Part shown: one piece after another, positions 1 to 64,000 of the stretch
Layout: each line of letters starts with the position of its first letter
Numbering within the stretch: the first letter of the stretch is position 1
Position numbers and translations under genes: made by a program
Notes under the pieces: model-generated
The model's input: the letters and a program-made list of their open reading frames with translations, nothing else
Databases searched by the model: none
What the model was told of the DNA's origin: nothing
NCBI GenBank assembly: GCA_030706385.1
Contig: JAUZOQ010000005.1
Span: forward strand, 1 to 64,000
Length of the DNA stretch: 64,000 nucleotides
Reading direction: 5' to 3'
Source of the DNA: Bacteroidota bacterium
Lineage (GTDB): Bacteria > Bacteroidota > Ignavibacteria > Palsa-1295

Positions 1-459
1 CGGCCTGTGCTCGGCAAGCTCGGCAGGATTCGGACGGATGAAAAGTTGGCGGCAAAAAAGATTGTGCCATGCATATTCATTGATGACTCGAATAGGAAGG
101 CGGTACTCGGCATCTGCACCGGCAAAGAGATCGGCAACATAAAGCTCCTTCTCGTTCATTGCAGCAACCATCTTCTTATAGAGCCGTTCGAAATGCTCCT
201 GGGAGATATCGCGATTGACCGTGCCCCACCATACATGTTTTTCGCTATCGGGATGACGGACAATATATTTATCTTTTGGAGAGCGGCCGGTAAATTTTCC
301 GGTCGAGACAACAAGCGCTTCATTGGAAGCAAGTGTGCCTTCTCCGCGCGAAAGAGCTTCGGCATAAAGCTCTTCCGTGCCGAGATTAAAATTGATCTTT
401 GAATGGGCTACTCCGTGATCTGCTAACACCGATTCAGGCTGATTCTTATATTCGCTCAT
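1..459 (-). CDS. pckA: phosphoenolpyruvate carboxykinase (ATP), N-terminal part, truncated at the window edge
   Basis: Open reverse-strand frame from ATG (CAT at 457-459) to position 1; translates MSEYKNQPESVLADHGVAHSKINFNLGTEELYAEALSRGEGTLASNEALVVSTGKFTGRSPKDKYIVRHPDSEKHVWWGTVNRDIS..., with the typical PckA N-terminal TGKFTGRSPKDKYIV. Absent from the ORF track because it runs off the edge. Confidence 0.93.
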   Translation of the reverse strand, partial: MSEYKNQPESVLADHGVAHSKINFNLGTEELYAEALSRGEGTLASNEALVVSTGKFTGRSPKDKYIVRHPDSEKHVWWGTVNRDISQEHFERLYKKMVAAMNEKELYVADLFAGADAEYRLPIRVINEYAWHNLFCRQLFIRPNPAELAEHRP

Positions 460-585
460 ATTCTATAGTATTGATAAATAATTAGTTGCACGCAAAATAG
501 AGGCCGGTGGTCGCTTTGTATCCTGCGCGAAGAGGCTATTAAACGAATAAAAAAACGATTCTGTTCTGTGATTTTGACTTCGCAT

Positions 586-690
586 CATCCGTGCAAATCG
601 GTCTAATCCGTAAAAGCCTTGTGCCATTCCCTTCAACGATGCAGAAGAATAGAACGCGGATTTCACGGATTGAACGGATGTTCGCAGATT
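586..690. repeat. ATCCGT-rich inverted-repeat element, copy R1
   Basis: catccgtgcaaatcggtctaatccgtaaaa...acgcggatttcacggattgaacggatgttcgcagatt; near-identical to copies at 2654-2760 and 3746-3840. Confidence 0.85.
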
Positions 691-1609
691 AATTCACGAC
701 AAACTTCGCCGTCATATTTCCCAGTCGGGCAAGATAGTATCCGCTTGGAAGCTCAGATTGCGGAATCGTATATTCCGATGTGCCGGAAGGGATTTCGATT
801 TGCATTATCGGCCTGCCGAGGAGGTCGAAGATGGCCATACGGCGCAGGTAGGAAACTGACGCGAAGTTGAGACTAATTACCGAGCTGCTTCGTGATACTG
901 CCACTCTAATGGTTAGAGAATACGGATTTACGCGGATTACTCCATTCATTATTTGGGGTTTGACAAGAGTGATTGAACATCGGTAGTTGCTTGTATCATC
1001 TGAAAGCGAATTGAGAGTGGTCGACTTAGCCCAGTATCCATGATGCGGACCTGCGTCCGTTTTGCAGGTGCCTGACCATGAGTCAAAGTAGCTTATATTT
1101 GAGATCGTTGATTTGAATGCCCGGCCTCGCACAATTACCACAAGCAATGAGTCCTGTAATAGTGTAAAGTTAGCAGAAGAAATTGTAATCGAACTTTATA
1201 TGCTCCCACTGGGGAAAGTTTGATTATCGGCCTGACACATGCTCATGAAAAAATTCCTAATTTTTCCATTCACGCTATCAAGCTCGAATGAGAGTGCATC
1301 AGGTTTGTCACAAATCGGCTGTGAAAATAGATCCCGATATTCAATGGTGAATAGATTATCTTGCCGCGAATATTTAGTCAGCGAATCCCATACGTTTGAA
1401 TATTCTAGATCGACAATATCGCTGACATTCCACGAAGTATCGGGCACTTCATTTGGGCAGGCAAGACTGCCTTGGTGGTATGATCCGGAAGCTGGGATAA
1501 GAATACTAAATATTTTTGGACGCCAATTCGCTTGGCCATAACTAGTGCCAGGAAGAACCACTAGTGAATGCAAGAAGAAAAGGAAAGCATAAGCAACGTA
1601 CTTCTTCAT
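689..1609 (-). pseudogene. T9SS-type C-terminal sorting domain protein, paralog 1, interrupted by one in-frame TAA
   Basis: ORFs 1196..1609 and 689..1147 are in the same frame (offset 462 nt); only the TAA at 1196-1198 separates them. Sequence after the stop (SSITISSANFTLLQDSLLVVIVRGRAFKS) aligns with paralog 2 (VQLSSMEYSLINDSILVVNLRPAARKN); C-term YYLARLGNMTAKFVVN. Confidence 0.75.
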
Positions 1610-1678
1610 CCCACAAACCTACAACATTCCTCTCCAATTTCCTAATGAATCTCTGTGCAGAAATCTATCCCCATCAGC

Positions 1679-2587
1679 TCATTTCACGATAAATTTCGCC
1701 GTCATATTTCCCAGCCGGGCAAAATAGTATCCGCCTGGAAGCTCAAATTGTGGAGTCGTGTACTCCGTCGTGCCGGCGGGGATTTCGATTTGTTTGATTG
1801 CTCTGCCGAGGAGATTGTAAATTTGGAGATGCTGCATCACTTCTAGTCCAGGAAAACTGAACCGGAGTCCAGCACTTGGCAAGATGATAGACACGGTCAG
1901 ATTTATGGGATCTCTACTTTGGGACGATACACTACTAGCCAGTGTTCGATAAATAAACCTTAACGAACAGCTATCCACTGAAGAATCAGGTAACGACACC
2001 ATAGATCTGGATTCTCCATCCAAATATTCCTGGTCCGATGCGTTGACGATCCTCTTGAAGGAATAACGGTAATCGGCCGATGTGATCATGTTCTTCCGTG
2101 CGGCCGGCCTTAAGTTCACAACCAGGATAGAATCGTTTATAAGAGAATATTCCATCGAAGAAAGCTGAACGTGATACTCGAGGCTATATGCGTTCATATT
2201 CTCAGGCGGATGGTAAGGTCTCTGATCGGAAAACCCGATGTAGAAGTTTGTTAATTGTTTCTTCGCTTTATCAATGCTAAAATGAATCGTGGCGGTCTTG
2301 CTTCCTCCCGAGTAACCAATGGAGACGGTATCATTCGAGTCAAAGTAGCTGGTTATTTCCGGGAAGTCAGCCAGATATGGAGAAATTGCACTAAGACTAA
2401 CATGTGAGCTGTCATAAATCACATTGCATTCGGGGCAATAGGCAGAATATCCATACGTCATTTCGACCGGCACCAATATAGTAATCGACTCGGGCATCCA
2501 TCGCCCCTGAGCGAAAACCTTATCGCAGGAAATTAGCGAAATGCCAAAGAGGAAATAAAATATGCAAGTATGAAATTGTCGTTTCAT
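1679..2587 (-). CDS. secreted protein with T9SS-type C-terminal sorting domain (paralog 2)
   Basis: signal peptide; C-term LQIYNLLGRAIKQIEIPAGTTEYTTPQFELPGGYYFARLGNMTAKFIVK. Confidence 0.8.
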   Translation of the reverse strand: MKRQFHTCIFYFLFGISLISCDKVFAQGRWMPESITILVPVEMTYGYSAYCPECNVIYDSSHVSLSAISPYLADFPEITSYFDSNDTVSIGYSGGSKTATIHFSIDKAKKQLTNFYIGFSDQRPYHPPENMNAYSLEYHVQLSSMEYSLINDSILVVNLRPAARKNMITSADYRYSFKRIVNASDQEYLDGESRSMVSLPDSSVDSCSLRFIYRTLASSVSSQSRDPINLTVSIILPSAGLRFSFPGLEVMQHLQIYNLLGRAIKQIEIPAGTTEYTTPQFELPGGYYFARLGNMTAKFIVK

Positions 2588-2653
2588 TCCACAAAGCTAC
2601 CACATTCTTCTCCAATCCCCTAATCAATTTCAGTGCAGAAATCTATCCCCATC

Positions 2654-2760
2654 GGATCCATGCACATCCGTCTAATCCGTAAAATCCGTGTGCCATTCCC
2701 CTTAAACAATGCAGAAGAACAGAACACGGATTTCACGGATTGAACGGATGTTCGCGGATC
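2654..2760. repeat. ATCCGT-rich inverted-repeat element, copy R2
   Basis: ggatccatgcacatccgtctaatccgtaaaatccgtgtgccattcccc...cacggatttcacggattgaacggatgttcgcggatc. Confidence 0.85.
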
Positions 2761-3679
2761 AATTCACTAGAAACTTCGCTGTCATATTCCCAATGCGGGC
2801 ATAATAACACCCTTTTGGGAACTGTCCTTGCGGCAGTTTATACTTTGAAACGCCGGAAGGAATTTCTATGCTCCTTACTTCTCTGCCGAGGATGTCGTAG
2901 GCGTATAACATTTGGGAATGATCCAGCACAGGAAAAGTAAATTCTATTTTGTGATCGGATAAGGAGGATGCGATGGAAAGGGCCTGAGGAATCGTACTAG
3001 TTATGACAGAATTAATTGGTTCGGATAATGCGAAAATAAATGAACATAAATATGATGACGTATCAACATCAAGCTGAATTGTGTAGTCAATTAAACCGCT
3101 TTGATAGACGCCGTTTGCATAGTTATCAACTGAAGAGTTGTTATAGTTGGCCTTTTTGACACCATCCTTACATTGTTTTCCCCAAACTTTTATCACTATT
3201 GTATCATTATTAACAACAGAGAAAGGTAACGAAGTAAACTCTACTACAGATGATTCCGATCCAGATATATTGTCGGTATATGGGGGATGAATCGAATTGG
3301 ATGTATACGAATAGTATGCATGCTCGTCTATATGAAAATCTTTAAGCTCTTTACTTGGTAAATCGAGAATAAAATTCATTCCGACAGAGTGTTCTACATG
3401 CGTTGCTCCGAGCGTTGTATAATGACCTTCAATGAAAAAGGAATCCCTCGATCTTGTGCCTGTACCAAAACCTATTTGAGAAAAATCGATGAGAGTATGA
3501 GATACTGAACTTGATCCGTAAAAAGAATGACCCCATTCATAAGTTGAATCGAATTCTATCACCGGAATTTGCAAACTGAAAGATTGTATCATCCAATTTG
3601 ACTGCCCCACAGCTGTCCCAATCTGGAATAGACCTTGGCCGATTGTAGAAAGTAGAAATAAACTGAATGCCTTCTTCAT
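2759..3679 (-). CDS. secreted protein with T9SS-type C-terminal sorting domain (paralog 3)
   Basis: signal peptide; C-term LYAYDILGREVRSIEIPSGVSKYKLPQGQFPKGCYYARIGNMTAKFLVN. Confidence 0.8.
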   Translation of the reverse strand: MKKAFSLFLLSTIGQGLFQIGTAVGQSNWMIQSFSLQIPVIEFDSTYEWGHSFYGSSSVSHTLIDFSQIGFGTGTRSRDSFFIEGHYTTLGATHVEHSVGMNFILDLPSKELKDFHIDEHAYYSYTSNSIHPPYTDNISGSESSVVEFTSLPFSVVNNDTIVIKVWGKQCKDGVKKANYNNSSVDNYANGVYQSGLIDYTIQLDVDTSSYLCSFIFALSEPINSVITSTIPQALSIASSLSDHKIEFTFPVLDHSQMLYAYDILGREVRSIEIPSGVSKYKLPQGQFPKGCYYARIGNMTAKFLVN

Positions 3680-3745
3680 CCCACAAACCTACAACATTCC
3701 TCTCCGATTTCCTAATAAATCTCAGTGCAGAAATCTACCCCTATC

Positions 3746-3840
3746 AGATCCGTGCAAATCCGTCTAATCCGTGTGCCATTCCCTAAACAATGCAGAAGAA
3801 CAGAAGACGGATTTCACGGATTGAACGGATGTTCGCGGAT
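3746..3840. repeat. ATCCGT-rich inverted-repeat element, copy R3
   Basis: agatccgtgcaaatccgtctaatccgtgtgccattccc...gacggatttcacggattgaacggatgttcgcggat. Confidence 0.85.
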
Positions 3841-6290
3841 TACTTGATGATCCTATCGATGATCTCTTTCTGCCAGGGCTCCCAGGTTTTGGACTTGTAG
3901 TATGCCATCATCATATTCCGGAATTGTGTCTGGCCGTAATATTTCGTAAGGATTCCGTTGGCCGATCCGGCGAGGCGGTTATTCGTGCTCAAGAGCGCAT
4001 TGATGAGATTGGCAAGAAGATCGTTATCGAAATAGTTGAGACGCGACAGAGCATCCATTGCTGTCTGACGAGTGATGAACTCATAGGAAACACTGACGTA
4101 ATCGACAAGCTGCTTCAGCGCCGCAGCGTCTTGCGTCGATGATGCCTTGATCTCCAGCCATTTGATATGGACCTTATGCGACATGCCGTCTTCATCTTTC
4201 GTCTTATCCAGATATTGCGCAGTATTCTGCGGGAAGCTTTCACATAATTTATCCAGAGCCGTCGATACCATATTGTAGGACGAATCTTTCAGCAGCATTG
4301 CAACATCAGGCTCGATATCCTGCGGAATGAAGCGATATGCATTCAGCGCAGCGCTACGAACATCAAGCGTCGTATCCTTCAAGGCACGGCGAATGATTGC
4401 GCGCGACTCCGGGGTATTATCGGCTGCCAACTGCCCGACTATCTCGCCGCGAATTGCCTGATACGTTTCTTTATTATAGACCTGGATCAACGCATCGCGC
4501 TTCTGCTCCATCGGTACTGAATCGGTCCTGAACGAAACGACAGCATCGTACCGGTCCAGCATCTTCGGCGCTCCGAGTGCCTGCGCTTTCAGCTCACTGA
4601 ACGGCTTCTTGAAATTTATTTTCTTGACAACTTCATCGCCCGGATCGAAGAGAACGAAGGCGATCTGCTTCGAACTCGGATTTGGAACGGAGACGATATG
4701 GCGCTCCTTCTCGATCCATTCACGTTTGGAATCCATCGATCCATCCGTGTAATGCACTTCGAAGACGATTGGCATTTTAAAGAGTCGTGTCAAGTCATCG
4801 ATATGCTGAGTCTGTGCGACATCGATCTCCGTTTCATGTCCGGAGCCTTTAGCAATGTCCTGATAGCTTACAGTATACTCCGGCACACCGCCGCGGTAGA
4901 GCCATTGCTCGAAAAACCAATCGGGGGAAAGGCCGAGCGTATCCTGAAATGCTTGGTAGAGATCGTTCGTCTCTACATTCGAGTACATGTGATGCGAGAG
5001 GTAGTAATGATAGACATGGCGCATTTCTTCTTCGCCAAATGTATAGAGCATCATGCCGATGACGGCCGAGCCGCCGGGATAAATTCGTGAGCCGCCTGCT
5101 TTCGTATGCACGATCGGGAAGCGATCACCATCGTTCGCAGCAACCATAGCATTATGCTCGCCGCGGCGATTCCACTCGTAGGCATCTTCGCCATAGACTT
5201 CACGAGTAAAGAGCTTCGGGAAGAATGTTGCATGCGATTCGTGCAGCCACATGTTCGGACCGTTACGGATCGTGATCAGATCGCCGAACCATTGATGCGT
5301 GAGCTCATGCACATCGACTCCGAAGTATCCGCGGTCAAGCGTTCCGCGCGCATCGTTCAAAAAGAAATCGCCGTAGATCGTAGCCGTCGTATTCTCCATG
5401 GCGCCATAGATGAAATCCTGCACAGGAATATTCGAATACGATTCCCAGGGATAGGGAATCCCCGTCCACTTCGCAACGAAGTCAATACATTCAGTTGCGT
5501 ACTTATAAGTGGGCTGAACGTATTCGGGATGTTCCGGATAGTAGTAGAGATTCACCGGCACACCTGCTTTTGTCTTACGCTGTTCGATCTCGTACTTGCC
5601 GATGCCGAGCATGACAAGATAAGCGGAGTGGCGATGCGTCATTCTGTAATGCCATGTCTTCGTGCCATCGCCATTATCCTTTTCGGAAAGTTTTGTACCG
5701 TTGGAAAGTACTTTATACTCTTTATCGAATTTTACGATAGTTTCGGTGATCAGCTTATCGTCCCAATCGTCATAGCACGGAATCCAGTAACGGTTATCGG
5801 TGCCTTCTCCTTGTGTCCAGATCTGTTTACGGCTCAAGTTGCGCGGGTCGTTCCAGCCGATAAAGTAAATGCCCTTGCGCGGAGTCGCTTCGTAGACGAA
5901 GGTGATGCTATCGTTCTCGCCCCATGAAAGCGCCTTACCCGGAAACACGGTAACACCCGAAGCATCGGTAGTGAATTGCAGCGGCTTGCCGTTGAGCATT
6001 GCATCTTTGATCTTGATACCGGGGCCATCGAAGAAGATCGAATCGACATGGCTGCGCAGCGGAGTAAAGTAATGCGTCACTTTTCCGTAGACAATACCTT
6101 TCGGGCAATCGAACGAGACTTCGATCTTCATGCGAAGCATATCGACGGGATGCTCACGCGGAGCACGTTCGGCAGGATCGACGAGATGCGTTTCCTGATA
6201 CAGGATCGGCGGCTGTGCCGAAGCGGGATGAGTAAATGAGAGAAGAATAATTGCTGCAAGAAACGATACTGAACGAAGAGAGTGGCGCAT
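3840..6290 (-). CDS. M1 family metallopeptidase (aminopeptidase N-like) with C-terminal helical-repeat region
   Basis: GAMEN motif (YGAMENTTATIYGD) and HELTHQWFGD zinc motif; signal peptide. Confidence 0.93.
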   Translation of the reverse strand: MRHSLRSVSFLAAIILLSFTHPASAQPPILYQETHLVDPAERAPREHPVDMLRMKIEVSFDCPKGIVYGKVTHYFTPLRSHVDSIFFDGPGIKIKDAMLNGKPLQFTTDASGVTVFPGKALSWGENDSITFVYEATPRKGIYFIGWNDPRNLSRKQIWTQGEGTDNRYWIPCYDDWDDKLITETIVKFDKEYKVLSNGTKLSEKDNGDGTKTWHYRMTHRHSAYLVMLGIGKYEIEQRKTKAGVPVNLYYYPEHPEYVQPTYKYATECIDFVAKWTGIPYPWESYSNIPVQDFIYGAMENTTATIYGDFFLNDARGTLDRGYFGVDVHELTHQWFGDLITIRNGPNMWLHESHATFFPKLFTREVYGEDAYEWNRRGEHNAMVAANDGDRFPIVHTKAGGSRIYPGGSAVIGMMLYTFGEEEMRHVYHYYLSHHMYSNVETNDLYQAFQDTLGLSPDWFFEQWLYRGGVPEYTVSYQDIAKGSGHETEIDVAQTQHIDDLTRLFKMPIVFEVHYTDGSMDSKREWIEKERHIVSVPNPSSKQIAFVLFDPGDEVVKKINFKKPFSELKAQALGAPKMLDRYDAVVSFRTDSVPMEQKRDALIQVYNKETYQAIRGEIVGQLAADNTPESRAIIRRALKDTTLDVRSAALNAYRFIPQDIEPDVAMLLKDSSYNMVSTALDKLCESFPQNTAQYLDKTKDEDGMSHKVHIKWLEIKASSTQDAAALKQLVDYVSVSYEFITRQTAMDALSRLNYFDNDLLANLINALLSTNNRLAGSANGILTKYYGQTQFRNMMMAYYKSKTWEPWQKEIIDRIIK

Positions 6291-6433
6291 GATGCTATAT
6301 GTAGATGGAATACTGATGGGTAAATAGAATTACAAAGATAAGCATAATAGCCCCACCGCTTCACGAACGGAGCACTCTTTGGCAAAGTGAGAGAGTTACA
6401 CAAACAATGAATGAAGGAGCAGCCTTCTTCCTC

Positions 6434-7468
6434 TTACTCGCTTGTCCTGACCTTATCGTCGCGCACTGGAGAGTAAGTTTTCTTTTTTGTCAGATCGTCT
6501 CGGTGCCGGAGGATGACATCATCGAAATAGACTTTGATGCCCGTTGCATCTTCGATATTGGCAGTATTCTGAAGATGGTATTGGAGTTCGGGTTCAGAGG
6601 AATTTCCGGAATTGCCGCATTGGGCAATCACTTGACCTCTGGTTACCGTATCGCCGGCCTTAACCTGGAGGCTACCCATTTTCAAATGTGAAAGAACGGA
6701 GAATTCATTTGCTGCATGTTTGATGATAATACAATTGCCAAGCGCTGAATAGGCATTCGGCACGAAAGGTGCATTGTCATGCACGCCGTCGATCGCTTCT
6801 ACGACTTTTCCTTCTCCGGGAGATAGGACCTCTTTGCCGAAAGCAAAATAATCTTCGTTCGTTTTCCCGTTTTCCTTATGACTTTTTTCGAATCCTTGAA
6901 GAACATTGAAATCGATAGCGAATCGCTGGTTCTTGGTATCATGATGAGGATTTACCTCTTTTGTATCTCCTCCCCACATGACGGCCCATTCGCCTGCAAA
7001 TGGTAGTCCGAGATGCGATGAATTCCGTTCTGGTACGGGAAGCTCTTCGATATGCGGTTGAAAGTAGAATCCTGCAATCTTATCGGTCATTGAATCCAGA
7101 TCAATGCGAAGATCGAGAAGGCCAGAGTCGAACTCCACGGGTATGACAGCAACATTTTTCCATTTCAATTTCGGAATTCCCATGTTCTTGACCTTGCCTG
7201 CTCCGAGAACAAGATTCTCTAAGAGCGGCTGCAACTTCTGCAGTGGTAATTGGGCCTGCAGATCGGCAGTGAACTCTCGCTCAAGTGCAGCGTAATTCCC
7301 TTTATTAATATAGTCGCCGATATGCCGGGCCTTTTCCAGAAAGCGATATTGGGAAATATCGATTGTCGTACCCTGCGCAAATCCGAATGAGGATGCAAAA
7401 AAAATGAGCAGTACTGCCCACAGGGGAATGAGGTATTTTTGGTGATTCATCGTACTAAGGCAACACAA
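6434..7468 (-). CDS. M23 family metallopeptidase (LytM/peptidoglycan endopeptidase-like)
   Basis: GEGKVVEAIDGV...GNCIIIKHAANEFSVLSHLKMGSLQVKAGDTVTRGQVIAQCGNSGNSSEPELQYHLQ. Confidence 0.88.
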   Translation of the reverse strand: MCCLSTMNHQKYLIPLWAVLLIFFASSFGFAQGTTIDISQYRFLEKARHIGDYINKGNYAALEREFTADLQAQLPLQKLQPLLENLVLGAGKVKNMGIPKLKWKNVAVIPVEFDSGLLDLRIDLDSMTDKIAGFYFQPHIEELPVPERNSSHLGLPFAGEWAVMWGGDTKEVNPHHDTKNQRFAIDFNVLQGFEKSHKENGKTNEDYFAFGKEVLSPGEGKVVEAIDGVHDNAPFVPNAYSALGNCIIIKHAANEFSVLSHLKMGSLQVKAGDTVTRGQVIAQCGNSGNSSEPELQYHLQNTANIEDATGIKVYFDDVILRHRDDLTKKKTYSPVRDDKVRTSE

Positions 7469-7492
7469 ATTTGTGCAATCGCATTCTTCAAC

Positions 7493-7514
7493 GAGCCGGA
7501 AGGGATTCCGGCTC
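7493..7514 (-). terminator. hairpin downstream of the DUF4199-like gene
   Basis: perfect 9-bp stem GAGCCGGAA-GGGA-TTCCGGCTC; no strong T tract. Confidence 0.4.
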
Positions 7515-7541
7515 TACTTGATATCACTAGAATTTCAAATC

Positions 7542-8060
7542 TTATGCCATTTCCCTCGGTGCGCTGCTGCCACCCATACTCTTGACGATCGGCGAGAAGA
7601 TCAAAGAGATAAACATACCTCCGAGCGTATACATGAAAAGTGTACTGATCGCAAAACCTGTCGGTGAGAGGAAGAACTCGGTAAATTTCTTTGCTTGCTC
7701 AAGTTGCTCTTTCGGCATATTTTGCGCTGCCATGCCTTTGGTAGCTTCTTCGCGCGCGAAATCTATCATCTCAGGATTGATGAAGGTCGTGAAGAGAAAG
7801 AAGAAGAGGGCGAAGATCACGGCAGCAACAATGGAGATAAGTGTACCTTCGACCCATCCGCGGCCAAACGTAAAGTCTTCGGTATCGGTCATCTTCTTTT
7901 CACGAATTCCCATGAAGAGCAGGACTAGGCTGGCAGCAGTAGCGATCCAGCTTACCGTCCGGCCAAGGGATGTCGTCGTCCATCCGGCAAAATATCCGAT
8001 CAGCATGACGGCAACGTTCAGAGCGACGATATAGATACCCCACTTGACGAAATTCTTCAT
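7542..8060 (-). CDS. DUF4199-like membrane protein
   Basis: MKNFVKWGIYIVALNVAVMLIGYFAGW...; multi-TM; start chosen at internal ATG (ORF track extends to 8147). Confidence 0.7.
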   Translation of the reverse strand: MKNFVKWGIYIVALNVAVMLIGYFAGWTTTSLGRTVSWIATAASLVLLFMGIREKKMTDTEDFTFGRGWVEGTLISIVAAVIFALFFFLFTTFINPEMIDFAREEATKGMAAQNMPKEQLEQAKKFTEFFLSPTGFAISTLFMYTLGGMFISLIFSPIVKSMGGSSAPREMA

Positions 8061-8121
8061 AAGGATTGATGATGAAATTGAATATGCAAAGATAAGCGAA
8101 TTTCCCCTGGAGAAGGCGAAA

Positions 8122-8571
8122 TCACGTGTTTTGAAAATGATCTGCAAAACTTTCCATTACCGAGCCCCAGGCTTTGTCAAAGTAGGAGTATATCTTATCC
8201 CATTCCTCATCATTCTCCTTCCAGCCGATCTGGTTGAATTCCACACGGATGTTTCCTTCCGGAAGCTCGTGAAAAAGCAGAACAACCCAATTCTTTTCTC
8301 CGCTTTTTCGAACACGTTCGAACTCCGGAGGGCAATTCCACGTGAAGGAGAGCATCTTCTTCGGAAGATAGGAGATGATCGTGCACCCTTCACTTCCTTG
8401 CAGCCCGCGGGGATTATCGAGCATGAAATAGACTTCATACGCTCCTCCGATGCGGAGATCGATGAATGCCTGCGGCGCAAAGAACGATGTGATGCCTTCC
8501 GACGTCGTCCAGGCATTCCATACTGCATCGATAGGTGCATGAACGGTTGCTTCTTTGTATATCGCTTTCAT
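8122..8571 (-). CDS. SRPBCC (AHSA1-like) domain protein
   Basis: MKAIYKEATVHAPIDAVWNAWTTSEGITSFFAPQAFIDLRIGGAYEVYF. Confidence 0.88.
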   Translation of the reverse strand: MKAIYKEATVHAPIDAVWNAWTTSEGITSFFAPQAFIDLRIGGAYEVYFMLDNPRGLQGSEGCTIISYLPKKMLSFTWNCPPEFERVRKSGEKNWVVLLFHELPEGNIRVEFNQIGWKENDEEWDKIYSYFDKAWGSVMESFADHFQNT

Positions 8572-8573
8572 CT

Positions 8574-8939
8574 CTACTTCGCTCCGGGATCCTCCTGAAA
8601 TAATCCATGGATGTTCCCTTCAGTATCCTTGAAGTATGCGCTATATCCGATACCGGGAATACTCATTTTCGATACGATGATCTCGCCACCCGCGCGTGTA
8701 ATTCGTCCTGCAAAATCGTCGATCGAAGGCACACTGATACTATTAGTGACAGCCTGCTTAGCATCCCCTCGCCGCATTATCGCACCGTTTATACCCGGTT
8801 CATCGCCGTTGCGGGTTTCGGCAAGGTAGTAGTGGTATTCTTCAGATCCTTGAAATGTCCAGCCGAAAACGTCGCTGAAGAATTTCGTTGCACGCAATGT
8901 ATCATCGGCAGATATTTCGAAATGTACTGGTCGAGGCAT
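8574..8939 (-). CDS. VOC family protein
   Basis: MPRPVHFEISADDTLRATKFFSDVFGWTFQ...DTEGNIHGLFQEDPGAK. Confidence 0.88.
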   Translation of the reverse strand: MPRPVHFEISADDTLRATKFFSDVFGWTFQGSEEYHYYLAETRNGDEPGINGAIMRRGDAKQAVTNSISVPSIDDFAGRITRAGGEIIVSKMSIPGIGYSAYFKDTEGNIHGLFQEDPGAK

Positions 8940-9035
8940 AATTTGTTTTCCTTTCAATAAATTGAGAACACCGGTGGTACATCAAGAACTTGACCTTTCT
9001 ATAGCAGAGAAACTTCCGAAACCTAACAAGCAGAA

Positions 9036-9734
9036 CTACGAAATCAATCGCGCAAGGAGGAACGCTGCGCCGGCTGCCAGGCCACCGATGAGCATTGTCT
9101 GCAGACCGCTGCGGATCGGATGGGCTCCGGTAAATCTGCCTTTGATATAACCGAATACAGCCAGGGCAATGAGAGTCACAATTACCGAGATTGTCAGTGC
9201 TTCCCGTGCACTGGTGATAAAGATATATGGAGAAAGAGGAATAAATCCGCCGGCAACATAGGAGCCTGCAATCGTGAAGGCGCTTGTTCTTGCTCTTTTC
9301 GGATCGGGCTTATCCAAACCCAGTTCGAACTGCATCATGAAATCCACCCAATGATGCGGATTCTTTGCAAGACTTTCAGTCACGAGCATACTGTCTTGTT
9401 TCGAGAGACCGTATTTCTCAAAGATCTCGGCGACTTCATTCTTCTCGATGTTCGGGACTTCGACGATCTCGCGCTCTTCGCGCTTGCGTTCGCTTACGTA
9501 ATGCTCCGTATCGCTCTTCGCGGCGAGGTAACCGCCGAGCCCCATCGCAATGGAACCGGCGGCTATCTCGGCAAGTCCTGCAGTGATAATGATCCCTGAA
9601 GCATCGACTGCACCCGTAAGTCCCGCTGCCAGAGCGAACGGAACAGTCAGGCCATCGGACATTCCGATGACTATATCGCGCACCATTTCACCGGCAGTAA
9701 AATGGTGCTCGTGATGATGCTGCAGGTGCACCAT
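9036..9734 (-). CDS. VIT1/CCC1 family Fe/Mn transporter
   Basis: GEMVRDIVIGMSDGLTVPFALAAGLTGA...EIAAGSIAMGLGGYLAAKSDTEHY. Confidence 0.9.
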   Translation of the reverse strand: MVHLQHHHEHHFTAGEMVRDIVIGMSDGLTVPFALAAGLTGAVDASGIIITAGLAEIAAGSIAMGLGGYLAAKSDTEHYVSERKREEREIVEVPNIEKNEVAEIFEKYGLSKQDSMLVTESLAKNPHHWVDFMMQFELGLDKPDPKRARTSAFTIAGSYVAGGFIPLSPYIFITSAREALTISVIVTLIALAVFGYIKGRFTGAHPIRSGLQTMLIGGLAAGAAFLLARLIS

Positions 9735-10183
9735 TATTTTACGCCGACAAGTTCGACATCGAATATCAACGTTGCCTTGGCGGGAATGACAGGAGGATGG
9801 CCGCGTTCACCATAGGCAAGATTGTATGGAATGATAAGTTTGCGTTTGCCGCCGACCTTCATCGTCATAAGCCCTTCATCCCATCCGGCGATAACGCTAT
9901 GCGTTCCGATCGCAAATGTGAATGGCTCTACATGCCCAAACTTCGGATCGACATTCGAGTCGAATTTCGATGAATCGGTAAGCATACCTGTGTAGTTGAC
10001 AACGACAGTCTGTCCGGTTTTCGGCGATGCGCCATCGCCGATTTTCTCATCGACATACTGCAAGCCCGAAGGAGTTGTAATGATTTGAGGTTCGTTTTTT
10101 GTCATATTTTTTGAGTGGCAGCCCACGCCGGCAATAGCCATGAATGCGACTGCGATAAAAACCCGTACTGGTGATTTGATCAT
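9734..10183 (-). CDS. FKBP-type peptidyl-prolyl cis-trans isomerase (lipoprotein-like N-terminus)
   Basis: [21 protein letters not shown]...[57 protein letters not shown]. Confidence 0.93.
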
Positions 10184-10489
10184 AAATAATGAATCGGTAA
10201 ATAGATTTCTGCGAATTTACGGAGAAATGGAAAGGGCCGGAGGAGAATGAACAATGTACAATTTTCAATGTACAATGAGGAATGAAAGCCGGAAGAAAAG
10301 ACAGCTCAAGAGAATCCCAAGTTACTGCCTGCGGGAAGAAGCAGTCCGGCTCTGCTATCGAAAAAACGCAAGGTCACGCTTTTTTCCCCATTAAAATGTG
10401 GCTAAATCGAGCAAATAAAGGCAGTTGGTAAAAATTCTTTATTATTTTCTGTAACCAAATCGCATCTCGCGTGTCTTTTAAAATAGGAG

Positions 10490-11206
10490 ATGAACACACT
10501 ACAGGCCAACGTGGAAGAAATTGTCGATCTATTCGAAGAGCAAGGCGAAGTTACGGAAGAGACTTTTGCGCCCATTCCCGAGGCGCCACAGTCAGGAATC
10601 CCGTTATCGGACGATGACCGTCTCGATCTGGCTCTGGTTCGCGACTTTATCAGCGGACGCGACGATGCGTTTCTTGCACTATACGCTAAGTACGAAGCGC
10701 CCCTGCTGCATTATTGCAGAAAAATGTGCCCGGATCAGCGGGTTGCCGAAGATGCCTTCCAGGAAATCTGGACGATGGTCTTTGAGCTCCGCACGAAACG
10801 GACCGAGGTCGGCAGGTTCCAATCGCTTCTATTCCGGACGGCTCGGAATATTTGCTTGAACGCAGTCCGCCGCGAATGGGTACGGACCCGCGGCAAAGTC
10901 GAACTCAAGAACACGCTTGCAAGCGTGACATTGGATAGCCAAAGCGAGCAGGAAGAGATCAGAACATTGATCTCCCAGGCATTGGCAAAGTTGCCTATCG
11001 AACAGCGCGAAGTATTTGTTTTGCATGAATACTCCGGTTTTAGTTACGGTGAAATAGGTGTCCTGTTGGGAAAAACAGAAAACAGCGTTAAGACAGTCGC
11101 TTTCCGTGCCCGGATCAGGCTTCGCAAGCTTATTGCAAGCTGGCTCGGACTCACGGAAGACGAAGAAGGATCAGGTAAATCACCCTATCCGCCCAAACCA
11201 CATTAG
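10490..11206 (+). CDS. RNA polymerase sigma factor, sigma-70/ECF family
   Basis: region 2: LLHYCRKMCPDQRVAEDAFQEIW; region 4: LPIEQREVFVLHEYSGFSYGEIGVLLGKTENSVKTVAFRARIRLRKL. Confidence 0.92.
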   Translation: MNTLQANVEEIVDLFEEQGEVTEETFAPIPEAPQSGIPLSDDDRLDLALVRDFISGRDDAFLALYAKYEAPLLHYCRKMCPDQRVAEDAFQEIWTMVFELRTKRTEVGRFQSLLFRTARNICLNAVRREWVRTRGKVELKNTLASVTLDSQSEQEEIRTLISQALAKLPIEQREVFVLHEYSGFSYGEIGVLLGKTENSVKTVAFRARIRLRKLIASWLGLTEDEEGSGKSPYPPKPH

Positions 11207-11218
11207 AAAGTTACGCCC

Positions 11219-11860
11219 ATGAATATTAGAGACGAAGAACAGTTACAGCAATATTTCGAGCGTCAGATGACAAGCTCTCAGGAACAGAATTTCCTGATCA
11301 ATGTCGCAGCACGCGATGACATGCGCCTTGCCTTCCGCTCGCAGCTCGAACTGCTCAAAGCCGTACGCGAAGATAAAGATGCTTCCGGCAGCCCCACGTT
11401 TGTTCGCTCGAAGACACTTGGAGCCCTCGGACTTAGCGGTGCTCTCGTGCCATCTTCGCTGAAAGAGCAAGAGTCTCTGGCAGCAGTAGCTTCACCATCA
11501 TTTTGGCAGAATGTCGGCGCCGCCTTCAGACGTCCCATGGTATCGATCACGACCGGAATCCTGATGGGCATTCTCGGAACCGCTGTGCTCGCGCCCTCGA
11601 ACGTTAATCCTACGCATGAAGGCGGACCGTCATCGCCGGCGATCATCTCCACTCCAAGCGCTCCGGAAAAAACCGTAGCCCTTCCGGCTCCATCCGAGCC
11701 TGCGAAGGATCTGGAGAAACGATCGACAGCTCTTCATCATCCTATCACCCGGAAGCCGGTTTCTCAAACAGAGAAAGTACCGGTCGTCAACAATACGAAG
11801 CCGGGCACGATAAACGTAGACAACACGCTCCAAAAACCAGGAGAATCTGAGAAGAAGTAA
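11219..11860 (+). CDS. single-pass membrane protein downstream of the sigma factor; putative anti-sigma factor
   Basis: acidic/charged N-terminus, central TM (PMVSITTGILMGILGTAVLAP), Pro/Ser-rich tail; position 12 nt after the sigma gene. Confidence 0.5.
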   Translation: MNIRDEEQLQQYFERQMTSSQEQNFLINVAARDDMRLAFRSQLELLKAVREDKDASGSPTFVRSKTLGALGLSGALVPSSLKEQESLAAVASPSFWQNVGAAFRRPMVSITTGILMGILGTAVLAPSNVNPTHEGGPSSPAIISTPSAPEKTVALPAPSEPAKDLEKRSTALHHPITRKPVSQTEKVPVVNNTKPGTINVDNTLQKPGESEKK

Positions 11861-11882
11861 ACATACCTCCCGTTAGTACTAA

Positions 11883-11912
11883 GGAAAAAGGGGTGCTTGC
11901 ATCCCTTTTTCC
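11883..11912 (+). terminator. stem-loop after the sigma/putative anti-sigma pair
   Basis: GGAAAAAGGGGTGC-TT-GCATCCCTTTTTCC inverted repeat, ~22 nt after the stop codon. Confidence 0.65.
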
Positions 11913-12022
11913 GTATTCGGAGCAGCATGCAGATCCATCGGTACTCCCACCGATGGCGCTGGCGAACTTTCTTCTGCTCCACTGCCTTTTTATAGTGGGT
12001 TAGGCCGGTTGGGATTGGCTGT

Positions 12023-14170
12023 ATGACACACAAGAAACGAACGGGGAACAAGGGACTCCAAGTCCTTCATCATCACGGATATCCGAAGATCGCGAGTCTC
12101 GTTCGGTTAGGTCTGCTCTTATCATTTTTTTTCGTATCCGATCTGAGAAGCCAGGAAGCCCGGCGAAGTGTTCGCCTCGGAATTGGCGGAGGGTTCGGCT
12201 CGAATATCTCTCGCACCTATATCGAAGCGTACGCCGGAGATATTCCATGCGGAGTTTTTGAAAAAGGGTCTGCGCCCGGAGCGTCATTTTTTGGACTGGC
12301 GGAAATTCCGCTCCCCTTCGAACATTTTTCACTCATGCCACAGATCGGCTATCACGATCTGAGTTCATCGTTCGTCACGCAGCCCTTCGCGATCGAGCAT
12401 GCAGCCGATATTGCGCACGACTCCATCACACAAATTTTCCGAACGCGAAATTACTCGGCAAACATCAAGACTATTTCACTGAATCTGCTTTTCGCATGGC
12501 GCCCCTTTCCGGCATTGCATCTTGCCGCAGGTCCGGGGCTTGCCATCGTTGCAAGCCATAGCTATGACCAAACGGAAAAGCTCCCTTCCGATTATGTCTA
12601 TACGGAAAATTCCCGTTCGGTCCGCACGGTTTCAAGCGGAGCGATCGATACAAGACTTCTCGCAGCATCACTTGAGCTTGGTGCAGGTTATGATATTCCG
12701 ATACGGCCGAATGTATCGTTAAGTCCGGAATTTCGCGCCAGTATTCCGATCACTCCGATCACATCTGCAAGCGGATCAAACTACCGTACGTGGAGTTACG
12801 GAGGAGTTATTGCATTAATGTATTCACTACCGGCTCCTGCGGCGCCGGAGTATACTCCGCCTCTTCCTGTTTCGCCACCGCCTCCTCCGCCACCGGTTGC
12901 CGAGACGAAAAAAGAGGAGCCGACGCCACCGAGAAGCATTCTTCGGGTTTCGGTAAAGGCTGTGGGGAAGACGGAATCGGGTGATGAGGTACCGGAGCCC
13001 GTCATCGCGATCGAGAATGTTCGCATTACTGATGTGGCTCCAACATTGAATTATTTGTTCTTTGATGACGGATCTTCCGAGATCCCGACAAGGTATCACT
13101 CCTTCTCAAGTGAGCGAGAGACTCAATCATTCGATCCTTCGACACTCTATACGCTCGATGCCCTCGGCATTCATCATGAATTACTGAACATCCTCGGCCG
13201 GCGCATGCAGGAGAAACCGGAATCAAAGATCACGATCACCGGAACGCGCAGCCTGCATTCGGCCGGCGATTCGGCTGCAGCTTCCGATATCTCGTTGATT
13301 CGCGCCGAGCATACTGCAAAATATTTACAGGACGTTTGGGGAATTGCGCCATCGCGAATCAGGGTCAGATCTCGTGCGCTGCCGGAGCAGGCCTCGGATG
13401 ACAACGCTCCGGCCGGTCAGGCAGAGAATCGCCGCATCGAGATCACGACGAACACCCCTTCGCTTCTGGAGCCGATCGAAACGCATCGGATCGAACGCAC
13501 AGCTACTCCGCCAAATATCGTCTTCAAATCGAATATCGTTTCGAGTTTTGCTGGCTTAAAGAGTCAGATCATTACCATCAAACAGGGCGGGAAGATCATC
13601 AAGACGATCGATGGCCTTGCCAGTAATCCTGGCGGTGAACTGCTTTGGGATATTGCCGAAGGTAATGCAATTGCGAATAAAGACTCGATCACTTGGCAGA
13701 TGGATGTTGTCGATTCAGCCGATGCAACGGCATCGGTGGTGGGAAATATCAATATAAGGAAAGAGGTTCGTAACTCCAGCAGGCATCTTGCCGATACGGC
13801 TGCGGATAAAAGCCTCGAACGCTTTCATCTGTTGCTCTTCGATTATAGCTCTTCGGCCGAGCTTGGCAGCATCTCCGATGAGATATTCGATCGCATAGCC
13901 AGTTCGATCACACCGGACTCGCGCGTATCGCTGATCGGCCATACCGATATTACCGGAGATCCGAATTATAACGAACATCTATCCTACGACCGCGCAAGCC
14001 GCGCGTCGCTCCTCCTTTCCTCGCGTCTGCATAAGTTAGGTCATTCGGCTCCGGCTTTTAATCTCGAGGCGCGTGGAGCAAAAGATGTTCTCTTTGATAA
14101 CAGCAATGCCGAAGGCAGATTCCTATCCCGAACCGTGCGCATCACCATCGAAAGGGATCTGAATAAATGA
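12023..14170 (+). CDS. outer-membrane beta-barrel-like protein with proline-rich linker and two OmpA-like domains
   Basis: PPLPVSPPPPPPPVAE linker; OmpA-like ILGRRMQEKPESKITITGTRS...AEHTAKYLQDVWGIAPSRI...AENRRIEI and SSITPDSRVSLIGHTDITGDPNYNEHLSYDRASRASLLLSSRL...RFLSRTVRITIE. Confidence 0.85.
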   Translation: MTHKKRTGNKGLQVLHHHGYPKIASLVRLGLLLSFFFVSDLRSQEARRSVRLGIGGGFGSNISRTYIEAYAGDIPCGVFEKGSAPGASFFGLAEIPLPFEHFSLMPQIGYHDLSSSFVTQPFAIEHAADIAHDSITQIFRTRNYSANIKTISLNLLFAWRPFPALHLAAGPGLAIVASHSYDQTEKLPSDYVYTENSRSVRTVSSGAIDTRLLAASLELGAGYDIPIRPNVSLSPEFRASIPITPITSASGSNYRTWSYGGVIALMYSLPAPAAPEYTPPLPVSPPPPPPPVAETKKEEPTPPRSILRVSVKAVGKTESGDEVPEPVIAIENVRITDVAPTLNYLFFDDGSSEIPTRYHSFSSERETQSFDPSTLYTLDALGIHHELLNILGRRMQEKPESKITITGTRSLHSAGDSAAASDISLIRAEHTAKYLQDVWGIAPSRIRVRSRALPEQASDDNAPAGQAENRRIEITTNTPSLLEPIETHRIERTATPPNIVFKSNIVSSFAGLKSQIITIKQGGKIIKTIDGLASNPGGELLWDIAEGNAIANKDSITWQMDVVDSADATASVVGNINIRKEVRNSSRHLADTAADKSLERFHLLLFDYSSSAELGSISDEIFDRIASSITPDSRVSLIGHTDITGDPNYNEHLSYDRASRASLLLSSRLHKLGHSAPAFNLEARGAKDVLFDNSNAEGRFLSRTVRITIERDLNK

Positions 14171-17100
14171 CAAAGCTCTTCATATCCTGCCGAATCTATC
14201 GAGCGGAAAAAAGAATTGCTTTTCTTTTCGCTTGCCTAATGTTGCTCGTGGCCGGTAACAGCTTCGGGCAATCGTGCGAGAAAAATATGCTCGTTACTCC
14301 GAATGCAAGTTCATATGCCGTGATCCCGAATCCCCGCGGTATCTCACTTCCGGGAGCATTCACGATTGAGTTCTGGGCGCTTTCCTCTTCATTCGCTCCG
14401 CATGCAGGACTCGTCGAGCAAGCAAATAACGGCGATACCGGAGCCTTCAGCATCGGTTTTACGTCCGGCGATTCGATCGGAGTATCGCTTCGGCTCAACA
14501 CCGGCATCACGAATCTCGCAACTCCGAACATTGCCGATATCCAGCTATGGAATCACTATGCCGTAACGTTCACGCCTGGCGATAGCATTCGGATCTATGT
14601 TAACGGAATTCTGAAAGCGTCAAAGAAAACTACTGCGGTGAATCTCATTGCTTCTTCAGATTCAATTTTTATTGCCTATAGCGAACTCTCGAAAGTTGTC
14701 TTCACGGGAAACATGGATGAACTGCGAATCTGGAGTGTTGCCCGGACCGGAGCGCAGATCGTTGCAACGATGAAGACTTCGCTTTCCGGAAAAGAAGCGG
14801 GGTTGAAGGCCTACTACAGTTTCGACGACGATCCATCGACTCCGAACATTCACGATTTCACCGGAGCTAGAAGCGATGGCCTGATCCTCTCTTCAGCAGT
14901 GCTTGCAGCCTCCACCTCACCGGTAACCGGAACAACGGCAAGCTATATGCTTGCATCGAAGGAATCCGCAATCGTATTTCCCGAACTCATCTGCGGCAAT
15001 CAGACCGATACGATCATCCGTATCTTTAATCGCGGACAGCAAACTGTGCAGATCGATCCCGTCGGTTTCCGATTCGGTACGGTGTTCAGCGCATCGATTA
15101 TCGGCTTTCCCCTTCCTCCGGATTCAACCCATTTAGGCATTATACATATTCAGGCCAATGCTTCAAAGCCCGGGCTGTATCGCGACACGCTAATCGTCAA
15201 GAGCACAACAGTCTGCGGCGGTATCTTACTCATTCCTGTAGAACTCACCGTTGCAAAGATTGCTATTGCATTCCAGGACTCTCTCTTCGATCTCCATTCG
15301 AACTTGCTTCCCTGCAACTTGCCGCTCCAGAGCCAGACATTCCTGAAAAATACAGGAACACGAACCGTTACCGTTAACCCGCTGAGTTTTTCTGCTCCGG
15401 CCGGAATTGTGATCACCAGTCCAACAACTTCATTCGCGATCGCAGCAGGAGCTTCGCAGGAAATCAAGTTCACCGTTCAACCTGATGTCAGTGGACCGAT
15501 CAATACGACTCTTACTGCAACGACGAATGAATGTGCAGTTTCTGCAAAGATCGTCTTTAAAGGAGCACGTGTCGATCCGCAATTCAGCATTCCGGATCAT
15601 ATCGATCTTCCAACCGTTCATTTGCCGGCAACGCCGACAACGATCGATACAACGATCTATCTCAAGAATACGGGCACATCAAATCTTTCAATGAATCCGC
15701 CGCTTGCGCTTCTGGGAAGCCCGGGATTCCGAATCCTCTCGCCGCTTTTGGCATTTATCAAACCCGATTCAAGTTTTGCGATCAGGATCCGTTTCACGAC
15801 ATCGCGTGAATGTGGTACATTCGAAACATCTTTGCACATTCAGGACCAGCTCGATTGCTCGATCGATACGCTCATTCCGATCTCGATCACCGTGCTCGGT
15901 CCTGACGTATCCGCTTCGGAAGGGATCTTCGATCTTGGCGCGAACTGCGGCTCGCACGATACGACGATATTCCTTGTCAATCGCAGCGGCCTGCCTATCG
16001 TAGTCGGCAAACCGAACTTCAGCATCGATAGTGTGCTCTTCCTTCAGAGTGGAGTATTACCGAAGGCTCTGGACCCCGGCGATTCCGTTCCGATCACGCT
16101 GCGCTTCTCGCCGGCTGAGCCAGGTACATACGGAGTCAACGCGCACTTCGCTTTGTACCCGTGCGGAGATCTGAACATCCATTTCAAAGGGACAATGGGA
16201 GTCGGACTAATCGGACTCAGCGATACAACACTGAATTTCTGGACTGGCTGCGATCTCTCCACCGAGACAAGAAGAATCACGATCACCAATCAATGCGGAC
16301 GGCCGATCACGATAACCGATACAACTTCAACCGGCTCGCATACCTTCGTCGTTATTAGTCCGGCACTGCCTTTTGAGCTGGCAAATAATGAGAGCAAGGT
16401 GATCACCGTGCAATTTACTCCTCAACTGTTGGGCTCGCTGGAGCAAGGATCGATCGCGTTGTTCGATAGCGGATGTTTTGTAACCCGCTTCGATGTGCGC
16501 GGAGTGCGCGAACGATTGACGGTCCAATCGAATCCGTCGATCGCAGAGTTCGGCACCGTATGCCCGGGACGGATGGGAACCGTTGGACTATCGCTGCAGA
16601 ATCTCGGATACGGAGATGATACGGTTACCTTTTATCGTATTGTCGAAAAAGGCACTTCTGTTTTCAGCGCGACCAATGCTGCCGGAGCTGTGATCACGCA
16701 CGGAAATTCGCGACAATTTACTGTGACCTTCTCACCGCTCGATACCGGTGAGTTTCTCGGCATTCTTGAACTCGTCTTCGCTCCGTGCGACGACACGATG
16801 TGGATCCCACTCCATGGCATTGGCGGACCGCCAGCAGCGCTCTCGCTCAGTACCGATATTCTCGATTTCGGTACGATCCGATTCGGATCGAGTGATTCTC
16901 TTTGCATCATATTGCAGAATCCGAGTTGCATTAAGCTTCCGATCAGCGCCGACTCCCTGCATTTCGTGAAATCTTCTTTCTCGCTATTGCAAAGTTCGCT
17001 CGACCGGCTGCCTGCATCAGTTGATGGCAACGATCCCCTGACACTGTGTTTTGATTTTATACCCGATTCCATCGGCTCATTCGAATCGACTGCTGATATT

Positions 17101-18768
17101 GTCATTGGAGATCAGAGAAAGCTTATTAAGTTGCGTGGTAGCGCGGGCATTAGCGATCTCTCCTTCGATACAACGTACTTCGATTTCGGAGATGTGCTTC
17201 GCGATCAGGCCGATACGCTTTCCCTTACGATCGCAAATGCCGGAACATTCCCCGCATCGCTTGCAATTGGAACACTGCCTGCTCCGGATTTCACGATCAC
17301 ACCGAATGCTCAGACGATCGGCGGAAAATCTTCGAGAACCGATGAGATCATTTTCAAACCATCCGCTCTGGGATTGCAGGTAACATCGGCCGTTTTCAAT
17401 TGGGAGAATCATTCGAAGACGATCTACATGCGCGGACGAGGGATCTTGCCAGGACTTCAATTCCCTTCCTCGCTTCTGGATTTTGGAAAAGTGCGTGTTG
17501 CAGATTCATCTACTCTTTCGATCGATGTCATTAATAATCTCGACTCCGATAATGTCGTGATCGATAGCGTCTCTATCACCGGGAAGTTCAGCGTCTTGCC
17601 GCTCGGCATCCAGACCGTCGGCCCGCATAAGAGCATTTCGTATGCAATCAAATATAAACCCGATGCGGAAACGATTGATACCGGAACATTCGTCATTCAT
17701 ACGCAAAACTCCGGCGATGCCATTCTGCCGCTTCACGGACAAGGAATTCAGGCGCACCTGGTATTGAGCGCAAGGCTTGTCGATTTCGGAGATGTCGGTT
17801 TAGGGCAGATTAAGTATTACGATCTGAAGATAACCGATTCCGGCGAGTACCCGCTTGCGATCACCGATATCAGCCGCAATGTCACGGCATTCGGAATCGG
17901 ATCGACTTCAATCCTTATTCCGCCGCAAACCACGATCGATTATATTCTGAACTTTGCTCCGCCGCGTGCAATACAATTTAGCGATTCGCTGCATATCACA
18001 GCCGATGCGCCGGAAACGAATACATCCGTTGCATTACGGGGCAAAGGAGTTTTCCAGCCGCTCGGCATTCCCGAAGTGTCTTATAGCATTCCCGACGAGT
18101 TCGCAAAGGTTGGCGATATTCTTGAGATCCCTATCAGCATATCCGGAAGTGACCTCCCGCTTTTTGATCTCGATAGTTTCTTTGTCGAGCTATCGTACGA
18201 TCCAAGTGTCGTCTTCTTCCATAATTTCATCGATACGGCGCGCACGTTATCATCGGGATTTAGGATGAAGTTCGAGCGGCTGGCTCATGATAGCGTTATT
18301 CGTATCTCCGGCACCGGCAAGACGATCATTCCTTCGCCCGGAAGGTTATTCGTATTGCAAGCTGAAGCGCTGCTCGGCCCTCATGACTCGACACGCATCG
18401 TCGTCCAATCGAGCGATCCCAAGAATACGGCCGATCTGCTTTCATCGAGCGGTGCATTCATTGTGACCGATTGCGGTAACTACCGCGGCGGAGTTGTGGC
18501 GAAAGGAAATTATTCGGTCTCCTCAATCACGCCGAACCCCGCTTCAACAACAGCACATATCGACTATGAACTTGGCCTCACCGGCCGAGTGCATCTCGAT
18601 CTTTTTGATCTTATGGGCAAACACATTCGAACCCTTATCGACGAAGATGTGACGAAGGGCAAACACTCCGCATTATTCAACACTGAAGGAATTCCGAGCG
18701 GCGAATATGTTTATGTCTTCAAGAGTCTGGAGTACGAATCACGTGGCGCCATGGTCATTGCGAAGTAA
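14167..18768 (+). CDS. large secreted protein: LamG-like N-terminus, many ASH/choice-of-anchor-D-type repeats, T9SS C-terminal domain
   Basis: LamG-like FTIEFWALSSSF...NHYAVTFTPGDSIRIYVNGIL...GNMDELRIWSVART; repeated LDFGxVxxxxSxxLSIxxxNxG units; C-term SSITPNPASTTAHIDYELGLTGRVHLDLFDLMGKHIRTL. Confidence 0.88.
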   Translation: MTKLFISCRIYRAEKRIAFLFACLMLLVAGNSFGQSCEKNMLVTPNASSYAVIPNPRGISLPGAFTIEFWALSSSFAPHAGLVEQANNGDTGAFSIGFTSGDSIGVSLRLNTGITNLATPNIADIQLWNHYAVTFTPGDSIRIYVNGILKASKKTTAVNLIASSDSIFIAYSELSKVVFTGNMDELRIWSVARTGAQIVATMKTSLSGKEAGLKAYYSFDDDPSTPNIHDFTGARSDGLILSSAVLAASTSPVTGTTASYMLASKESAIVFPELICGNQTDTIIRIFNRGQQTVQIDPVGFRFGTVFSASIIGFPLPPDSTHLGIIHIQANASKPGLYRDTLIVKSTTVCGGILLIPVELTVAKIAIAFQDSLFDLHSNLLPCNLPLQSQTFLKNTGTRTVTVNPLSFSAPAGIVITSPTTSFAIAAGASQEIKFTVQPDVSGPINTTLTATTNECAVSAKIVFKGARVDPQFSIPDHIDLPTVHLPATPTTIDTTIYLKNTGTSNLSMNPPLALLGSPGFRILSPLLAFIKPDSSFAIRIRFTTSRECGTFETSLHIQDQLDCSIDTLIPISITVLGPDVSASEGIFDLGANCGSHDTTIFLVNRSGLPIVVGKPNFSIDSVLFLQSGVLPKALDPGDSVPITLRFSPAEPGTYGVNAHFALYPCGDLNIHFKGTMGVGLIGLSDTTLNFWTGCDLSTETRRITITNQCGRPITITDTTSTGSHTFVVISPALPFELANNESKVITVQFTPQLLGSLEQGSIALFDSGCFVTRFDVRGVRERLTVQSNPSIAEFGTVCPGRMGTVGLSLQNLGYGDDTVTFYRIVEKGTSVFSATNAAGAVITHGNSRQFTVTFSPLDTGEFLGILELVFAPCDDTMWIPLHGIGGPPAALSLSTDILDFGTIRFGSSDSLCIILQNPSCIKLPISADSLHFVKSSFSLLQSSLDRLPASVDGNDPLTLCFDFIPDSIGSFESTADIVIGDQRKLIKLRGSAGISDLSFDTTYFDFGDVLRDQADTLSLTIANAGTFPASLAIGTLPAPDFTITPNAQTIGGKSSRTDEIIFKPSALGLQVTSAVFNWENHSKTIYMRGRGILPGLQFPSSLLDFGKVRVADSSTLSIDVINNLDSDNVVIDSVSITGKFSVLPLGIQTVGPHKSISYAIKYKPDAETIDTGTFVIHTQNSGDAILPLHGQGIQAHLVLSARLVDFGDVGLGQIKYYDLKITDSGEYPLAITDISRNVTAFGIGSTSILIPPQTTIDYILNFAPPRAIQFSDSLHITADAPETNTSVALRGKGVFQPLGIPEVSYSIPDEFAKVGDILEIPISISGSDLPLFDLDSFFVELSYDPSVVFFHNFIDTARTLSSGFRMKFERLAHDSVIRISGTGKTIIPSPGRLFVLQAEALLGPHDSTRIVVQSSDPKNTADLLSSSGAFIVTDCGNYRGGVVAKGNYSVSSITPNPASTTAHIDYELGLTGRVHLDLFDLMGKHIRTLIDEDVTKGKHSALFNTEGIPSGEYVYVFKSLEYESRGAMVIAK

Positions 18769-18855
18769 TCCGATTTTCTTCTTATCCCTTCTTCTTCTTC
18801 GTCCACGTTCAGTACCTCAATTCTCCATTCTCCATTCTCAATTCCAGATTCTCCC

Positions 18856-18863
18856 TATTTTTG
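18856..18863 (+). promoter_or_regulatory. candidate Bacteroidota-type -7 element (TAnnTTTG) at dcd
   Basis: TATTTTTG directly upstream of the dcd ATG (18869). Confidence 0.35.
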
Positions 18864-18868
18864 CACCC

Positions 18869-19426
18869 ATGATATTAACCGATAAAGATATACTCGAAGC
18901 GATCGACGCGAAAACGATCGTCATTGAACCCTACCGCCGCGACTGTCTTGGATCCAATTCGTACGATGTTCATCTCGGAGCGACTCTGGCGATTTACAAG
19001 CCACAAGTCCTTGATGCACGCGAGCATAATGAGATCGAGTATTTCACCATTCCTCCTGAAGGTTACGTGCTGCGCACGGATACTCTCTATCTGGGAGTTA
19101 CCGAAGAGTATACGGAAACGCATGCGCATGTGCCATTTCTTGAAGGCAAATCCAGCGTTGGAAGACTTGGAATTGATATCCATGCTACTGCAGGAAAAGG
19201 CGATGTCGGATTCTGCAATACGTGGACTCTGGAAATATCGGTGAAGCAGCCTGTTCGCATTTATGCCGGCATGCCGATCGGCCAGCTTATTTATTTCGAA
19301 GTCAAAGGAGATTGCCTCGTCCCGTACGCTACGAAAGTTAACGCAAAGTATAATACGAGAACGGTGAAGCCTGTAGAATCCATGATGTATATGAACTACG
19401 ACACTGCGGCAGGGAAGTGGAAGTAG
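18869..19426 (+). CDS. dcd: dCTP deaminase
   Basis: MILTDKDILEAI...DCLGSNSYDVHLG...LEGKSSVGRLGIDIHATAGKGDVGFCNTWTLEI; start moved to the internal ATG. Confidence 0.93.
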   Translation: MILTDKDILEAIDAKTIVIEPYRRDCLGSNSYDVHLGATLAIYKPQVLDAREHNEIEYFTIPPEGYVLRTDTLYLGVTEEYTETHAHVPFLEGKSSVGRLGIDIHATAGKGDVGFCNTWTLEISVKQPVRIYAGMPIGQLIYFEVKGDCLVPYATKVNAKYNTRTVKPVESMMYMNYDTAAGKWK

Positions 19427-19588
19427 GATTTTATGTTCGTATATTCGAAGTTAGGTAGTAGGGCTATTTCTCAAAGAGCGTCCTGAACGGATACAATCAT
19501 GCTAAGCAACTGAACGATCCGGTCTCATACCGAGTCCATAATGAGCATGGTCTAAAATCCTGAAGCGTGTTTTTTAAAATCGAGAATC

Positions 19589-19885
19589 ATGGATATAAGC
19601 AAAGACAGCAGCTTTTATCGGAAAACGGATTCGACAACGGTTTCGGTACTTACGCACATGCGTACAGAGCATGATCCGAGCTTGACCGACTACATGAAGG
19701 CGTTATCGGATTTTGTCTGGCCGGTAGTGGTCGTTTTTCTCGCTCTGAAATTTAGGAGCGAAATTGTCGGGTTATTGAAACGAATTACTAAGGCAAAGGT
19801 ATCCAATACGGAATTCGAATTCGAGAATTCCGTCAACAATGCCGCCGAGGAAATCAAGGAACTTCGTGCTGTAAAACCGGTTTAA
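19589..19885 (+). CDS. small single-TM protein; in frame with the next ORF
   Basis: SDFVWPVVVVFLALKFRSEIVGLLKRITKAKVSNTEFEFE. Confidence 0.65.
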   Translation: MDISKDSSFYRKTDSTTVSVLTHMRTEHDPSLTDYMKALSDFVWPVVVVFLALKFRSEIVGLLKRITKAKVSNTEFEFENSVNNAAEEIKELRAVKPV

Positions 19886-19894
19886 TTTAATAGT

Positions 19895-20329
19895 ATGTCA
19901 ACTCATTTTACTGCCGATAAGGACCCCGAGGTGCTCCTACCGACAAATCCGGTCGCTGCTATTGTGGAAGCTTTCAATGGGTTAGAGGAATCCCTGCGCA
20001 ACCTTGCAGAATTGTACGGCTATCCGAATGCTGAACCAGCGAAGGGAATCTCGGCAATCCAATTCCTTTACAACACTAAGATTCTTAGTGCGTCCGATGG
20101 GAAAGCTATCGAGATCTTGAGAAATTTACGTAATCAGGCACTCAGTGCTAAGACCGGGGTGGACTCTAAGTCTGCCCGAAAATACATCGATTTGGTTGCA
20201 GAGGAAAAGAATCTCATCGATAATAACGTCACGCTTCGCAAACTTTATGACGAGGCAATGCCTATCGAAAGTGCTGTCTCTGCCGCTCCGACAGCTACGA
20301 AGACGAAACCGCCACGAATGACGGCCTAG
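19895..20329 (+). CDS. HEPN/DUF4145-like protein
   Basis: NPVAAIVEAFNGLEESLRNLAELYG...ISAIQFLYNTKILSASDGKAIEILRNLRNQA; HEPN-like helical pattern with degenerate RN-motif, by eye. Confidence 0.5.
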   Translation: MSTHFTADKDPEVLLPTNPVAAIVEAFNGLEESLRNLAELYGYPNAEPAKGISAIQFLYNTKILSASDGKAIEILRNLRNQALSAKTGVDSKSARKYIDLVAEEKNLIDNNVTLRKLYDEAMPIESAVSAAPTATKTKPPRMTA

Positions 20330-20473
20330 TTGGTAGTTTGGAAGTTGCCGGTTTGGTAGTTGGTCCCTGGCTGGAATCCCTCGATGTCTCTCGTTTCCCA
20401 TACGCCTATACACCCACTCCCATTCCCCCATCCTCGAACGCAGTCGTTCCTTTTCAAGTTATCATAACTCGAT

Positions 20474-22039
20474 ATGCAACGCATCGCCCTCGCTATTGTC
20501 CTTCTTCTTACCTGCACCGCTTTAGCGCGCGGGCAGAGCACATTCGAGAAAATGGTCCGATTCGATAGCAGCGGTCTTATTCAGGGAGATGCCGTAATTC
20601 AAACTTCTGACGGAGGCTACCTCACCAGCGGCGGAGTAGGGTTTAACGATAAAGCGAGCAATATTCCATGCCTGATCAAATTCGATGCGAGCGGAAATGT
20701 TCAATGGGTTCGATCGGTCAGCAATTTTCTAGTCTTCGAAATAAATGCACTCGCACGGTTCTCAGATAATTATTTTTATGCTGTCGGGCATTACGAAACA
20801 GGCTCTGTGAACGGGACATTCATTATGAAGTTCGATGCCGACGGTAATATTTTCTGGATACGAACGCATGCTGGCATGCCGCTTGGCACGATGCCGCTGA
20901 CTGTCTACAAGGATGGAAGCTGCATCATTGGCGGAGAGGTTGCATATAGGCCGTATCTCATGCGGGTGGATTCGAACGGAGCGTTGCTATGGATCAATAA
21001 TTTTACTAAGGCTTCCCTCTTCAACTTATCGATGGCTCAGGTAGGCGATAGCAGTTTTGTTTTGGCAGGATATTTTGCTGGAGCTGTTAAAAGAAACCCC
21101 ATAGTACTAAGCATCATGAAGATCGATCTATCCGGACACCTGGTATGGCTGAAATATATTTCGGCACAGGTAGATATCCAGGGATTATCCATCTGCGCGA
21201 CTCAGGATAGGGGTTATGCTGTTTGCGGAAGAAGCAACTTCGGAAATATCTTCCTGGCAAAATTCAACTCATCGGATTCGCTCATGTGGACTGAGGAGAT
21301 CCTTGCCCTCGATAATTCTGTTGGCGAATCGGCAATGGCCGAGGCGCGCAATGGAGATCTGCTTCTTGTTTACTTCTCCGAGATACAAACCGGTGAAGCG
21401 ATATTCGCGCGAACGGATAAAGATGGAGATGTAAAGTCTGTTAAAGGCCTGAGTAACTCTCAGTTGTTTTTTACCAATTCGATCATTCGCGCAAACGATG
21501 GCGGATTTGTTCTTGTCGGAAGGAGAGGAGATTCTCTTACGAATGACGGCCTGATCCTCTTGAAGGTCGATTCCCTCGGCGATGGATGCAAGATGGCACC
21601 TGCATTATTCACCTCTCATCCCTTGGGCGAACTTCAACTTGATTCTCTACAGGATATGTTTGGCGGCACGATCGATTCGATGGATCTTGCATTCGATACG
21701 TACACGGATTTCAAGGAAACCGATCTTTGTAACACTTCTTCCGTCGAAGAACCGCATAACGATCTCCAAACTTCCGACGACAAACTTCGTCTTTCACCAA
21801 ATCCCCTCCGCCCCGGTGAAGAGTTGAATGTTCATCTCAATGAAGGGTTAACTACGGGAAACTACGAGCTCAATGTTATCGATCTGCTCGGCAATACACT
21901 CTTAAGACAGAAGATCGCAATCTCCGGAGAACTGCAAGATATTCCTCTCTCACTTCCATACCTTCCCTCAGGCGTATACGTTCTCGAACTGCGGAATGAA
22001 GCAGGTGCAAGTTACCATGCGAAGTTTGTAAGTGAGTGA
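20474..22039 (+). CDS. secreted repeat protein with T9SS C-terminal sorting domain
   Basis: repeated SDGGYL/RDGGFVLVG-type motifs; C-term RLSPNPLRPGEELNVHLNEGLTTGNYELNVIDLLGNTLLRQ. Confidence 0.85.
   Translation: MQRIALAIVLLLTCTALARGQSTFEKMVRFDSSGLIQGDAVIQTSDGGYLTSGGVGFNDKASNIPCLIKFDASGNVQWVRSVSNFLVFEINALARFSDNYFYAVGHYETGSVNGTFIMKFDADGNIFWIRTHAGMPLGTMPLTVYKDGSCIIGGEVAYRPYLMRVDSNGALLWINNFTKASLFNLSMAQVGDSSFVLAGYFAGAVKRNPIVLSIMKIDLSGHLVWLKYISAQVDIQGLSICATQDRGYAVCGRSNFGNIFLAKFNSSDSLMWTEEILALDNSVGESAMAEARNGDLLLVYFSEIQTGEAIFARTDKDGDVKSVKGLSNSQLFFTNSIIRANDGGFVLVGRRGDSLTNDGLILLKVDSLGDGCKMAPALFTSHPLGELQLDSLQDMFGGTIDSMDLAFDTYTDFKETDLCNTSSVEEPHNDLQTSDDKLRLSPNPLRPGEELNVHLNEGLTTGNYELNVIDLLGNTLLRQKIAISGELQDIPLSLPYLPSGVYVLELRNEAGASYHAKFVSE
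21827..22039 (+). repeat. C-terminal domain DNA repeat, copy 1
   Basis: ~210 bp near-identical to 23527-23740 (about a dozen differences by eye). Confidence 0.85.
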
Positions 22040-22111
22040 GCATCGAGTTCGCCTCACTTCAAACGCCACTTCGTTCGAACCCACCGTCTCGCATTTAGGT
22101 TGTCTTGATTC

Positions 22112-23740
22112 ATGAAACAGATCATCCTCTTTGTCCTTCCAATTCTTGCCATAGCTGTTGCCTCATCATTTGGGCAAGGCATATTTGAGAAGCAGATCGA
22201 TCTCGGCTATACGACTTTCCCGACATCCATAACTCAATCAACAGATGGGAGTTTTTATATAAGCGGATACTATCTTGTCGATAGTAATGCTATCCCGGGT
22301 ACTTCGTACTATCCCTTCATCACAAAGACGTCGGAGCTAGGAGAGATATCGTGGACGAAAAGATTAACCGTTTATTCTCAAGACAAGAATATACTGATCC
22401 CCGTCCATGACGGAGGCGTCGTCATGGCTTCGAACTTGTTCCGATTGTCACTCATTCGATTTGATACAGAAGGCGCAATCGAAAAGACAGTCGCTCTTAA
22501 TCTGTCGGGGCTTAGTCGTGAAGGTCTTTCAGTATGCGAAACATTCGATCATCATTACATTTTTGCTTCGACGAGCTATGGAAGCTCTCTACTCTCGAAG
22601 ATCGATAGCCTCGGTCAACAGGAATGGACCGTTGCGCTGACAAAACCATATGGTAATAAAGTAGTTGGCGTTATCCAGTCTTCGGATAGCAACTATATCC
22701 TCTGCTCAATTGTCGAAAACCCTTCACCTGATAATCGGATCGTTCTCGTAAAAATTTCGCCGGCAGGGGCCATCCTTTGGAATACGATCGATCTGACGCT
22801 CGGGTTTTTTTCAAAAATCAATGCGTTGACAAGAACCTCCGACGGCGGCTTCGCTATTTGTGGCTTACTCCTGTCTGCGGGTGCTAAGACCTTCGTTGCA
22901 AAATTCAACACCGATGGCAAGCTTCTTTGGCATACAACTATCGATGCTTTTTCCGACCAGCAGGGCATTGATATTGTTGAAAAGACAGATGGAGATCTTG
23001 CCTTAGTGGGTACACTCACAACATCTGGAGATGCTCTTGAGCAACCGGCCAACGGAAAGATGGTAGTATCCATTATTGCAAGTGACGGGAGTATCAAGAG
23101 TTTACAAACTTTAGATCTGCTTCCAAATTATCCATGTACTGGAGTTTCTGTCACGTCCACAAAAGATAACGGCATAGTGATTTTGGGTTCGGTGGTGAAA
23201 ACGCCGATCGACCGATCCCAGGGAACGCATGCTTATCCGCAGACTGGAATGGTCTTCATCAAAGTCAAGGAGAATGCAGGTGTGAATTGTTTTCTTGACT
23301 ACAACCTCTTTATATCGCAGACGGGGAAGGTCGTAAGTACTGATACTACAGTCGAATCGACAAACTACGACTTCCAAACCGAAGCAAAAGATCTTGATAC
23401 CGTAATTTCTGTCCCTTTCAGGGACTATGATATATGCTCGCATTATCTCGTCCCAGAATCCGAGCTTCATAATTCGGATGCCAGACTTCACATTTCACCC
23501 AGCCCACTCCGAGCAGGTGAAGCGCTGAATGTTCATCTCAATGAAGGGTTAACTACGGGAAACTACGAGCTCAATGTTACCGATCTGCTCGGCAATACAC
23601 TCTTAAGACAGAAGATCGCAATCTCCGGAGAAGTGCAAGATATTCATCTCTCTCTTTCCAATCTCGTCTCAGGCGTATACGTTCTCGAACTGCGGAATGA
23701 AGCAGGTGCAAGTTACCATGCGAAGTTTGTGAGGGAGTGA
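22112..23740 (+). CDS. secreted repeat protein with T9SS C-terminal sorting domain (paralog of 20474..22039)
   Basis: same architecture; C-term HISPSPLRAGEALNVHLNEGLTTGNYELNVTDLLGNTLLRQ nearly identical at DNA level. Confidence 0.85.
   Translation: MKQIILFVLPILAIAVASSFGQGIFEKQIDLGYTTFPTSITQSTDGSFYISGYYLVDSNAIPGTSYYPFITKTSELGEISWTKRLTVYSQDKNILIPVHDGGVVMASNLFRLSLIRFDTEGAIEKTVALNLSGLSREGLSVCETFDHHYIFASTSYGSSLLSKIDSLGQQEWTVALTKPYGNKVVGVIQSSDSNYILCSIVENPSPDNRIVLVKISPAGAILWNTIDLTLGFFSKINALTRTSDGGFAICGLLLSAGAKTFVAKFNTDGKLLWHTTIDAFSDQQGIDIVEKTDGDLALVGTLTTSGDALEQPANGKMVVSIIASDGSIKSLQTLDLLPNYPCTGVSVTSTKDNGIVILGSVVKTPIDRSQGTHAYPQTGMVFIKVKENAGVNCFLDYNLFISQTGKVVSTDTTVESTNYDFQTEAKDLDTVISVPFRDYDICSHYLVPESELHNSDARLHISPSPLRAGEALNVHLNEGLTTGNYELNVTDLLGNTLLRQKIAISGEVQDIHLSLSNLVSGVYVLELRNEAGASYHAKFVRE
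23527..23740 (+). repeat. C-terminal domain DNA repeat, copy 2
   Basis: see 21827-22039. Confidence 0.85.
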
Positions 23741-23750
23741 GTAGTACCGT

Positions 23751-24971
23751 TTACTCCCTCACGATTTTTCGGGTAATTACTTCATTCTGCGCTTCGAATC
23801 TTGCGAAGTATGTCCCTGGTGGCAACGTGGAGAGATCAAGCGTGAAATCCGCCGCCCCGGAATTCGAGAGTTCACGTACAGTCTCACCGAGTACATTTGT
23901 AATTATGATGTGAAGCGTATTCGTCGGAGGGTTATGGACGGTGATATCTCCAATGGTCGGATTAGGAGAAAGAGAGATGGTAATATCGGGTTGAGAATGT
24001 TCCGGTACGTCACTAGCTCCAAAATCGGAGAGAGCTCGGCGCCACACAATATCAGTGCTGGCAAACAGATTCGTGCCGGCCACTCCAAGGGCGCTCACAT
24101 AGGGGCTTGGCGATACGGTCAATCCGGAGTTAACTGCAGTCCAGCTTGCTCCGGTGTTCGAAGTCATATATACACCGCTATCAATTCCTACGAAGAGATT
24201 GAGCCCGTTTACTGCAAAGGCATGGATTTCGGCCGGTGGCAGGCCATTACCGACTCTCGTCCACATTGCGCCGGCGTTAGTAGTTAGGTACACTCCTCCG
24301 GTATCCGGCCAACCAAAAGTCCCTGCAAAGATTTCATTTCCGATGACTGCAAAAGCACGAATGATCGTATCGGATAATCCATTGTTGACCTTCGTCCAGT
24401 TCGAGCCCATATCATTCGAGAGAAAAACGCCGCCATAGGTGCCGGCAAATATATTCGTCCCGCTCACAGCAAGCGCTCCGACACTCGTGTTCGTTAATCC
24501 ATTATTTACTGTTTTCCAATTAATGCCGTTATTGGTAGAGAGAATAACACCTGCGCTCGTCCCGGCAAAGAGATTCGGACCACTGATAGCAAAGGCATTG
24601 ACGGTGGTGCCTGAAGGTAACCCGCTAGTGACGGTTTTCCAGTTCGTACCGCCGTTGGTCGAGCTAAAAATGCCGTCTCCTGTTCCTGCAAAAAGCTTCG
24701 TGCCGCTTTCGACAATGGCATAGACAACAGTGGCCCCGATGCTGCCGCTCAGGCCATTGTTCGCATTGTTCCATGTCGTGCCGCTATCACTTGTGCGAAC
24801 GATGCCTGCGCCGAAGAATGTCCCTGCAAAGAGATACTTGCCACTAGCCGTCAGAGTCAGTATCGAGCCGCTATTAGGCCCCGATGTTTGAATCCATTGG
24901 CTCCATAAATTGGACGTGCTTCCGACTGCGAAGAAAGAAATCCAAGCGATGATGAGAACTCTTGTTTTCAT
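23751..24971 (-). CDS. secreted beta-propeller-like (YCF48/BNR-like repeats) protein with T9SS C-terminal domain
   Basis: tandem ~42-aa units AFAVSGxNLFAGTxxGVxLSTNNGxxWxxVNNGL; C-term ISLSPNPTIGDITVHNPPTNTLHIIITNVLGETVREL; start moved to MKTRVLIIAW. Confidence 0.87.
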   Translation of the reverse strand: MKTRVLIIAWISFFAVGSTSNLWSQWIQTSGPNSGSILTLTASGKYLFAGTFFGAGIVRTSDSGTTWNNANNGLSGSIGATVVYAIVESGTKLFAGTGDGIFSSTNGGTNWKTVTSGLPSGTTVNAFAISGPNLFAGTSAGVILSTNNGINWKTVNNGLTNTSVGALAVSGTNIFAGTYGGVFLSNDMGSNWTKVNNGLSDTIIRAFAVIGNEIFAGTFGWPDTGGVYLTTNAGAMWTRVGNGLPPAEIHAFAVNGLNLFVGIDSGVYMTSNTGASWTAVNSGLTVSPSPYVSALGVAGTNLFASTDIVWRRALSDFGASDVPEHSQPDITISLSPNPTIGDITVHNPPTNTLHIIITNVLGETVRELSNSGAADFTLDLSTLPPGTYFARFEAQNEVITRKIVRE

Positions 24972-25127
24972 TGTAATTATTCCTAAATTGTGTTTCGTGT
25001 AGCTAAGCGAATCAAAGAACCATAGTGAAATCCGTGCACCGGAAGATGTAACCTCACTGGCAGCAAAGAAATTCAAGGCTTTTGTGGAGAGATATGTGAC
25101 ATCGAGTTGAGAAGGAGAGGGATGGTT

Positions 25128-25287
25128 TTAAAAGTCTCCTTCCTTTTCAAGGAAGGAGATTTAGTGGATGGTTATTCATAAGATTAATCCTTTTGGAAGC
25201 GGTGTTTGCCCTTTCCCAAAAGGATTTATTTCTATTAATAACCTCACCCCGGCCCTCTCCTTGAAAAGGAGAGGGGGCACTTTATTC
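25128..25287. repeat. palindromic (MITE/REP-like) element with internal hairpins
   Basis: perfect stems TCTCCTTCCTT/AAGGAAGGAGA (25135-25159), AATCCTTTTGG/CCAAAAGGATT (25186-25226), CCCTCTCCTT/AAGGAGAGGG (25253-25275); two ~65-bp arms are imperfect inverted copies of each other. Confidence 0.8.
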
Positions 25288-25829
25288 TACTCCGGCAGGC
25301 TTCGAATATCTCGTAGGCGCTCGACTTGATCTCGCAGCACTCGTCGATTATGCATGGGATTTGTTACGGAGGGATCGGGGACCCAATCGAGTAATCCCTT
25401 ATCCATTGCTCGCGCAATGCGCATTCTGTTAGGCTGCGAGTTTTCGCCAAAGGCAAGCGCCGCTGCGTTCGAGATGGTGATCAGCTCGTCGACGGATATC
25501 CACCAACGCGCTCGCGAGGCAACGACTCCGATGTCGGTATCCCAGAAGCCGTCATAGAACGCTGGCGCCGGTTGCATCGAGTTAGAGAGAAGCAGATCGA
25601 GAATTCTCTTCAGTGCACCTTCGACTCGCGCCATCATTACAGCAGATCGTGTGATCTCTCCATTGGCAACGGCAATGAGTAATTTCATATCATCGGCGAT
25701 CGTGAGCTTCTCGCTTGCTTCAGAATCCTCCGTACTCGGTTTCTTGCCAAGCGCAGATTCGAATTTTTCGTAACGCTTCGTTACAAGATTTAAGATTTCC
25801 GTCGTCAGTTTTTCTTTAAATAGAGCCAT
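25287..25829 (-). CDS. hypothetical protein, possible DNA-binding C-terminus
   Basis: 180-aa ORF with normal codon usage; C-term ARAMDKGLLDWVPDPSVTNPMHNRRVLRDQVERLRDI. Confidence 0.6.
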   Translation of the reverse strand: MALFKEKLTTEILNLVTKRYEKFESALGKKPSTEDSEASEKLTIADDMKLLIAVANGEITRSAVMMARVEGALKRILDLLLSNSMQPAPAFYDGFWDTDIGVVASRARWWISVDELITISNAAALAFGENSQPNRMRIARAMDKGLLDWVPDPSVTNPMHNRRVLRDQVERLRDIRSLPE

Positions 25830-25855
25830 ACAAGTAGATTATTTATATCGATGGC

Positions 25856-25869
25856 AACTAACGTTAGTT
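25856..25869. promoter_or_regulatory. perfect 14-bp palindrome upstream of 25287..25829
   Basis: AACTAACGTTAGTT. Confidence 0.4.
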
Positions 25870-25929
25870 AAGTTAGCTACGGTTCCTATTATTTGGACGA
25901 TATAGGCTTAAGGGAAGCAGAGGCTCAAC

Positions 25930-26715
25930 TTAGTATGCAAAATAGATCGCGTCGGGCTCTATTGAAAGCCAGTCACTGCTTGCCTTAGCTTTCTTTGGCG
26001 GAGGATCGAAGCGGAAGAAACAGAAGTCGTTCGAAGGACCGACTCTCCAGAAGTCGCAGCAACCTTCATGCTGCTTCCAGCCATTAATAATATCAAAAAC
26101 TATTCGCATTCGCGCTTCAACTTCCGGAGCAGCAGAGAGAAGAACCCAGTCGAATCGAAAAACTCCGTTGCGATGATGCGAAAGAGAATCGGGCTTTGGG
26201 AGAATCCGTGATGCCGTATCGGCAGAATAGAAAACAACATCAAGTGGGGCACATCCGCCCAGGCCAAAGATCTTTTCACTATACACTGTGCTATCCGACC
26301 GCACATTGCGTAACGAATCCATCATACTGAGAGGAAGATGCGCCATGCTCATCAACCCATAAAGTGAATCGAGATCTCGAACTTCGAATGCAATTCCGGA
26401 AATATGATCTCCATATTTCCTAAGAGCTTGCAATCGCCAATCATCCGATGAACTAGAGTTCGTAGTCTCAAGTAGTATTTCACATCCGTTCGGAAATGTT
26501 ATGGAATTACTGAAGATGCCGCCGGGCTCGCGCTTACCCGGTTTCATATGATAGCCTCTCTTAAGGAACGCTCTGGTGAGAGAATCAATATTGCTCGTAA
26601 GATAACTAATGCGGGAAAGGCGGATTCCGGACCGGGCAATAGTTTGCCCCCTTGCAGCTGGAGCTACCCATAACACTATAAAAAATAAGAAGATAAGTGC
26701 TACTGACTGCCTCAT
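25930..26715 (-). CDS. exported VOC/glyoxalase-like domain protein
   Basis: signal peptide; LSRISYLTSNIDSLTRAFLKRGYHMKPGKREPGGIFSNSITFPNGCEILLE. Confidence 0.65.
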   Translation of the reverse strand: MRQSVALIFLFFIVLWVAPAARGQTIARSGIRLSRISYLTSNIDSLTRAFLKRGYHMKPGKREPGGIFSNSITFPNGCEILLETTNSSSSDDWRLQALRKYGDHISGIAFEVRDLDSLYGLMSMAHLPLSMMDSLRNVRSDSTVYSEKIFGLGGCAPLDVVFYSADTASRILPKPDSLSHHRNGVFRFDWVLLSAAPEVEARMRIVFDIINGWKQHEGCCDFWRVGPSNDFCFFRFDPPPKKAKASSDWLSIEPDAIYFAY

Positions 26716-26830
26716 AAAGTGAGAGCTCGGTTCAAAAAAACCGGCACTTTCACGGCCGGGCTAGCGTTGAAGGGTTCCTAACAAGAAAATACGCCGTTTT
26801 CTTTCCGCATTTTAACTTTATTTAGAAGGA

Positions 26831-27124
26831 TTGCCTATGAGAATGGTTTCGAAAGATAAAGAACTCGTTCCTGGATCGGAAGAACCCTCCATCCGCATCG
26901 CCACCCCTCTTTCCCGCCTGCAAGTCGCTATGGTTCAAGAACTTCTGCGCGATACAGGTTGGAAGCATTCGGATAAATTCCATTCGCATGCAACAAGCTC
27001 GACAGTCCGTCCGACCTTCAAGGTAACATTATTCCAGGCAAAGCTTGGCCTCAAGCGCAGCGAAGTGATCGATAAGCTGAAGAAGCAGGTCGGTCCCGTA
27101 AAGCTTGAACCTGCCCATCGTTAA
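26831..27124 (+). CDS. hypothetical protein
   Basis: 97-aa ORF, RBS-like AGAAGGA upstream, no overlapping better candidate. Confidence 0.55.
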   Translation: MPMRMVSKDKELVPGSEEPSIRIATPLSRLQVAMVQELLRDTGWKHSDKFHSHATSSTVRPTFKVTLFQAKLGLKRSEVIDKLKKQVGPVKLEPAHR

Positions 27125-27145
27125 CCGTTCCTTCAAGAGGCGCCG

Positions 27146-28417
27146 GTGAACCCCGCACCGCAAGCGATCGCCAGCGCAGTAGTGGCGGAGAAAAAACTCC
27201 GGCTGCATTCTATTGATATTCTTCGAGGCCTTGCCGCACTTTCCGTTGCCCTCTATCATATCTGGGGCCACGACGGTGCTTATGCATTTCCCTCGATAGG
27301 GATCGTCCCGCAGGCGCAGAATCCGACATTCTTCATGTATCTTATCTCGCCGCTTCGGTGGGGATATCTTGGCGTCTCGCTTTTCCTTGTGCTCTCGGGG
27401 TTCTGCATTCATCTTCCGTATGCCCGCAAGAAATACGCCGGCGGCAGTTACGAATTCAAAGGCAGTGCATTTTTTACGCGAAGAATCTGGCGATTGTATC
27501 CGGCCTATATCGTTGCCGTTCTGATAACTGCAGGTGCTCTCAAAGCGGGAAGCATGTTCCCGTCACTGAATATCGTCGGCCATTTTCCGATCCCGACAGC
27601 CTGGGATGTTGCATCGCACTTAACGATGCTTCACGGATTCTTCGAGCATCAGTTCTATTCGATCGCAAGTGTATTCTGGTCGTTGTCACTGGAATTTCAA
27701 CTGTATCTTGCGTATCCACTATTTCTATTAGCATTTCGAAAGTTCGGAGTCGGTAAATCGGTGGCATTCTTTATTCTGCTTTCGCTTGCATGGAGATATT
27801 TTGCCATCTACTATCTGGGTGGAGGATTGATCTCGATCGCAGCGGAGGGGCCATTCGTCAGTATGGGTTGCTTGCCTGCGAGAATGGCTGAATGGCTGAT
27901 CGGAGCATTCGTGGCAGAGATCTTTGCGAAGCATTACCTAAGCGGGTCGACAACGACGAAGTTCGCCGGCAAGCGTCCTCTATTTCTCGGAGCAAGTATA
28001 CTTCTGTTTGGAGCAGCAATTCTGACGACACTCTCTCAGCCGACATGGATCGCAACAGATCCGCTCTTCGGCTCATCGTTCGCATTCCTGATCGCAGCAG
28101 TGATCCTTCCGAATCTCTCAACGGGAGCGCAGAAGGAAAGTTCAGGATTTGCGAAGATGTTCGTTCAGCTCGGAATCATTAGTTATTCCTTTTATCTAAT
28201 CCACTCGCAGTTCGGCTGGTTAGTTTCGCTTTTCGTGCCGTCGCAGCCGGGAGCCGTTATGCCGTTTATTGTACGAGTCCTCGCATTGCTCGTCTCTCTC
28301 GTGCCGATCTATTATTTCTTTACCTGGTTCGAAAAGCCATTCCTCTCTGCACCGAAGGCCGGCAGTGCACTTGCAGGAACGTACAAGAAGCTTGGGACTT
28401 TACTTGGTGTACGCTAA
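27146..28417 (+). CDS. acyltransferase family (OafA/YrhL-like) membrane protein
   Basis: LHSIDILRGLAALSVALYHIWGHD...RRIWRLYPAYIVAV...YSIASVFWSLSLEFQLYLAYPL; GTG start. Confidence 0.92.
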   Translation: MNPAPQAIASAVVAEKKLRLHSIDILRGLAALSVALYHIWGHDGAYAFPSIGIVPQAQNPTFFMYLISPLRWGYLGVSLFLVLSGFCIHLPYARKKYAGGSYEFKGSAFFTRRIWRLYPAYIVAVLITAGALKAGSMFPSLNIVGHFPIPTAWDVASHLTMLHGFFEHQFYSIASVFWSLSLEFQLYLAYPLFLLAFRKFGVGKSVAFFILLSLAWRYFAIYYLGGGLISIAAEGPFVSMGCLPARMAEWLIGAFVAEIFAKHYLSGSTTTKFAGKRPLFLGASILLFGAAILTTLSQPTWIATDPLFGSSFAFLIAAVILPNLSTGAQKESSGFAKMFVQLGIISYSFYLIHSQFGWLVSLFVPSQPGAVMPFIVRVLALLVSLVPIYYFFTWFEKPFLSAPKAGSALAGTYKKLGTLLGVR

Positions 28418-28951
28418 ACGCTCACGGAGGGCGACAAGAGTCTTTTTCATTTCATGAAGTTCTGCGATCGATACAGATACTTGTGATGGTGGAATGATCG
28501 GTAGCTGCGCTTCATCGACTGGTGCTTTAACTTCGGCAGTCTGCGCCTGCTTCTCGGCTTCGCGCTCCTGCTTTAATATCTGCTTTGCTCCTTCGATCGT
28601 GAATCGCTCATCGCGCAGAAGTTCTTTGATGCGAGTAACGATCTTCACATCCTTCTCGGAGTAGATGCGGTTGCCGGCGCGGTTCTTATGCGGCCGCAGT
28701 TCGTCGAACTCCGTTTCCCAATAGCGAAGGACGTATTGCTCGATTCCGGTTAGTGCGCTGACTTCACTGATCGCCCGATAGAGTTTCGGAATCGTAAAAT
28801 CTTTCAGGCCGCGCCTCGAACGCTCCGATTGCGGAGATGGCATATCGGGCAGTTCATCGCCCGGTTTCGCATGCGACACATCAAAGAATTCGCCTTGTAC
28901 CACGTTCGTCCCTTTTGGTGAAGATGATGAATGAAGTACAAAACTACGCAC
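28400..28951 (-). CDS. MerR family transcriptional regulator (start uncertain)
   Basis: LYRAISEVSALTGIEQYVLRYWETEFDELRPHKNRAGNRIYSEKDVKIVTRIKELLRDERFTIEGAKQIL. Confidence 0.88.
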   Translation of the reverse strand: MRSFVLHSSSSPKGTNVVQGEFFDVSHAKPGDELPDMPSPQSERSRRGLKDFTIPKLYRAISEVSALTGIEQYVLRYWETEFDELRPHKNRAGNRIYSEKDVKIVTRIKELLRDERFTIEGAKQILKQEREAEKQAQTAEVKAPVDEAQLPIIPPSQVSVSIAELHEMKKTLVALRERLAYTK

Positions 28952-29036
28952 AAAACCGAAAAAATGTTCTCAGGAAGCTGATTGACCGGAGTTTTCATCC
29001 CCAGCGCCTCGATGGGATTTTCGTATTATTGCATTT

Positions 29037-30017
29037 ATGAAGACATCATACTACCGGCTCCTACGGCTGGCAGTGATCGCCACAGGATTCGCATTCATCG
29101 CAGTATTTCTCCTTCTCATGATTCCGCGTCTTGGCGAGGTGCTGCCCTTCGATGCCTGGGTATTTCTTATTCGCGGTGCTATCCTGATGGCAGTAGGTCT
29201 CATTATCGCCTTCAAGCTGCCACATGCGAACGAGCATATATTCTTCGCACTGTTCCTGGTGAACTTCGGATTCAATTCCTGGTTGAGCTTTAATCCTGTG
29301 TTCTGGCTTGTCGGAGCTCTTTCGTGGTCGCTGACCTCAGCAAGCTTCGTCTATGCGATGATGAAATATCCCGGAGTTTCTGCCAGAGAATTATATCAGA
29401 ATTACCTTGCACGTAGGCGTCCGCTCTATAAAAGGCCGGTGCTCTTCTTCACCGATGATAAAAAATTTTGGTTAATCTTTTTTCCTGTGCTTATCGGACT
29501 GCGCATTGCCGTCACAGTTACTTCCTCAGCAGTTTTTTCGCAGATCGTGAATGTCGTCGTTATCTTTTGCGGATTGATCTATTTCCGGATAAGTTACAAT
29601 CTTGCAGGGAAAGCCGATCGGAGCAGACTTGCCTGGATCATTTGGGGCGTTGTGGTTACGCTTTTGCTGACAATGGTCGAAGTTGTCGTTAGGATCTTCT
29701 ATCCGGAAGCGCCTCAGGCCATCTATCAAGTTCTGGCAGCACTGACGGCAGCGACGGTTTGCATATCGCTCGTGATGGGAGTGTTCTTCTCCGGATTCCT
29801 TGATTCAGGACTTGTGGTTCGCGGTACGATCGTTTATAGTGCGATATTCTTATCGGTCGTGTTCCTCTTCAGCTTCGTCGAGCACTTCATCGAACATGAG
29901 ATCGCAACGCTTATCCATATTGAGACCGATATGGCAAGCGCATTCCTGGCCGGATTCCTCGCCCTTCTGATCCAGCCGCTGCATGAGAAGCTGGAGCATA
30001 AGTTGCCGAAGTTTTAA
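29037..30017 (+). CDS. multi-TM protein resembling the sensor region of 7TM-type histidine kinases, no kinase domain
   Basis: several TM segments; tail FLDSGLVVRGTIVYSAIFLSVVFLFSFVEHFI...LIQPLHEKLEHKL. Confidence 0.6.
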   Translation: MKTSYYRLLRLAVIATGFAFIAVFLLLMIPRLGEVLPFDAWVFLIRGAILMAVGLIIAFKLPHANEHIFFALFLVNFGFNSWLSFNPVFWLVGALSWSLTSASFVYAMMKYPGVSARELYQNYLARRRPLYKRPVLFFTDDKKFWLIFFPVLIGLRIAVTVTSSAVFSQIVNVVVIFCGLIYFRISYNLAGKADRSRLAWIIWGVVVTLLLTMVEVVVRIFYPEAPQAIYQVLAALTAATVCISLVMGVFFSGFLDSGLVVRGTIVYSAIFLSVVFLFSFVEHFIEHEIATLIHIETDMASAFLAGFLALLIQPLHEKLEHKLPKF

Positions 30018-30117
30018 ATGTTCAACTATAGTTACTCTCTTGTCGGTGATCTGGGGAAACCGAACTCTCTGAAATTCCCTTTTCTGCGCTCTCGGCTCCT
30101 AATTGACAATTATTGAG

Positions 30118-30125
30118 TATATTTG
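30118..30125 (+). promoter_or_regulatory. candidate Bacteroidota-type -7 element (TAnnTTTG) at the oxidase genes
   Basis: TATATTTG 32 nt upstream of the GTG at 30158. Confidence 0.4.
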
Positions 30126-30157
30126 CATAGGAAATATTCACAATTTTCAGGAAAATC

Positions 30158-30988
30158 GTGTCAGAAATAGCACTATCACACCAAACCGAAGTGCATGAAC
30201 ATCATGCGCCCGTCTATACGAGCACCGGAACGCCGATGGGAAAAGTCTTCATGTGGCTTTTCCTGTGCCAGGATGCGCTGATGTTTATGGGCTTGTTCGC
30301 AGCCTATATCTCCGTCCGTATCGGGCAGTCCAGTCTGTGGCCATCGCCGAACTCTGCACACATGCCGGGAATGGAGCATTATCCGCTCGATATCAATCTT
30401 ACGGCAATCAATACGTTTATCCTGATCTGCTCGAGCGTTACGATGGTTATGGCCGTGCAGGCTGCACGCACGCAATCGAAGAAAGGCCTCATTAAGTGGC
30501 TGCTTCTGACTGCGCTCGGTGGTGCGATCTTCCTTTCCGTTCAAGTTTATGAATACCGTCATTTGATCGGTGAAGACGGCATGGGAATGGAGAAAAGCCT
30601 TTTCGACGCCACATTCTTCAGCCTTACCGGTTTCCACGGACTGCACGTTTTCAGCGGAGTTGTTTATCTTCTCTGCGTTGTGATCGCAACGAAACTCGGA
30701 CCGAAACCGCATTCGGAGAACGGATGGGTTATGACGATCATGCGGCTTATAGCAATAGGGCTCCCGCTCTATTTATGGTTCGGACCGCTACACAAATGGC
30801 CGCCTCTTCCGCATGTTCTTGTTTCGATCCTTGCCGGAGCCGTACCGTACATCATTATTCGAAGCGTCAAATGGCTTCGCGAACGTCCGGCCTATACGCA
30901 GGGTGATGACATTGAAGTTGTAGGCCTGTATTGGCATTTTGTCGATCTGATCTGGATTATCTTATTTACGCTGGTATATTTGATATAA
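30158..30988 (+). CDS. cytochrome c oxidase subunit III-like protein
   Basis: GKVFMWLFLCQDALMFMGLFAAYISVR...FFSLTGFHGLHVFSGVVYLL...YWHFVDLIWIILFTLVYL; GTG start. Confidence 0.9.
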   Translation: MSEIALSHQTEVHEHHAPVYTSTGTPMGKVFMWLFLCQDALMFMGLFAAYISVRIGQSSLWPSPNSAHMPGMEHYPLDINLTAINTFILICSSVTMVMAVQAARTQSKKGLIKWLLLTALGGAIFLSVQVYEYRHLIGEDGMGMEKSLFDATFFSLTGFHGLHVFSGVVYLLCVVIATKLGPKPHSENGWVMTIMRLIAIGLPLYLWFGPLHKWPPLPHVLVSILAGAVPYIIIRSVKWLRERPAYTQGDDIEVVGLYWHFVDLIWIILFTLVYLI

Positions 30989-31284
30989 TGGAACATACTG
31001 AAACCAACCATACTAAAACATACCTGAAGATCTTCGGTGCATTAGCTGTTCTGACGATCATCGAAGTCATCATCTCGCAGAGCGGCATGCCGCAGACTCC
31101 GATGGTGGTTTTGCTGATTGCCTTCGCTTTGGTAAAAGCCGGACTTGTTGCATTGTATTTCATGCATTTGCACTATGATGCAAAATTCCTTTCCATCATT
31201 GCGTACGCACCGCTTGTCGTTGCTTCGATCCTGATCTTTATGCTAGCAATGGAATGGACATTCCAGCCTCATTGGCTATTTTAA
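30988..31284 (+). CDS. cytochrome c oxidase subunit IV-like protein
   Basis: YLKIFGALAVLTIIEVIISQ...MVVLLIAFALVKAGLVALYFMHLHYDAKFLSIIAYAPLV; overlaps the subunit III stop (TAATG). Confidence 0.85.
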   Translation: MEHTETNHTKTYLKIFGALAVLTIIEVIISQSGMPQTPMVVLLIAFALVKAGLVALYFMHLHYDAKFLSIIAYAPLVVASILIFMLAMEWTFQPHWLF

Positions 31285-31286
31285 CG

Positions 31287-31415
31287 GTGGATGAGAATCC
31301 GCAGCAAATAGATCGCAATCCGAAATTCAAACGGCGCCTTGCCATCGGCATTGCGATCTGGGTTTTCCTGATGTTCCTCTTTCTCGCCTTTGCGATCGCC
31401 ATCGATTGGCATTAG
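31287..31415 (+). CDS. 42-aa single-TM peptide, not in ORF track
   Basis: GTG start 2 nt after the subunit IV stop: VDENPQQIDRNPKFKRRLAIGIAIWVFLMFLFLAFAIAIDWH*. Confidence 0.6.
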   Translation: MDENPQQIDRNPKFKRRLAIGIAIWVFLMFLFLAFAIAIDWH

Positions 31416-31424
31416 GATTATCCG

Positions 31425-32165
31425 ATGCCTTCAACAAGAAATTCTCCTTCTAAGAGTAAGACTCTTCTCATCGCTGCAGCTATTGCGATCTCGGGTGCCC
31501 TGATCTATATAGCAATTCCAAAAGGCGAATCACCGAAGCAGGCAGAGCAGAATGCTTCATCGTTTTCAGGAATTGCACCGAAGGATTTTCATGGCATTCC
31601 TCCCGAAGGCACAGGTGGCGATCCCGATCTCAATCGAAAAAAGAATCGGTGGGTAGCTCCAATCGATGTTACGCCAATGACTGTAAGCCAAGTCATCGGC
31701 TTGCCTCATGATGATCTTTCGCTCATGGGAAAAGAATCACGCAGCAAATGGAGCGAGGCAGCGCGCGCTCAGGCCGCTGCAAGTGAGTCTCGGGGAATTC
31801 AAGTAGTAGGTTATCTCGCTCATGCAAAAGAATCCGGCGCGGAATCCTGCAACGGCAAGAACGACATCTATCATGATTTTCATATCTGGATCACCGAATC
31901 GCCGGGTGAAAATAAGAATCAGGGGATTATTGTCGAAGCGACTCCTTTTTGGAAGGAGCAATTTCCGGCCTGGAGATTAAGCACATTTGAAAAACTTGCT
32001 TCTGGGCAAGCACAAGTCCGGGTAACAGGCTGGCTGCTTTGGGACCAGGAACACGGGGATGAAGTGGGCAAATCTCGTGGCTCGCTTTGGGAGATCCATC
32101 CGTTCACGAAATTCGAATATTTCTCCGGAGGCAAGTGGGTCGAGTTAGCATCGGCGCCGTTGTGA
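31425..32165 (+). CDS. membrane-anchored hypothetical protein
   Basis: N-terminal TM; VRVTGWLLWDQEHGDEVGKSRGSLWEIHPFTKFEYF. Confidence 0.65.
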   Translation: MPSTRNSPSKSKTLLIAAAIAISGALIYIAIPKGESPKQAEQNASSFSGIAPKDFHGIPPEGTGGDPDLNRKKNRWVAPIDVTPMTVSQVIGLPHDDLSLMGKESRSKWSEAARAQAAASESRGIQVVGYLAHAKESGAESCNGKNDIYHDFHIWITESPGENKNQGIIVEATPFWKEQFPAWRLSTFEKLASGQAQVRVTGWLLWDQEHGDEVGKSRGSLWEIHPFTKFEYFSGGKWVELASAPL

Positions 32166-32254
32166 CCCTGGCCACCGATCCAAGCGACCAGGCAAAACTT
32201 TTATTCCCTTCACCTTCGTTACAGAGCGTGGTATTGAGCTATTAATCAACACAT

Positions 32255-32965
32255 ATGAAATTTATCGTCGTAGTATCCGTCCTGCTTTATTGCAGCGCCG
32301 CATTTTCCCAAGAAGATAAGCCGACTCCGGCCATGGTACCCGGAAGAACAATGGCGCCCGTTCAACCGAAATCGTATCCCGATAGTGTGGAGTTTGCAAA
32401 AGCATTTAAGGAATACTATGCCCTGAACAAACCTGAAAAAACGCTGAAACAGCAGGCCGAGCAATACTTCCATAGTTTATCGCGCGGATTTGCCATGCAA
32501 GGCATCGATTCAGCCGAAGCTGCGAAAGTGGCATTCAAGGGCCTTGACGAAAAAGCGCTAGAGAAGATCTATTTTGATACCTACCGCAGAAATTTGACTG
32601 CGAAAGAATTGAAGAAGTTTGCCGAATTCATCAAGACTCCGGAAGGAAAGCATATTGCCGATGTCTGGCAGAACTTACAGCGCGTTACGACAGAATCTTC
32701 AATGTACATTGCGCGCACGATCAACTTGAACCTCACTCCGATACGCCAGGCAGCTCATGAAAAAATGGAGAAAGAACGCCCGCCCCAAAAGCGCAAAGCA
32801 GATGGACAGGATAAACTGCCTAAGTCTTCCGCACCTGCGACGATCGATGTTTTCGATCAAAGAAATGCGGCCAGCAAAGATTCAATGATGAGAGTGCAAA
32901 GTTTGCAGCGTGGCCTGCCCAAATCTATCGATTCGCTTGCAACACCTCCGCCGTCGAAGCAGTGA
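32255..32965 (+). CDS. exported DUF2059-like protein
   Basis: signal peptide; YFDTYRRNLTAKELKKFAEFIKTPEGKHI. Confidence 0.65.
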   Translation: MKFIVVVSVLLYCSAAFSQEDKPTPAMVPGRTMAPVQPKSYPDSVEFAKAFKEYYALNKPEKTLKQQAEQYFHSLSRGFAMQGIDSAEAAKVAFKGLDEKALEKIYFDTYRRNLTAKELKKFAEFIKTPEGKHIADVWQNLQRVTTESSMYIARTINLNLTPIRQAAHEKMEKERPPQKRKADGQDKLPKSSAPATIDVFDQRNAASKDSMMRVQSLQRGLPKSIDSLATPPPSKQ

Positions 32966-33792
32966 GTGCGGAGCAAAGTATCGGTGTCTTTGATTCCGGC
33001 ATCGGCGGACTGACGGTCGTTAAAGAATTATTTTCCCGCGTACCGCATGAGCGCATCGTGTATTTCGGCGATACTGCCAGAGTCCCTTACGGTTCGAAAT
33101 CCGTAGAAACTGTCCGCCGCTATGCCCGCGAAGATACTGAACTGCTTCTTCGGCATCATCCGAAACTCATCGTCGTCGCCTGCAATACCGTCAGTGCCGT
33201 TGCACTCGATGTTGTCAAATCACTTGCAAATGGAATCCCGGTGATCGGAATGATCGAGCCGGCATGCAAAGAGGCGATCCGCGTTTCTGCTTCCGGGAAG
33301 ATCGGCATCATCGGTACGGATGCGACGATCTCGAGCAAAGCATATGAAACCGAGTTGCGGAACGAGGCCAAGCGAATGGGGAAAGAGATCGAGACGTTCG
33401 CCAAAGCTTGTCCGCTCTTTGTCCCGCTTGCCGAAGAAGGCTGGGAAGAAAAAATAGTTGCCGAACTCGTTGCGCGCGAATATCTTCACTCTCTGCACGA
33501 AGCAAAAGTCGATACGCTGATCTTAGGCTGCACGCATTACCCGGTTCTCTCTCATGTCATTCAAACCGTTATGGGAGCAGGCGTAACGTTGATAAACTCC
33601 GGTGCGATCGCAGCGCAGGAAGTAAAGATCCTCGAAGGTGATGCCGGAGCAAAACGATCCGATCACGTATTCTTCGTAAGCGATATTCCACGCAAATTCC
33701 AGTCGCTCGGTGAAAGATTCTTAGGCCGCGAATTGCCTACAGTCAAACAAGTGACATACGAAGAGGCCTGGGTCATCGAACACGATAGCTGA
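32962..33792 (+). CDS. murI: glutamate racemase
   Basis: IGVFDSGIGGLTVVKEL...YFGDTARVPYGSKS...VVACNTVSAVAL...LILGCTHYPVL; GTG start overlaps upstream stop. Confidence 0.96.
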   Translation: MSAEQSIGVFDSGIGGLTVVKELFSRVPHERIVYFGDTARVPYGSKSVETVRRYAREDTELLLRHHPKLIVVACNTVSAVALDVVKSLANGIPVIGMIEPACKEAIRVSASGKIGIIGTDATISSKAYETELRNEAKRMGKEIETFAKACPLFVPLAEEGWEEKIVAELVAREYLHSLHEAKVDTLILGCTHYPVLSHVIQTVMGAGVTLINSGAIAAQEVKILEGDAGAKRSDHVFFVSDIPRKFQSLGERFLGRELPTVKQVTYEEAWVIEHDS

Positions 33793-33798
33793 GAGCGC

Positions 33799-35724
33799 AT
33801 GTCCCCAAAAAAAGCGAAGTCATCCCCACCGGTTTCGAAGCGTGCTGCACCTCCTGCCGGCCGGAACAAATTCCTGACGTTATTGGCAGGAATCGTAGTA
33901 CTCTGCGTAGGGCTCTATCAAGCAATTGGATTACGCTGGGTTTCCGATGATGCCTTCATCACCTATCGTTATGTAAAGAACTTCGTCGAAGGCCATGGTA
34001 TTGTTTACAATCCGGGTGAATATGTCGAAGGTTATACCCATTTTCTTTGGCTTCTGATCTTATCGGTAGCGAAGGCGATCGGCCTCGATCCCGTCGATGC
34101 AAGTATGTGGCTTGGTATTGCCGCATACACGGGAATCTTGATTCTCTTCCTCATTATTTCGAGGAAAGAACAAAAAAGGAATTCGCATTCTGAACAGAAT
34201 TCATTTTTCATTCCGCTGGCTGCACTCCTTCTCGCCTTGAATTATGACATGGCCGTCTGGGCAAGCGGCGGCCTTGAGACTGCGCTCTATACTTTCCTTA
34301 TTTCTCTTTCATTCTTCACCTGGTTCTATACCGAGCTTGAGACTAAAAAGAAATTGCTTACTACCGGATGCATTTTACTTCTGGCAACACTTACGCGTCC
34401 GGACGGAGCGCTTTTTATTCTCGCAGCCTTTGGATTGTTGATAGTAATGGGATTGAAGCAAAAGATCTCATTTGCCATCACCGCCCGATCGATCGGACTT
34501 CTCGTTTTGCCTGTGCTTGCCTTCGGCATTCCCTATCTGTTCTGGAAGTATAGTTATTACGGAGATATCTTCCCGACAACATACTATGCGAAATCTGCCG
34601 ATCAAAATTATTTCGGACAAGGCTTCTTCTACATCTGGCTGTTTTTCCGCGTGTATTTCTCCGCAGGCATTGCATTAGTGATCCTCGGCACTCTTGCTAT
34701 CGTACGAAAGATCCGATTCCATACTTCGAAGGATGTCAGTAGCGCAGATAAGTTTATGACTGGCGGCTCTCCTGTGATCGCCGCCTCAACCGCGATCGTT
34801 ATCTATCTCGTATTGAATGTTGCGCGAGTTGGTGGAGATTTCATGTTCGCGCGATTCATGATTCCCGTTCTGCCGCTTATCTACTATCTTATCGAATCCT
34901 TAGTAAACCGTCTCGCACTCTTTCCAAAGTTCAGGTTTGCTGTTCCGATTGCGTTGATCTGTTTCGTAGTACTGGAGACCGGACTTCGTGAGAAAGTCTT
35001 GTTCCACTTCGATCAGAAGAGCGGTCAGCTTGCCGGCAATTGGGACGGTCCCGATGGCGGCGAGACGCATGGAATAGCCGATGAGCGCTGGGTCTATATG
35101 CGAAAGAGATTTCTGCTCAACGGCGTTGAGCGTGGTTCGCTCGATGTATATTGCGATATCGGAAAATATTACGAGCCGTTCTTCGAAGGCCTGCCTGTTA
35201 CCGTTGCCATCACCGGCGCGCAGAATATGATCGCCTATTATGCGAATTTTCATACATGTATCAATGAATACGGACTCACCGATAAATTCATCGCTCACAT
35301 GCCGATCACAGGCCGCGGAAGGATCGGACATGAAAAGATGGCGCCGGAAGAATATCTGATCAAGCGAGGAGTTCAGCTTCAATTCTTCTCCGTCGTGCAA
35401 AAACTTCCGGAACAGCGGTCGTGGGATATGGCAGCATTTGAAATTCCGGAGTATGGAATATGGCAGATCGCAAAAGTATTTGTTTACGATAAACCGATCA
35501 TGGATGAGTTGTTCCGGAGATTCCGGGCAGCAGGAATTCGGGCCATGCTGCCGAAATACGAAATGATCATGCCTCTCTATCTCAACACAACAATGCCCTC
35601 CCTGCCCGTCGAACAGGTCAAAGAGGATTACGAATCCTTTAAGCGCCTCTACTTCAATCGCTATCCGGATCCCGCAGCCCAAAAGAGAATTGAGGACTAC
35701 ATTGCTCAAAAGAGCAAGAGCTAA
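33799..35724 (+). CDS. GT-C/GT39-like membrane glycosyltransferase
   Basis: WVSDDAFITYRYVKNFVEGHGIVYNPGEYVEGYTHFLWLLIL; about a dozen hydrophobic segments. Confidence 0.75.
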   Translation: MSPKKAKSSPPVSKRAAPPAGRNKFLTLLAGIVVLCVGLYQAIGLRWVSDDAFITYRYVKNFVEGHGIVYNPGEYVEGYTHFLWLLILSVAKAIGLDPVDASMWLGIAAYTGILILFLIISRKEQKRNSHSEQNSFFIPLAALLLALNYDMAVWASGGLETALYTFLISLSFFTWFYTELETKKKLLTTGCILLLATLTRPDGALFILAAFGLLIVMGLKQKISFAITARSIGLLVLPVLAFGIPYLFWKYSYYGDIFPTTYYAKSADQNYFGQGFFYIWLFFRVYFSAGIALVILGTLAIVRKIRFHTSKDVSSADKFMTGGSPVIAASTAIVIYLVLNVARVGGDFMFARFMIPVLPLIYYLIESLVNRLALFPKFRFAVPIALICFVVLETGLREKVLFHFDQKSGQLAGNWDGPDGGETHGIADERWVYMRKRFLLNGVERGSLDVYCDIGKYYEPFFEGLPVTVAITGAQNMIAYYANFHTCINEYGLTDKFIAHMPITGRGRIGHEKMAPEEYLIKRGVQLQFFSVVQKLPEQRSWDMAAFEIPEYGIWQIAKVFVYDKPIMDELFRRFRAAGIRAMLPKYEMIMPLYLNTTMPSLPVEQVKEDYESFKRLYFNRYPDPAAQKRIEDYIAQKSKS

Positions 35725-35774
35725 GCGCGATTTGCGTAAGTTTGTAGTCCGAATTACAATTGTAGAATACCACT

Positions 35775-36791
35775 ATGAATCCAATCTCCGGACTTTCGAT
35801 CGCCGTCATCGTCGCATGTCTGTTCTTCCTAATCTTCCTGCTGTACATGGTGCCGCTCGGCCTCTGGATCACCGCACTTTCAAGCGGAGTAAAAGTCCGC
35901 ATCTTTGGCGACTTAGTTGGCATGCGTTTCCGCAAAGTCCCGCCAGATGTGATCATTCGCTCGAAGATCACGGCAACGAAGGCAGGCATTAGTATCGATA
36001 TTCCGTCATTGGAAGCACATTACATGGCCGGCGGAAACGTGCCGAAAGTTATTAATGCACTCATCAGCGCCCATAAAGCTAATATCGATCTCGATTTTAA
36101 TCGTGCCGCAGCTATCGATCTTGCAGGTCGCGACGTGCTCGAAGCCGTAAAGCTATCGGTTAATCCGAAAGTCATTGAGACTCCGCCTGTAGCTGCCGTT
36201 GCCAAAAACGGTATTCAGGTGACGGCCGTGGCCCGAGTCACCATCCGTGCCAATCTCGAGCGCCTTGTCGGCGGAGCTGGAGAAGCGACGATCCTGGCCA
36301 GAGTCGGCGAGGGAATCGTGACGACGATCGGTTCGAGTAATTCGCATAAAGAAGTGCTCGAAAGCCCCGACAATATTTCTAAAACTGTTCTTGCGAAAGG
36401 GCTCGATTCCGGAACGGCGTATGAGATTCTCTCCATTGATATTGCCGATGTCGATATCGGACAGAATATCGGCGCAAAACTTCAGAGCGATCAGGCCGAA
36501 GCGGAGCTGAAGGTTGCTCGTGCCAAAGCCGAAGAGCGCCGCGCTGCTGCTATTGCATTCGAACAGGAAATGAAGGCACGAGTGCAGGAGATGCGCGCAA
36601 AGGTTGTTGAATCCGAAGCGCAGATCCCGATGGCTATTGCAGAAGCTTTCCGCACCGGAAAACTTGGAGTTCTCGATTACTACAATATGCAGAATGTCCA
36701 GGCCGATACGGGCATGAGGAAGGCCATTGCCGAAAGTGCTTCACCGGAAATGGGAACAACTGGCGGAAGCGCAACGACAGGAAATGCTTGA
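35775..36791 (+). CDS. floA: flotillin-like protein FloA
   Basis: [46 protein letters not shown]...[51 protein letters not shown]. Confidence 0.93.
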
Positions 36792-36879
36792 TCAATTTTC
36801 AATTTTCGATGGTCAATGTGCAATGGATGCATACCTGTAAGATACATATGATCAATTATCACAGATCACGAATTGAATA

Positions 36880-38229
36880 ATGCTCATTCGTTCAATATCC
36901 GGATTACGCGGAATCACCTCTGCTCCTGATGGCTTCACTGAAGAAGTCGCAACGCTCTATGCGCAAAGTTTCGCCGCGATGCTTGGTAATAACGGCCTCG
37001 TTGCATTGGGCTATGACGGAAGACAGGGTGGCAAACAATACTACGAGATCATTGCCGAAGCTCTTCGAAATGCCGGATGCGATGTACTTGGGCTTTTGAT
37101 GGTCCCGACTCCTACGGTCATGTTTGCAGTTGAAACGCATACATCGGTCAAAGGCGGTATTTCTGTTACTGCAAGCCACAATGGTCAGGAATGGAACGGC
37201 ATGAAGTTTATTGCCCGGACCGGACTCTTTCTGGATAAAACCGAAAACGAGAAACTCTGGGCTCTTGTCGATGGCGGTCCTAAGAATCATAATGGAGCAT
37301 CGGGCGAGTTGATACCGGGAGATGAGGTGAAGATCGAACATGTTGATAGTGTTTCGCAAATACCATTTCTCTCGATCGAAGCGATCCGGTCGCGGAATTT
37401 CAAGATCATTCTCGATGCCGTTAATGCCTCGGGATCATTCATTGTCCGCGAATTACTCACGGCGCTCGGAGCCCTTGATATTATTCCGCTTCATGCCGAT
37501 GGCTCCGGAGTATTTCCGCACAGTCCCGAACCTGTTCCGCAGAATCTTACGGAGTTATGCGAAGCTGTCCGAAGGGAAAAAGCCGATCTCGGCATAGCCG
37601 TCGATCCCGATGCCGATCGATGCGTGCTCATCATGGATAATGGCGAACCATTTATTGAAGAGAATACGATCGTTCTGGCTACAGAAGAAGTCCTGCGCAA
37701 CAGTGAAAAGGGACAGTCCGTCGTTGTCAATCTCTCTACGACTCGAAGTGTTGAGGACGTAGCCGAAAAATTCGGCGCAACCGTTTACCGGACACCGGTA
37801 GGTGAGATCAATGTTGCAAAGCAAATGAGATCGATCAGTGCCGTCATTGGCGGAGAGGGCTCTGGCGGGGTCATCTACCCTTCTGTTCACACCGGACGCG
37901 ATTCTTTGGTTGCGATTGCACTTGTCCTGAACAATCTTGCATTCAGTAATGTAAGCCTTTCGGAAAAGAAGAAATACTTGCCGCAATACGAGATCGTCAA
38001 ATCGAAGATCGCATTGGAAAACGAAGAGCAGGTCGCTACTATTCTCGCCGGTGTGCGAGCGAAGATGTCGCCTGAGGCTTTGAAGGTCAATGAAGAAGAT
38101 GGTATTCGATTCGATTTTGAGAAAAGCTGGCTTCATGTCCGGGCTTCGAATACCGAACCTATTATCCGGCTAATTGCCGAAGCGCCGACCAAGGAAGAAG
38201 CGGAAAGCATTTTAGAGCGGGCGCAATAA
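36880..38229 (+). CDS. glmM: phosphohexomutase, phosphoglucosamine mutase-like
   Basis: GISVTASHNGQEWNGMKF; DPDADRCVLI; GGEGSGGVIYP; RASNTEPIIRLIAEA. Confidence 0.82.
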   Translation: MLIRSISGLRGITSAPDGFTEEVATLYAQSFAAMLGNNGLVALGYDGRQGGKQYYEIIAEALRNAGCDVLGLLMVPTPTVMFAVETHTSVKGGISVTASHNGQEWNGMKFIARTGLFLDKTENEKLWALVDGGPKNHNGASGELIPGDEVKIEHVDSVSQIPFLSIEAIRSRNFKIILDAVNASGSFIVRELLTALGALDIIPLHADGSGVFPHSPEPVPQNLTELCEAVRREKADLGIAVDPDADRCVLIMDNGEPFIEENTIVLATEEVLRNSEKGQSVVVNLSTTRSVEDVAEKFGATVYRTPVGEINVAKQMRSISAVIGGEGSGGVIYPSVHTGRDSLVAIALVLNNLAFSNVSLSEKKKYLPQYEIVKSKIALENEEQVATILAGVRAKMSPEALKVNEEDGIRFDFEKSWLHVRASNTEPIIRLIAEAPTKEEAESILERAQ

Positions 38230-38269
38230 TCCCATACGATGATTCCTCTGTATTGACGACAGCAACGGC

Positions 38270-39058
38270 ATGGATGCAGTCTCACCGACGAAACAAATAA
38301 GCTCAATTCCAACCCTTGTCGTTTCGGGCTTGAGAAAAGTTTATGGCAGTACCGTTGCCGTCGATGACATCTCTTTCGAACTTCGGCAGAACGAAATACT
38401 CGGTCTCTTAGGCCCCAACGGCGCCGGAAAGACGACGACGATCAACATGATCCTTGGAGTCCTTAAACCCACAGCCGGAGCGATCTCCGTTGACGGCAAG
38501 GATATCGTTCACCACCGAAGTGCAATCTTGGAACGCACGAACTTCGCAGCAGTCTATGCTCCGCTTCCAGGAAATCTGACCGTTGCGCAAAACCTAAGAA
38601 TTTTCGGATTACTCTACGGCGTATCGCATCTGACGGAAAAGATCGAAGAGCTGCTTGCCATGTTTGATCTCACCGCATTCCGTAACACAAAATGCGGAGT
38701 GCTATCTTCAGGCGAACAAACGCGTGTCGGCCTTGCGAAAGCTTTCATCAACGATCCCACACTTCTGCTTCTCGACGAACCGACTGCATCGCTCGATCCT
38801 TCGAAAGCCCTGGAGATCCGCACACTCATTCGTGAGTTCGCCCGTGAGCGATCCGTTGCGATCTTGCTGACTTCGCATAATATGTATGAAGTCGAACATA
38901 TTTGCGATAGAGTTCTTTTTCTATCGAAAGGCAAGATCCTTCTTGAAGGCGATCCGAAACTCCTTCCGCAGCAGCATGGGAAAAAGACGCTGGAAGAATT
39001 ATTCATCACCGTTGCGCGCGAACCGCTTTCGCTCGAACATGTTGTGGAGCCGTCATGA
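38270..39058 (+). CDS. ABC transporter ATP-binding protein
   Basis: Walker A GPNGAGKTTTI; LSSGEQTRVGLAKAF; Walker B LLLLDEPTASLDP. Confidence 0.95.
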   Translation: MDAVSPTKQISSIPTLVVSGLRKVYGSTVAVDDISFELRQNEILGLLGPNGAGKTTTINMILGVLKPTAGAISVDGKDIVHHRSAILERTNFAAVYAPLPGNLTVAQNLRIFGLLYGVSHLTEKIEELLAMFDLTAFRNTKCGVLSSGEQTRVGLAKAFINDPTLLLLDEPTASLDPSKALEIRTLIREFARERSVAILLTSHNMYEVEHICDRVLFLSKGKILLEGDPKLLPQQHGKKTLEELFITVAREPLSLEHVVEPS

Positions 39059-39858
39059 AGTTCAGCCGTGCATACGCCATCGTTCTTAGGTACGCATATC
39101 TATTGCGAGGCAGCGCGACGCGTATTGTTCCGCTATTTGCCTGGAGTGTTATCGATATCGTGCTCTGGGGTTTCATCACGAAATACCTGAACCGCGTGGC
39201 AACATCGGAGATCGACTTCGTCCCAATGCTGCTAGGAGCAGTGCTGTTCTGGGATTTCTTCACCCGAGTGATGCAAGGAGTTACGACAACTTTTTTTGAA
39301 GATGTCTGGTCTCGAAATTTCTTGAATATCTTCTCCACGCCGATGAAGATCTCGGAGTATCTAACCGGACTGGTTGCAACGACGACGATCACCAGCACTG
39401 TCGGTCTTGCGGCAATGCTTATCATGGCTTCAGCGGCATTCGGCTTATCATTTTTCTCCTACGGGCTGATGTTTATTCCGTTTGTTCTCGTCCTCGTTCT
39501 TTTCGGGATTGCGTTCGGGATCTTCGCCTGTGCCTTAGTTCTACGTCTTGGTCCTGCATCGGAATGGTTTATCTGGCCGATACCGGCAATTCTTGCACCA
39601 TTTGCCGGAGTATTTTATCCCGTTTCCACCCTTCCGGAATGGATGCAGTACATCTCCCGAATTCTTCCGGCAAGCTATGTATTCGAAGGTATGCGTGATG
39701 TCGTTTCACACCGGACCGTTGCCCTGACACCGGTTCTCATCGGAGGAGGTATTGCAATTCTCTACATCCTTCTCGCTTATTGGACGTTCTCCCGGGTTTA
39801 TCGATATGCTGTTGAGAATGGGCTGATCGCCAGGTATAGCGCAGAATCTGTCGGGTAA
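39055..39858 (+). CDS. ABC transporter permease (ABC-2 type)
   Basis: TM pattern; PIPAILAPFAGVFYPVSTLPEWMQYISRILPASYVFEGMR; overlaps ATPase by 4 nt. Confidence 0.92.
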   Translation: MKFSRAYAIVLRYAYLLRGSATRIVPLFAWSVIDIVLWGFITKYLNRVATSEIDFVPMLLGAVLFWDFFTRVMQGVTTTFFEDVWSRNFLNIFSTPMKISEYLTGLVATTTITSTVGLAAMLIMASAAFGLSFFSYGLMFIPFVLVLVLFGIAFGIFACALVLRLGPASEWFIWPIPAILAPFAGVFYPVSTLPEWMQYISRILPASYVFEGMRDVVSHRTVALTPVLIGGGIAILYILLAYWTFSRVYRYAVENGLIARYSAESVG

Positions 39859-39997
39859 CAATATTATCCTCTAACACACTAATTATCAATAGGTTATCGA
39901 CCTACGGGAATATTCCTTATCCTGGTTTGTCACACGAATTTCCTCCCAGTCGTTAAGAGTATATACATTAAAAATAATAGCATATATTTCACGACCA

Positions 39998-40405
39998 ATG
40001 ACTACTCAAATTATGAAACTCGCTCTTATCGCCGCAATCGGCATGATCTTTTCCTTCGGTGCTCAAAGAGCCGATGCACAATTTTCCAAAGCAGTTGTAC
40101 TTCTTAAGGGCACCGTTCGCATGGATCAGAGCGGCAAGGCATATTCGGCGAAGGTCAGCCTCCGTCTTGCCGAAGATAAAGATGCCGAGATCAGCGCAGC
40201 CCGCTCCAACAGCGAAACCGGAAACTACCTCCTGGTATTGCAGCCGAACAAAAAATATGTGATCCACATCGAGGGCCAGGACATTGCCGCTCAAGATGAG
40301 CTTATCGAAACTCCGGCTACCGATAGTACGATCAAGATGAGCAAGGATTTTACTGTTGCGCCAACTTCGATCGGTAGTTCACAGGACAAAGCAAGTCTTA
40401 AGTAA
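39998..40405 (+). CDS. exported hypothetical protein
   Basis: signal peptide; KGTVRMDQSGKAYSAKVSLRLAEDKDAEISAARSNSETGNYLLVLQPNKKYVIHIEGQD (carboxypeptidase-regulatory/Ig-like pattern). Confidence 0.65.
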   Translation: MTTQIMKLALIAAIGMIFSFGAQRADAQFSKAVVLLKGTVRMDQSGKAYSAKVSLRLAEDKDAEISAARSNSETGNYLLVLQPNKKYVIHIEGQDIAAQDELIETPATDSTIKMSKDFTVAPTSIGSSQDKASLK

Positions 40406-40422
40406 GCATTCTGCAATGAGCA

Positions 40423-40446
40423 CCCGGGAACCTTGTGTTTCCTGGG
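40423..40446 (+). terminator. weak stem-loop after 39998..40405
   Basis: CCCGGGAA...TTCCTGGG with one GT pair, no T tract. Confidence 0.35.
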
Positions 40447-40534
40447 TTCATCGATATGTGCTTGGCCCTCCATTTTTCCCGAACCTAAACTCCTTTCCTT
40501 TTAGTTTTAGAGACGGATAATAAAGAAAAACCGC

Positions 40535-41413
40535 TTGCCGTCAGTATTTCGTCATCTTTTCAAACCGGACCCCTACTCGCAAAGCGAGGAGGATAAGCTC
40601 GTTCAGGAAGAGCTGCTTGCGCAGGGCCCGCTGCCGGGCCATGTGGCTATTATCATGGATGGCAACGGACGCTGGGCTGAAGAACGAGGTTTTCCGCGGG
40701 CTGCAGGCCATCAAGCAGGGATCGCAAGTGTTAGGGATGCTACACGTGCCTCACGAGAACTTGGATTGACTCACTTGACACTCTATGCATTCAGCACGGA
40801 GAACTGGAAACGTCCGCGCCGCGAAGTCGGAATGCTTATGCGCCTGTTGAGGAAGATGCTGCACGAAGAACTTGAGGAGATGAGCCAAAATGGCGTTCGC
40901 TTGAATACGATCGGACAGACGAATGCCCTGCCAAAGGAAGTGCAACACGATCTTTTTGCTGCCATCGATAAGACTGCTGATAATAAGGGCCTGACGCTGA
41001 CTCTTGCGTTGTCCTACTCCGGCAGATGGGATCTCGTCCGCGCCTCGCAGCTTCTGGCACTCGATGTACGCCGCGGTAAAGTATCACCGGAAGATATTAA
41101 TGATGAAATGCTTGCTTCCTATCTCACCACTGCCGAGCTTCCCGATCCCGACCTGCTGATCCGCACTTCGGGTGAAGTACGCTTGTCGAATTTCATGCTT
41201 TGGGAGCTTGCCTATAGCGAGATCTATGTGACGAAAACAAGTTGGCCCGATTTCCGTAGAGAGCATCTTTACGAAGCGATTCGTGAGTACCAGAAGCGCG
41301 AACGCCGCTTCGGTATGACGGGAGCGCAGATCAAGAATTCGGAAGATGTTCCGCAGGCCCATTCATCGTACGTGAAGGATATCGTTCGCGTTCTCACAAA
41401 AGGGACGATCTAA
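40535..41413 (+). CDS. uppS: isoprenyl (undecaprenyl-PP) synthase
   Basis: HVAIIMDGNGRWAEERGFPRAAGHQAG...LTLYAFSTENWKRP...LLIRTSGEVRLSNFMLWELAYSEIY. Confidence 0.95.
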   Translation: MPSVFRHLFKPDPYSQSEEDKLVQEELLAQGPLPGHVAIIMDGNGRWAEERGFPRAAGHQAGIASVRDATRASRELGLTHLTLYAFSTENWKRPRREVGMLMRLLRKMLHEELEEMSQNGVRLNTIGQTNALPKEVQHDLFAAIDKTADNKGLTLTLALSYSGRWDLVRASQLLALDVRRGKVSPEDINDEMLASYLTTAELPDPDLLIRTSGEVRLSNFMLWELAYSEIYVTKTSWPDFRREHLYEAIREYQKRERRFGMTGAQIKNSEDVPQAHSSYVKDIVRVLTKGTI

Positions 41414-41426
41414 CAATTTCTGTTTA

Positions 41427-43961
41427 ATGAACACATCACTCTTACAATGTCATCGCGAGGCATCCGCTTCCTCCTTGGAAAGTAATCTCTCCGACAAAGG
41501 CAAAAGCTTGCTTCAGGCTCTTCGCACGATTGGAGCAATATGTGCGATAGCCATGCTTATTGTATGCTTTCAGAGTAGCTCCTTCGCGCAGACACCGGGG
41601 GAGCAAGAATACACTGTACTTGGCGTAAGTGTGGAGGGGAATGAGTCAGGAAGTGCCGAGACGATAATTGCTCAAAGCGGGATCAGGAAAGGTGATAAGG
41701 TTACCATCCCTTCGGATGAGGTACGCCGTGCCATCACAAGGCTATGGCAGCAGAATATTTTTTCCGATGTGAATATTGAGGCTACAAAGATCATTCCGCA
41801 AGATGGCGGAACGCTCGGAGTTTATCTGACGATCAAGGTTAAGGAATTCCGCCATTGTGATTCCGTTATCATCGATGGTTACAAACACCTTTCACTTTCC
41901 GATATTGAAAAGACTTTTACCTTCTACAAGAACGATTTCCTCCGCCCATGGGAAGTTGCAAATATCAAAGAGAAGATCAAAGCTGCCTATGTCAAAGAAG
42001 GATATCAATACGCCGATATCACTTCCGAGGTAAAGCCCGTTAATGACGGTACAGGGAAGGTTCATCTGTATCTGCACATCAATGAAGGCACGGAGGTGAC
42101 GATCCGCCATATCGATTTTACCGGGAATACGAATGTATCTTCGAGCGATCTGCGAGGAGCGATGGATGATACGCATGAAAAACCTCACTTCCCTTCCTTC
42201 AAAGCCATATTCCATAGCGGTACGTTCGATGAGAAGAAACTTGCGGACGATAAGCAGAAGATCCTCGCATTTTACCGGACGAAGGGCTATCGCGATGCAG
42301 CTATTCTGGGCGATTCGATCTGGGTCACGGATAAGGAAGATCTCAATATCCTGATCAATGTCTACGAAGGCCCTCAGTATTACCTGCGCAATATCTCCAT
42401 CATCGGCAACGAAGTGTTCAGCGAGGCTGAGATCCGAACCAATCTCGGATTCAAGAAGGGCGATGTTTATAATGTCGAGAAATTTCAGTTGAACTTGAAA
42501 GGCCCGACGCAGGATTTTATCGATGTCGGTTCGCTCTACTATGACCGAGGGTATATTGTCAATATCGAACCGGTTGAGAGTATCGTCCCGAAGAAAGAGG
42601 GCGATACCGGCCCGGATTCTCTCGATATTGCCATCCACATCAACGAAGGCAAGCGACATTATCTGCGGAATATCGATATCGCCGGAAATACGAAGACGAA
42701 AGATTATGTGATCCGCCGCGAGCTCTATACGCGCCCTGGAGATCCATTTAGCCGCTCAGCGATCATCCGTTCGCTTCGGCAGCTTGCGCAGCTGAATTAT
42801 TTCAATCAGGAAAAACTTGTGCCCGATGTGAAGCCTGTTGCCGATGCAACAGAATTCGATGTGACGTATAATGTCGAAGAAAAATCCAGCGATACCTTTA
42901 ATGCCTCATTAGGATATGGCGGCTCGTTGGGACTAACCGGATCGATCGGCGTCTCCTTCAATAATTTTGATATCGCCGATCCGCTTCATGGCGGAGCCGG
43001 CCAGATCGCAAGTGTTTCGGCTGAGTTCGGACAGCTTAATTACCGCACGCTTTCGATCAGCTTTACCGAGCCCTGGCTCTGGCAAGAGCCGACGGCTCTG
43101 GGTTTTTCGATCTTTAACCAGCAAAGTAATATCTATTACAGCATCGTTCGCACGGGCGCCACGATCTCGATCGGACGCCGCTTCCGTGTGCCCGATGATT
43201 TCTTCCGCGGCGATTGGACATTGCTCGGCCAGCATTCCGATATTACTTCCGGAGGCGGTATCTACACTCCCGGAATTCATGACGAAATCAGTTTGCAACA
43301 GGTGATCTCCCGGAATTCCACCGATGATCCGCTCTTTCCAGCCGGAGGATCCGATCTCTCTTTCCTTACGAAGATCGCTTATCTGCCGACGAAATCGATT
43401 CCGCCGAACGAGCCGGCAAATTATTATAAAGTCGGTTTCACTTTGAAGTTTTATACAACACTTGCGCAGTTCAATCCGACTAATAAATTAGTCCTTGCAA
43501 CAGTAGCCGATGTCGGTCAGCTTGGCGGCATCAGCGGTGCACCGTTTGTTCCTCCGCAGGAACGCTTCACCATGGGCGGTTCGGGTTTAGCGACCGGATT
43601 CTATACTGTTCCGCTGCGTGGATATAACGACGCATCGATCGGCATTCAGACTGCGCCCGGATCGACATATTCTCAGGGTGGATTATTCTATAATCGTTAC
43701 GTCGCTGAGCTTCGCTTCCAGATTTCGCGCGAACCGATTCCGATTTTTGTTGAGGCCTTTGCCGAAGCAGGAAATGTCTGGGCAGATTTTTCGAATAGCG
43801 ATCCGTTCTCGTTGAAACGAGCGGCAGGATTTGGAGCCCGCGTTCAAGTCCCGGCTGTCGGACTTATCGGTATTGACCTAGGTTACGGATTTGATAGCAA
43901 CGTGCCGTTCGGCCCGGTCAGCGGCTGGCATACACATTTCCAGTTCGGAAGATTCTTCTAA
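41427..43961 (+). CDS. bamA: outer membrane protein assembly factor BamA
   Basis: five POTRA-like repeats, C-terminal barrel VGLIGIDLGYGFD...WHTHFQFGRFF. Confidence 0.92.
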   Translation: MNTSLLQCHREASASSLESNLSDKGKSLLQALRTIGAICAIAMLIVCFQSSSFAQTPGEQEYTVLGVSVEGNESGSAETIIAQSGIRKGDKVTIPSDEVRRAITRLWQQNIFSDVNIEATKIIPQDGGTLGVYLTIKVKEFRHCDSVIIDGYKHLSLSDIEKTFTFYKNDFLRPWEVANIKEKIKAAYVKEGYQYADITSEVKPVNDGTGKVHLYLHINEGTEVTIRHIDFTGNTNVSSSDLRGAMDDTHEKPHFPSFKAIFHSGTFDEKKLADDKQKILAFYRTKGYRDAAILGDSIWVTDKEDLNILINVYEGPQYYLRNISIIGNEVFSEAEIRTNLGFKKGDVYNVEKFQLNLKGPTQDFIDVGSLYYDRGYIVNIEPVESIVPKKEGDTGPDSLDIAIHINEGKRHYLRNIDIAGNTKTKDYVIRRELYTRPGDPFSRSAIIRSLRQLAQLNYFNQEKLVPDVKPVADATEFDVTYNVEEKSSDTFNASLGYGGSLGLTGSIGVSFNNFDIADPLHGGAGQIASVSAEFGQLNYRTLSISFTEPWLWQEPTALGFSIFNQQSNIYYSIVRTGATISIGRRFRVPDDFFRGDWTLLGQHSDITSGGGIYTPGIHDEISLQQVISRNSTDDPLFPAGGSDLSFLTKIAYLPTKSIPPNEPANYYKVGFTLKFYTTLAQFNPTNKLVLATVADVGQLGGISGAPFVPPQERFTMGGSGLATGFYTVPLRGYNDASIGIQTAPGSTYSQGGLFYNRYVAELRFQISREPIPIFVEAFAEAGNVWADFSNSDPFSLKRAAGFGARVQVPAVGLIGIDLGYGFDSNVPFGPVSGWHTHFQFGRFF

Positions 43962-44006
43962 GAGTGCAGGAGCAAATAGTCACGTAATCGGCAAGTGCCG
44001 GTGGAT

Positions 44007-44741
44007 TTAGTATTTATCCAGATTGATCGCATACTGAGCAGTGAGGATCAGCCCTGCATGACCGAATGTACCGTCATTGTAGTAATTCGGAATCCTTGAA
44101 ACATCGGGCAGGCCCAACCCTCCGTTGAATCCAAGCATAAAACTGAGCGAATTCTTTTCTAGCGGAATGCGGAGGCCAATATCGTATTCGAACTCGATGA
44201 TTCCGTATGAATTGTGGCTGCCAATACCTTCGGCATCACCAAGCGTTACTCGGTACGCTCCGATGAGAGCGACCTTGGAGAGACTCGTATAGTTTGTCTT
44301 GTTCCCAAAACCAAGAGCCAGGATAACAAGCGATCCCGACCTGGACACGGAATCGTTGTAATTCTTATAGTAATTGAAACCTCTCGTGCCTACTTCAAAA
44401 TACCATCCTCCATATAATTCACGGCTGAGCGAACGCGGACCGAAACGGAAAACATCTCCGTGCTGCGTCTGATGAATTCCTAAAGCCCATGCATCGTAGT
44501 AAAAATCAAATCCTGCATTCGCCTTATCGATGAAACCATCATGCGCATTTGCACCGCCGATAATCGGAAATCCTGCAGAAAACACGAAACCATAGGGAAG
44601 TGCTAGCGATGCCGTCTTCCATGTTTCCGGGTTGCCTTCCGATTGATCGACAGTTCGTTCGTTCGGCGTTTGAGCAACGAGATGACCGCAGACTATGAGC
44701 AATACTAATGCTGCGAGAAATCCTCTTGAAGCGAGTTTCAT
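44007..44741 (-). CDS. exported hypothetical protein (paralog of 45582..46325)
   Basis: signal peptide; WKTASLALPYGFVFSAGFPIIGGANAHDGFIDKANAGFDFYYDAWALGIHQTQHGDVFRFGPRSLSRELYGGWYFEVG. Confidence 0.7.
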   Translation of the reverse strand: MKLASRGFLAALVLLIVCGHLVAQTPNERTVDQSEGNPETWKTASLALPYGFVFSAGFPIIGGANAHDGFIDKANAGFDFYYDAWALGIHQTQHGDVFRFGPRSLSRELYGGWYFEVGTRGFNYYKNYNDSVSRSGSLVILALGFGNKTNYTSLSKVALIGAYRVTLGDAEGIGSHNSYGIIEFEYDIGLRIPLEKNSLSFMLGFNGGLGLPDVSRIPNYYNDGTFGHAGLILTAQYAINLDKY

Positions 44742-44770
44742 GTTACATGTTGAATAGTTGTGCGAGACTC

Positions 44771-45562
44771 TCAGAGACGTTTTTTCTTTTTCTCGCCTTT
44801 CGAGGGAAATTCCTTGAAGCTGTCATGCCACATCGGCGGATCGAAGATCACCTTCGCTGCATGAGAAGCTGCTTCCATATAACTATCGCCCGAGCACTCG
44901 TAGAGTGCTTTCGGAACGGCGATTGTAAAAGGCTCATTGTAGAAATTGATCACATGAGCATTTTCGACGACTCCATAATATGAATTCTTCCAGAGTTCTT
45001 CTCCGTTCGATACATTGAAGAATCCCGAATTGGTAATATACATATACCCTTCGTAGACGTTGATATGCGTCGTCCGCGTATTCCATCCGTAGGTCACACC
45101 GGCGACTTTTGACCACTGATTGAACCCGGTATAGTAGGCAATGAATACTCCGTCATAGCCTTGCTTCTTTGCATCGGCAATGCAATCTTCCAGAGTAACT
45201 TTCTCTCCCTGTGGCAGATTGGTCGAAGCATGAGCCGTATATCCTCTATCGAGCAGCTCTTTCGTAATGGCGTTCGCCAATTCAAGACTCGGACCGCTGT
45301 TGGCCGTATCGGGATAGAATTTCGCACCCTGCTGCACTTCATCAGGAAATACGGAGGTCGATTCGAGAAAGTTGTAGACGCCGCCACGTGTCTCGCCGTT
45401 GGAGAATACATAGACACCTACCGATTTCATCTGGTGAACTTCAGATGTATCGCCTAATGAGGTGTGGAAAAAGTCGCCTTTGTTGCCGACGAATAGTCCG
45501 CTGCAGGATGAGAGCAGTAGCGATGCTGTGCAGAGAACGAAGATGGATAATTTGTTTTTCAT
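44771..45562 (-). CDS. lipoprotein of unknown function
   Basis: MKNKLSIFVLCTASLLLSSCSGLF lipobox. Confidence 0.72.
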   Translation of the reverse strand: MKNKLSIFVLCTASLLLSSCSGLFVGNKGDFFHTSLGDTSEVHQMKSVGVYVFSNGETRGGVYNFLESTSVFPDEVQQGAKFYPDTANSGPSLELANAITKELLDRGYTAHASTNLPQGEKVTLEDCIADAKKQGYDGVFIAYYTGFNQWSKVAGVTYGWNTRTTHINVYEGYMYITNSGFFNVSNGEELWKNSYYGVVENAHVINFYNEPFTIAVPKALYECSGDSYMEAASHAAKVIFDPPMWHDSFKEFPSKGEKKKKRL

Positions 45563-45581
45563 AGGAAGTGAATGCTGAAGA

Positions 45582-46325
45582 TTATTGATTATCAAAATTA
45601 AGTGCGAACTGCGTCGTAAGTTTTATTCCCCAAAATCCGTGAGGTTTGGGATCGCTGGAATCCGAGGCAACGGGGCTATCGATATCGGGAAATCCGCCGC
45701 CACCATAGATGCGCGCATAGATCGACAGGGCGTTCTTTGCCATTGGGATCCGAACTCCGACATCGTATTCGGCTTCAGCAATGAAGAAGTGATCATCTCC
45801 GACACCGACGGCATATCCGAGATTAACTCCATAGCCACCCATAAGGGGGACTGTAGCGGAGTTTACTGCTTTCTCAGCATAATATCCGAATACATACGTC
45901 GTAGCTGAGACCCGGCTTGTATCATTGACCGATTGATCCAGGATTGAGTTATATGTGCTCGTGAAATGACTATAGGTTCTCGATCCTATTTCAAAGAACC
46001 AGCCGCTTGCCATATCTCTGCTTATGGAACGTGGACTGATCCGGAATCCGGCGCCATGCTCCGTCTGATGATAGCCGAGCGACCATGCATCGTAATAGGC
46101 ATCGATACCGAAGGCAATCTTATCACCAAAGCCCATGTTGGCATTCGGTCCTCCGACAATGGGATATCCGAACGAGCCGATAAATCCGAACGGCGTCGGA
46201 AGAGAGGAAGTCTTCCAATCTTCAGGGCTAATGTCGTATTTGTCTTTTGGGTTTTGCGCTAAGGCATGTGAACAGGTTAAGACGAACAATGCCGCTATAA
46301 GCAGCCGGGGAATATTTATCTTCAT
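45582..46325 (-). CDS. exported hypothetical protein (paralog of 44007..44741)
   Basis: WKTSSLPTPFGFIGSFGYPIVGGPNANMGFGDKIAFGIDAYYDAWSLGYHQTEHGAGFRISPRSISRDMASGWFFEIG. Confidence 0.7.
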   Translation of the reverse strand: MKINIPRLLIAALFVLTCSHALAQNPKDKYDISPEDWKTSSLPTPFGFIGSFGYPIVGGPNANMGFGDKIAFGIDAYYDAWSLGYHQTEHGAGFRISPRSISRDMASGWFFEIGSRTYSHFTSTYNSILDQSVNDTSRVSATTYVFGYYAEKAVNSATVPLMGGYGVNLGYAVGVGDDHFFIAEAEYDVGVRIPMAKNALSIYARIYGGGGFPDIDSPVASDSSDPKPHGFWGIKLTTQFALNFDNQ

Positions 46326-46424
46326 GTGGCTCTCGGGGATGGTTAATTGTATGGTATCCCTAACATTAAAAGAAATCCGACTAACAACTCTTTCCTACCA
46401 ATGCATAGGAACGCTTACAAATAT

Positions 46425-46439
46425 AGATAATAATTATCT
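46425..46439. promoter_or_regulatory. Fur/PerR-type 7-1-7 palindrome
   Basis: AGATAAT-A-ATTATCT; established Fur 7-1-7 core TGATAATnATTATCA. Confidence 0.4.
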
Positions 46440-46523
46440 TTGTCTCTTACAAATTTAGAAAATAAAATTCGAAGATCGAAGAAAAACTGCATGAATAATC
46501 GGCACTCCACTTCGAATCATTCA

Positions 46524-46531
46524 TATATTTG
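46524..46531 (+). promoter_or_regulatory. candidate Bacteroidota-type -7 element (TAnnTTTG)
   Basis: TATATTTG, 28 nt before the htrA-like ATG at 46560. Confidence 0.45.
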
Positions 46532-46559
46532 CAGATCATTATTCATCTTCAGTTCAATT

Positions 46560-48020
46560 ATGTACCAGTCCAGAGTGTTGCCACGCGCCATCGGTATTGC
46601 CGCAGTATTTTTCCTTTTCGCTTCTTTGTGCTCAATGAATCTCTTCGCAGAGCAGAAGAAAACTACGCTTGCTCCGACTAAGAAGCCAAACGGAGCGCAT
46701 ACCTTTGCCGATTTTTCGTTCGTCGGGAAAAAGGTCGTACCTGCAATTGTAAACATCACTGTGCCGATGTCGAAGACGAGCGAGAAGCGTTTGGAATACT
46801 ACAAGCAGTATTACAAATCCTTCGGTGATGATATCGATATCGATAAATATAGACATCAGTCGATTGGCTCTGGAGTGATCTTTTCTCCGGAAGGATATAT
46901 CGTGACAAATAATCACGTAGTCGATGATGTCTACGAAGATAGTATTCTTGTCACTCTCAATGACGGAAGGTCGTATTATGCCGATCTTCTTGGAACAGAT
47001 AAATCTACCGATCTTGCCGTTCTCCGCATCTATGGAAAAGATTTCCCCTACGTTTCTTTTGCTAATAGCGATAGCTTGATGGTCGGCGATTGGGTTGTTG
47101 CCGTCGGCAGTCCGCTCGGCTTGAATTCTACCGTTACAACAGGCATTGTCAGCGCGCTGAACCGCGATGCTAATATGAAGAAGGATGACGATAAGACGAT
47201 CCGGAATTTCATCCAGGTCGATGCAGCGATCAATCCGGGCAATAGCGGTGGCGGGCTGTTCGATCTTGATGGAGCACTCGTCGGTATTAACTGGGGAATA
47301 TGGACGAACACGGGATATTTTCTCGGTTACGGATTTTCCATTCCGGGAAATTTAGTACGCAATGTTATCGAAGATCTTATTCCCGATGGAAAGATCCAGC
47401 GTGCAACATTGGGAATCGGTGCATCCGATCTGACTGAAATGAAATGCCAGGCAATTCAGCTCGATCGGGCAAGTGCCGTTCAGGTCGATGAATTCGATAA
47501 AGGAAGTGCAGCCGATCTTGCAGGGCTGAAGGCGAAGGATGTTATCCTCAGTGTTAACGGTTTTCCTATCCGCAATGCAAGCGACTTGCAAAGCATGATG
47601 GCCATGCATGCTATCGGCGATAAGATCGATCTGAAAGTCTGGCGCGATCAGAAGGAGCTACCACTCACCGCTACTCTTCAGGCCGGAGATGAGTTGCCCA
47701 CCGATTATATCCGCAGAGAGCGCGTTGGGTCGCTGGGAATCGATCCAGGTCCCTTTCCGGTCGATACTGCTCGAGTCTATGGCTGGACAGCTACTGCAGG
47801 AGTGGAGATCGAACGGGAGTCGGACTTTAGTGCTGCGTTGAAAGCAGGCCTAGTCAATGGAGATGTGATAGTAGCAGCAGGGGGAACACCAATAGCAAGT
47901 GCGGATGATCTTTCTCAGAAGCTCTCTTCTGCCAAACCGGGCCAAGTCATTAGCATAAGCGTTCTGCGCGGCAAAGAAAAGATCACGAAAGATGTGATCT
48001 TACAGAGCAAAGCGAAGTAA
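46560..48020 (+). CDS. HtrA/DegP-like trypsin-like serine protease with two PDZ domains
   Basis: NNHVVDD, TDLAVLRI, INPGNSGGGLFD; two PDZ-like segments; start moved to MYQSRVLPRAIG. Confidence 0.9.
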   Translation: MYQSRVLPRAIGIAAVFFLFASLCSMNLFAEQKKTTLAPTKKPNGAHTFADFSFVGKKVVPAIVNITVPMSKTSEKRLEYYKQYYKSFGDDIDIDKYRHQSIGSGVIFSPEGYIVTNNHVVDDVYEDSILVTLNDGRSYYADLLGTDKSTDLAVLRIYGKDFPYVSFANSDSLMVGDWVVAVGSPLGLNSTVTTGIVSALNRDANMKKDDDKTIRNFIQVDAAINPGNSGGGLFDLDGALVGINWGIWTNTGYFLGYGFSIPGNLVRNVIEDLIPDGKIQRATLGIGASDLTEMKCQAIQLDRASAVQVDEFDKGSAADLAGLKAKDVILSVNGFPIRNASDLQSMMAMHAIGDKIDLKVWRDQKELPLTATLQAGDELPTDYIRRERVGSLGIDPGPFPVDTARVYGWTATAGVEIERESDFSAALKAGLVNGDVIVAAGGTPIASADDLSQKLSSAKPGQVISISVLRGKEKITKDVILQSKAK

Positions 48021-48025
48021 TTACT

Positions 48026-48499
48026 TTATCGCAGATCGATATCAAATTCCAGACGGGCTTCAAGACGGCTCGTGTGACGAAACATCATTATACATTCATG
48101 CTGCTCTCTGCCATAGCGCTCTAATCTTTCGACAAGAAACATAGGCGCTTTTACCAGCTCTATTCGGTGAAAGCCGATTCTTCCGTAAAACGATGCCAGG
48201 TGCGGCGGATTAATGCAATAGCATGGTGTATCTCCGATCTCAACATCAAGTAATCCCAGCAATGCCTTACCGATCCCCTGTCGTTGGAACTCGGGAAGAA
48301 CCATCATACCCCGCAAGACGAGAACTCCATTTTCAAGGCAAAGCCTAACTCCACCGATGGGTCTCCCACCTTCACTCGCTAAAAAACAAACATCTTCATC
48401 CTTAATACCGCCATGATATCCGATAGCTTCATACACCGCGGCTATCTCCGGATATCGACCTTTCGAGACTTTTTGAATTTCGAGCGCACTTCGACCCAT
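48026..48499 (-). CDS. GNAT family N-acetyltransferase
   Basis: GVLVLRGMMVLPEFQRQGIGKALLGLLDVEIGD...FYGRIGFHRIE. Confidence 0.88.
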   Translation of the reverse strand: MGRSALEIQKVSKGRYPEIAAVYEAIGYHGGIKDEDVCFLASEGGRPIGGVRLCLENGVLVLRGMMVLPEFQRQGIGKALLGLLDVEIGDTPCYCINPPHLASFYGRIGFHRIELVKAPMFLVERLERYGREQHECIMMFRHTSRLEARLEFDIDLR

Positions 48500-48511
48500 A
48501 GCTAGTCTACT

Positions 48512-49609
48512 CTATTTCTCCGCCACCACCCGATTCGTCAGATCGCCAAGCATTTCGATCGAGCACGTTACTTCCTCTCCGGGTTTGACCCATCGGTTAT
48601 CGTAGACTTTCGAACCGTTTAGTTCTAAGAAGCAGCCTGTGCCGACGGTGCCGGAACCGATGACATCTCCGGGATAGAGCGTCACACCATAACTTGCGCG
48701 TTCGATGATCTGTGCAAACGTCCATGTCATATCCTTAAGATTGCCACGGGAGACTTCTTCGGTTCCGATCCGGCATGTCATCGTAAGATCGTAGCGTTCA
48801 CCTTTCGGGCCTGGAATTCTTCGCGATACAAGCTCATCTTTCGTCACCAGGTATGGCCCGATCGCTGTTGCAAAATCTTTTCCTTTGGCCGGTCCGAGTG
48901 AAAGCTTCATTTCTTCCATCTGCAATGCGCGTGCACTCCAATCGTTCATCACCATGTATCCGAAGATATACTCGTCCGCATGTTCTGCGCTGATGTTACG
49001 TCCTTCTTTGCCGATAACGATCGCCGCTTCAAGTTCGAAGTCAAGTTTTTTCAGTTGCTCGGGCATCACTGACATTTCGCCCGGACCAATGACGGCCTGA
49101 TGATTGGTGAAATAGAAGACGGGGAATTCATCGAACTCCGGGATCATCTCCACTCCGCGATTGCGCCTGGCAGCTTCGACATGCTGCCGGAAGGCATAGC
49201 CATCTCGCATCGAAGTGGGCCGAGGCACGGGAGCATAGAGCTGAGCCTCGCCGAGTTTCCATGCTATCTGGTAACCGTTATTGAGTTCATCAAAACTCCG
49301 CTTGCTGCACCATTCATGCACTTCTATTGCCCGTTGCAATGCTTCCTCTCCGAGAGCAAGGAGCGTGATGATATCGGAAGGAATTGATCGAATCTGTTTT
49401 TCCTCCATACGCATAGCGTAGTTGAGGGAGGCCGATTCCACATCAACAATATGATCGCCGATGAGAAATCCCAGTCGCCCTATCGGCGCAAGCGGATGAT
49501 GGACATCTTTGTTCCACACGGAAAATGCATCGCCGAGCGTGCCCTTGAACGAAGTTGCAGCGCTGTATTTCGGAGATTGTACGGAGCCCTTGAACGTTAC
49601 GAATTTCAT
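48512..49609 (-). CDS. fumarylacetoacetate hydrolase family protein
   Basis: FDFELEAAIVIGKEGRNISAEHADEYIFGYMVMNDWSARALQ...LYPGDVIGSGTVGTG; start moved to MKFVTFKGSV. Confidence 0.9.
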   Translation of the reverse strand: MKFVTFKGSVQSPKYSAATSFKGTLGDAFSVWNKDVHHPLAPIGRLGFLIGDHIVDVESASLNYAMRMEEKQIRSIPSDIITLLALGEEALQRAIEVHEWCSKRSFDELNNGYQIAWKLGEAQLYAPVPRPTSMRDGYAFRQHVEAARRNRGVEMIPEFDEFPVFYFTNHQAVIGPGEMSVMPEQLKKLDFELEAAIVIGKEGRNISAEHADEYIFGYMVMNDWSARALQMEEMKLSLGPAKGKDFATAIGPYLVTKDELVSRRIPGPKGERYDLTMTCRIGTEEVSRGNLKDMTWTFAQIIERASYGVTLYPGDVIGSGTVGTGCFLELNGSKVYDNRWVKPGEEVTCSIEMLGDLTNRVVAEK

Positions 49610-49661
49610 CGGTGGTGTGCTTGAATAATAAACAAAAATACGGTAACTCGCTATAAACAAT

Positions 49662-49685
49662 AAGGGCATGCCCAAACATGCCCTT
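49662..49685 (-). terminator. rho-independent-like hairpin after 49709..50440
   Basis: perfect 9-bp stem AAGGGCATG-CCCAAA-CATGCCCTT; reverse strand continues ATTGTTTAT. Confidence 0.65.
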
Positions 49686-49708
49686 GACCTGAGAAAATTG
49701 ATGACTGC

Positions 49709-50440
49709 TTACTTGCCCATTCCGGGAGAGGGCATATTCATCCCAACTTCCTGGATCTTAATGTCGGCCGGCACTTCAAACTTGCTCGCAGGGATCGAGG
49801 GATTCTCCTCGATCGAAGTTACGTGACTTTTGATCGACATCTTCCCCATCGTCATATCCATTTTCATTGGCTCGACGTTCCAGAATATCCAGGATTTCCC
49901 GCTCATTCCCATACCCTTCGAGCCACCCGTATACTCATAAACCTTGCATTCTTTACCGAGGATCGTTTCCGTGCCTTCTTCCTTGATTCCCATTTCCTTC
50001 TTCATATCTTCGCCCATATTCTTGAAATCCATGTTTGCAGGAATGGCGAACTTCATCTTTGTGCCGGTCTTCTTATCCATGTCAAATGAATAGAGCCATC
50101 CGTCCTTAATGATCTTCATTTGGGTTGTTTTCACCGATGTTTTGCCAAAGCTGATCGTGTTAGAATTCTCCTCACAGATCTTTGCGCCATAATCGTCGAA
50201 ATACTTTGTTGTCGTCCCTTTCATCCCCATTGTTTCGGTCTCTCCGTGAATGATACCGGATTTGACAGGGTATTTCCCCGCCATGGGGTTTGCTCCTGGG
50301 CTCGAGGCAGTTGGTTGCGAGGTTGTTGCGGCTGCTTTTGTCGAATCGGATGGTGCTGACGTGTCGGATTTTTTTCCGCACGCTGAAAGTGTGAGGGCAG
50401 AGAAAGCAACTGCGAATGCGAAAAGAATAGAGTGTTTCAT
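49709..50440 (-). CDS. lipoprotein, DUF4412-like
   Basis: MKHSILFAFAVAFSALTLSACGKKSD; ILGKECKVYEYTGGSKGMGMSGKSWIFWNVEP. Confidence 0.65.
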   Translation of the reverse strand: MKHSILFAFAVAFSALTLSACGKKSDTSAPSDSTKAAATTSQPTASSPGANPMAGKYPVKSGIIHGETETMGMKGTTTKYFDDYGAKICEENSNTISFGKTSVKTTQMKIIKDGWLYSFDMDKKTGTKMKFAIPANMDFKNMGEDMKKEMGIKEEGTETILGKECKVYEYTGGSKGMGMSGKSWIFWNVEPMKMDMTMGKMSIKSHVTSIEENPSIPASKFEVPADIKIQEVGMNMPSPGMGK

Positions 50441-50606
50441 GAATGTATCGTTGATGTGTAGAAGAAAGAAGTTGCGGGCTTTGGCAAGAATTTCCCGCTT
50501 TCGGCCCCGATAAACGAGAAGAAATTCCCCGATGGATAAGGAACTGAGTGTAAAAATAATACATTTTGAGCGGGTATTTTTCATTTGCATCAATTGTCTT
50601 ACATCT

Positions 50607-50987
50607 ATGAATCGTTACCTTTCAATTCTATCATTTGTAATTCTACTCTCGGCATGTTCGAAGAAAGAGGACAAGCCGGCTAATGCCAGCGACAGCCTGC
50701 TATCCAAGCCGATGACGGTTGATCCTATACCCGAGGCCCAGAAGAAAGATACGGCGAGTGGACTCCTGATCGATCAGGCACGCTTCCGCTCTCCGGAACA
50801 TGAAGCTCTGTTGCAGCGCTTCGAAGTCTATGATGTGGTTAATATTTATCACGATTTCAAATCGATCCGTAAACCCGGGATCACACAAGCGCAGATCGAT
50901 TCTTTCGATAAGGCCAAGAAGATCTCCGTCGATGAGTTGAAGGCCGTTCTCGAAGAAGGCGATAGACTTGGATGGTCGAAACACTAA
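50607..50987 (+). CDS. small lipoprotein
   Basis: MNRYLSILSFVILLSACSKKED lipobox. Confidence 0.65.
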   Translation: MNRYLSILSFVILLSACSKKEDKPANASDSLLSKPMTVDPIPEAQKKDTASGLLIDQARFRSPEHEALLQRFEVYDVVNIYHDFKSIRKPGITQAQIDSFDKAKKISVDELKAVLEEGDRLGWSKH

Positions 50988-51030
50988 AGAATCGAAACCG
51001 AAGTTTTAACTTTCATCAGACGATACTTTC

Positions 51031-51597
51031 TTGCACATCGTAGCTATTTCCGGCAGCCCGCGCCCTGGATCGGTATCGTCACAAATTCTGAATGTGGCCG
51101 GAAATCTTCTCGGATCAACCCAACACTTCACGATCTATGAAGCGCTGCTCGAACTGCCGCACTTCAGTCCCGATCTTGATACGGAACCGGCAGATTTGGC
51201 AGTCATGGCGCTTCGAATATTGCTGCGCGAAGCCGATGGAGTGATCATCTGCACGCCGGAGTATGCTTTCAGTATGCCCAGTGTTCTGAAGAATGCTCTG
51301 GAGTGGATCGTCTCAAGCGGCGAAATGAATGAAATGCCTGTTCTATCTATCAGTACTTCTCCTCTGCCACCGGGCGGCGAATATGCGCATACGGAGTTGC
51401 GCATGGTGTTGAAGGCTCTGGGAGCACGAAGTGCAAATGAGAACATGCTTTGCATTGGCGCTACGCGAAAGAAGATCAGCCCTTCCGGTGGGATCCTCGA
51501 TGCTGCGATCACGGAGAAGATCCGTGAAGAGGTGATCGCACTCACGAAACTCATGCACAATACTAATTCCGAACACGACACTATAGCGACGCACTAA
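51031..51597 (+). CDS. NADPH-dependent FMN reductase family protein
   Basis: IVAISGSPRPGSVSSQIL...DGVIICTPEYAFSMPSVLKNALEWI; TTG start. Confidence 0.9.
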   Translation: MHIVAISGSPRPGSVSSQILNVAGNLLGSTQHFTIYEALLELPHFSPDLDTEPADLAVMALRILLREADGVIICTPEYAFSMPSVLKNALEWIVSSGEMNEMPVLSISTSPLPPGGEYAHTELRMVLKALGARSANENMLCIGATRKKISPSGGILDAAITEKIREEVIALTKLMHNTNSEHDTIATH

Positions 51598-51635
51598 AAA
51601 AATGTTATCTTACTTCTCGATTCTCATTACTTGCC

Positions 51636-52568
51636 ATGCATCACGCTAATCGGCGCGGATCGCTCTTCATCGTACTGGCAGCGCTCTTCTGGAGCACGGG
51701 TGGGTTATTCATCAAATCGGTTTCTCTCGATGCATTCGGTATATCTTTGTGGCGCTCAAGCCTTGCGGCGATCACACTCTATATCCTTTACCGCATAAAT
51801 TTTTTCGGAAAGAGATCGAATCCATCGGCACAGAACGGTCTCGATCCAATTCCTTCACGGAAAGAATGGTATTCCCTGCGGACCGTCTCAACAGCGATGG
51901 TCTACGCAGCACTGCTCATACTTTTTGTGATGGCAACAAAGCTGACGACAAGCGCGAATGCGATTTTCCTACAGTACACAGCGCCGATCTACGTTCTATT
52001 TTTCGATCCCATTATCTCGCGGACAAAGATCAAACTTGCCGATATCATTGCCGTATTCATCACGATCGCGGCCATGGGATTGTTTTTCATCGGTGAGTTC
52101 GATACATCTTCGGTTCTTGGAAATATTCTTGCGCTTGCAAGCGGACTATGTTTTGCTGCTTACGCCTTATTGCTCAAGCACGAAAAGACAACGGAAGCCA
52201 TGCGGTGGCAATCGGTCATCGTCGGGCATGTTATTATTGTCATTATCATGCTTTTTCTTTTTCTGACAGGAAATGCACTTGCTGTGCCCCAAAATATTGG
52301 TGAGGCCGGGAAGCTGCTTTTCTTAGGGATCGTGCAGATCGGAGTTGCTTACGCTTTCTTTACAAAAGGGATTCATCATGTACGCGCTTTGGATGCGCTT
52401 CTGATCTCGATGCTTGAGCCCGTGCTCAATCCTGTGTGGGTTTATCTCGGAATCGGTGAAACACCCGGAGAGTATGCCATCGCCGGCGGTGCCATTATTC
52501 TGGCAGTGGTGATTATCAGAACCTGGAGCGAGGGAAGAAAGACCTCTATTCCCATCCCAATGCCTTGA
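51636..52568 (+). CDS. EamA/DMT family transporter
   Basis: LFIVLAALFWSTGGLFIKSV...AIFLQYTAPIYVLFF; ten hydrophobic segments. Confidence 0.9.
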   Translation: MHHANRRGSLFIVLAALFWSTGGLFIKSVSLDAFGISLWRSSLAAITLYILYRINFFGKRSNPSAQNGLDPIPSRKEWYSLRTVSTAMVYAALLILFVMATKLTTSANAIFLQYTAPIYVLFFDPIISRTKIKLADIIAVFITIAAMGLFFIGEFDTSSVLGNILALASGLCFAAYALLLKHEKTTEAMRWQSVIVGHVIIVIIMLFLFLTGNALAVPQNIGEAGKLLFLGIVQIGVAYAFFTKGIHHVRALDALLISMLEPVLNPVWVYLGIGETPGEYAIAGGAIILAVVIIRTWSEGRKTSIPIPMP

Positions 52569-53538
52569 TCAGGTAATAGGCGCCGGCTGCAATTCCTGCA
52601 GAGGCAGGTATGGTCAGAATCCATGCCCAGATGATCCGCGTAGCAACTCCCCAACGAACAGCCGAAGGCCTCTTGATCGAACCGACTCCGACGATCGCGC
52701 CTGTTATTGTATGAGTGGTCGATACCGGAATGCCCGCCGCTGCCGAGCCTAATAGCGTCACGGCTGCTGCCGCTTCAGCCGAGAATCCTCCGATCGGTTT
52801 CAGAGCTGTTATCCGCATACCCATCGTCTTGACAATTCGCCATCCTCCCGATAGTGTGCCAAGCCCGATCGCAGCATGGGCTGCAAGGATAACCCAGAAG
52901 GGAATGTAAAAACTCGTTATCATCTTATTGGCAAAGAGTAATCCAGCGATGATACCCATGGTCTTCTGCGCATCATTCGTGCCATGCCCCAACGAATATG
53001 CCGCAGCAGAAAATAGTTGACCACGCCTGAACCACTTATCGACTCCGAAAGGAGTGCTCCTGCGCGAAGCCCATGTAACGATCAGCATGATAAAAAATCC
53101 CAACACCATACCTATCAGTGGAGAGAGCACGATGAAGAGTACAGTCTTCGTCCAGCCAGATACGATGATGACACTGAATCCGCCAACCTTTGCAATAGCC
53201 GCTCCGGCATAACCACCGATGAGAGCGTGAGACGAGCTTGTCGGTAGCCCGAGCCACCATGTGATCAGATCCCATACAATAGCTCCGGCAAGCCCGGCCA
53301 GGATCACATAAGTCGTAACGACAGAAATATCCACCATCCCCGATCCTATTGTTTTCGCAACGCCGGTTCCGAATCCGAAGGCAGCAACAAAATTAAAGAA
53401 TGCTGCCCAGATCACTGCCTGTCCGGGAGTCAGAACACGAGTAGAAACGACCGTTGCAATAGAATTGGCAGCATCATGAAAACCATTGATGTAATCGAAA
53501 ATGAGCGCGATGCCGATGACGATATAAATTAGAGTCAT
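52546..53538 (-). CDS. inorganic phosphate transporter, PiT family
   Basis: IFDYINGFHDAANSIATVVSTRVL...GLPTSSSHALIGG...AYSLGHGTNDAQKTMGII...GIPVSTTHTITGAIVG. Confidence 0.96.
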   Translation of the reverse strand: MTLIYIVIGIALIFDYINGFHDAANSIATVVSTRVLTPGQAVIWAAFFNFVAAFGFGTGVAKTIGSGMVDISVVTTYVILAGLAGAIVWDLITWWLGLPTSSSHALIGGYAGAAIAKVGGFSVIIVSGWTKTVLFIVLSPLIGMVLGFFIMLIVTWASRRSTPFGVDKWFRRGQLFSAAAYSLGHGTNDAQKTMGIIAGLLFANKMITSFYIPFWVILAAHAAIGLGTLSGGWRIVKTMGMRITALKPIGGFSAEAAAAVTLLGSAAAGIPVSTTHTITGAIVGVGSIKRPSAVRWGVATRIIWAWILTIPASAGIAAGAYYLIKALGWE

Positions 53539-53571
53539 GATCAGTGCACGAAGAAGTGAGAATGAGAGTTC

Positions 53572-54219
53572 TTATGCGTACTTGATGACGACGCCTTCAA
53601 TGACGTTTGCGACGTGCTCACACTTATCAATGGCCTCTTCGATATCGCTTAAGATCTCTTTAAGCTTTATCAATTCGATCGGATCCTTTTGTTCGCGGAA
53701 TAATCGCGCGATCGCATTATGATAGATATCATCGCCGGCATTTTCGCAGGTATTGATGTGCTCACAAAGGCGATGGATCTCCTCCCGGTTCTTCATGTTC
53801 GATAGCATCGGCACGGCCTGAGCGAGACTATGGACGGCTTTGCAGAGCGTATCAGTAAGATCGCGGAATTCATTCGGAAAGGTCGTGACTTCATAGAGTA
53901 CCGTACGCAAGGCCGTATCTTCCATCAGGTCAAGAATATCATCCAAGATCGATGCAAGGGCATAAATGTCTTCCCTGTCTATCGGAGTGATGAAGGTTTG
54001 GGAAACATCATTAAAGATATCATGGGTGATGATATCTCCCCGGTGTTCCGCATCTTCGATCTTTGAGATCAGGATCTTCCGCTCGGCGGGCGAGCCGGCG
54101 TCCAAAAGAAGACGGAGATCGGTCGAAGCTGACTGGATATTCCCTACATTGGCCGTAAAAAGATCGAAATACTTGTTCTCCTTGGGGAGCATCGATCGGA
54201 TAAAGTTGGCAAAGCCCAT
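53572..54219 (-). CDS. DUF47 family (PhoU-like, Pit accessory) protein
   Basis: SKIEDAEHRGDIITHDIFNDVSQTFITPIDREDIYALASILDDILDLMEDTA. Confidence 0.93.
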   Translation of the reverse strand: MGFANFIRSMLPKENKYFDLFTANVGNIQSASTDLRLLLDAGSPAERKILISKIEDAEHRGDIITHDIFNDVSQTFITPIDREDIYALASILDDILDLMEDTALRTVLYEVTTFPNEFRDLTDTLCKAVHSLAQAVPMLSNMKNREEIHRLCEHINTCENAGDDIYHNAIARLFREQKDPIELIKLKEILSDIEEAIDKCEHVANVIEGVVIKYA

Positions 54220-54242
54220 AATTGTGCGGTGATATTACGAAA

Positions 54243-54261
54243 TTGTTAAGGCAAAATTAAG
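54243..54261 (-). promoter_or_regulatory. PHO-box-like direct repeat
   Basis: reverse strand CTTAATTT-TGC-CTTAACAA, 11-bp period. Confidence 0.4.
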
Positions 54262-54393
54262 GAGGAAACGGAGTCCGAGCCGCATTTTCGGGATTCCGTG
54301 GAATTTCCCATTCCGACGCACATGCAGGCAATTCCGAATGATTGCCGGGCAACTCTTTGATTCAGAATTTCTTAATCAACGCAATCAGGGACC

Positions 54394-55104
54394 CTAGTCT
54401 TCATCTTTGAGGCTAATATCTTCCGGAAGGTGATGCTTCATCATTTTTGCTTCGACGATAAAGACGACATCTTCGGCAATATTTGTCGCATGATCGGCAA
54501 GACGCTCCACATGTCGGATTACAACCATGGCATGAGCTGCAGGTTCGATATGGCCAGGATCGGATTTCATTTCGGCGATCAATTTTTCGAATGCCTGACG
54601 GGCGATCTCGTCGACGGTATCATCACGATCGAATAGCGACCGGGCAAGCTCTGCATCATTATTGATAAATGCATCGAAGGCATCGCGAAACATTTTCGTT
54701 GCTTCTGCGATCATGTTCTTGATACCGACACGCTCTAAGATCTCTGTATATCCGGCAAGCGGCTCGACTCGTTCGGCAAGATTGACTGCAATATCGCCGA
54801 TCCGCTCGAACTCGCTATCGATACGCATTGCAGCGATAAGCATGCGCAGATCGATAGCCACAGGCTGCGTCAGAGCAAGGATACGCTGGCATAAGCCATC
54901 GACCATCAGATCGTATTCGTTCACGCGTGCCTCGCGCTTCAGGACGAAGCGAGCCGCTTCCATATCGGTCTGCAGCACTGCCCGAGTAGCAAGCTCGACT
55001 TGCTCATCGACAAGTGAGCCCATGCGAATAAGCAAGGCGCGCAATTTTTCCAGCTCATCTTCAAAGTGACGATGAATCCGCGGAGTAGTTGATAATGTAG
55101 CCAT
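54394..55104 (-). CDS. phoU: phosphate signalling protein PhoU
   Basis: RHFEDELEKLRALLIRMGSLVDEQVELATRAVLQTD...ERIGDIAVNLAERV...RHVERLADHATNIAEDVVFIVEA. Confidence 0.95.
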   Translation of the reverse strand: MATLSTTPRIHRHFEDELEKLRALLIRMGSLVDEQVELATRAVLQTDMEAARFVLKREARVNEYDLMVDGLCQRILALTQPVAIDLRMLIAAMRIDSEFERIGDIAVNLAERVEPLAGYTEILERVGIKNMIAEATKMFRDAFDAFINNDAELARSLFDRDDTVDEIARQAFEKLIAEMKSDPGHIEPAAHAMVVIRHVERLADHATNIAEDVVFIVEAKMMKHHLPEDISLKDED

Positions 55105-55169
55105 ACGTTTTTCTATGCTATTGAATACTGTTACTGGCGAAGTTTTGTAACGGGTCTGTGTACGACCGT

Positions 55170-55928
55170 TTAGCCGAATCTTCCGGTAATATAATCTTCG
55201 GTTTGCTTCATCTTCGGATTCGTGAACATATCTCGCGTATCTCCGATCTCGATAAGCTCGCCCAGATAGAAGAATGCCGTCCGATCGCTGATGCGCGCTG
55301 CCTGCTGCATATTATGCGTAACGATTATGATCGTATAATTCGTTTTGAGCTCGAAGATCAGTTCTTCGATCTTCGATGTCGAGATCGGATCGAGCGCAGA
55401 AGTAGGTTCGTCGAGCAAGATCATTTCCGGTTTCATTGCGATCGCTCGGGCGATGCAAAGCCTTTGCTGCTGGCCGCCCGAAAGGAAGGCTCCCTTCTTA
55501 TGCAGGCTATCCTTCACTTCATCCCAGAGTGCAGCTTTCTTTAATGAGGTTTCGACGATCTCATGCTTTTCCGGTCTCTTCATTTTTATTCCATTGAGAA
55601 GATATCCGGCGATGACGTTGTCATAGATACTAAGATTTGGGAAAGGATTTGGCCTCTGAAACACCATTCCGATCCTGCGGCGGAGCATCATCGCATTCAT
55701 CGCATAGACATCTTCGCCATCAAGTAGCATCTCTCCGCTTGATCGTGCTCCGGGCGCAAGCTCATGCATACGATTTATGCATCGGAGATAGGTCGTTTTT
55801 CCACAACCCGAAGGACCCATCATTGCAAGGATCCTCTTGCGCGGAATTTGCATGGAGATATCCTTGAGCACCTGATGGTCTCCGAAATATGCATTAAAAT
55901 TCTTTGACTCTAAAATTGCACTTTCCAT
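55170..55928 (-). CDS. pstB: phosphate ABC transporter ATP-binding protein
   Basis: [21 protein letters not shown]...[19 protein letters not shown]...[36 protein letters not shown]. Confidence 0.96.
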
Positions 55929-56758
55929 CTCTTGATTAACAATTTTGAGATTATTGAGAGAATGAGTATCATGACGATGAGGATGAGCGAAGCTCCCCAG
56001 CCTTGCCGGTGCCAGTCGTCGTAAGGGCTCGTTGCATAATTATAGATGAGCAAGGGAAGCGAATGCACGGGTTGCAGTGCATTGAACGATAAGAACGGAT
56101 TTCCGAATGCCGTGAAGAGGAGCGGAGCCGTCTCGCCGGCTATGCGTGCAACAGCAAGCGTAACTCCTGTGATGATGCCGCTCAGCGAATTTGGAATGAT
56201 CACTCGAAGGATCGTCCGACTTGTACTAATGCCAAGAGCCAGCGATGCTTCTTTCATCGAATTCGGTACGAGCTTGATCGTTTCCTCCGTTGTCCGCACG
56301 ATGACAGGCAACATCATGATGGCAAGAGCAGCACTTCCCGAAAGCGCCGAAAAATTTCCGATCGGGCTGACAAGCCACACATAGGCTACGATTCCTATGA
56401 CGATGGAGGGAATGCCCTGCAAGATCTCGACAAATAATCCGGCAATCTTTGCAAGCTGCGTATTCGGATATTCCGAAAGATAAACTCCGGCAAGTACTCC
56501 GACCGGTGCGGCAAACAAGGTAGCGTTGACGATCAGCATGATCGTGCCGACTATGGCGTTCAGAATGCCGCCGCCGGATTCGCCGACAGGTTTCGGAAGC
56601 TGCGTCAGGAAATCCCAATTGATCGCGGAAATTCCGTTGCTGATGATATAATATAGAATGAGCACAAGCGGCACTGCCGTCAGTCCGGCAAACAGGAATA
56701 AGGACAAGACAAAAAGCTTGTTCTTGGTAATACGCCATTTCAGAGCTGCGTTTGTCAT
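55910..56758 (-). CDS. pstA: phosphate ABC transporter permease PstA
   Basis: [36 protein letters not shown]...[18 protein letters not shown]. Confidence 0.95.
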
Positions 56759-57657
56759 TGCATTGCCATCCTCTTAATGATGTATCTTCCGAGGAGATCG
56801 AAGAGTACGGTCAGAACAAAAAGCATAAGTCCGATCTCGATCAACGAAGAAAGATAAATTTCTGTCGTTGCCTCGGTGAATTCATTGGCGATAATACTTG
56901 CCATGGTATTCGATGGATCGAAAAGGCTTTTAGCAAGCGTGTTCGAATTGCCTATCACCATTGTCACAGCCATTGTCTCACCGACAGCTCTTCCGAACGA
57001 TAGGAGAAATCCGGCGCCGATACCCGACCGCGCATACGGCAGGATCACTTTACGGACAACTTCAAATCGTGTAGCACCCATTGCATACGCCGCTTCTTTC
57101 AAATTCAACGGCACAAGCTGAATGATCTCTCGCGCTACGGAAGCGGAGTATGGAATGATCATGATCGAGAGAACGATCGTTGCGGCAATGATACTCACTC
57201 CGAATGCAGGCTGAATATTCTGTGACACCTCGAAATTTCTGATGATCGGAACAAGAAAATATAGCGCTGTAAAACCGTAAATTACCGACGGAATACCGGC
57301 AAGCATCTCGAGTAGATTCTTTAGTATCGTGGCCAGGAAGCCGGTCCGGTAATATTCACCCAATAAGATTGCAAGAGACATTCCAAATGGAAAAGAAATT
57401 GCAAGTGCCAGAACTGCAGTTACAACGGTACCGACGATATACGGCAGCCCGCTGAACATTCCTGTTACCGGATTCCACGTCTGGCCTGTAATAAACCCGA
57501 AGCCGAATACTTTGATACTAAGAATTGATTTGGCTACGAGCGTAACGAAAACTCCAACGAGCAGAAGGACGAGAAAAGACGCACAGATGACAAGGATCCT
57601 GTGGAAGATCCCTCCCTCTTTATGCGGCTTATGGTAACTTGTCTTTTCCTGATTCAC
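56755..57657 (-). CDS. pstC: phosphate ABC transporter permease PstC
   Basis: GLPYIVGTVVTAVLALAISFPFGMSLAILLGEY...LEMLAGIPSVIYGFTALYFLVP...GRAVGETMAVTMVIGN. Confidence 0.95.
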   Translation of the reverse strand: MNQEKTSYHKPHKEGGIFHRILVICASFLVLLLVGVFVTLVAKSILSIKVFGFGFITGQTWNPVTGMFSGLPYIVGTVVTAVLALAISFPFGMSLAILLGEYYRTGFLATILKNLLEMLAGIPSVIYGFTALYFLVPIIRNFEVSQNIQPAFGVSIIAATIVLSIMIIPYSASVAREIIQLVPLNLKEAAYAMGATRFEVVRKVILPYARSGIGAGFLLSFGRAVGETMAVTMVIGNSNTLAKSLFDPSNTMASIIANEFTEATTEIYLSSLIEIGLMLFVLTVLFDLLGRYIIKRMAMQ

Positions 57658-57794
57658 AATTGATGTGTGAAATGCAATTCAAAAAAGTGACACTTCCTGC
57701 TCACTGGCTACTCATTTCATTTCACGGAAAAATCAGACGCCCGCTTTTTAGAGCTTGCGCCTGATCTATCCGGGAGGTAACTTATGAGGTAACT

Positions 57795-58889
57795 TTATTG
57801 TAATATCGGCTTGCCGTCGTACGTCACGGATTTTAACAATGACTCGCACTGCACAACTGCCGATGCCGGTACTTTTGCGTAATTAAGCGGTTCGTTATAT
57901 GCCTGTCCGTCGTGAAGTGTCCACCACAGGAGCTTTACCAGAGCCGTAGCCTGATCGAGCGAGCGGCTTCCGTATTTCTGTTCCTTGTAGAGCAGCACCC
58001 ACGTTGTTCCGGAGATCGGATAACCTTCGGCAACATCGGTATTGGTCAGGCTGAAGCGCATATCATCCGGCAGTTTGGTATTAGCTGCTGCCATCACTGA
58101 TTGCAGAGACGGCGTGATGTTTGCACCTGATTTATTCAGGACTTTCGCATAGCTCATGCTGTTCTGCAGTGCATAGATGAGCTCGACGTATCCGATCGAG
58201 CCAGGCGTTTGTTTGACGATGCCGGAGACTCCTTCGTTACCTTTGCCGCCCAAGCCTGCCGGCCAGTTAACGGAAGTGCCTGCTCCTACTTTTGTTTTCC
58301 ATTCGTCGCTCACCTTGCTGAGGTAGTCAGTAAAGATGGCCGATGTGCCACTTCCGTCGCTACGATGGGTGACGATAATTTCCGTTGCCGGAAGCTTTAC
58401 CTCAGAGTTCAATTTTGCGATCGCTGCATCGTTCCACTTCTTGATCTTACCGAGATAGATACCGGCAATCACTTCTCCCGTCATGTTTAACTGTCCGGTA
58501 ACTCCGGGAATGTTGTAGGTTAGCACAACAGCTCCCATTGCAACAGGAATATGAATGACGGGAGCAGGCATACCGGCCATTTTCTCATCGTTCAAAAATG
58601 CATCGGACGCGCCGAAATCGACGGTCTTGCTCGTCAGCTGCTGAATGCCACCGCCCGAGCCGATCGACTGGTAGTTAACTTTCACGCCGGTCTTCGTATT
58701 ATATTCATTGAATGTCTTCGAGAAGAGCGGATAGACGAACGTAGAGCCTGCGCCGAGGATCGTCATCGGTGCCGTTGCAGTCGAATCGCCGGACTTGCCG
58801 CCGCTCTTGCACATCGTGAACGTGCTCAACGTCATTGCAGCCAATGCCAGAACCAGCAGTCGCGATATTGTATTTGTTCTTTTTTTCAT
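57795..58889 (-). CDS. pstS: phosphate ABC transporter substrate-binding protein PstS
   Basis: ILGAGSTFVYPLFSKTFNEYNTKTGVKVNYQSIGSGGGIQQLTSKTVDFGASDAFL...VTHRSDGSGTSAIFTDYLSKVSDEWK. Confidence 0.96.
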   Translation of the reverse strand: MKKRTNTISRLLVLALAAMTLSTFTMCKSGGKSGDSTATAPMTILGAGSTFVYPLFSKTFNEYNTKTGVKVNYQSIGSGGGIQQLTSKTVDFGASDAFLNDEKMAGMPAPVIHIPVAMGAVVLTYNIPGVTGQLNMTGEVIAGIYLGKIKKWNDAAIAKLNSEVKLPATEIIVTHRSDGSGTSAIFTDYLSKVSDEWKTKVGAGTSVNWPAGLGGKGNEGVSGIVKQTPGSIGYVELIYALQNSMSYAKVLNKSGANITPSLQSVMAAANTKLPDDMRFSLTNTDVAEGYPISGTTWVLLYKEQKYGSRSLDQATALVKLLWWTLHDGQAYNEPLNYAKVPASAVVQCESLLKSVTYDGKPILQ

Positions 58890-58926
58890 TGATAAGAAGA
58901 TTGTAATCGTGTGGTAAAAATTGTAT

Positions 58927-60183
58927 TTAGAATTTGTAGAATACGGTCAGACGCGGAACAAGTTCAAAATCGGAATTGAGTGCCGTACTTCCGACTAACT
59001 TGGAGTAATTGCCCACTGGTTGGCTGGAATACGAATTATACCAGACGTTTGGCATAATGTGAACATTCTTATACGGAGTATAATCAAGTCCAACGACGAA
59101 GAAGTTTTCCTTCGTCGAAAGCGCTGCACCCGAGCCGATGAATCCGAGCGGAGTCGAAGCATTTGCGTAAATAACTCCGGTAAATGGAAGACCGCCGGTC
59201 GGATTAAACATGTCATATCTTGCGAAAGCATTTAGCGAGTTTGGAATGATCTGCGCCGTTGCAAAGAAAGAGAGTCCGATCGTTTTTATATCATGCGTTT
59301 CGGGCGTCTTCGTTGCAACGACCGTATCGACAATTCCATTGGTCGTGTTATACATGAATCCTTCAAAGCCTACCGTGAGCGGTACTGTTGTATAAGCAAC
59401 ATAGAGCTTGAGGATGGTTGCATCCTTCGAAGGTACTTCGCCGGCGACGCGGTTGATATCTCCATAAAGCTGAACATAGATCTTCTTTTCCATAAAGTAT
59501 GACCAGAGATCAGCATACACCTTCTTATATCTATCGGTTTCAAGCTTCTGGCCGCTTCCATCGGCATACAAGATATCGTATCCAAAGTTGTGAGCATCGT
59601 CAAAAGAACCCGAAAGGCCTAAACCCAGATCGGCCGATTTAATAATGCCGTACTTATCGGTGATCGTCTTTTCGATCGAGCGGTATCCCCATTGTGTTTC
59701 CGAAGAAGGCACGAAGGCAGGGGTTGCCTGAGCTCCGAAGATCAACGTTGCATTCGGGAAGATATTTTTCCACTGGATGTTCGCAAGCTTCATATAGAAT
59801 GAGCGTTCATTACCAAAATCAAGCGTCAGATTGCCGCCGCCCACGCCGGTTCCTTCTTCGTAAGCCGCTAACCATTGCGTGGTGAAATTCTTGGAAATAT
59901 TATAGGTATAACCGAGGTAGACGCGGCGGATCTGCTCATTAGCGAATGCTTTTTGGTATGTTGAATACTCGCTATTGCCTCTGCCATTGGCCGCATTGCT
60001 CTGGCCTAAGGAATCTGCATGAACTTTCACTGAAATGTCACCGAAGAACTGACCCCAGAATGTGCCTGAGGGTTTGAATGTGGAATCCACTTCTCCGGCC
60101 GAGACTGTCTGTCCATAGGAATCAACTATCCCAAGGCAAGCAAAAAGTAACGAACAGACAACTCCTACTAGAATATGTTTCAT
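58927..60183 (-). CDS. outer-membrane porin-like protein upstream of pstS
   Basis: MKHILVGVVCSLLFACLGIVDSYGQ; alternating beta-strand pattern, terminal VPRLTVFYKF. Confidence 0.75.
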   Translation of the reverse strand: MKHILVGVVCSLLFACLGIVDSYGQTVSAGEVDSTFKPSGTFWGQFFGDISVKVHADSLGQSNAANGRGNSEYSTYQKAFANEQIRRVYLGYTYNISKNFTTQWLAAYEEGTGVGGGNLTLDFGNERSFYMKLANIQWKNIFPNATLIFGAQATPAFVPSSETQWGYRSIEKTITDKYGIIKSADLGLGLSGSFDDAHNFGYDILYADGSGQKLETDRYKKVYADLWSYFMEKKIYVQLYGDINRVAGEVPSKDATILKLYVAYTTVPLTVGFEGFMYNTTNGIVDTVVATKTPETHDIKTIGLSFFATAQIIPNSLNAFARYDMFNPTGGLPFTGVIYANASTPLGFIGSGAALSTKENFFVVGLDYTPYKNVHIMPNVWYNSYSSQPVGNYSKLVGSTALNSDFELVPRLTVFYKF

Positions 60184-60257
60184 ATATTGATTTCCGATTG
60201 TGGTAGATTGGTAAGAAATAAAAATCCATGTCAACTATAGGATGCAAAAATGCCACT

Positions 60258-60272
60258 TGGACATTTTGTCCA
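60258..60272. promoter_or_regulatory. palindrome upstream of the porin gene
   Basis: TGGACA-TTT-TGTCCA. Confidence 0.3.
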
Positions 60273-60428
60273 TGTTTCCCCTATATTATCAAATTATTAT
60301 CAAAACTCAAACGGCTCAAAATAGCCCGTTTACGCAGGAAAGGGAGTTATGTATTTTGATGGAAAGAAGGAATATTCAGAGCCTTGCAACAGGTTCGAAC
60401 AAAAATGCGGACACGAAGGGATTGTAGA

Positions 60429-61574
60429 TCAGAGCTTCGGATTCGTCGAAAGGCCGACGGGCTGAACTCGTGAACCTTCCATAACGGAAGAATTCAGGTT
60501 CGTTGCGATCTTTTCGTCGCCTGTAAGTCCGTCGAGGATCTTCACCGTTCTTCCGTTATTATCTCCGATATGAACTTCATGAAATTCCACTTTATTATCA
60601 TCACTAATAACCGGAACGAAGAATCGATTCTTTTTTACGATAAGCGCAGCAGCGGGAATCTCCAATTGAACCGGAACCTTCACTTTCAACTCGACATTCA
60701 CGGTACTCCAGGCAACGATCTTCCCATCGGTATTGGGAACATCGATCTCGATCAGGCGCATTCGTGTCTGCGGGTCCAGCTGTTCGGAGAATCGTGTTAC
60801 GGTAGCATTTACGCTGAAACCCGGGCGTTCCGGTACGGTGATTTCAACGGGATCTCCGATCTTCACAAATCCTGCGTATCGTTGGTCGAGGAATACATTG
60901 ATGCGTAAATGATCGACCTGGCTGACGGAGACCAGAGGCAATGTCGTTGTTTCCTGATTCACGGCATTCTGAATAAGGGCACCCGGATCTGCATACCTCG
61001 CAGTAATGGTACCGCTGAACGGAGCACGAATGATCTCGTAGCTTTTCTGCACCTCAAGCATTGCGACGTTTTGTTTTGCAACTTCGGCATCGGCATCGCT
61101 TTGCTCTGATGCGAGTTCTGAGACCAGTCCCTTTTTCAAGAGCTCTCTATTGGTGGCAGCGATCTTCGCCTTATTCTTTGCATCTGCCGAAGCGGCTAGG
61201 AATTGCCGGTCGGTTTCAGGTGACTGAATGATCGCCAAGATCTGCCCTTCTTTAACATGATCCCCTTTATCGACTCTGATCTCACGCAAATACCCGCCGA
61301 TCTTCGAGTAAATGATCGTACTCGCATACGGCATGGCATCGCCTTCTAACTTAATGCTGCTTTCATCCGAAGAGTGTTTTACAGAACTGATCTGCACATG
61401 CGGTCCTGCTTCGACATCCTTGGTCCGCATCTTGATCTCATCTTCGACAAATGAATTTTTCGAATGAGAGATAACAATAATGATGCCGATCGCTCCGGCG
61501 ATCAATAGTGCTGAAGATATATACAGCGCTTTCGCGCTCTTCTTCCTCGGTGTGGTTTCGCTCTTGGTTTTCAT
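60429..61574 (-). CDS. RND efflux periplasmic adaptor (MFP) subunit
   Basis: IGGYLREIRVDKGDHVKEGQILAIIQSPETDRQ...IIRAPFSGTITARYADPGALIQ. Confidence 0.93.
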   Translation of the reverse strand: MKTKSETTPRKKSAKALYISSALLIAGAIGIIIVISHSKNSFVEDEIKMRTKDVEAGPHVQISSVKHSSDESSIKLEGDAMPYASTIIYSKIGGYLREIRVDKGDHVKEGQILAIIQSPETDRQFLAASADAKNKAKIAATNRELLKKGLVSELASEQSDADAEVAKQNVAMLEVQKSYEIIRAPFSGTITARYADPGALIQNAVNQETTTLPLVSVSQVDHLRINVFLDQRYAGFVKIGDPVEITVPERPGFSVNATVTRFSEQLDPQTRMRLIEIDVPNTDGKIVAWSTVNVELKVKVPVQLEIPAAALIVKKNRFFVPVISDDNKVEFHEVHIGDNNGRTVKILDGLTGDEKIATNLNSSVMEGSRVQPVGLSTNPKL

Positions 61575-61597
61575 ATCGTTACTAACTGATCCGAAAT

Positions 61598-64000
61598 CTA
61601 TGCAGCTCCAAGCTGAGTGCCAGGTTCTTCTTCAATAATATCATTATCGTGACTTCCTGCATAATCAAATCCTTGCTTCTCGCTTTGGAAACGGAGTTCG
61701 AAAATATGCTTTGAAGGCATTTTCTTGCGTAAGATAGAATACATGATCGGCACGACAAAAAGCGTTACGATCGTCGCAACGATCAAGCCGCCGATCACGG
61801 CGCGTGCAAGCGGTGCATTTTGTTCACCGCCTTCTCCGAGCGCCAGCGACATCGGAATCATACCGATGATCATTGCAAGAGCCGTCATCAGAACCGGCCG
61901 CATGCGCGTTTTGCCTGCTTCGATCGCTGCTTGCAAGGCACTGACATTTTTTTCAACCCGAATATCGTTGGCAAAACTCACCAGCAAGATCGAGTTCGAT
62001 ACGGCAATACCGATCGTCATTATCGAACCCATCAGGGAAACGACATTGATCGTTGTACCGGTAAGAGTCAGCATCCAGAGAATTCCGATCATTGCGCCAG
62101 GCACTGCGATCATCGTTATGAAGGGATCCACCCATGACTGGAACAGAATCATCAGCAGAAGATAAACTAAGATGATCGCCAGCACGATTCCCAGACCGAG
62201 GCTTTTGAACGAATCATTCATCACTTCATTCTGGCCGAGTACTGAAATCGTCATTCCCGTCGGCAATTTTCCGAGGCTTGCGATCGATTTCTGAATATCG
62301 CCTGCCACCGATCCGAGATCCCTGCCCTCGACATTGGAAGTTATATCAAGCACCCGTTGTACAGTGTGATGATTAAGCTGGTTTGGTGTGACTTCCGTTG
62401 TAAGCGAAACGATGTTGCCAAGTGTCTGTACCGGAGCATGCGGTTCTTCGTAGGCTGTCTTTGCATGCGCTGCCACTTTCGTTGGTGATGCTGCCGTGAG
62501 CGGCGTCCGGAGAAGCTCGTTCACGGAAGATACCTTATCAAGAGGTGTCTGCACGACGACGTTATAGTTGACATTATTCGACGGATTGACATAGAACGAA
62601 GGTGCAAGCAGCGTGCTTGATGATAATGATACCAGCATGTTGCTGATCACATCTCGCTCGCTCAATCCCATCTGCGAAGCTCTTACCCGGTCGACATTCA
62701 ATCGAAGGGTCGGGTAGTTCAGAGCCTGGTAGATATGTACATCAGCCGTACCCGGAATTTTTTTCATTGCAATGCGAAGCCGGCGGGCGAATTCATAAGC
62801 GCTATCAAGATTGGCATATTGTATCTGCACATCGAGCGGAGCGGAAAGCCCGAAGTTCAGGACCTGGCTGATAATATCGGCCGGCTGAAAATAGAACGAT
62901 GTTCCCGGAAATTTCTCGGGCAGCACCTTCCGCAGCTTCTGCATATAGAGGCTTGTCGGCTGATGCTCTTTTTTCAGCGAGATCAGGAAATCGGCATCCA
63001 TTCCCGAAGCATTATCGGTATTGATGAATGCAAGATTGTAGGAATTCGACGGTACGCCGATCATATCGTTAAGCGTTTCCAGATCCTCCGGAGGGATCTG
63101 CGTCCTGATCGCTTGTTCGACTTCGCTGACGATTCTTTCCGTCTCCTCGATCCTCGTGCCGACGGGAGCGCGCATGTGCATCTTCATCAAGCCCGTATCG
63201 GTACTTGGGAAAAAATCGGTTCCGATAATTCCCGGCAGAAAAAGAGTAATGATGAGAATGACGCCCGCAACTGCAAGGACGAATCCACGACGATCCATGA
63301 TTGTCTCCAGCATTTTTCCATAACCGTTCTGCAATTTATGGAAGAGATTATCTCGCCTATTATCCAGTCGCTTGATGAGCATCCCGAATTTTCCAAGCGT
63401 CGTTGACGGTTCGCCTACATGATGGATGAAGGAGTCGTCATGGTGTTTTTCCCCGGGCAGAAGAACACGAGAGAGCATCGGCACAACCGTCAAGGTCAGA
63501 ATGAACGATGCCAGCATGGCAACGACGACAAAGAGCGCCATCGGAATGAACAAGAACCGTCCGGGCCCCGTGAGTAGAACGACGGGAAAGAATACAATGC
63601 AGATCGCAAGAATGGCGAGAACGGTTGGAACAAGGATTTGCTTCAACCCATCGAGAATGGCAACGGTCAAGTGCTTGCCAAGCAATCGATTTCGATGAAT
63701 GTTCTCGATGGCAACAGTCGCTCCGTCAACAAGCATACCGATCGAAAGCGATAAACCACCGAGCGTCATAATATTAATACTGTTGCCGGTTAGCTTCAAT
63801 GCCATGATCGATGCCATAATGGCTAGCGGTATGGAAGTGGCAACGATGATAACGCTGCGCCAGCTACCAAGGAAGAGAAGGATCAGCAGTGAAACTAGTA
63901 TGGCGGAAATGATCGCTTCCCGTACTACTCCACTAATCGAAGCCTTGACGAAAGTGGATTGATCAAAATCGAGTTTCACGTCAATACCATTCGGCGCTGC
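61598..64000 (-). CDS. RND efflux transporter permease (HAE1/AcrB-like), truncated at the window edge
   Basis: frame continues past 63979 (AAPNGIDVKLDFDQSTFVKASI); GGLSLSIGMLVDGATVAIENIHRN; GIAVSNSILLVSFANDIR. Confidence 0.94.
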   Translation of the reverse strand, partial: AAPNGIDVKLDFDQSTFVKASISGVVREAIISAILVSLLILLFLGSWRSVIIVATSIPLAIMASIMALKLTGNSINIMTLGGLSLSIGMLVDGATVAIENIHRNRLLGKHLTVAILDGLKQILVPTVLAILAICIVFFPVVLLTGPGRFLFIPMALFVVVAMLASFILTLTVVPMLSRVLLPGEKHHDDSFIHHVGEPSTTLGKFGMLIKRLDNRRDNLFHKLQNGYGKMLETIMDRRGFVLAVAGVILIITLFLPGIIGTDFFPSTDTGLMKMHMRAPVGTRIEETERIVSEVEQAIRTQIPPEDLETLNDMIGVPSNSYNLAFINTDNASGMDADFLISLKKEHQPTSLYMQKLRKVLPEKFPGTSFYFQPADIISQVLNFGLSAPLDVQIQYANLDSAYEFARRLRIAMKKIPGTADVHIYQALNYPTLRLNVDRVRASQMGLSERDVISNMLVSLSSSTLLAPSFYVNPSNNVNYNVVVQTPLDKVSSVNELLRTPLTAASPTKVAAHAKTAYEEPHAPVQTLGNIVSLTTEVTPNQLNHHTVQRVLDITSNVEGRDLGSVAGDIQKSIASLGKLPTGMTISVLGQNEVMNDSFKSLGLGIVLAIILVYLLLMILFQSWVDPFITMIAVPGAMIGILWMLTLTGTTINVVSLMGSIMTIGIAVSNSILLVSFANDIRVEKNVSALQAAIEAGKTRMRPVLMTALAMIIGMIPMSLALGEGGEQNAPLARAVIGGLIVATIVTLFVVPIMYSILRKKMPSKHIFELRFQSEKQGFDYAGSHDNDIIEEEPGTQLGAA

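Follow-up and report, generated by a model that had tools for sequence, protein, structure and literature searches.

The window, that is, the whole stretch of 64,000 nucleotides that was analysed, holds two short reading frames on its forward strand, ORF1 and ORF2, and the question raised by this locus is whether they are two genes or the halves of one, and what their products could still do. As the preliminary description had correctly read, both lie in one frame; a single TAA (19883-19885) ends the first, and after three more codons comes the ATG of the second. The translation of 19502-20341 runs as ...ELRAVKPV*FNSMSTHFTADKDP..., with that single stop inside. The features of the locus are the following:

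19589..19885, forward strand: ORF1, the N-terminal half of a WP-TM/HEPN protein, comprising the transmembrane (TM) anchor and the juxtamembrane helix (N-half profile match, E=3e-15)
19682..19750, forward strand: predicted single TM helix, residues 32-54 (AlphaFold2, pLDDT 84-94 here)
19718-19723, forward strand: invariant Trp-Pro within the TM helix (WP in 40/40 relatives)
19754..19870, forward strand: predicted juxtamembrane helix, residues 56-94, with conserved K..E..F (AlphaFold2 and relatives)
19883..19885, forward strand: in-frame TAA splitting the gene, within a variable linker (linker pLDDT about 60; 0/40 relatives with a stop there)
19895..20329, forward strand: ORF2, the C-terminal half, a DUF4145-like HEPN domain (C-half profile match, E=5e-10)
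19949..20257, forward strand: predicted HEPN helices, residues 121-223 of the fused model (AlphaFold2; top Foldseek matches are HEPN proteins)
20129..20146, forward strand: degenerate RNxxxH motif, here RNQALS (in relatives, R in 40/40, N in 39/40 and H in 39/40)

ORF2 stays open for 144 codons (P of about 8e-4 at the local base composition), and the coding signal of both reading frames is confined to the frame that they share, where it lies on the low side of the long genes of the window; a below-average signal of this kind would be as expected for an acquired gene. The true start codon of ORF1 is uncertain, because 43 residues precede the WP when translation begins at 19589 and 11-16 do so in the relatives; the alternative in-frame ATGs at 19658 and 19694 would leave 20 and 8 residues, respectively. 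At the other end, ORF2 carries a C-terminal tail of ~30 residues that has no counterpart in the relatives. Its ATG, 9 bases past the TAA, stands in an AT-rich context with no Shine-Dalgarno sequence, and a Shine-Dalgarno-like site is likewise missing in 26 of the 30 longest ORFs of the window.

Homology to a published membrane HEPN family

Judged by homology, ORF1 and ORF2 make up a single homologue of a family already known, whose members are single chains: a short N-terminal region is followed by a TM helix marked by an invariant Trp-Pro and by a juxtamembrane helix, and a linker then leads to a DUF4145-like HEPN domain. This architecture, a WP-signature TM segment joined to a DUF4145-like HEPN domain, has been described by Anantharaman et al. 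(2013, Biol Direct 8:15; PMC3710099). The entry point was given by weak matches to two single chains from other genomes of the class (L006 and L013), which have the same domain order and an LRxLRNxxxH motif. A family profile was built from 25 relatives, with the window excluded, and 4000 shuffles served as controls. With this profile, ORF1 matches the N half (E=3e-15; best shuffle 0.009), ORF2 matches the C half (E=5e-10; best shuffle 0.86), and the read-through protein is matched over its whole length (E=4.6e-26; best shuffle 0.064). The stop is also spanned by phrog_18019, a phage family of single-chain proteins of 185 aa, in which profile positions 4-181 correspond to read-through residues 32-210 (E=4.6e-6). 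ORF1 has the WP-containing TM segment of the family (FVWPVVVVFLALKF, helix 32-54) and ORF2 its HEPN domain, as given by the two half matches; the single polypeptide is what the TAA takes away, versus 40/40 intact relatives that are single-chain. Because its modules sit on two polypeptides, the gene is filed as a split derivative and not as a standard member. Several other candidates were set aside: the best single-sequence matches in the class (L002 and L005) are antisense to cytochrome oxidase genes and were taken as chance, as was a match to a MotB-like protein (L003), and Flp1_like, TIGR00661 and similar weak family matches fall far under the cut-offs.

The likeness to the published family (PMC3710099) covers the N-terminal TM segment with its strictly conserved Trp-Pro, the juxtamembrane helix and the C-terminal HEPN domain with LRxLRN, whereas the window pair differs in the in-frame TAA, a His to Ser change, a longer N-terminus and the extra C-terminal tail. 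The single-chain TM/juxtamembrane plus DUF4145-like HEPN architecture to which the preliminary description had referred does exist, is published (PMC3710099) and was found in 40 intact relatives. Both fused homologues and a HEPN/DUF4145 relationship, on which that description had staked its reading, were found.

The DUF4145 identity that had been proposed for the second half holds by way of the family profile, the relatives and the structure, and it fails at the level of the Pfam model itself. Searches with ORF2 alone came up empty in Pfam and among PDB sequences, plasmids and viral contigs, and neither ORF2 nor the read-through protein matched Pfam DUF4145 (PF13643) at E<=10. The relatives come closer: L006 scores 22.7 bits against a DUF4145 gathering score of 23.1 bits, and 20/27 aligned relatives match DUF4145 at E<=0.01. 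Since there is no direct Pfam match, the DUF4145 link of ORF2 goes through these relatives and through the predicted structure. When the read-through protein was modelled with AlphaFold2 from an alignment of 27 sequences (mean pLDDT 82), the model showed the TM helix (32-54) and the juxtamembrane helix (56-94), then a linker of low confidence in which the stop falls (codon 99), and finally a HEPN-like bundle of four helices (121-142, 153-162, 168-186 and 193-223). ORF2 modelled alone reached a pLDDT of 85, and the first nine Foldseek matches of this model in the PDB were all HEPN-type (including 1wwp, 2hsb, HepT, 5yep and 2q00), with probabilities of 0.94-1.00 and E-values of only about 0.2. 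The predicted HEPN fold of ORF2 rests on sequence homology together with these consistent, individually non-significant structural matches. The HEPN domain of intact members would probably lie on the inner face of the membrane.

The RNxxxH motif itself is degenerate. At 20144-20146 the window has AGT (Ser) where the family has His, so that the terminal His is absent, as had been pointed out before, from a motif that reads RNQALS here and keeps the His in 39/40 relatives; the only other relative without it is that of Desulfosarcina (L040). To turn His into this Ser, no fewer than two bases must change if the codon was CAT, and three if it was CAC, so the substitution is not a single-base error. 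The Rx4-6H pattern of catalytic HEPN RNases is not found in RNQALS. The missing His would still allow membership of the HEPN superfamily; what it does exclude, at the level of motif, is a predicted RNase, and metal-independent RNA cleavage should be lost in the window copy. The Rx4-6H motif is kept in about 80% of DUF4145, and non-catalytic HEPN domains with proposed binding roles, such as those of MtlR and Swt1, have been described (PMC3710099). Among the options listed in the preliminary description, an inactive HEPN domain is well supported by this substitution.

Relatives and other broken copies

The conservation counts come from 40 aligned intact single-chain relatives, which are carried by plasmids, by phages, in integron-like cassettes or on chromosomes from several phyla, with hosts in the Gammaproteobacteria, Betaproteobacteria, Bacteroidota, Gemmatimonadales, Planctomycetes (Scalindua) and others. 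Phage-borne relatives occur in Escherichia phage D6 (P1-like) and Pseudomonas phage UFJF_PfPro. Of the 14 columns in which the relatives agree at 90% or more, 11 are intact in the window copy and three have changed (Ser to Asn, Trp to Phe and His to Ser). K70, E75 and F78, conserved in 36-37 of the 40 relatives, are all kept in ORF1, and past the stop the conserved P, A, E, R, N and A are still present in ORF2.

Three further sets of proteins are among the closest known comparisons for the window pair. The phage proteins of phrog_18019, which have no assigned function and include gp103 of Escherichia phage D6 (YP_009914701.1), share its architecture and differ in that the D6 protein is a single chain of 185 aa with an intact RNEAAH in a P1-like phage. 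The homologues of Stygiobacter sp. RIFOXYC2_FULL_38_25 (L056, on the same contig as G039:C8) and of a second genome (L013, G134) belong to the same class, have the same domain order and are 23-27% identical in a three-sequence alignment; unlike the window pair, they are single chains with intact RNQAVH and RNEVVH motifs. Going by its relatives, the window falls in the class that includes Stygiobacter. Finally, the WP-TM plus receiver proteins (PMC3710099) have the WP-TM module in common with the window gene and carry a receiver domain in place of HEPN.

None of the 40 intact relatives is split, and across 396 genomes of the phylum, 369 of the Marinomonas class and 13 of the order, the window copy alone matched over the full length while having its linker interrupted by a stop. 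Another locus, reported with one TAA (L087), was rejected as a second split case since this TAA is its natural terminator, and two half-length matches, one with the HEPN half only (L090) and one with the WP-TM half only (L093), were rejected as similar split genes because no other half was detectable alongside. The latter are stand-alone genes in two gammaproteobacterial-class genomes, a WP-TM protein of about 90 aa (L093:1501-1740) and a HEPN half (L090:1501-1780).

Other damaged copies were seen in passing. In Methylococcaceae NSM2-1, a family member (L058:5001-5540) has a TGA in its juxtamembrane part and a frameshift further on. In Noviherbaspirillum autotrophicum, the HEPN half only is present in two copies (L059:5001-5284 and L061:2068-2351), with identical stop-rich sequence upstream on two contigs, as if a truncated copy had been duplicated or repeated by the assembly. 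Another example is a WP-TM plus receiver protein in a one-contig genome of the same class (L026:1474-2151, G032:C1), MSDVSNLLVGLSSLIWPVIIFYLII*FSGPIKD..., with an in-frame TGA just past the TM helix, which makes it a second WP-TM gene of the class with a stop between anchor and effector. A separate observation concerns the sequence that follows some family genes: an attC-like sequence with complementary GCCTAAC...GTTAGGC ends lies 3' of one (L055, about 5570-5670), and attC-like sequences with TAAC/TAACAA starts lie after 5552 in L046 and after the gene in L042, L044 and L045, suggesting that several family members may be integron cassettes.

Genomic location, proposed decay and rival explanations

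The pair is absent from the 12 other genomes of its order. In the window it lies within the interval from dcd to a VOC-like gene (19426-25929), and its neighbours are dcd and T9SS-type proteins, with no known defence genes. In the nearest genome (G059, same genus; dcd 95% identical), an HTH-like gene and T9SS-type proteins lie between dcd and the VOC-like gene, and in another (G020) the two genes adjoin with nothing between. Going by these comparisons, the interval is a variable accessory site, which fits an acquired accessory gene. Scans for repeats, tRNA, promoters and terminators around the pair gave nothing above chance, and no integron attC was apparent 3' of ORF2. Directly past ORF2, at 20325-20375, there are short irregular repeats (TTGGTAGTTTGG / TTTGGTAGTTGG) that fall under the thresholds of the repeat finder, and further on, at 20474-22039 and 22112-23740, two adjacent paralogous proteins have near-identical T9SS-type C-terminal sorting domains.

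The best explanation, to which we give roughly an even chance, is that the pair is a horizontally acquired member of the family that has lost its RNase chemistry, has been split and is now in early decay. The ancestor would have been an intact WP-TM plus DUF4145-like HEPN gene gained by horizontal transfer. According to the 2013 proposal, the TM segment acts as the sensor of a stimulus and so governs the degradation of RNA at the membrane (PMC3710099), so that in intact members a membrane signal would change the HEPN domain and release RNase activity through RNxxxH; no experimental study of the TM plus HEPN subgroup was found in the literature searched, and a role as a membrane-tethered, stimulus-controlled RNase is plausible for the intact members. 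In the window copy, the change from His to Ser would end RNA cleavage and the nonsense codon in the flexible linker would sever the anchor from the HEPN domain, in whichever order the two changes may have come, and ORF1 would then yield a membrane stub, while translation of ORF2, should there be any, would begin at the ATG past the stop. Decay is supported by the broken relatives elsewhere (L058, L059/L061 and the WP-TM-receiver gene L026 with its in-frame TGA); it is weakened by ORF2 itself, which is open and keeps its conserved positions and coding-like codon use, a retention that should exceed that of an old pseudogene. Because ORF2 is open and conserved and its ATG lies close to the TAA in an AT-rich context, which suits reinitiation, it may be translated and under selection.

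This last point leads to a functional fission, in which coupled reinitiation at 19895 on one mRNA would yield, next to the membrane stub, a HEPN protein that is soluble and non-catalytic and whose role may be to bind RNA or to form dimers with HEPN partners that are active. The open, coding-like ORF2, the conserved columns kept across the gene, the nearness of the ATG, the position of the stop, which falls precisely in the low-confidence linker and is flanked by two parts modelled with confidence, and the precedent of MtlR and Swt1 (PMC3710099) all speak for it. However, none of the intact relatives is split, and where a gap occurs in other cases it goes with truncation, a shift or a rearrangement; besides, no second HEPN partner of the family was found in the genome, and no close relative among the genomes of the order has the same split to show selection. 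We regard such a fission as possible and somewhat doubtful, and its fuller form, a selected natural fission whose soluble pseudo-HEPN product acts as a non-catalytic RNA-binding or dominant-negative partner, as unlikely. The suggestion that the two ORFs form a cassette in its own right finds no support, since no relative is split at the same place.

It is more improbable still that the TAA is an error of sequencing, assembly or binning, in which case the true gene would encode one unbroken chain whose motif is degenerate. The assembly has 161 contigs, one base change could create the TAA and all intact relatives are single-chain; against this, stop-creating substitution errors are rare in a consensus, and the independent His to Ser change makes the sequence divergent in its own right.

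The two remaining readings seem to us very improbable. Regulated readthrough, an option of the preliminary description that would make some full-length membrane-bound protein, could draw on the shared frame, the short gap and a read-through model that folds like the family, but no positive evidence was found for it: the stop is a TAA followed by T, a strong termination context, and readthrough is neither seen nor needed in any relative, with no family member conserving a stop here. Equally hard to credit is a defence or stress module in which an active membrane-bound HEPN RNase would operate in the form of two separate chains. The P1-like phage (D6), the P2-like prophage, the conjugative plasmids and the integron-like cassettes that carry relatives point that way, as do the neighbours of some of them (CBASS-type cyclase, KwaB, AbiTii, IetA and TIR), for which, as no control set was used, enrichment is not claimed; however, the window copy lacks the catalytic His, its anchor is severed, its own neighbours are of other kinds and the read-through protein had no match in PADLOC. 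The defence or stress module proposed earlier is not supported for this pair, and the settings of its relatives suggest it only indirectly.

With an acquired gene in decay as the preferred reading, a gene pair that could not be annotated can now be assigned to a published membrane HEPN family, of which it is a version either broken or non-catalytic. The window copy is mainly an example of the degradation of an accessory gene, and the relatives brought together around it, from phage D6, a P2-like prophage, conjugative plasmids and integron-like cassettes, open the intact family to testing.
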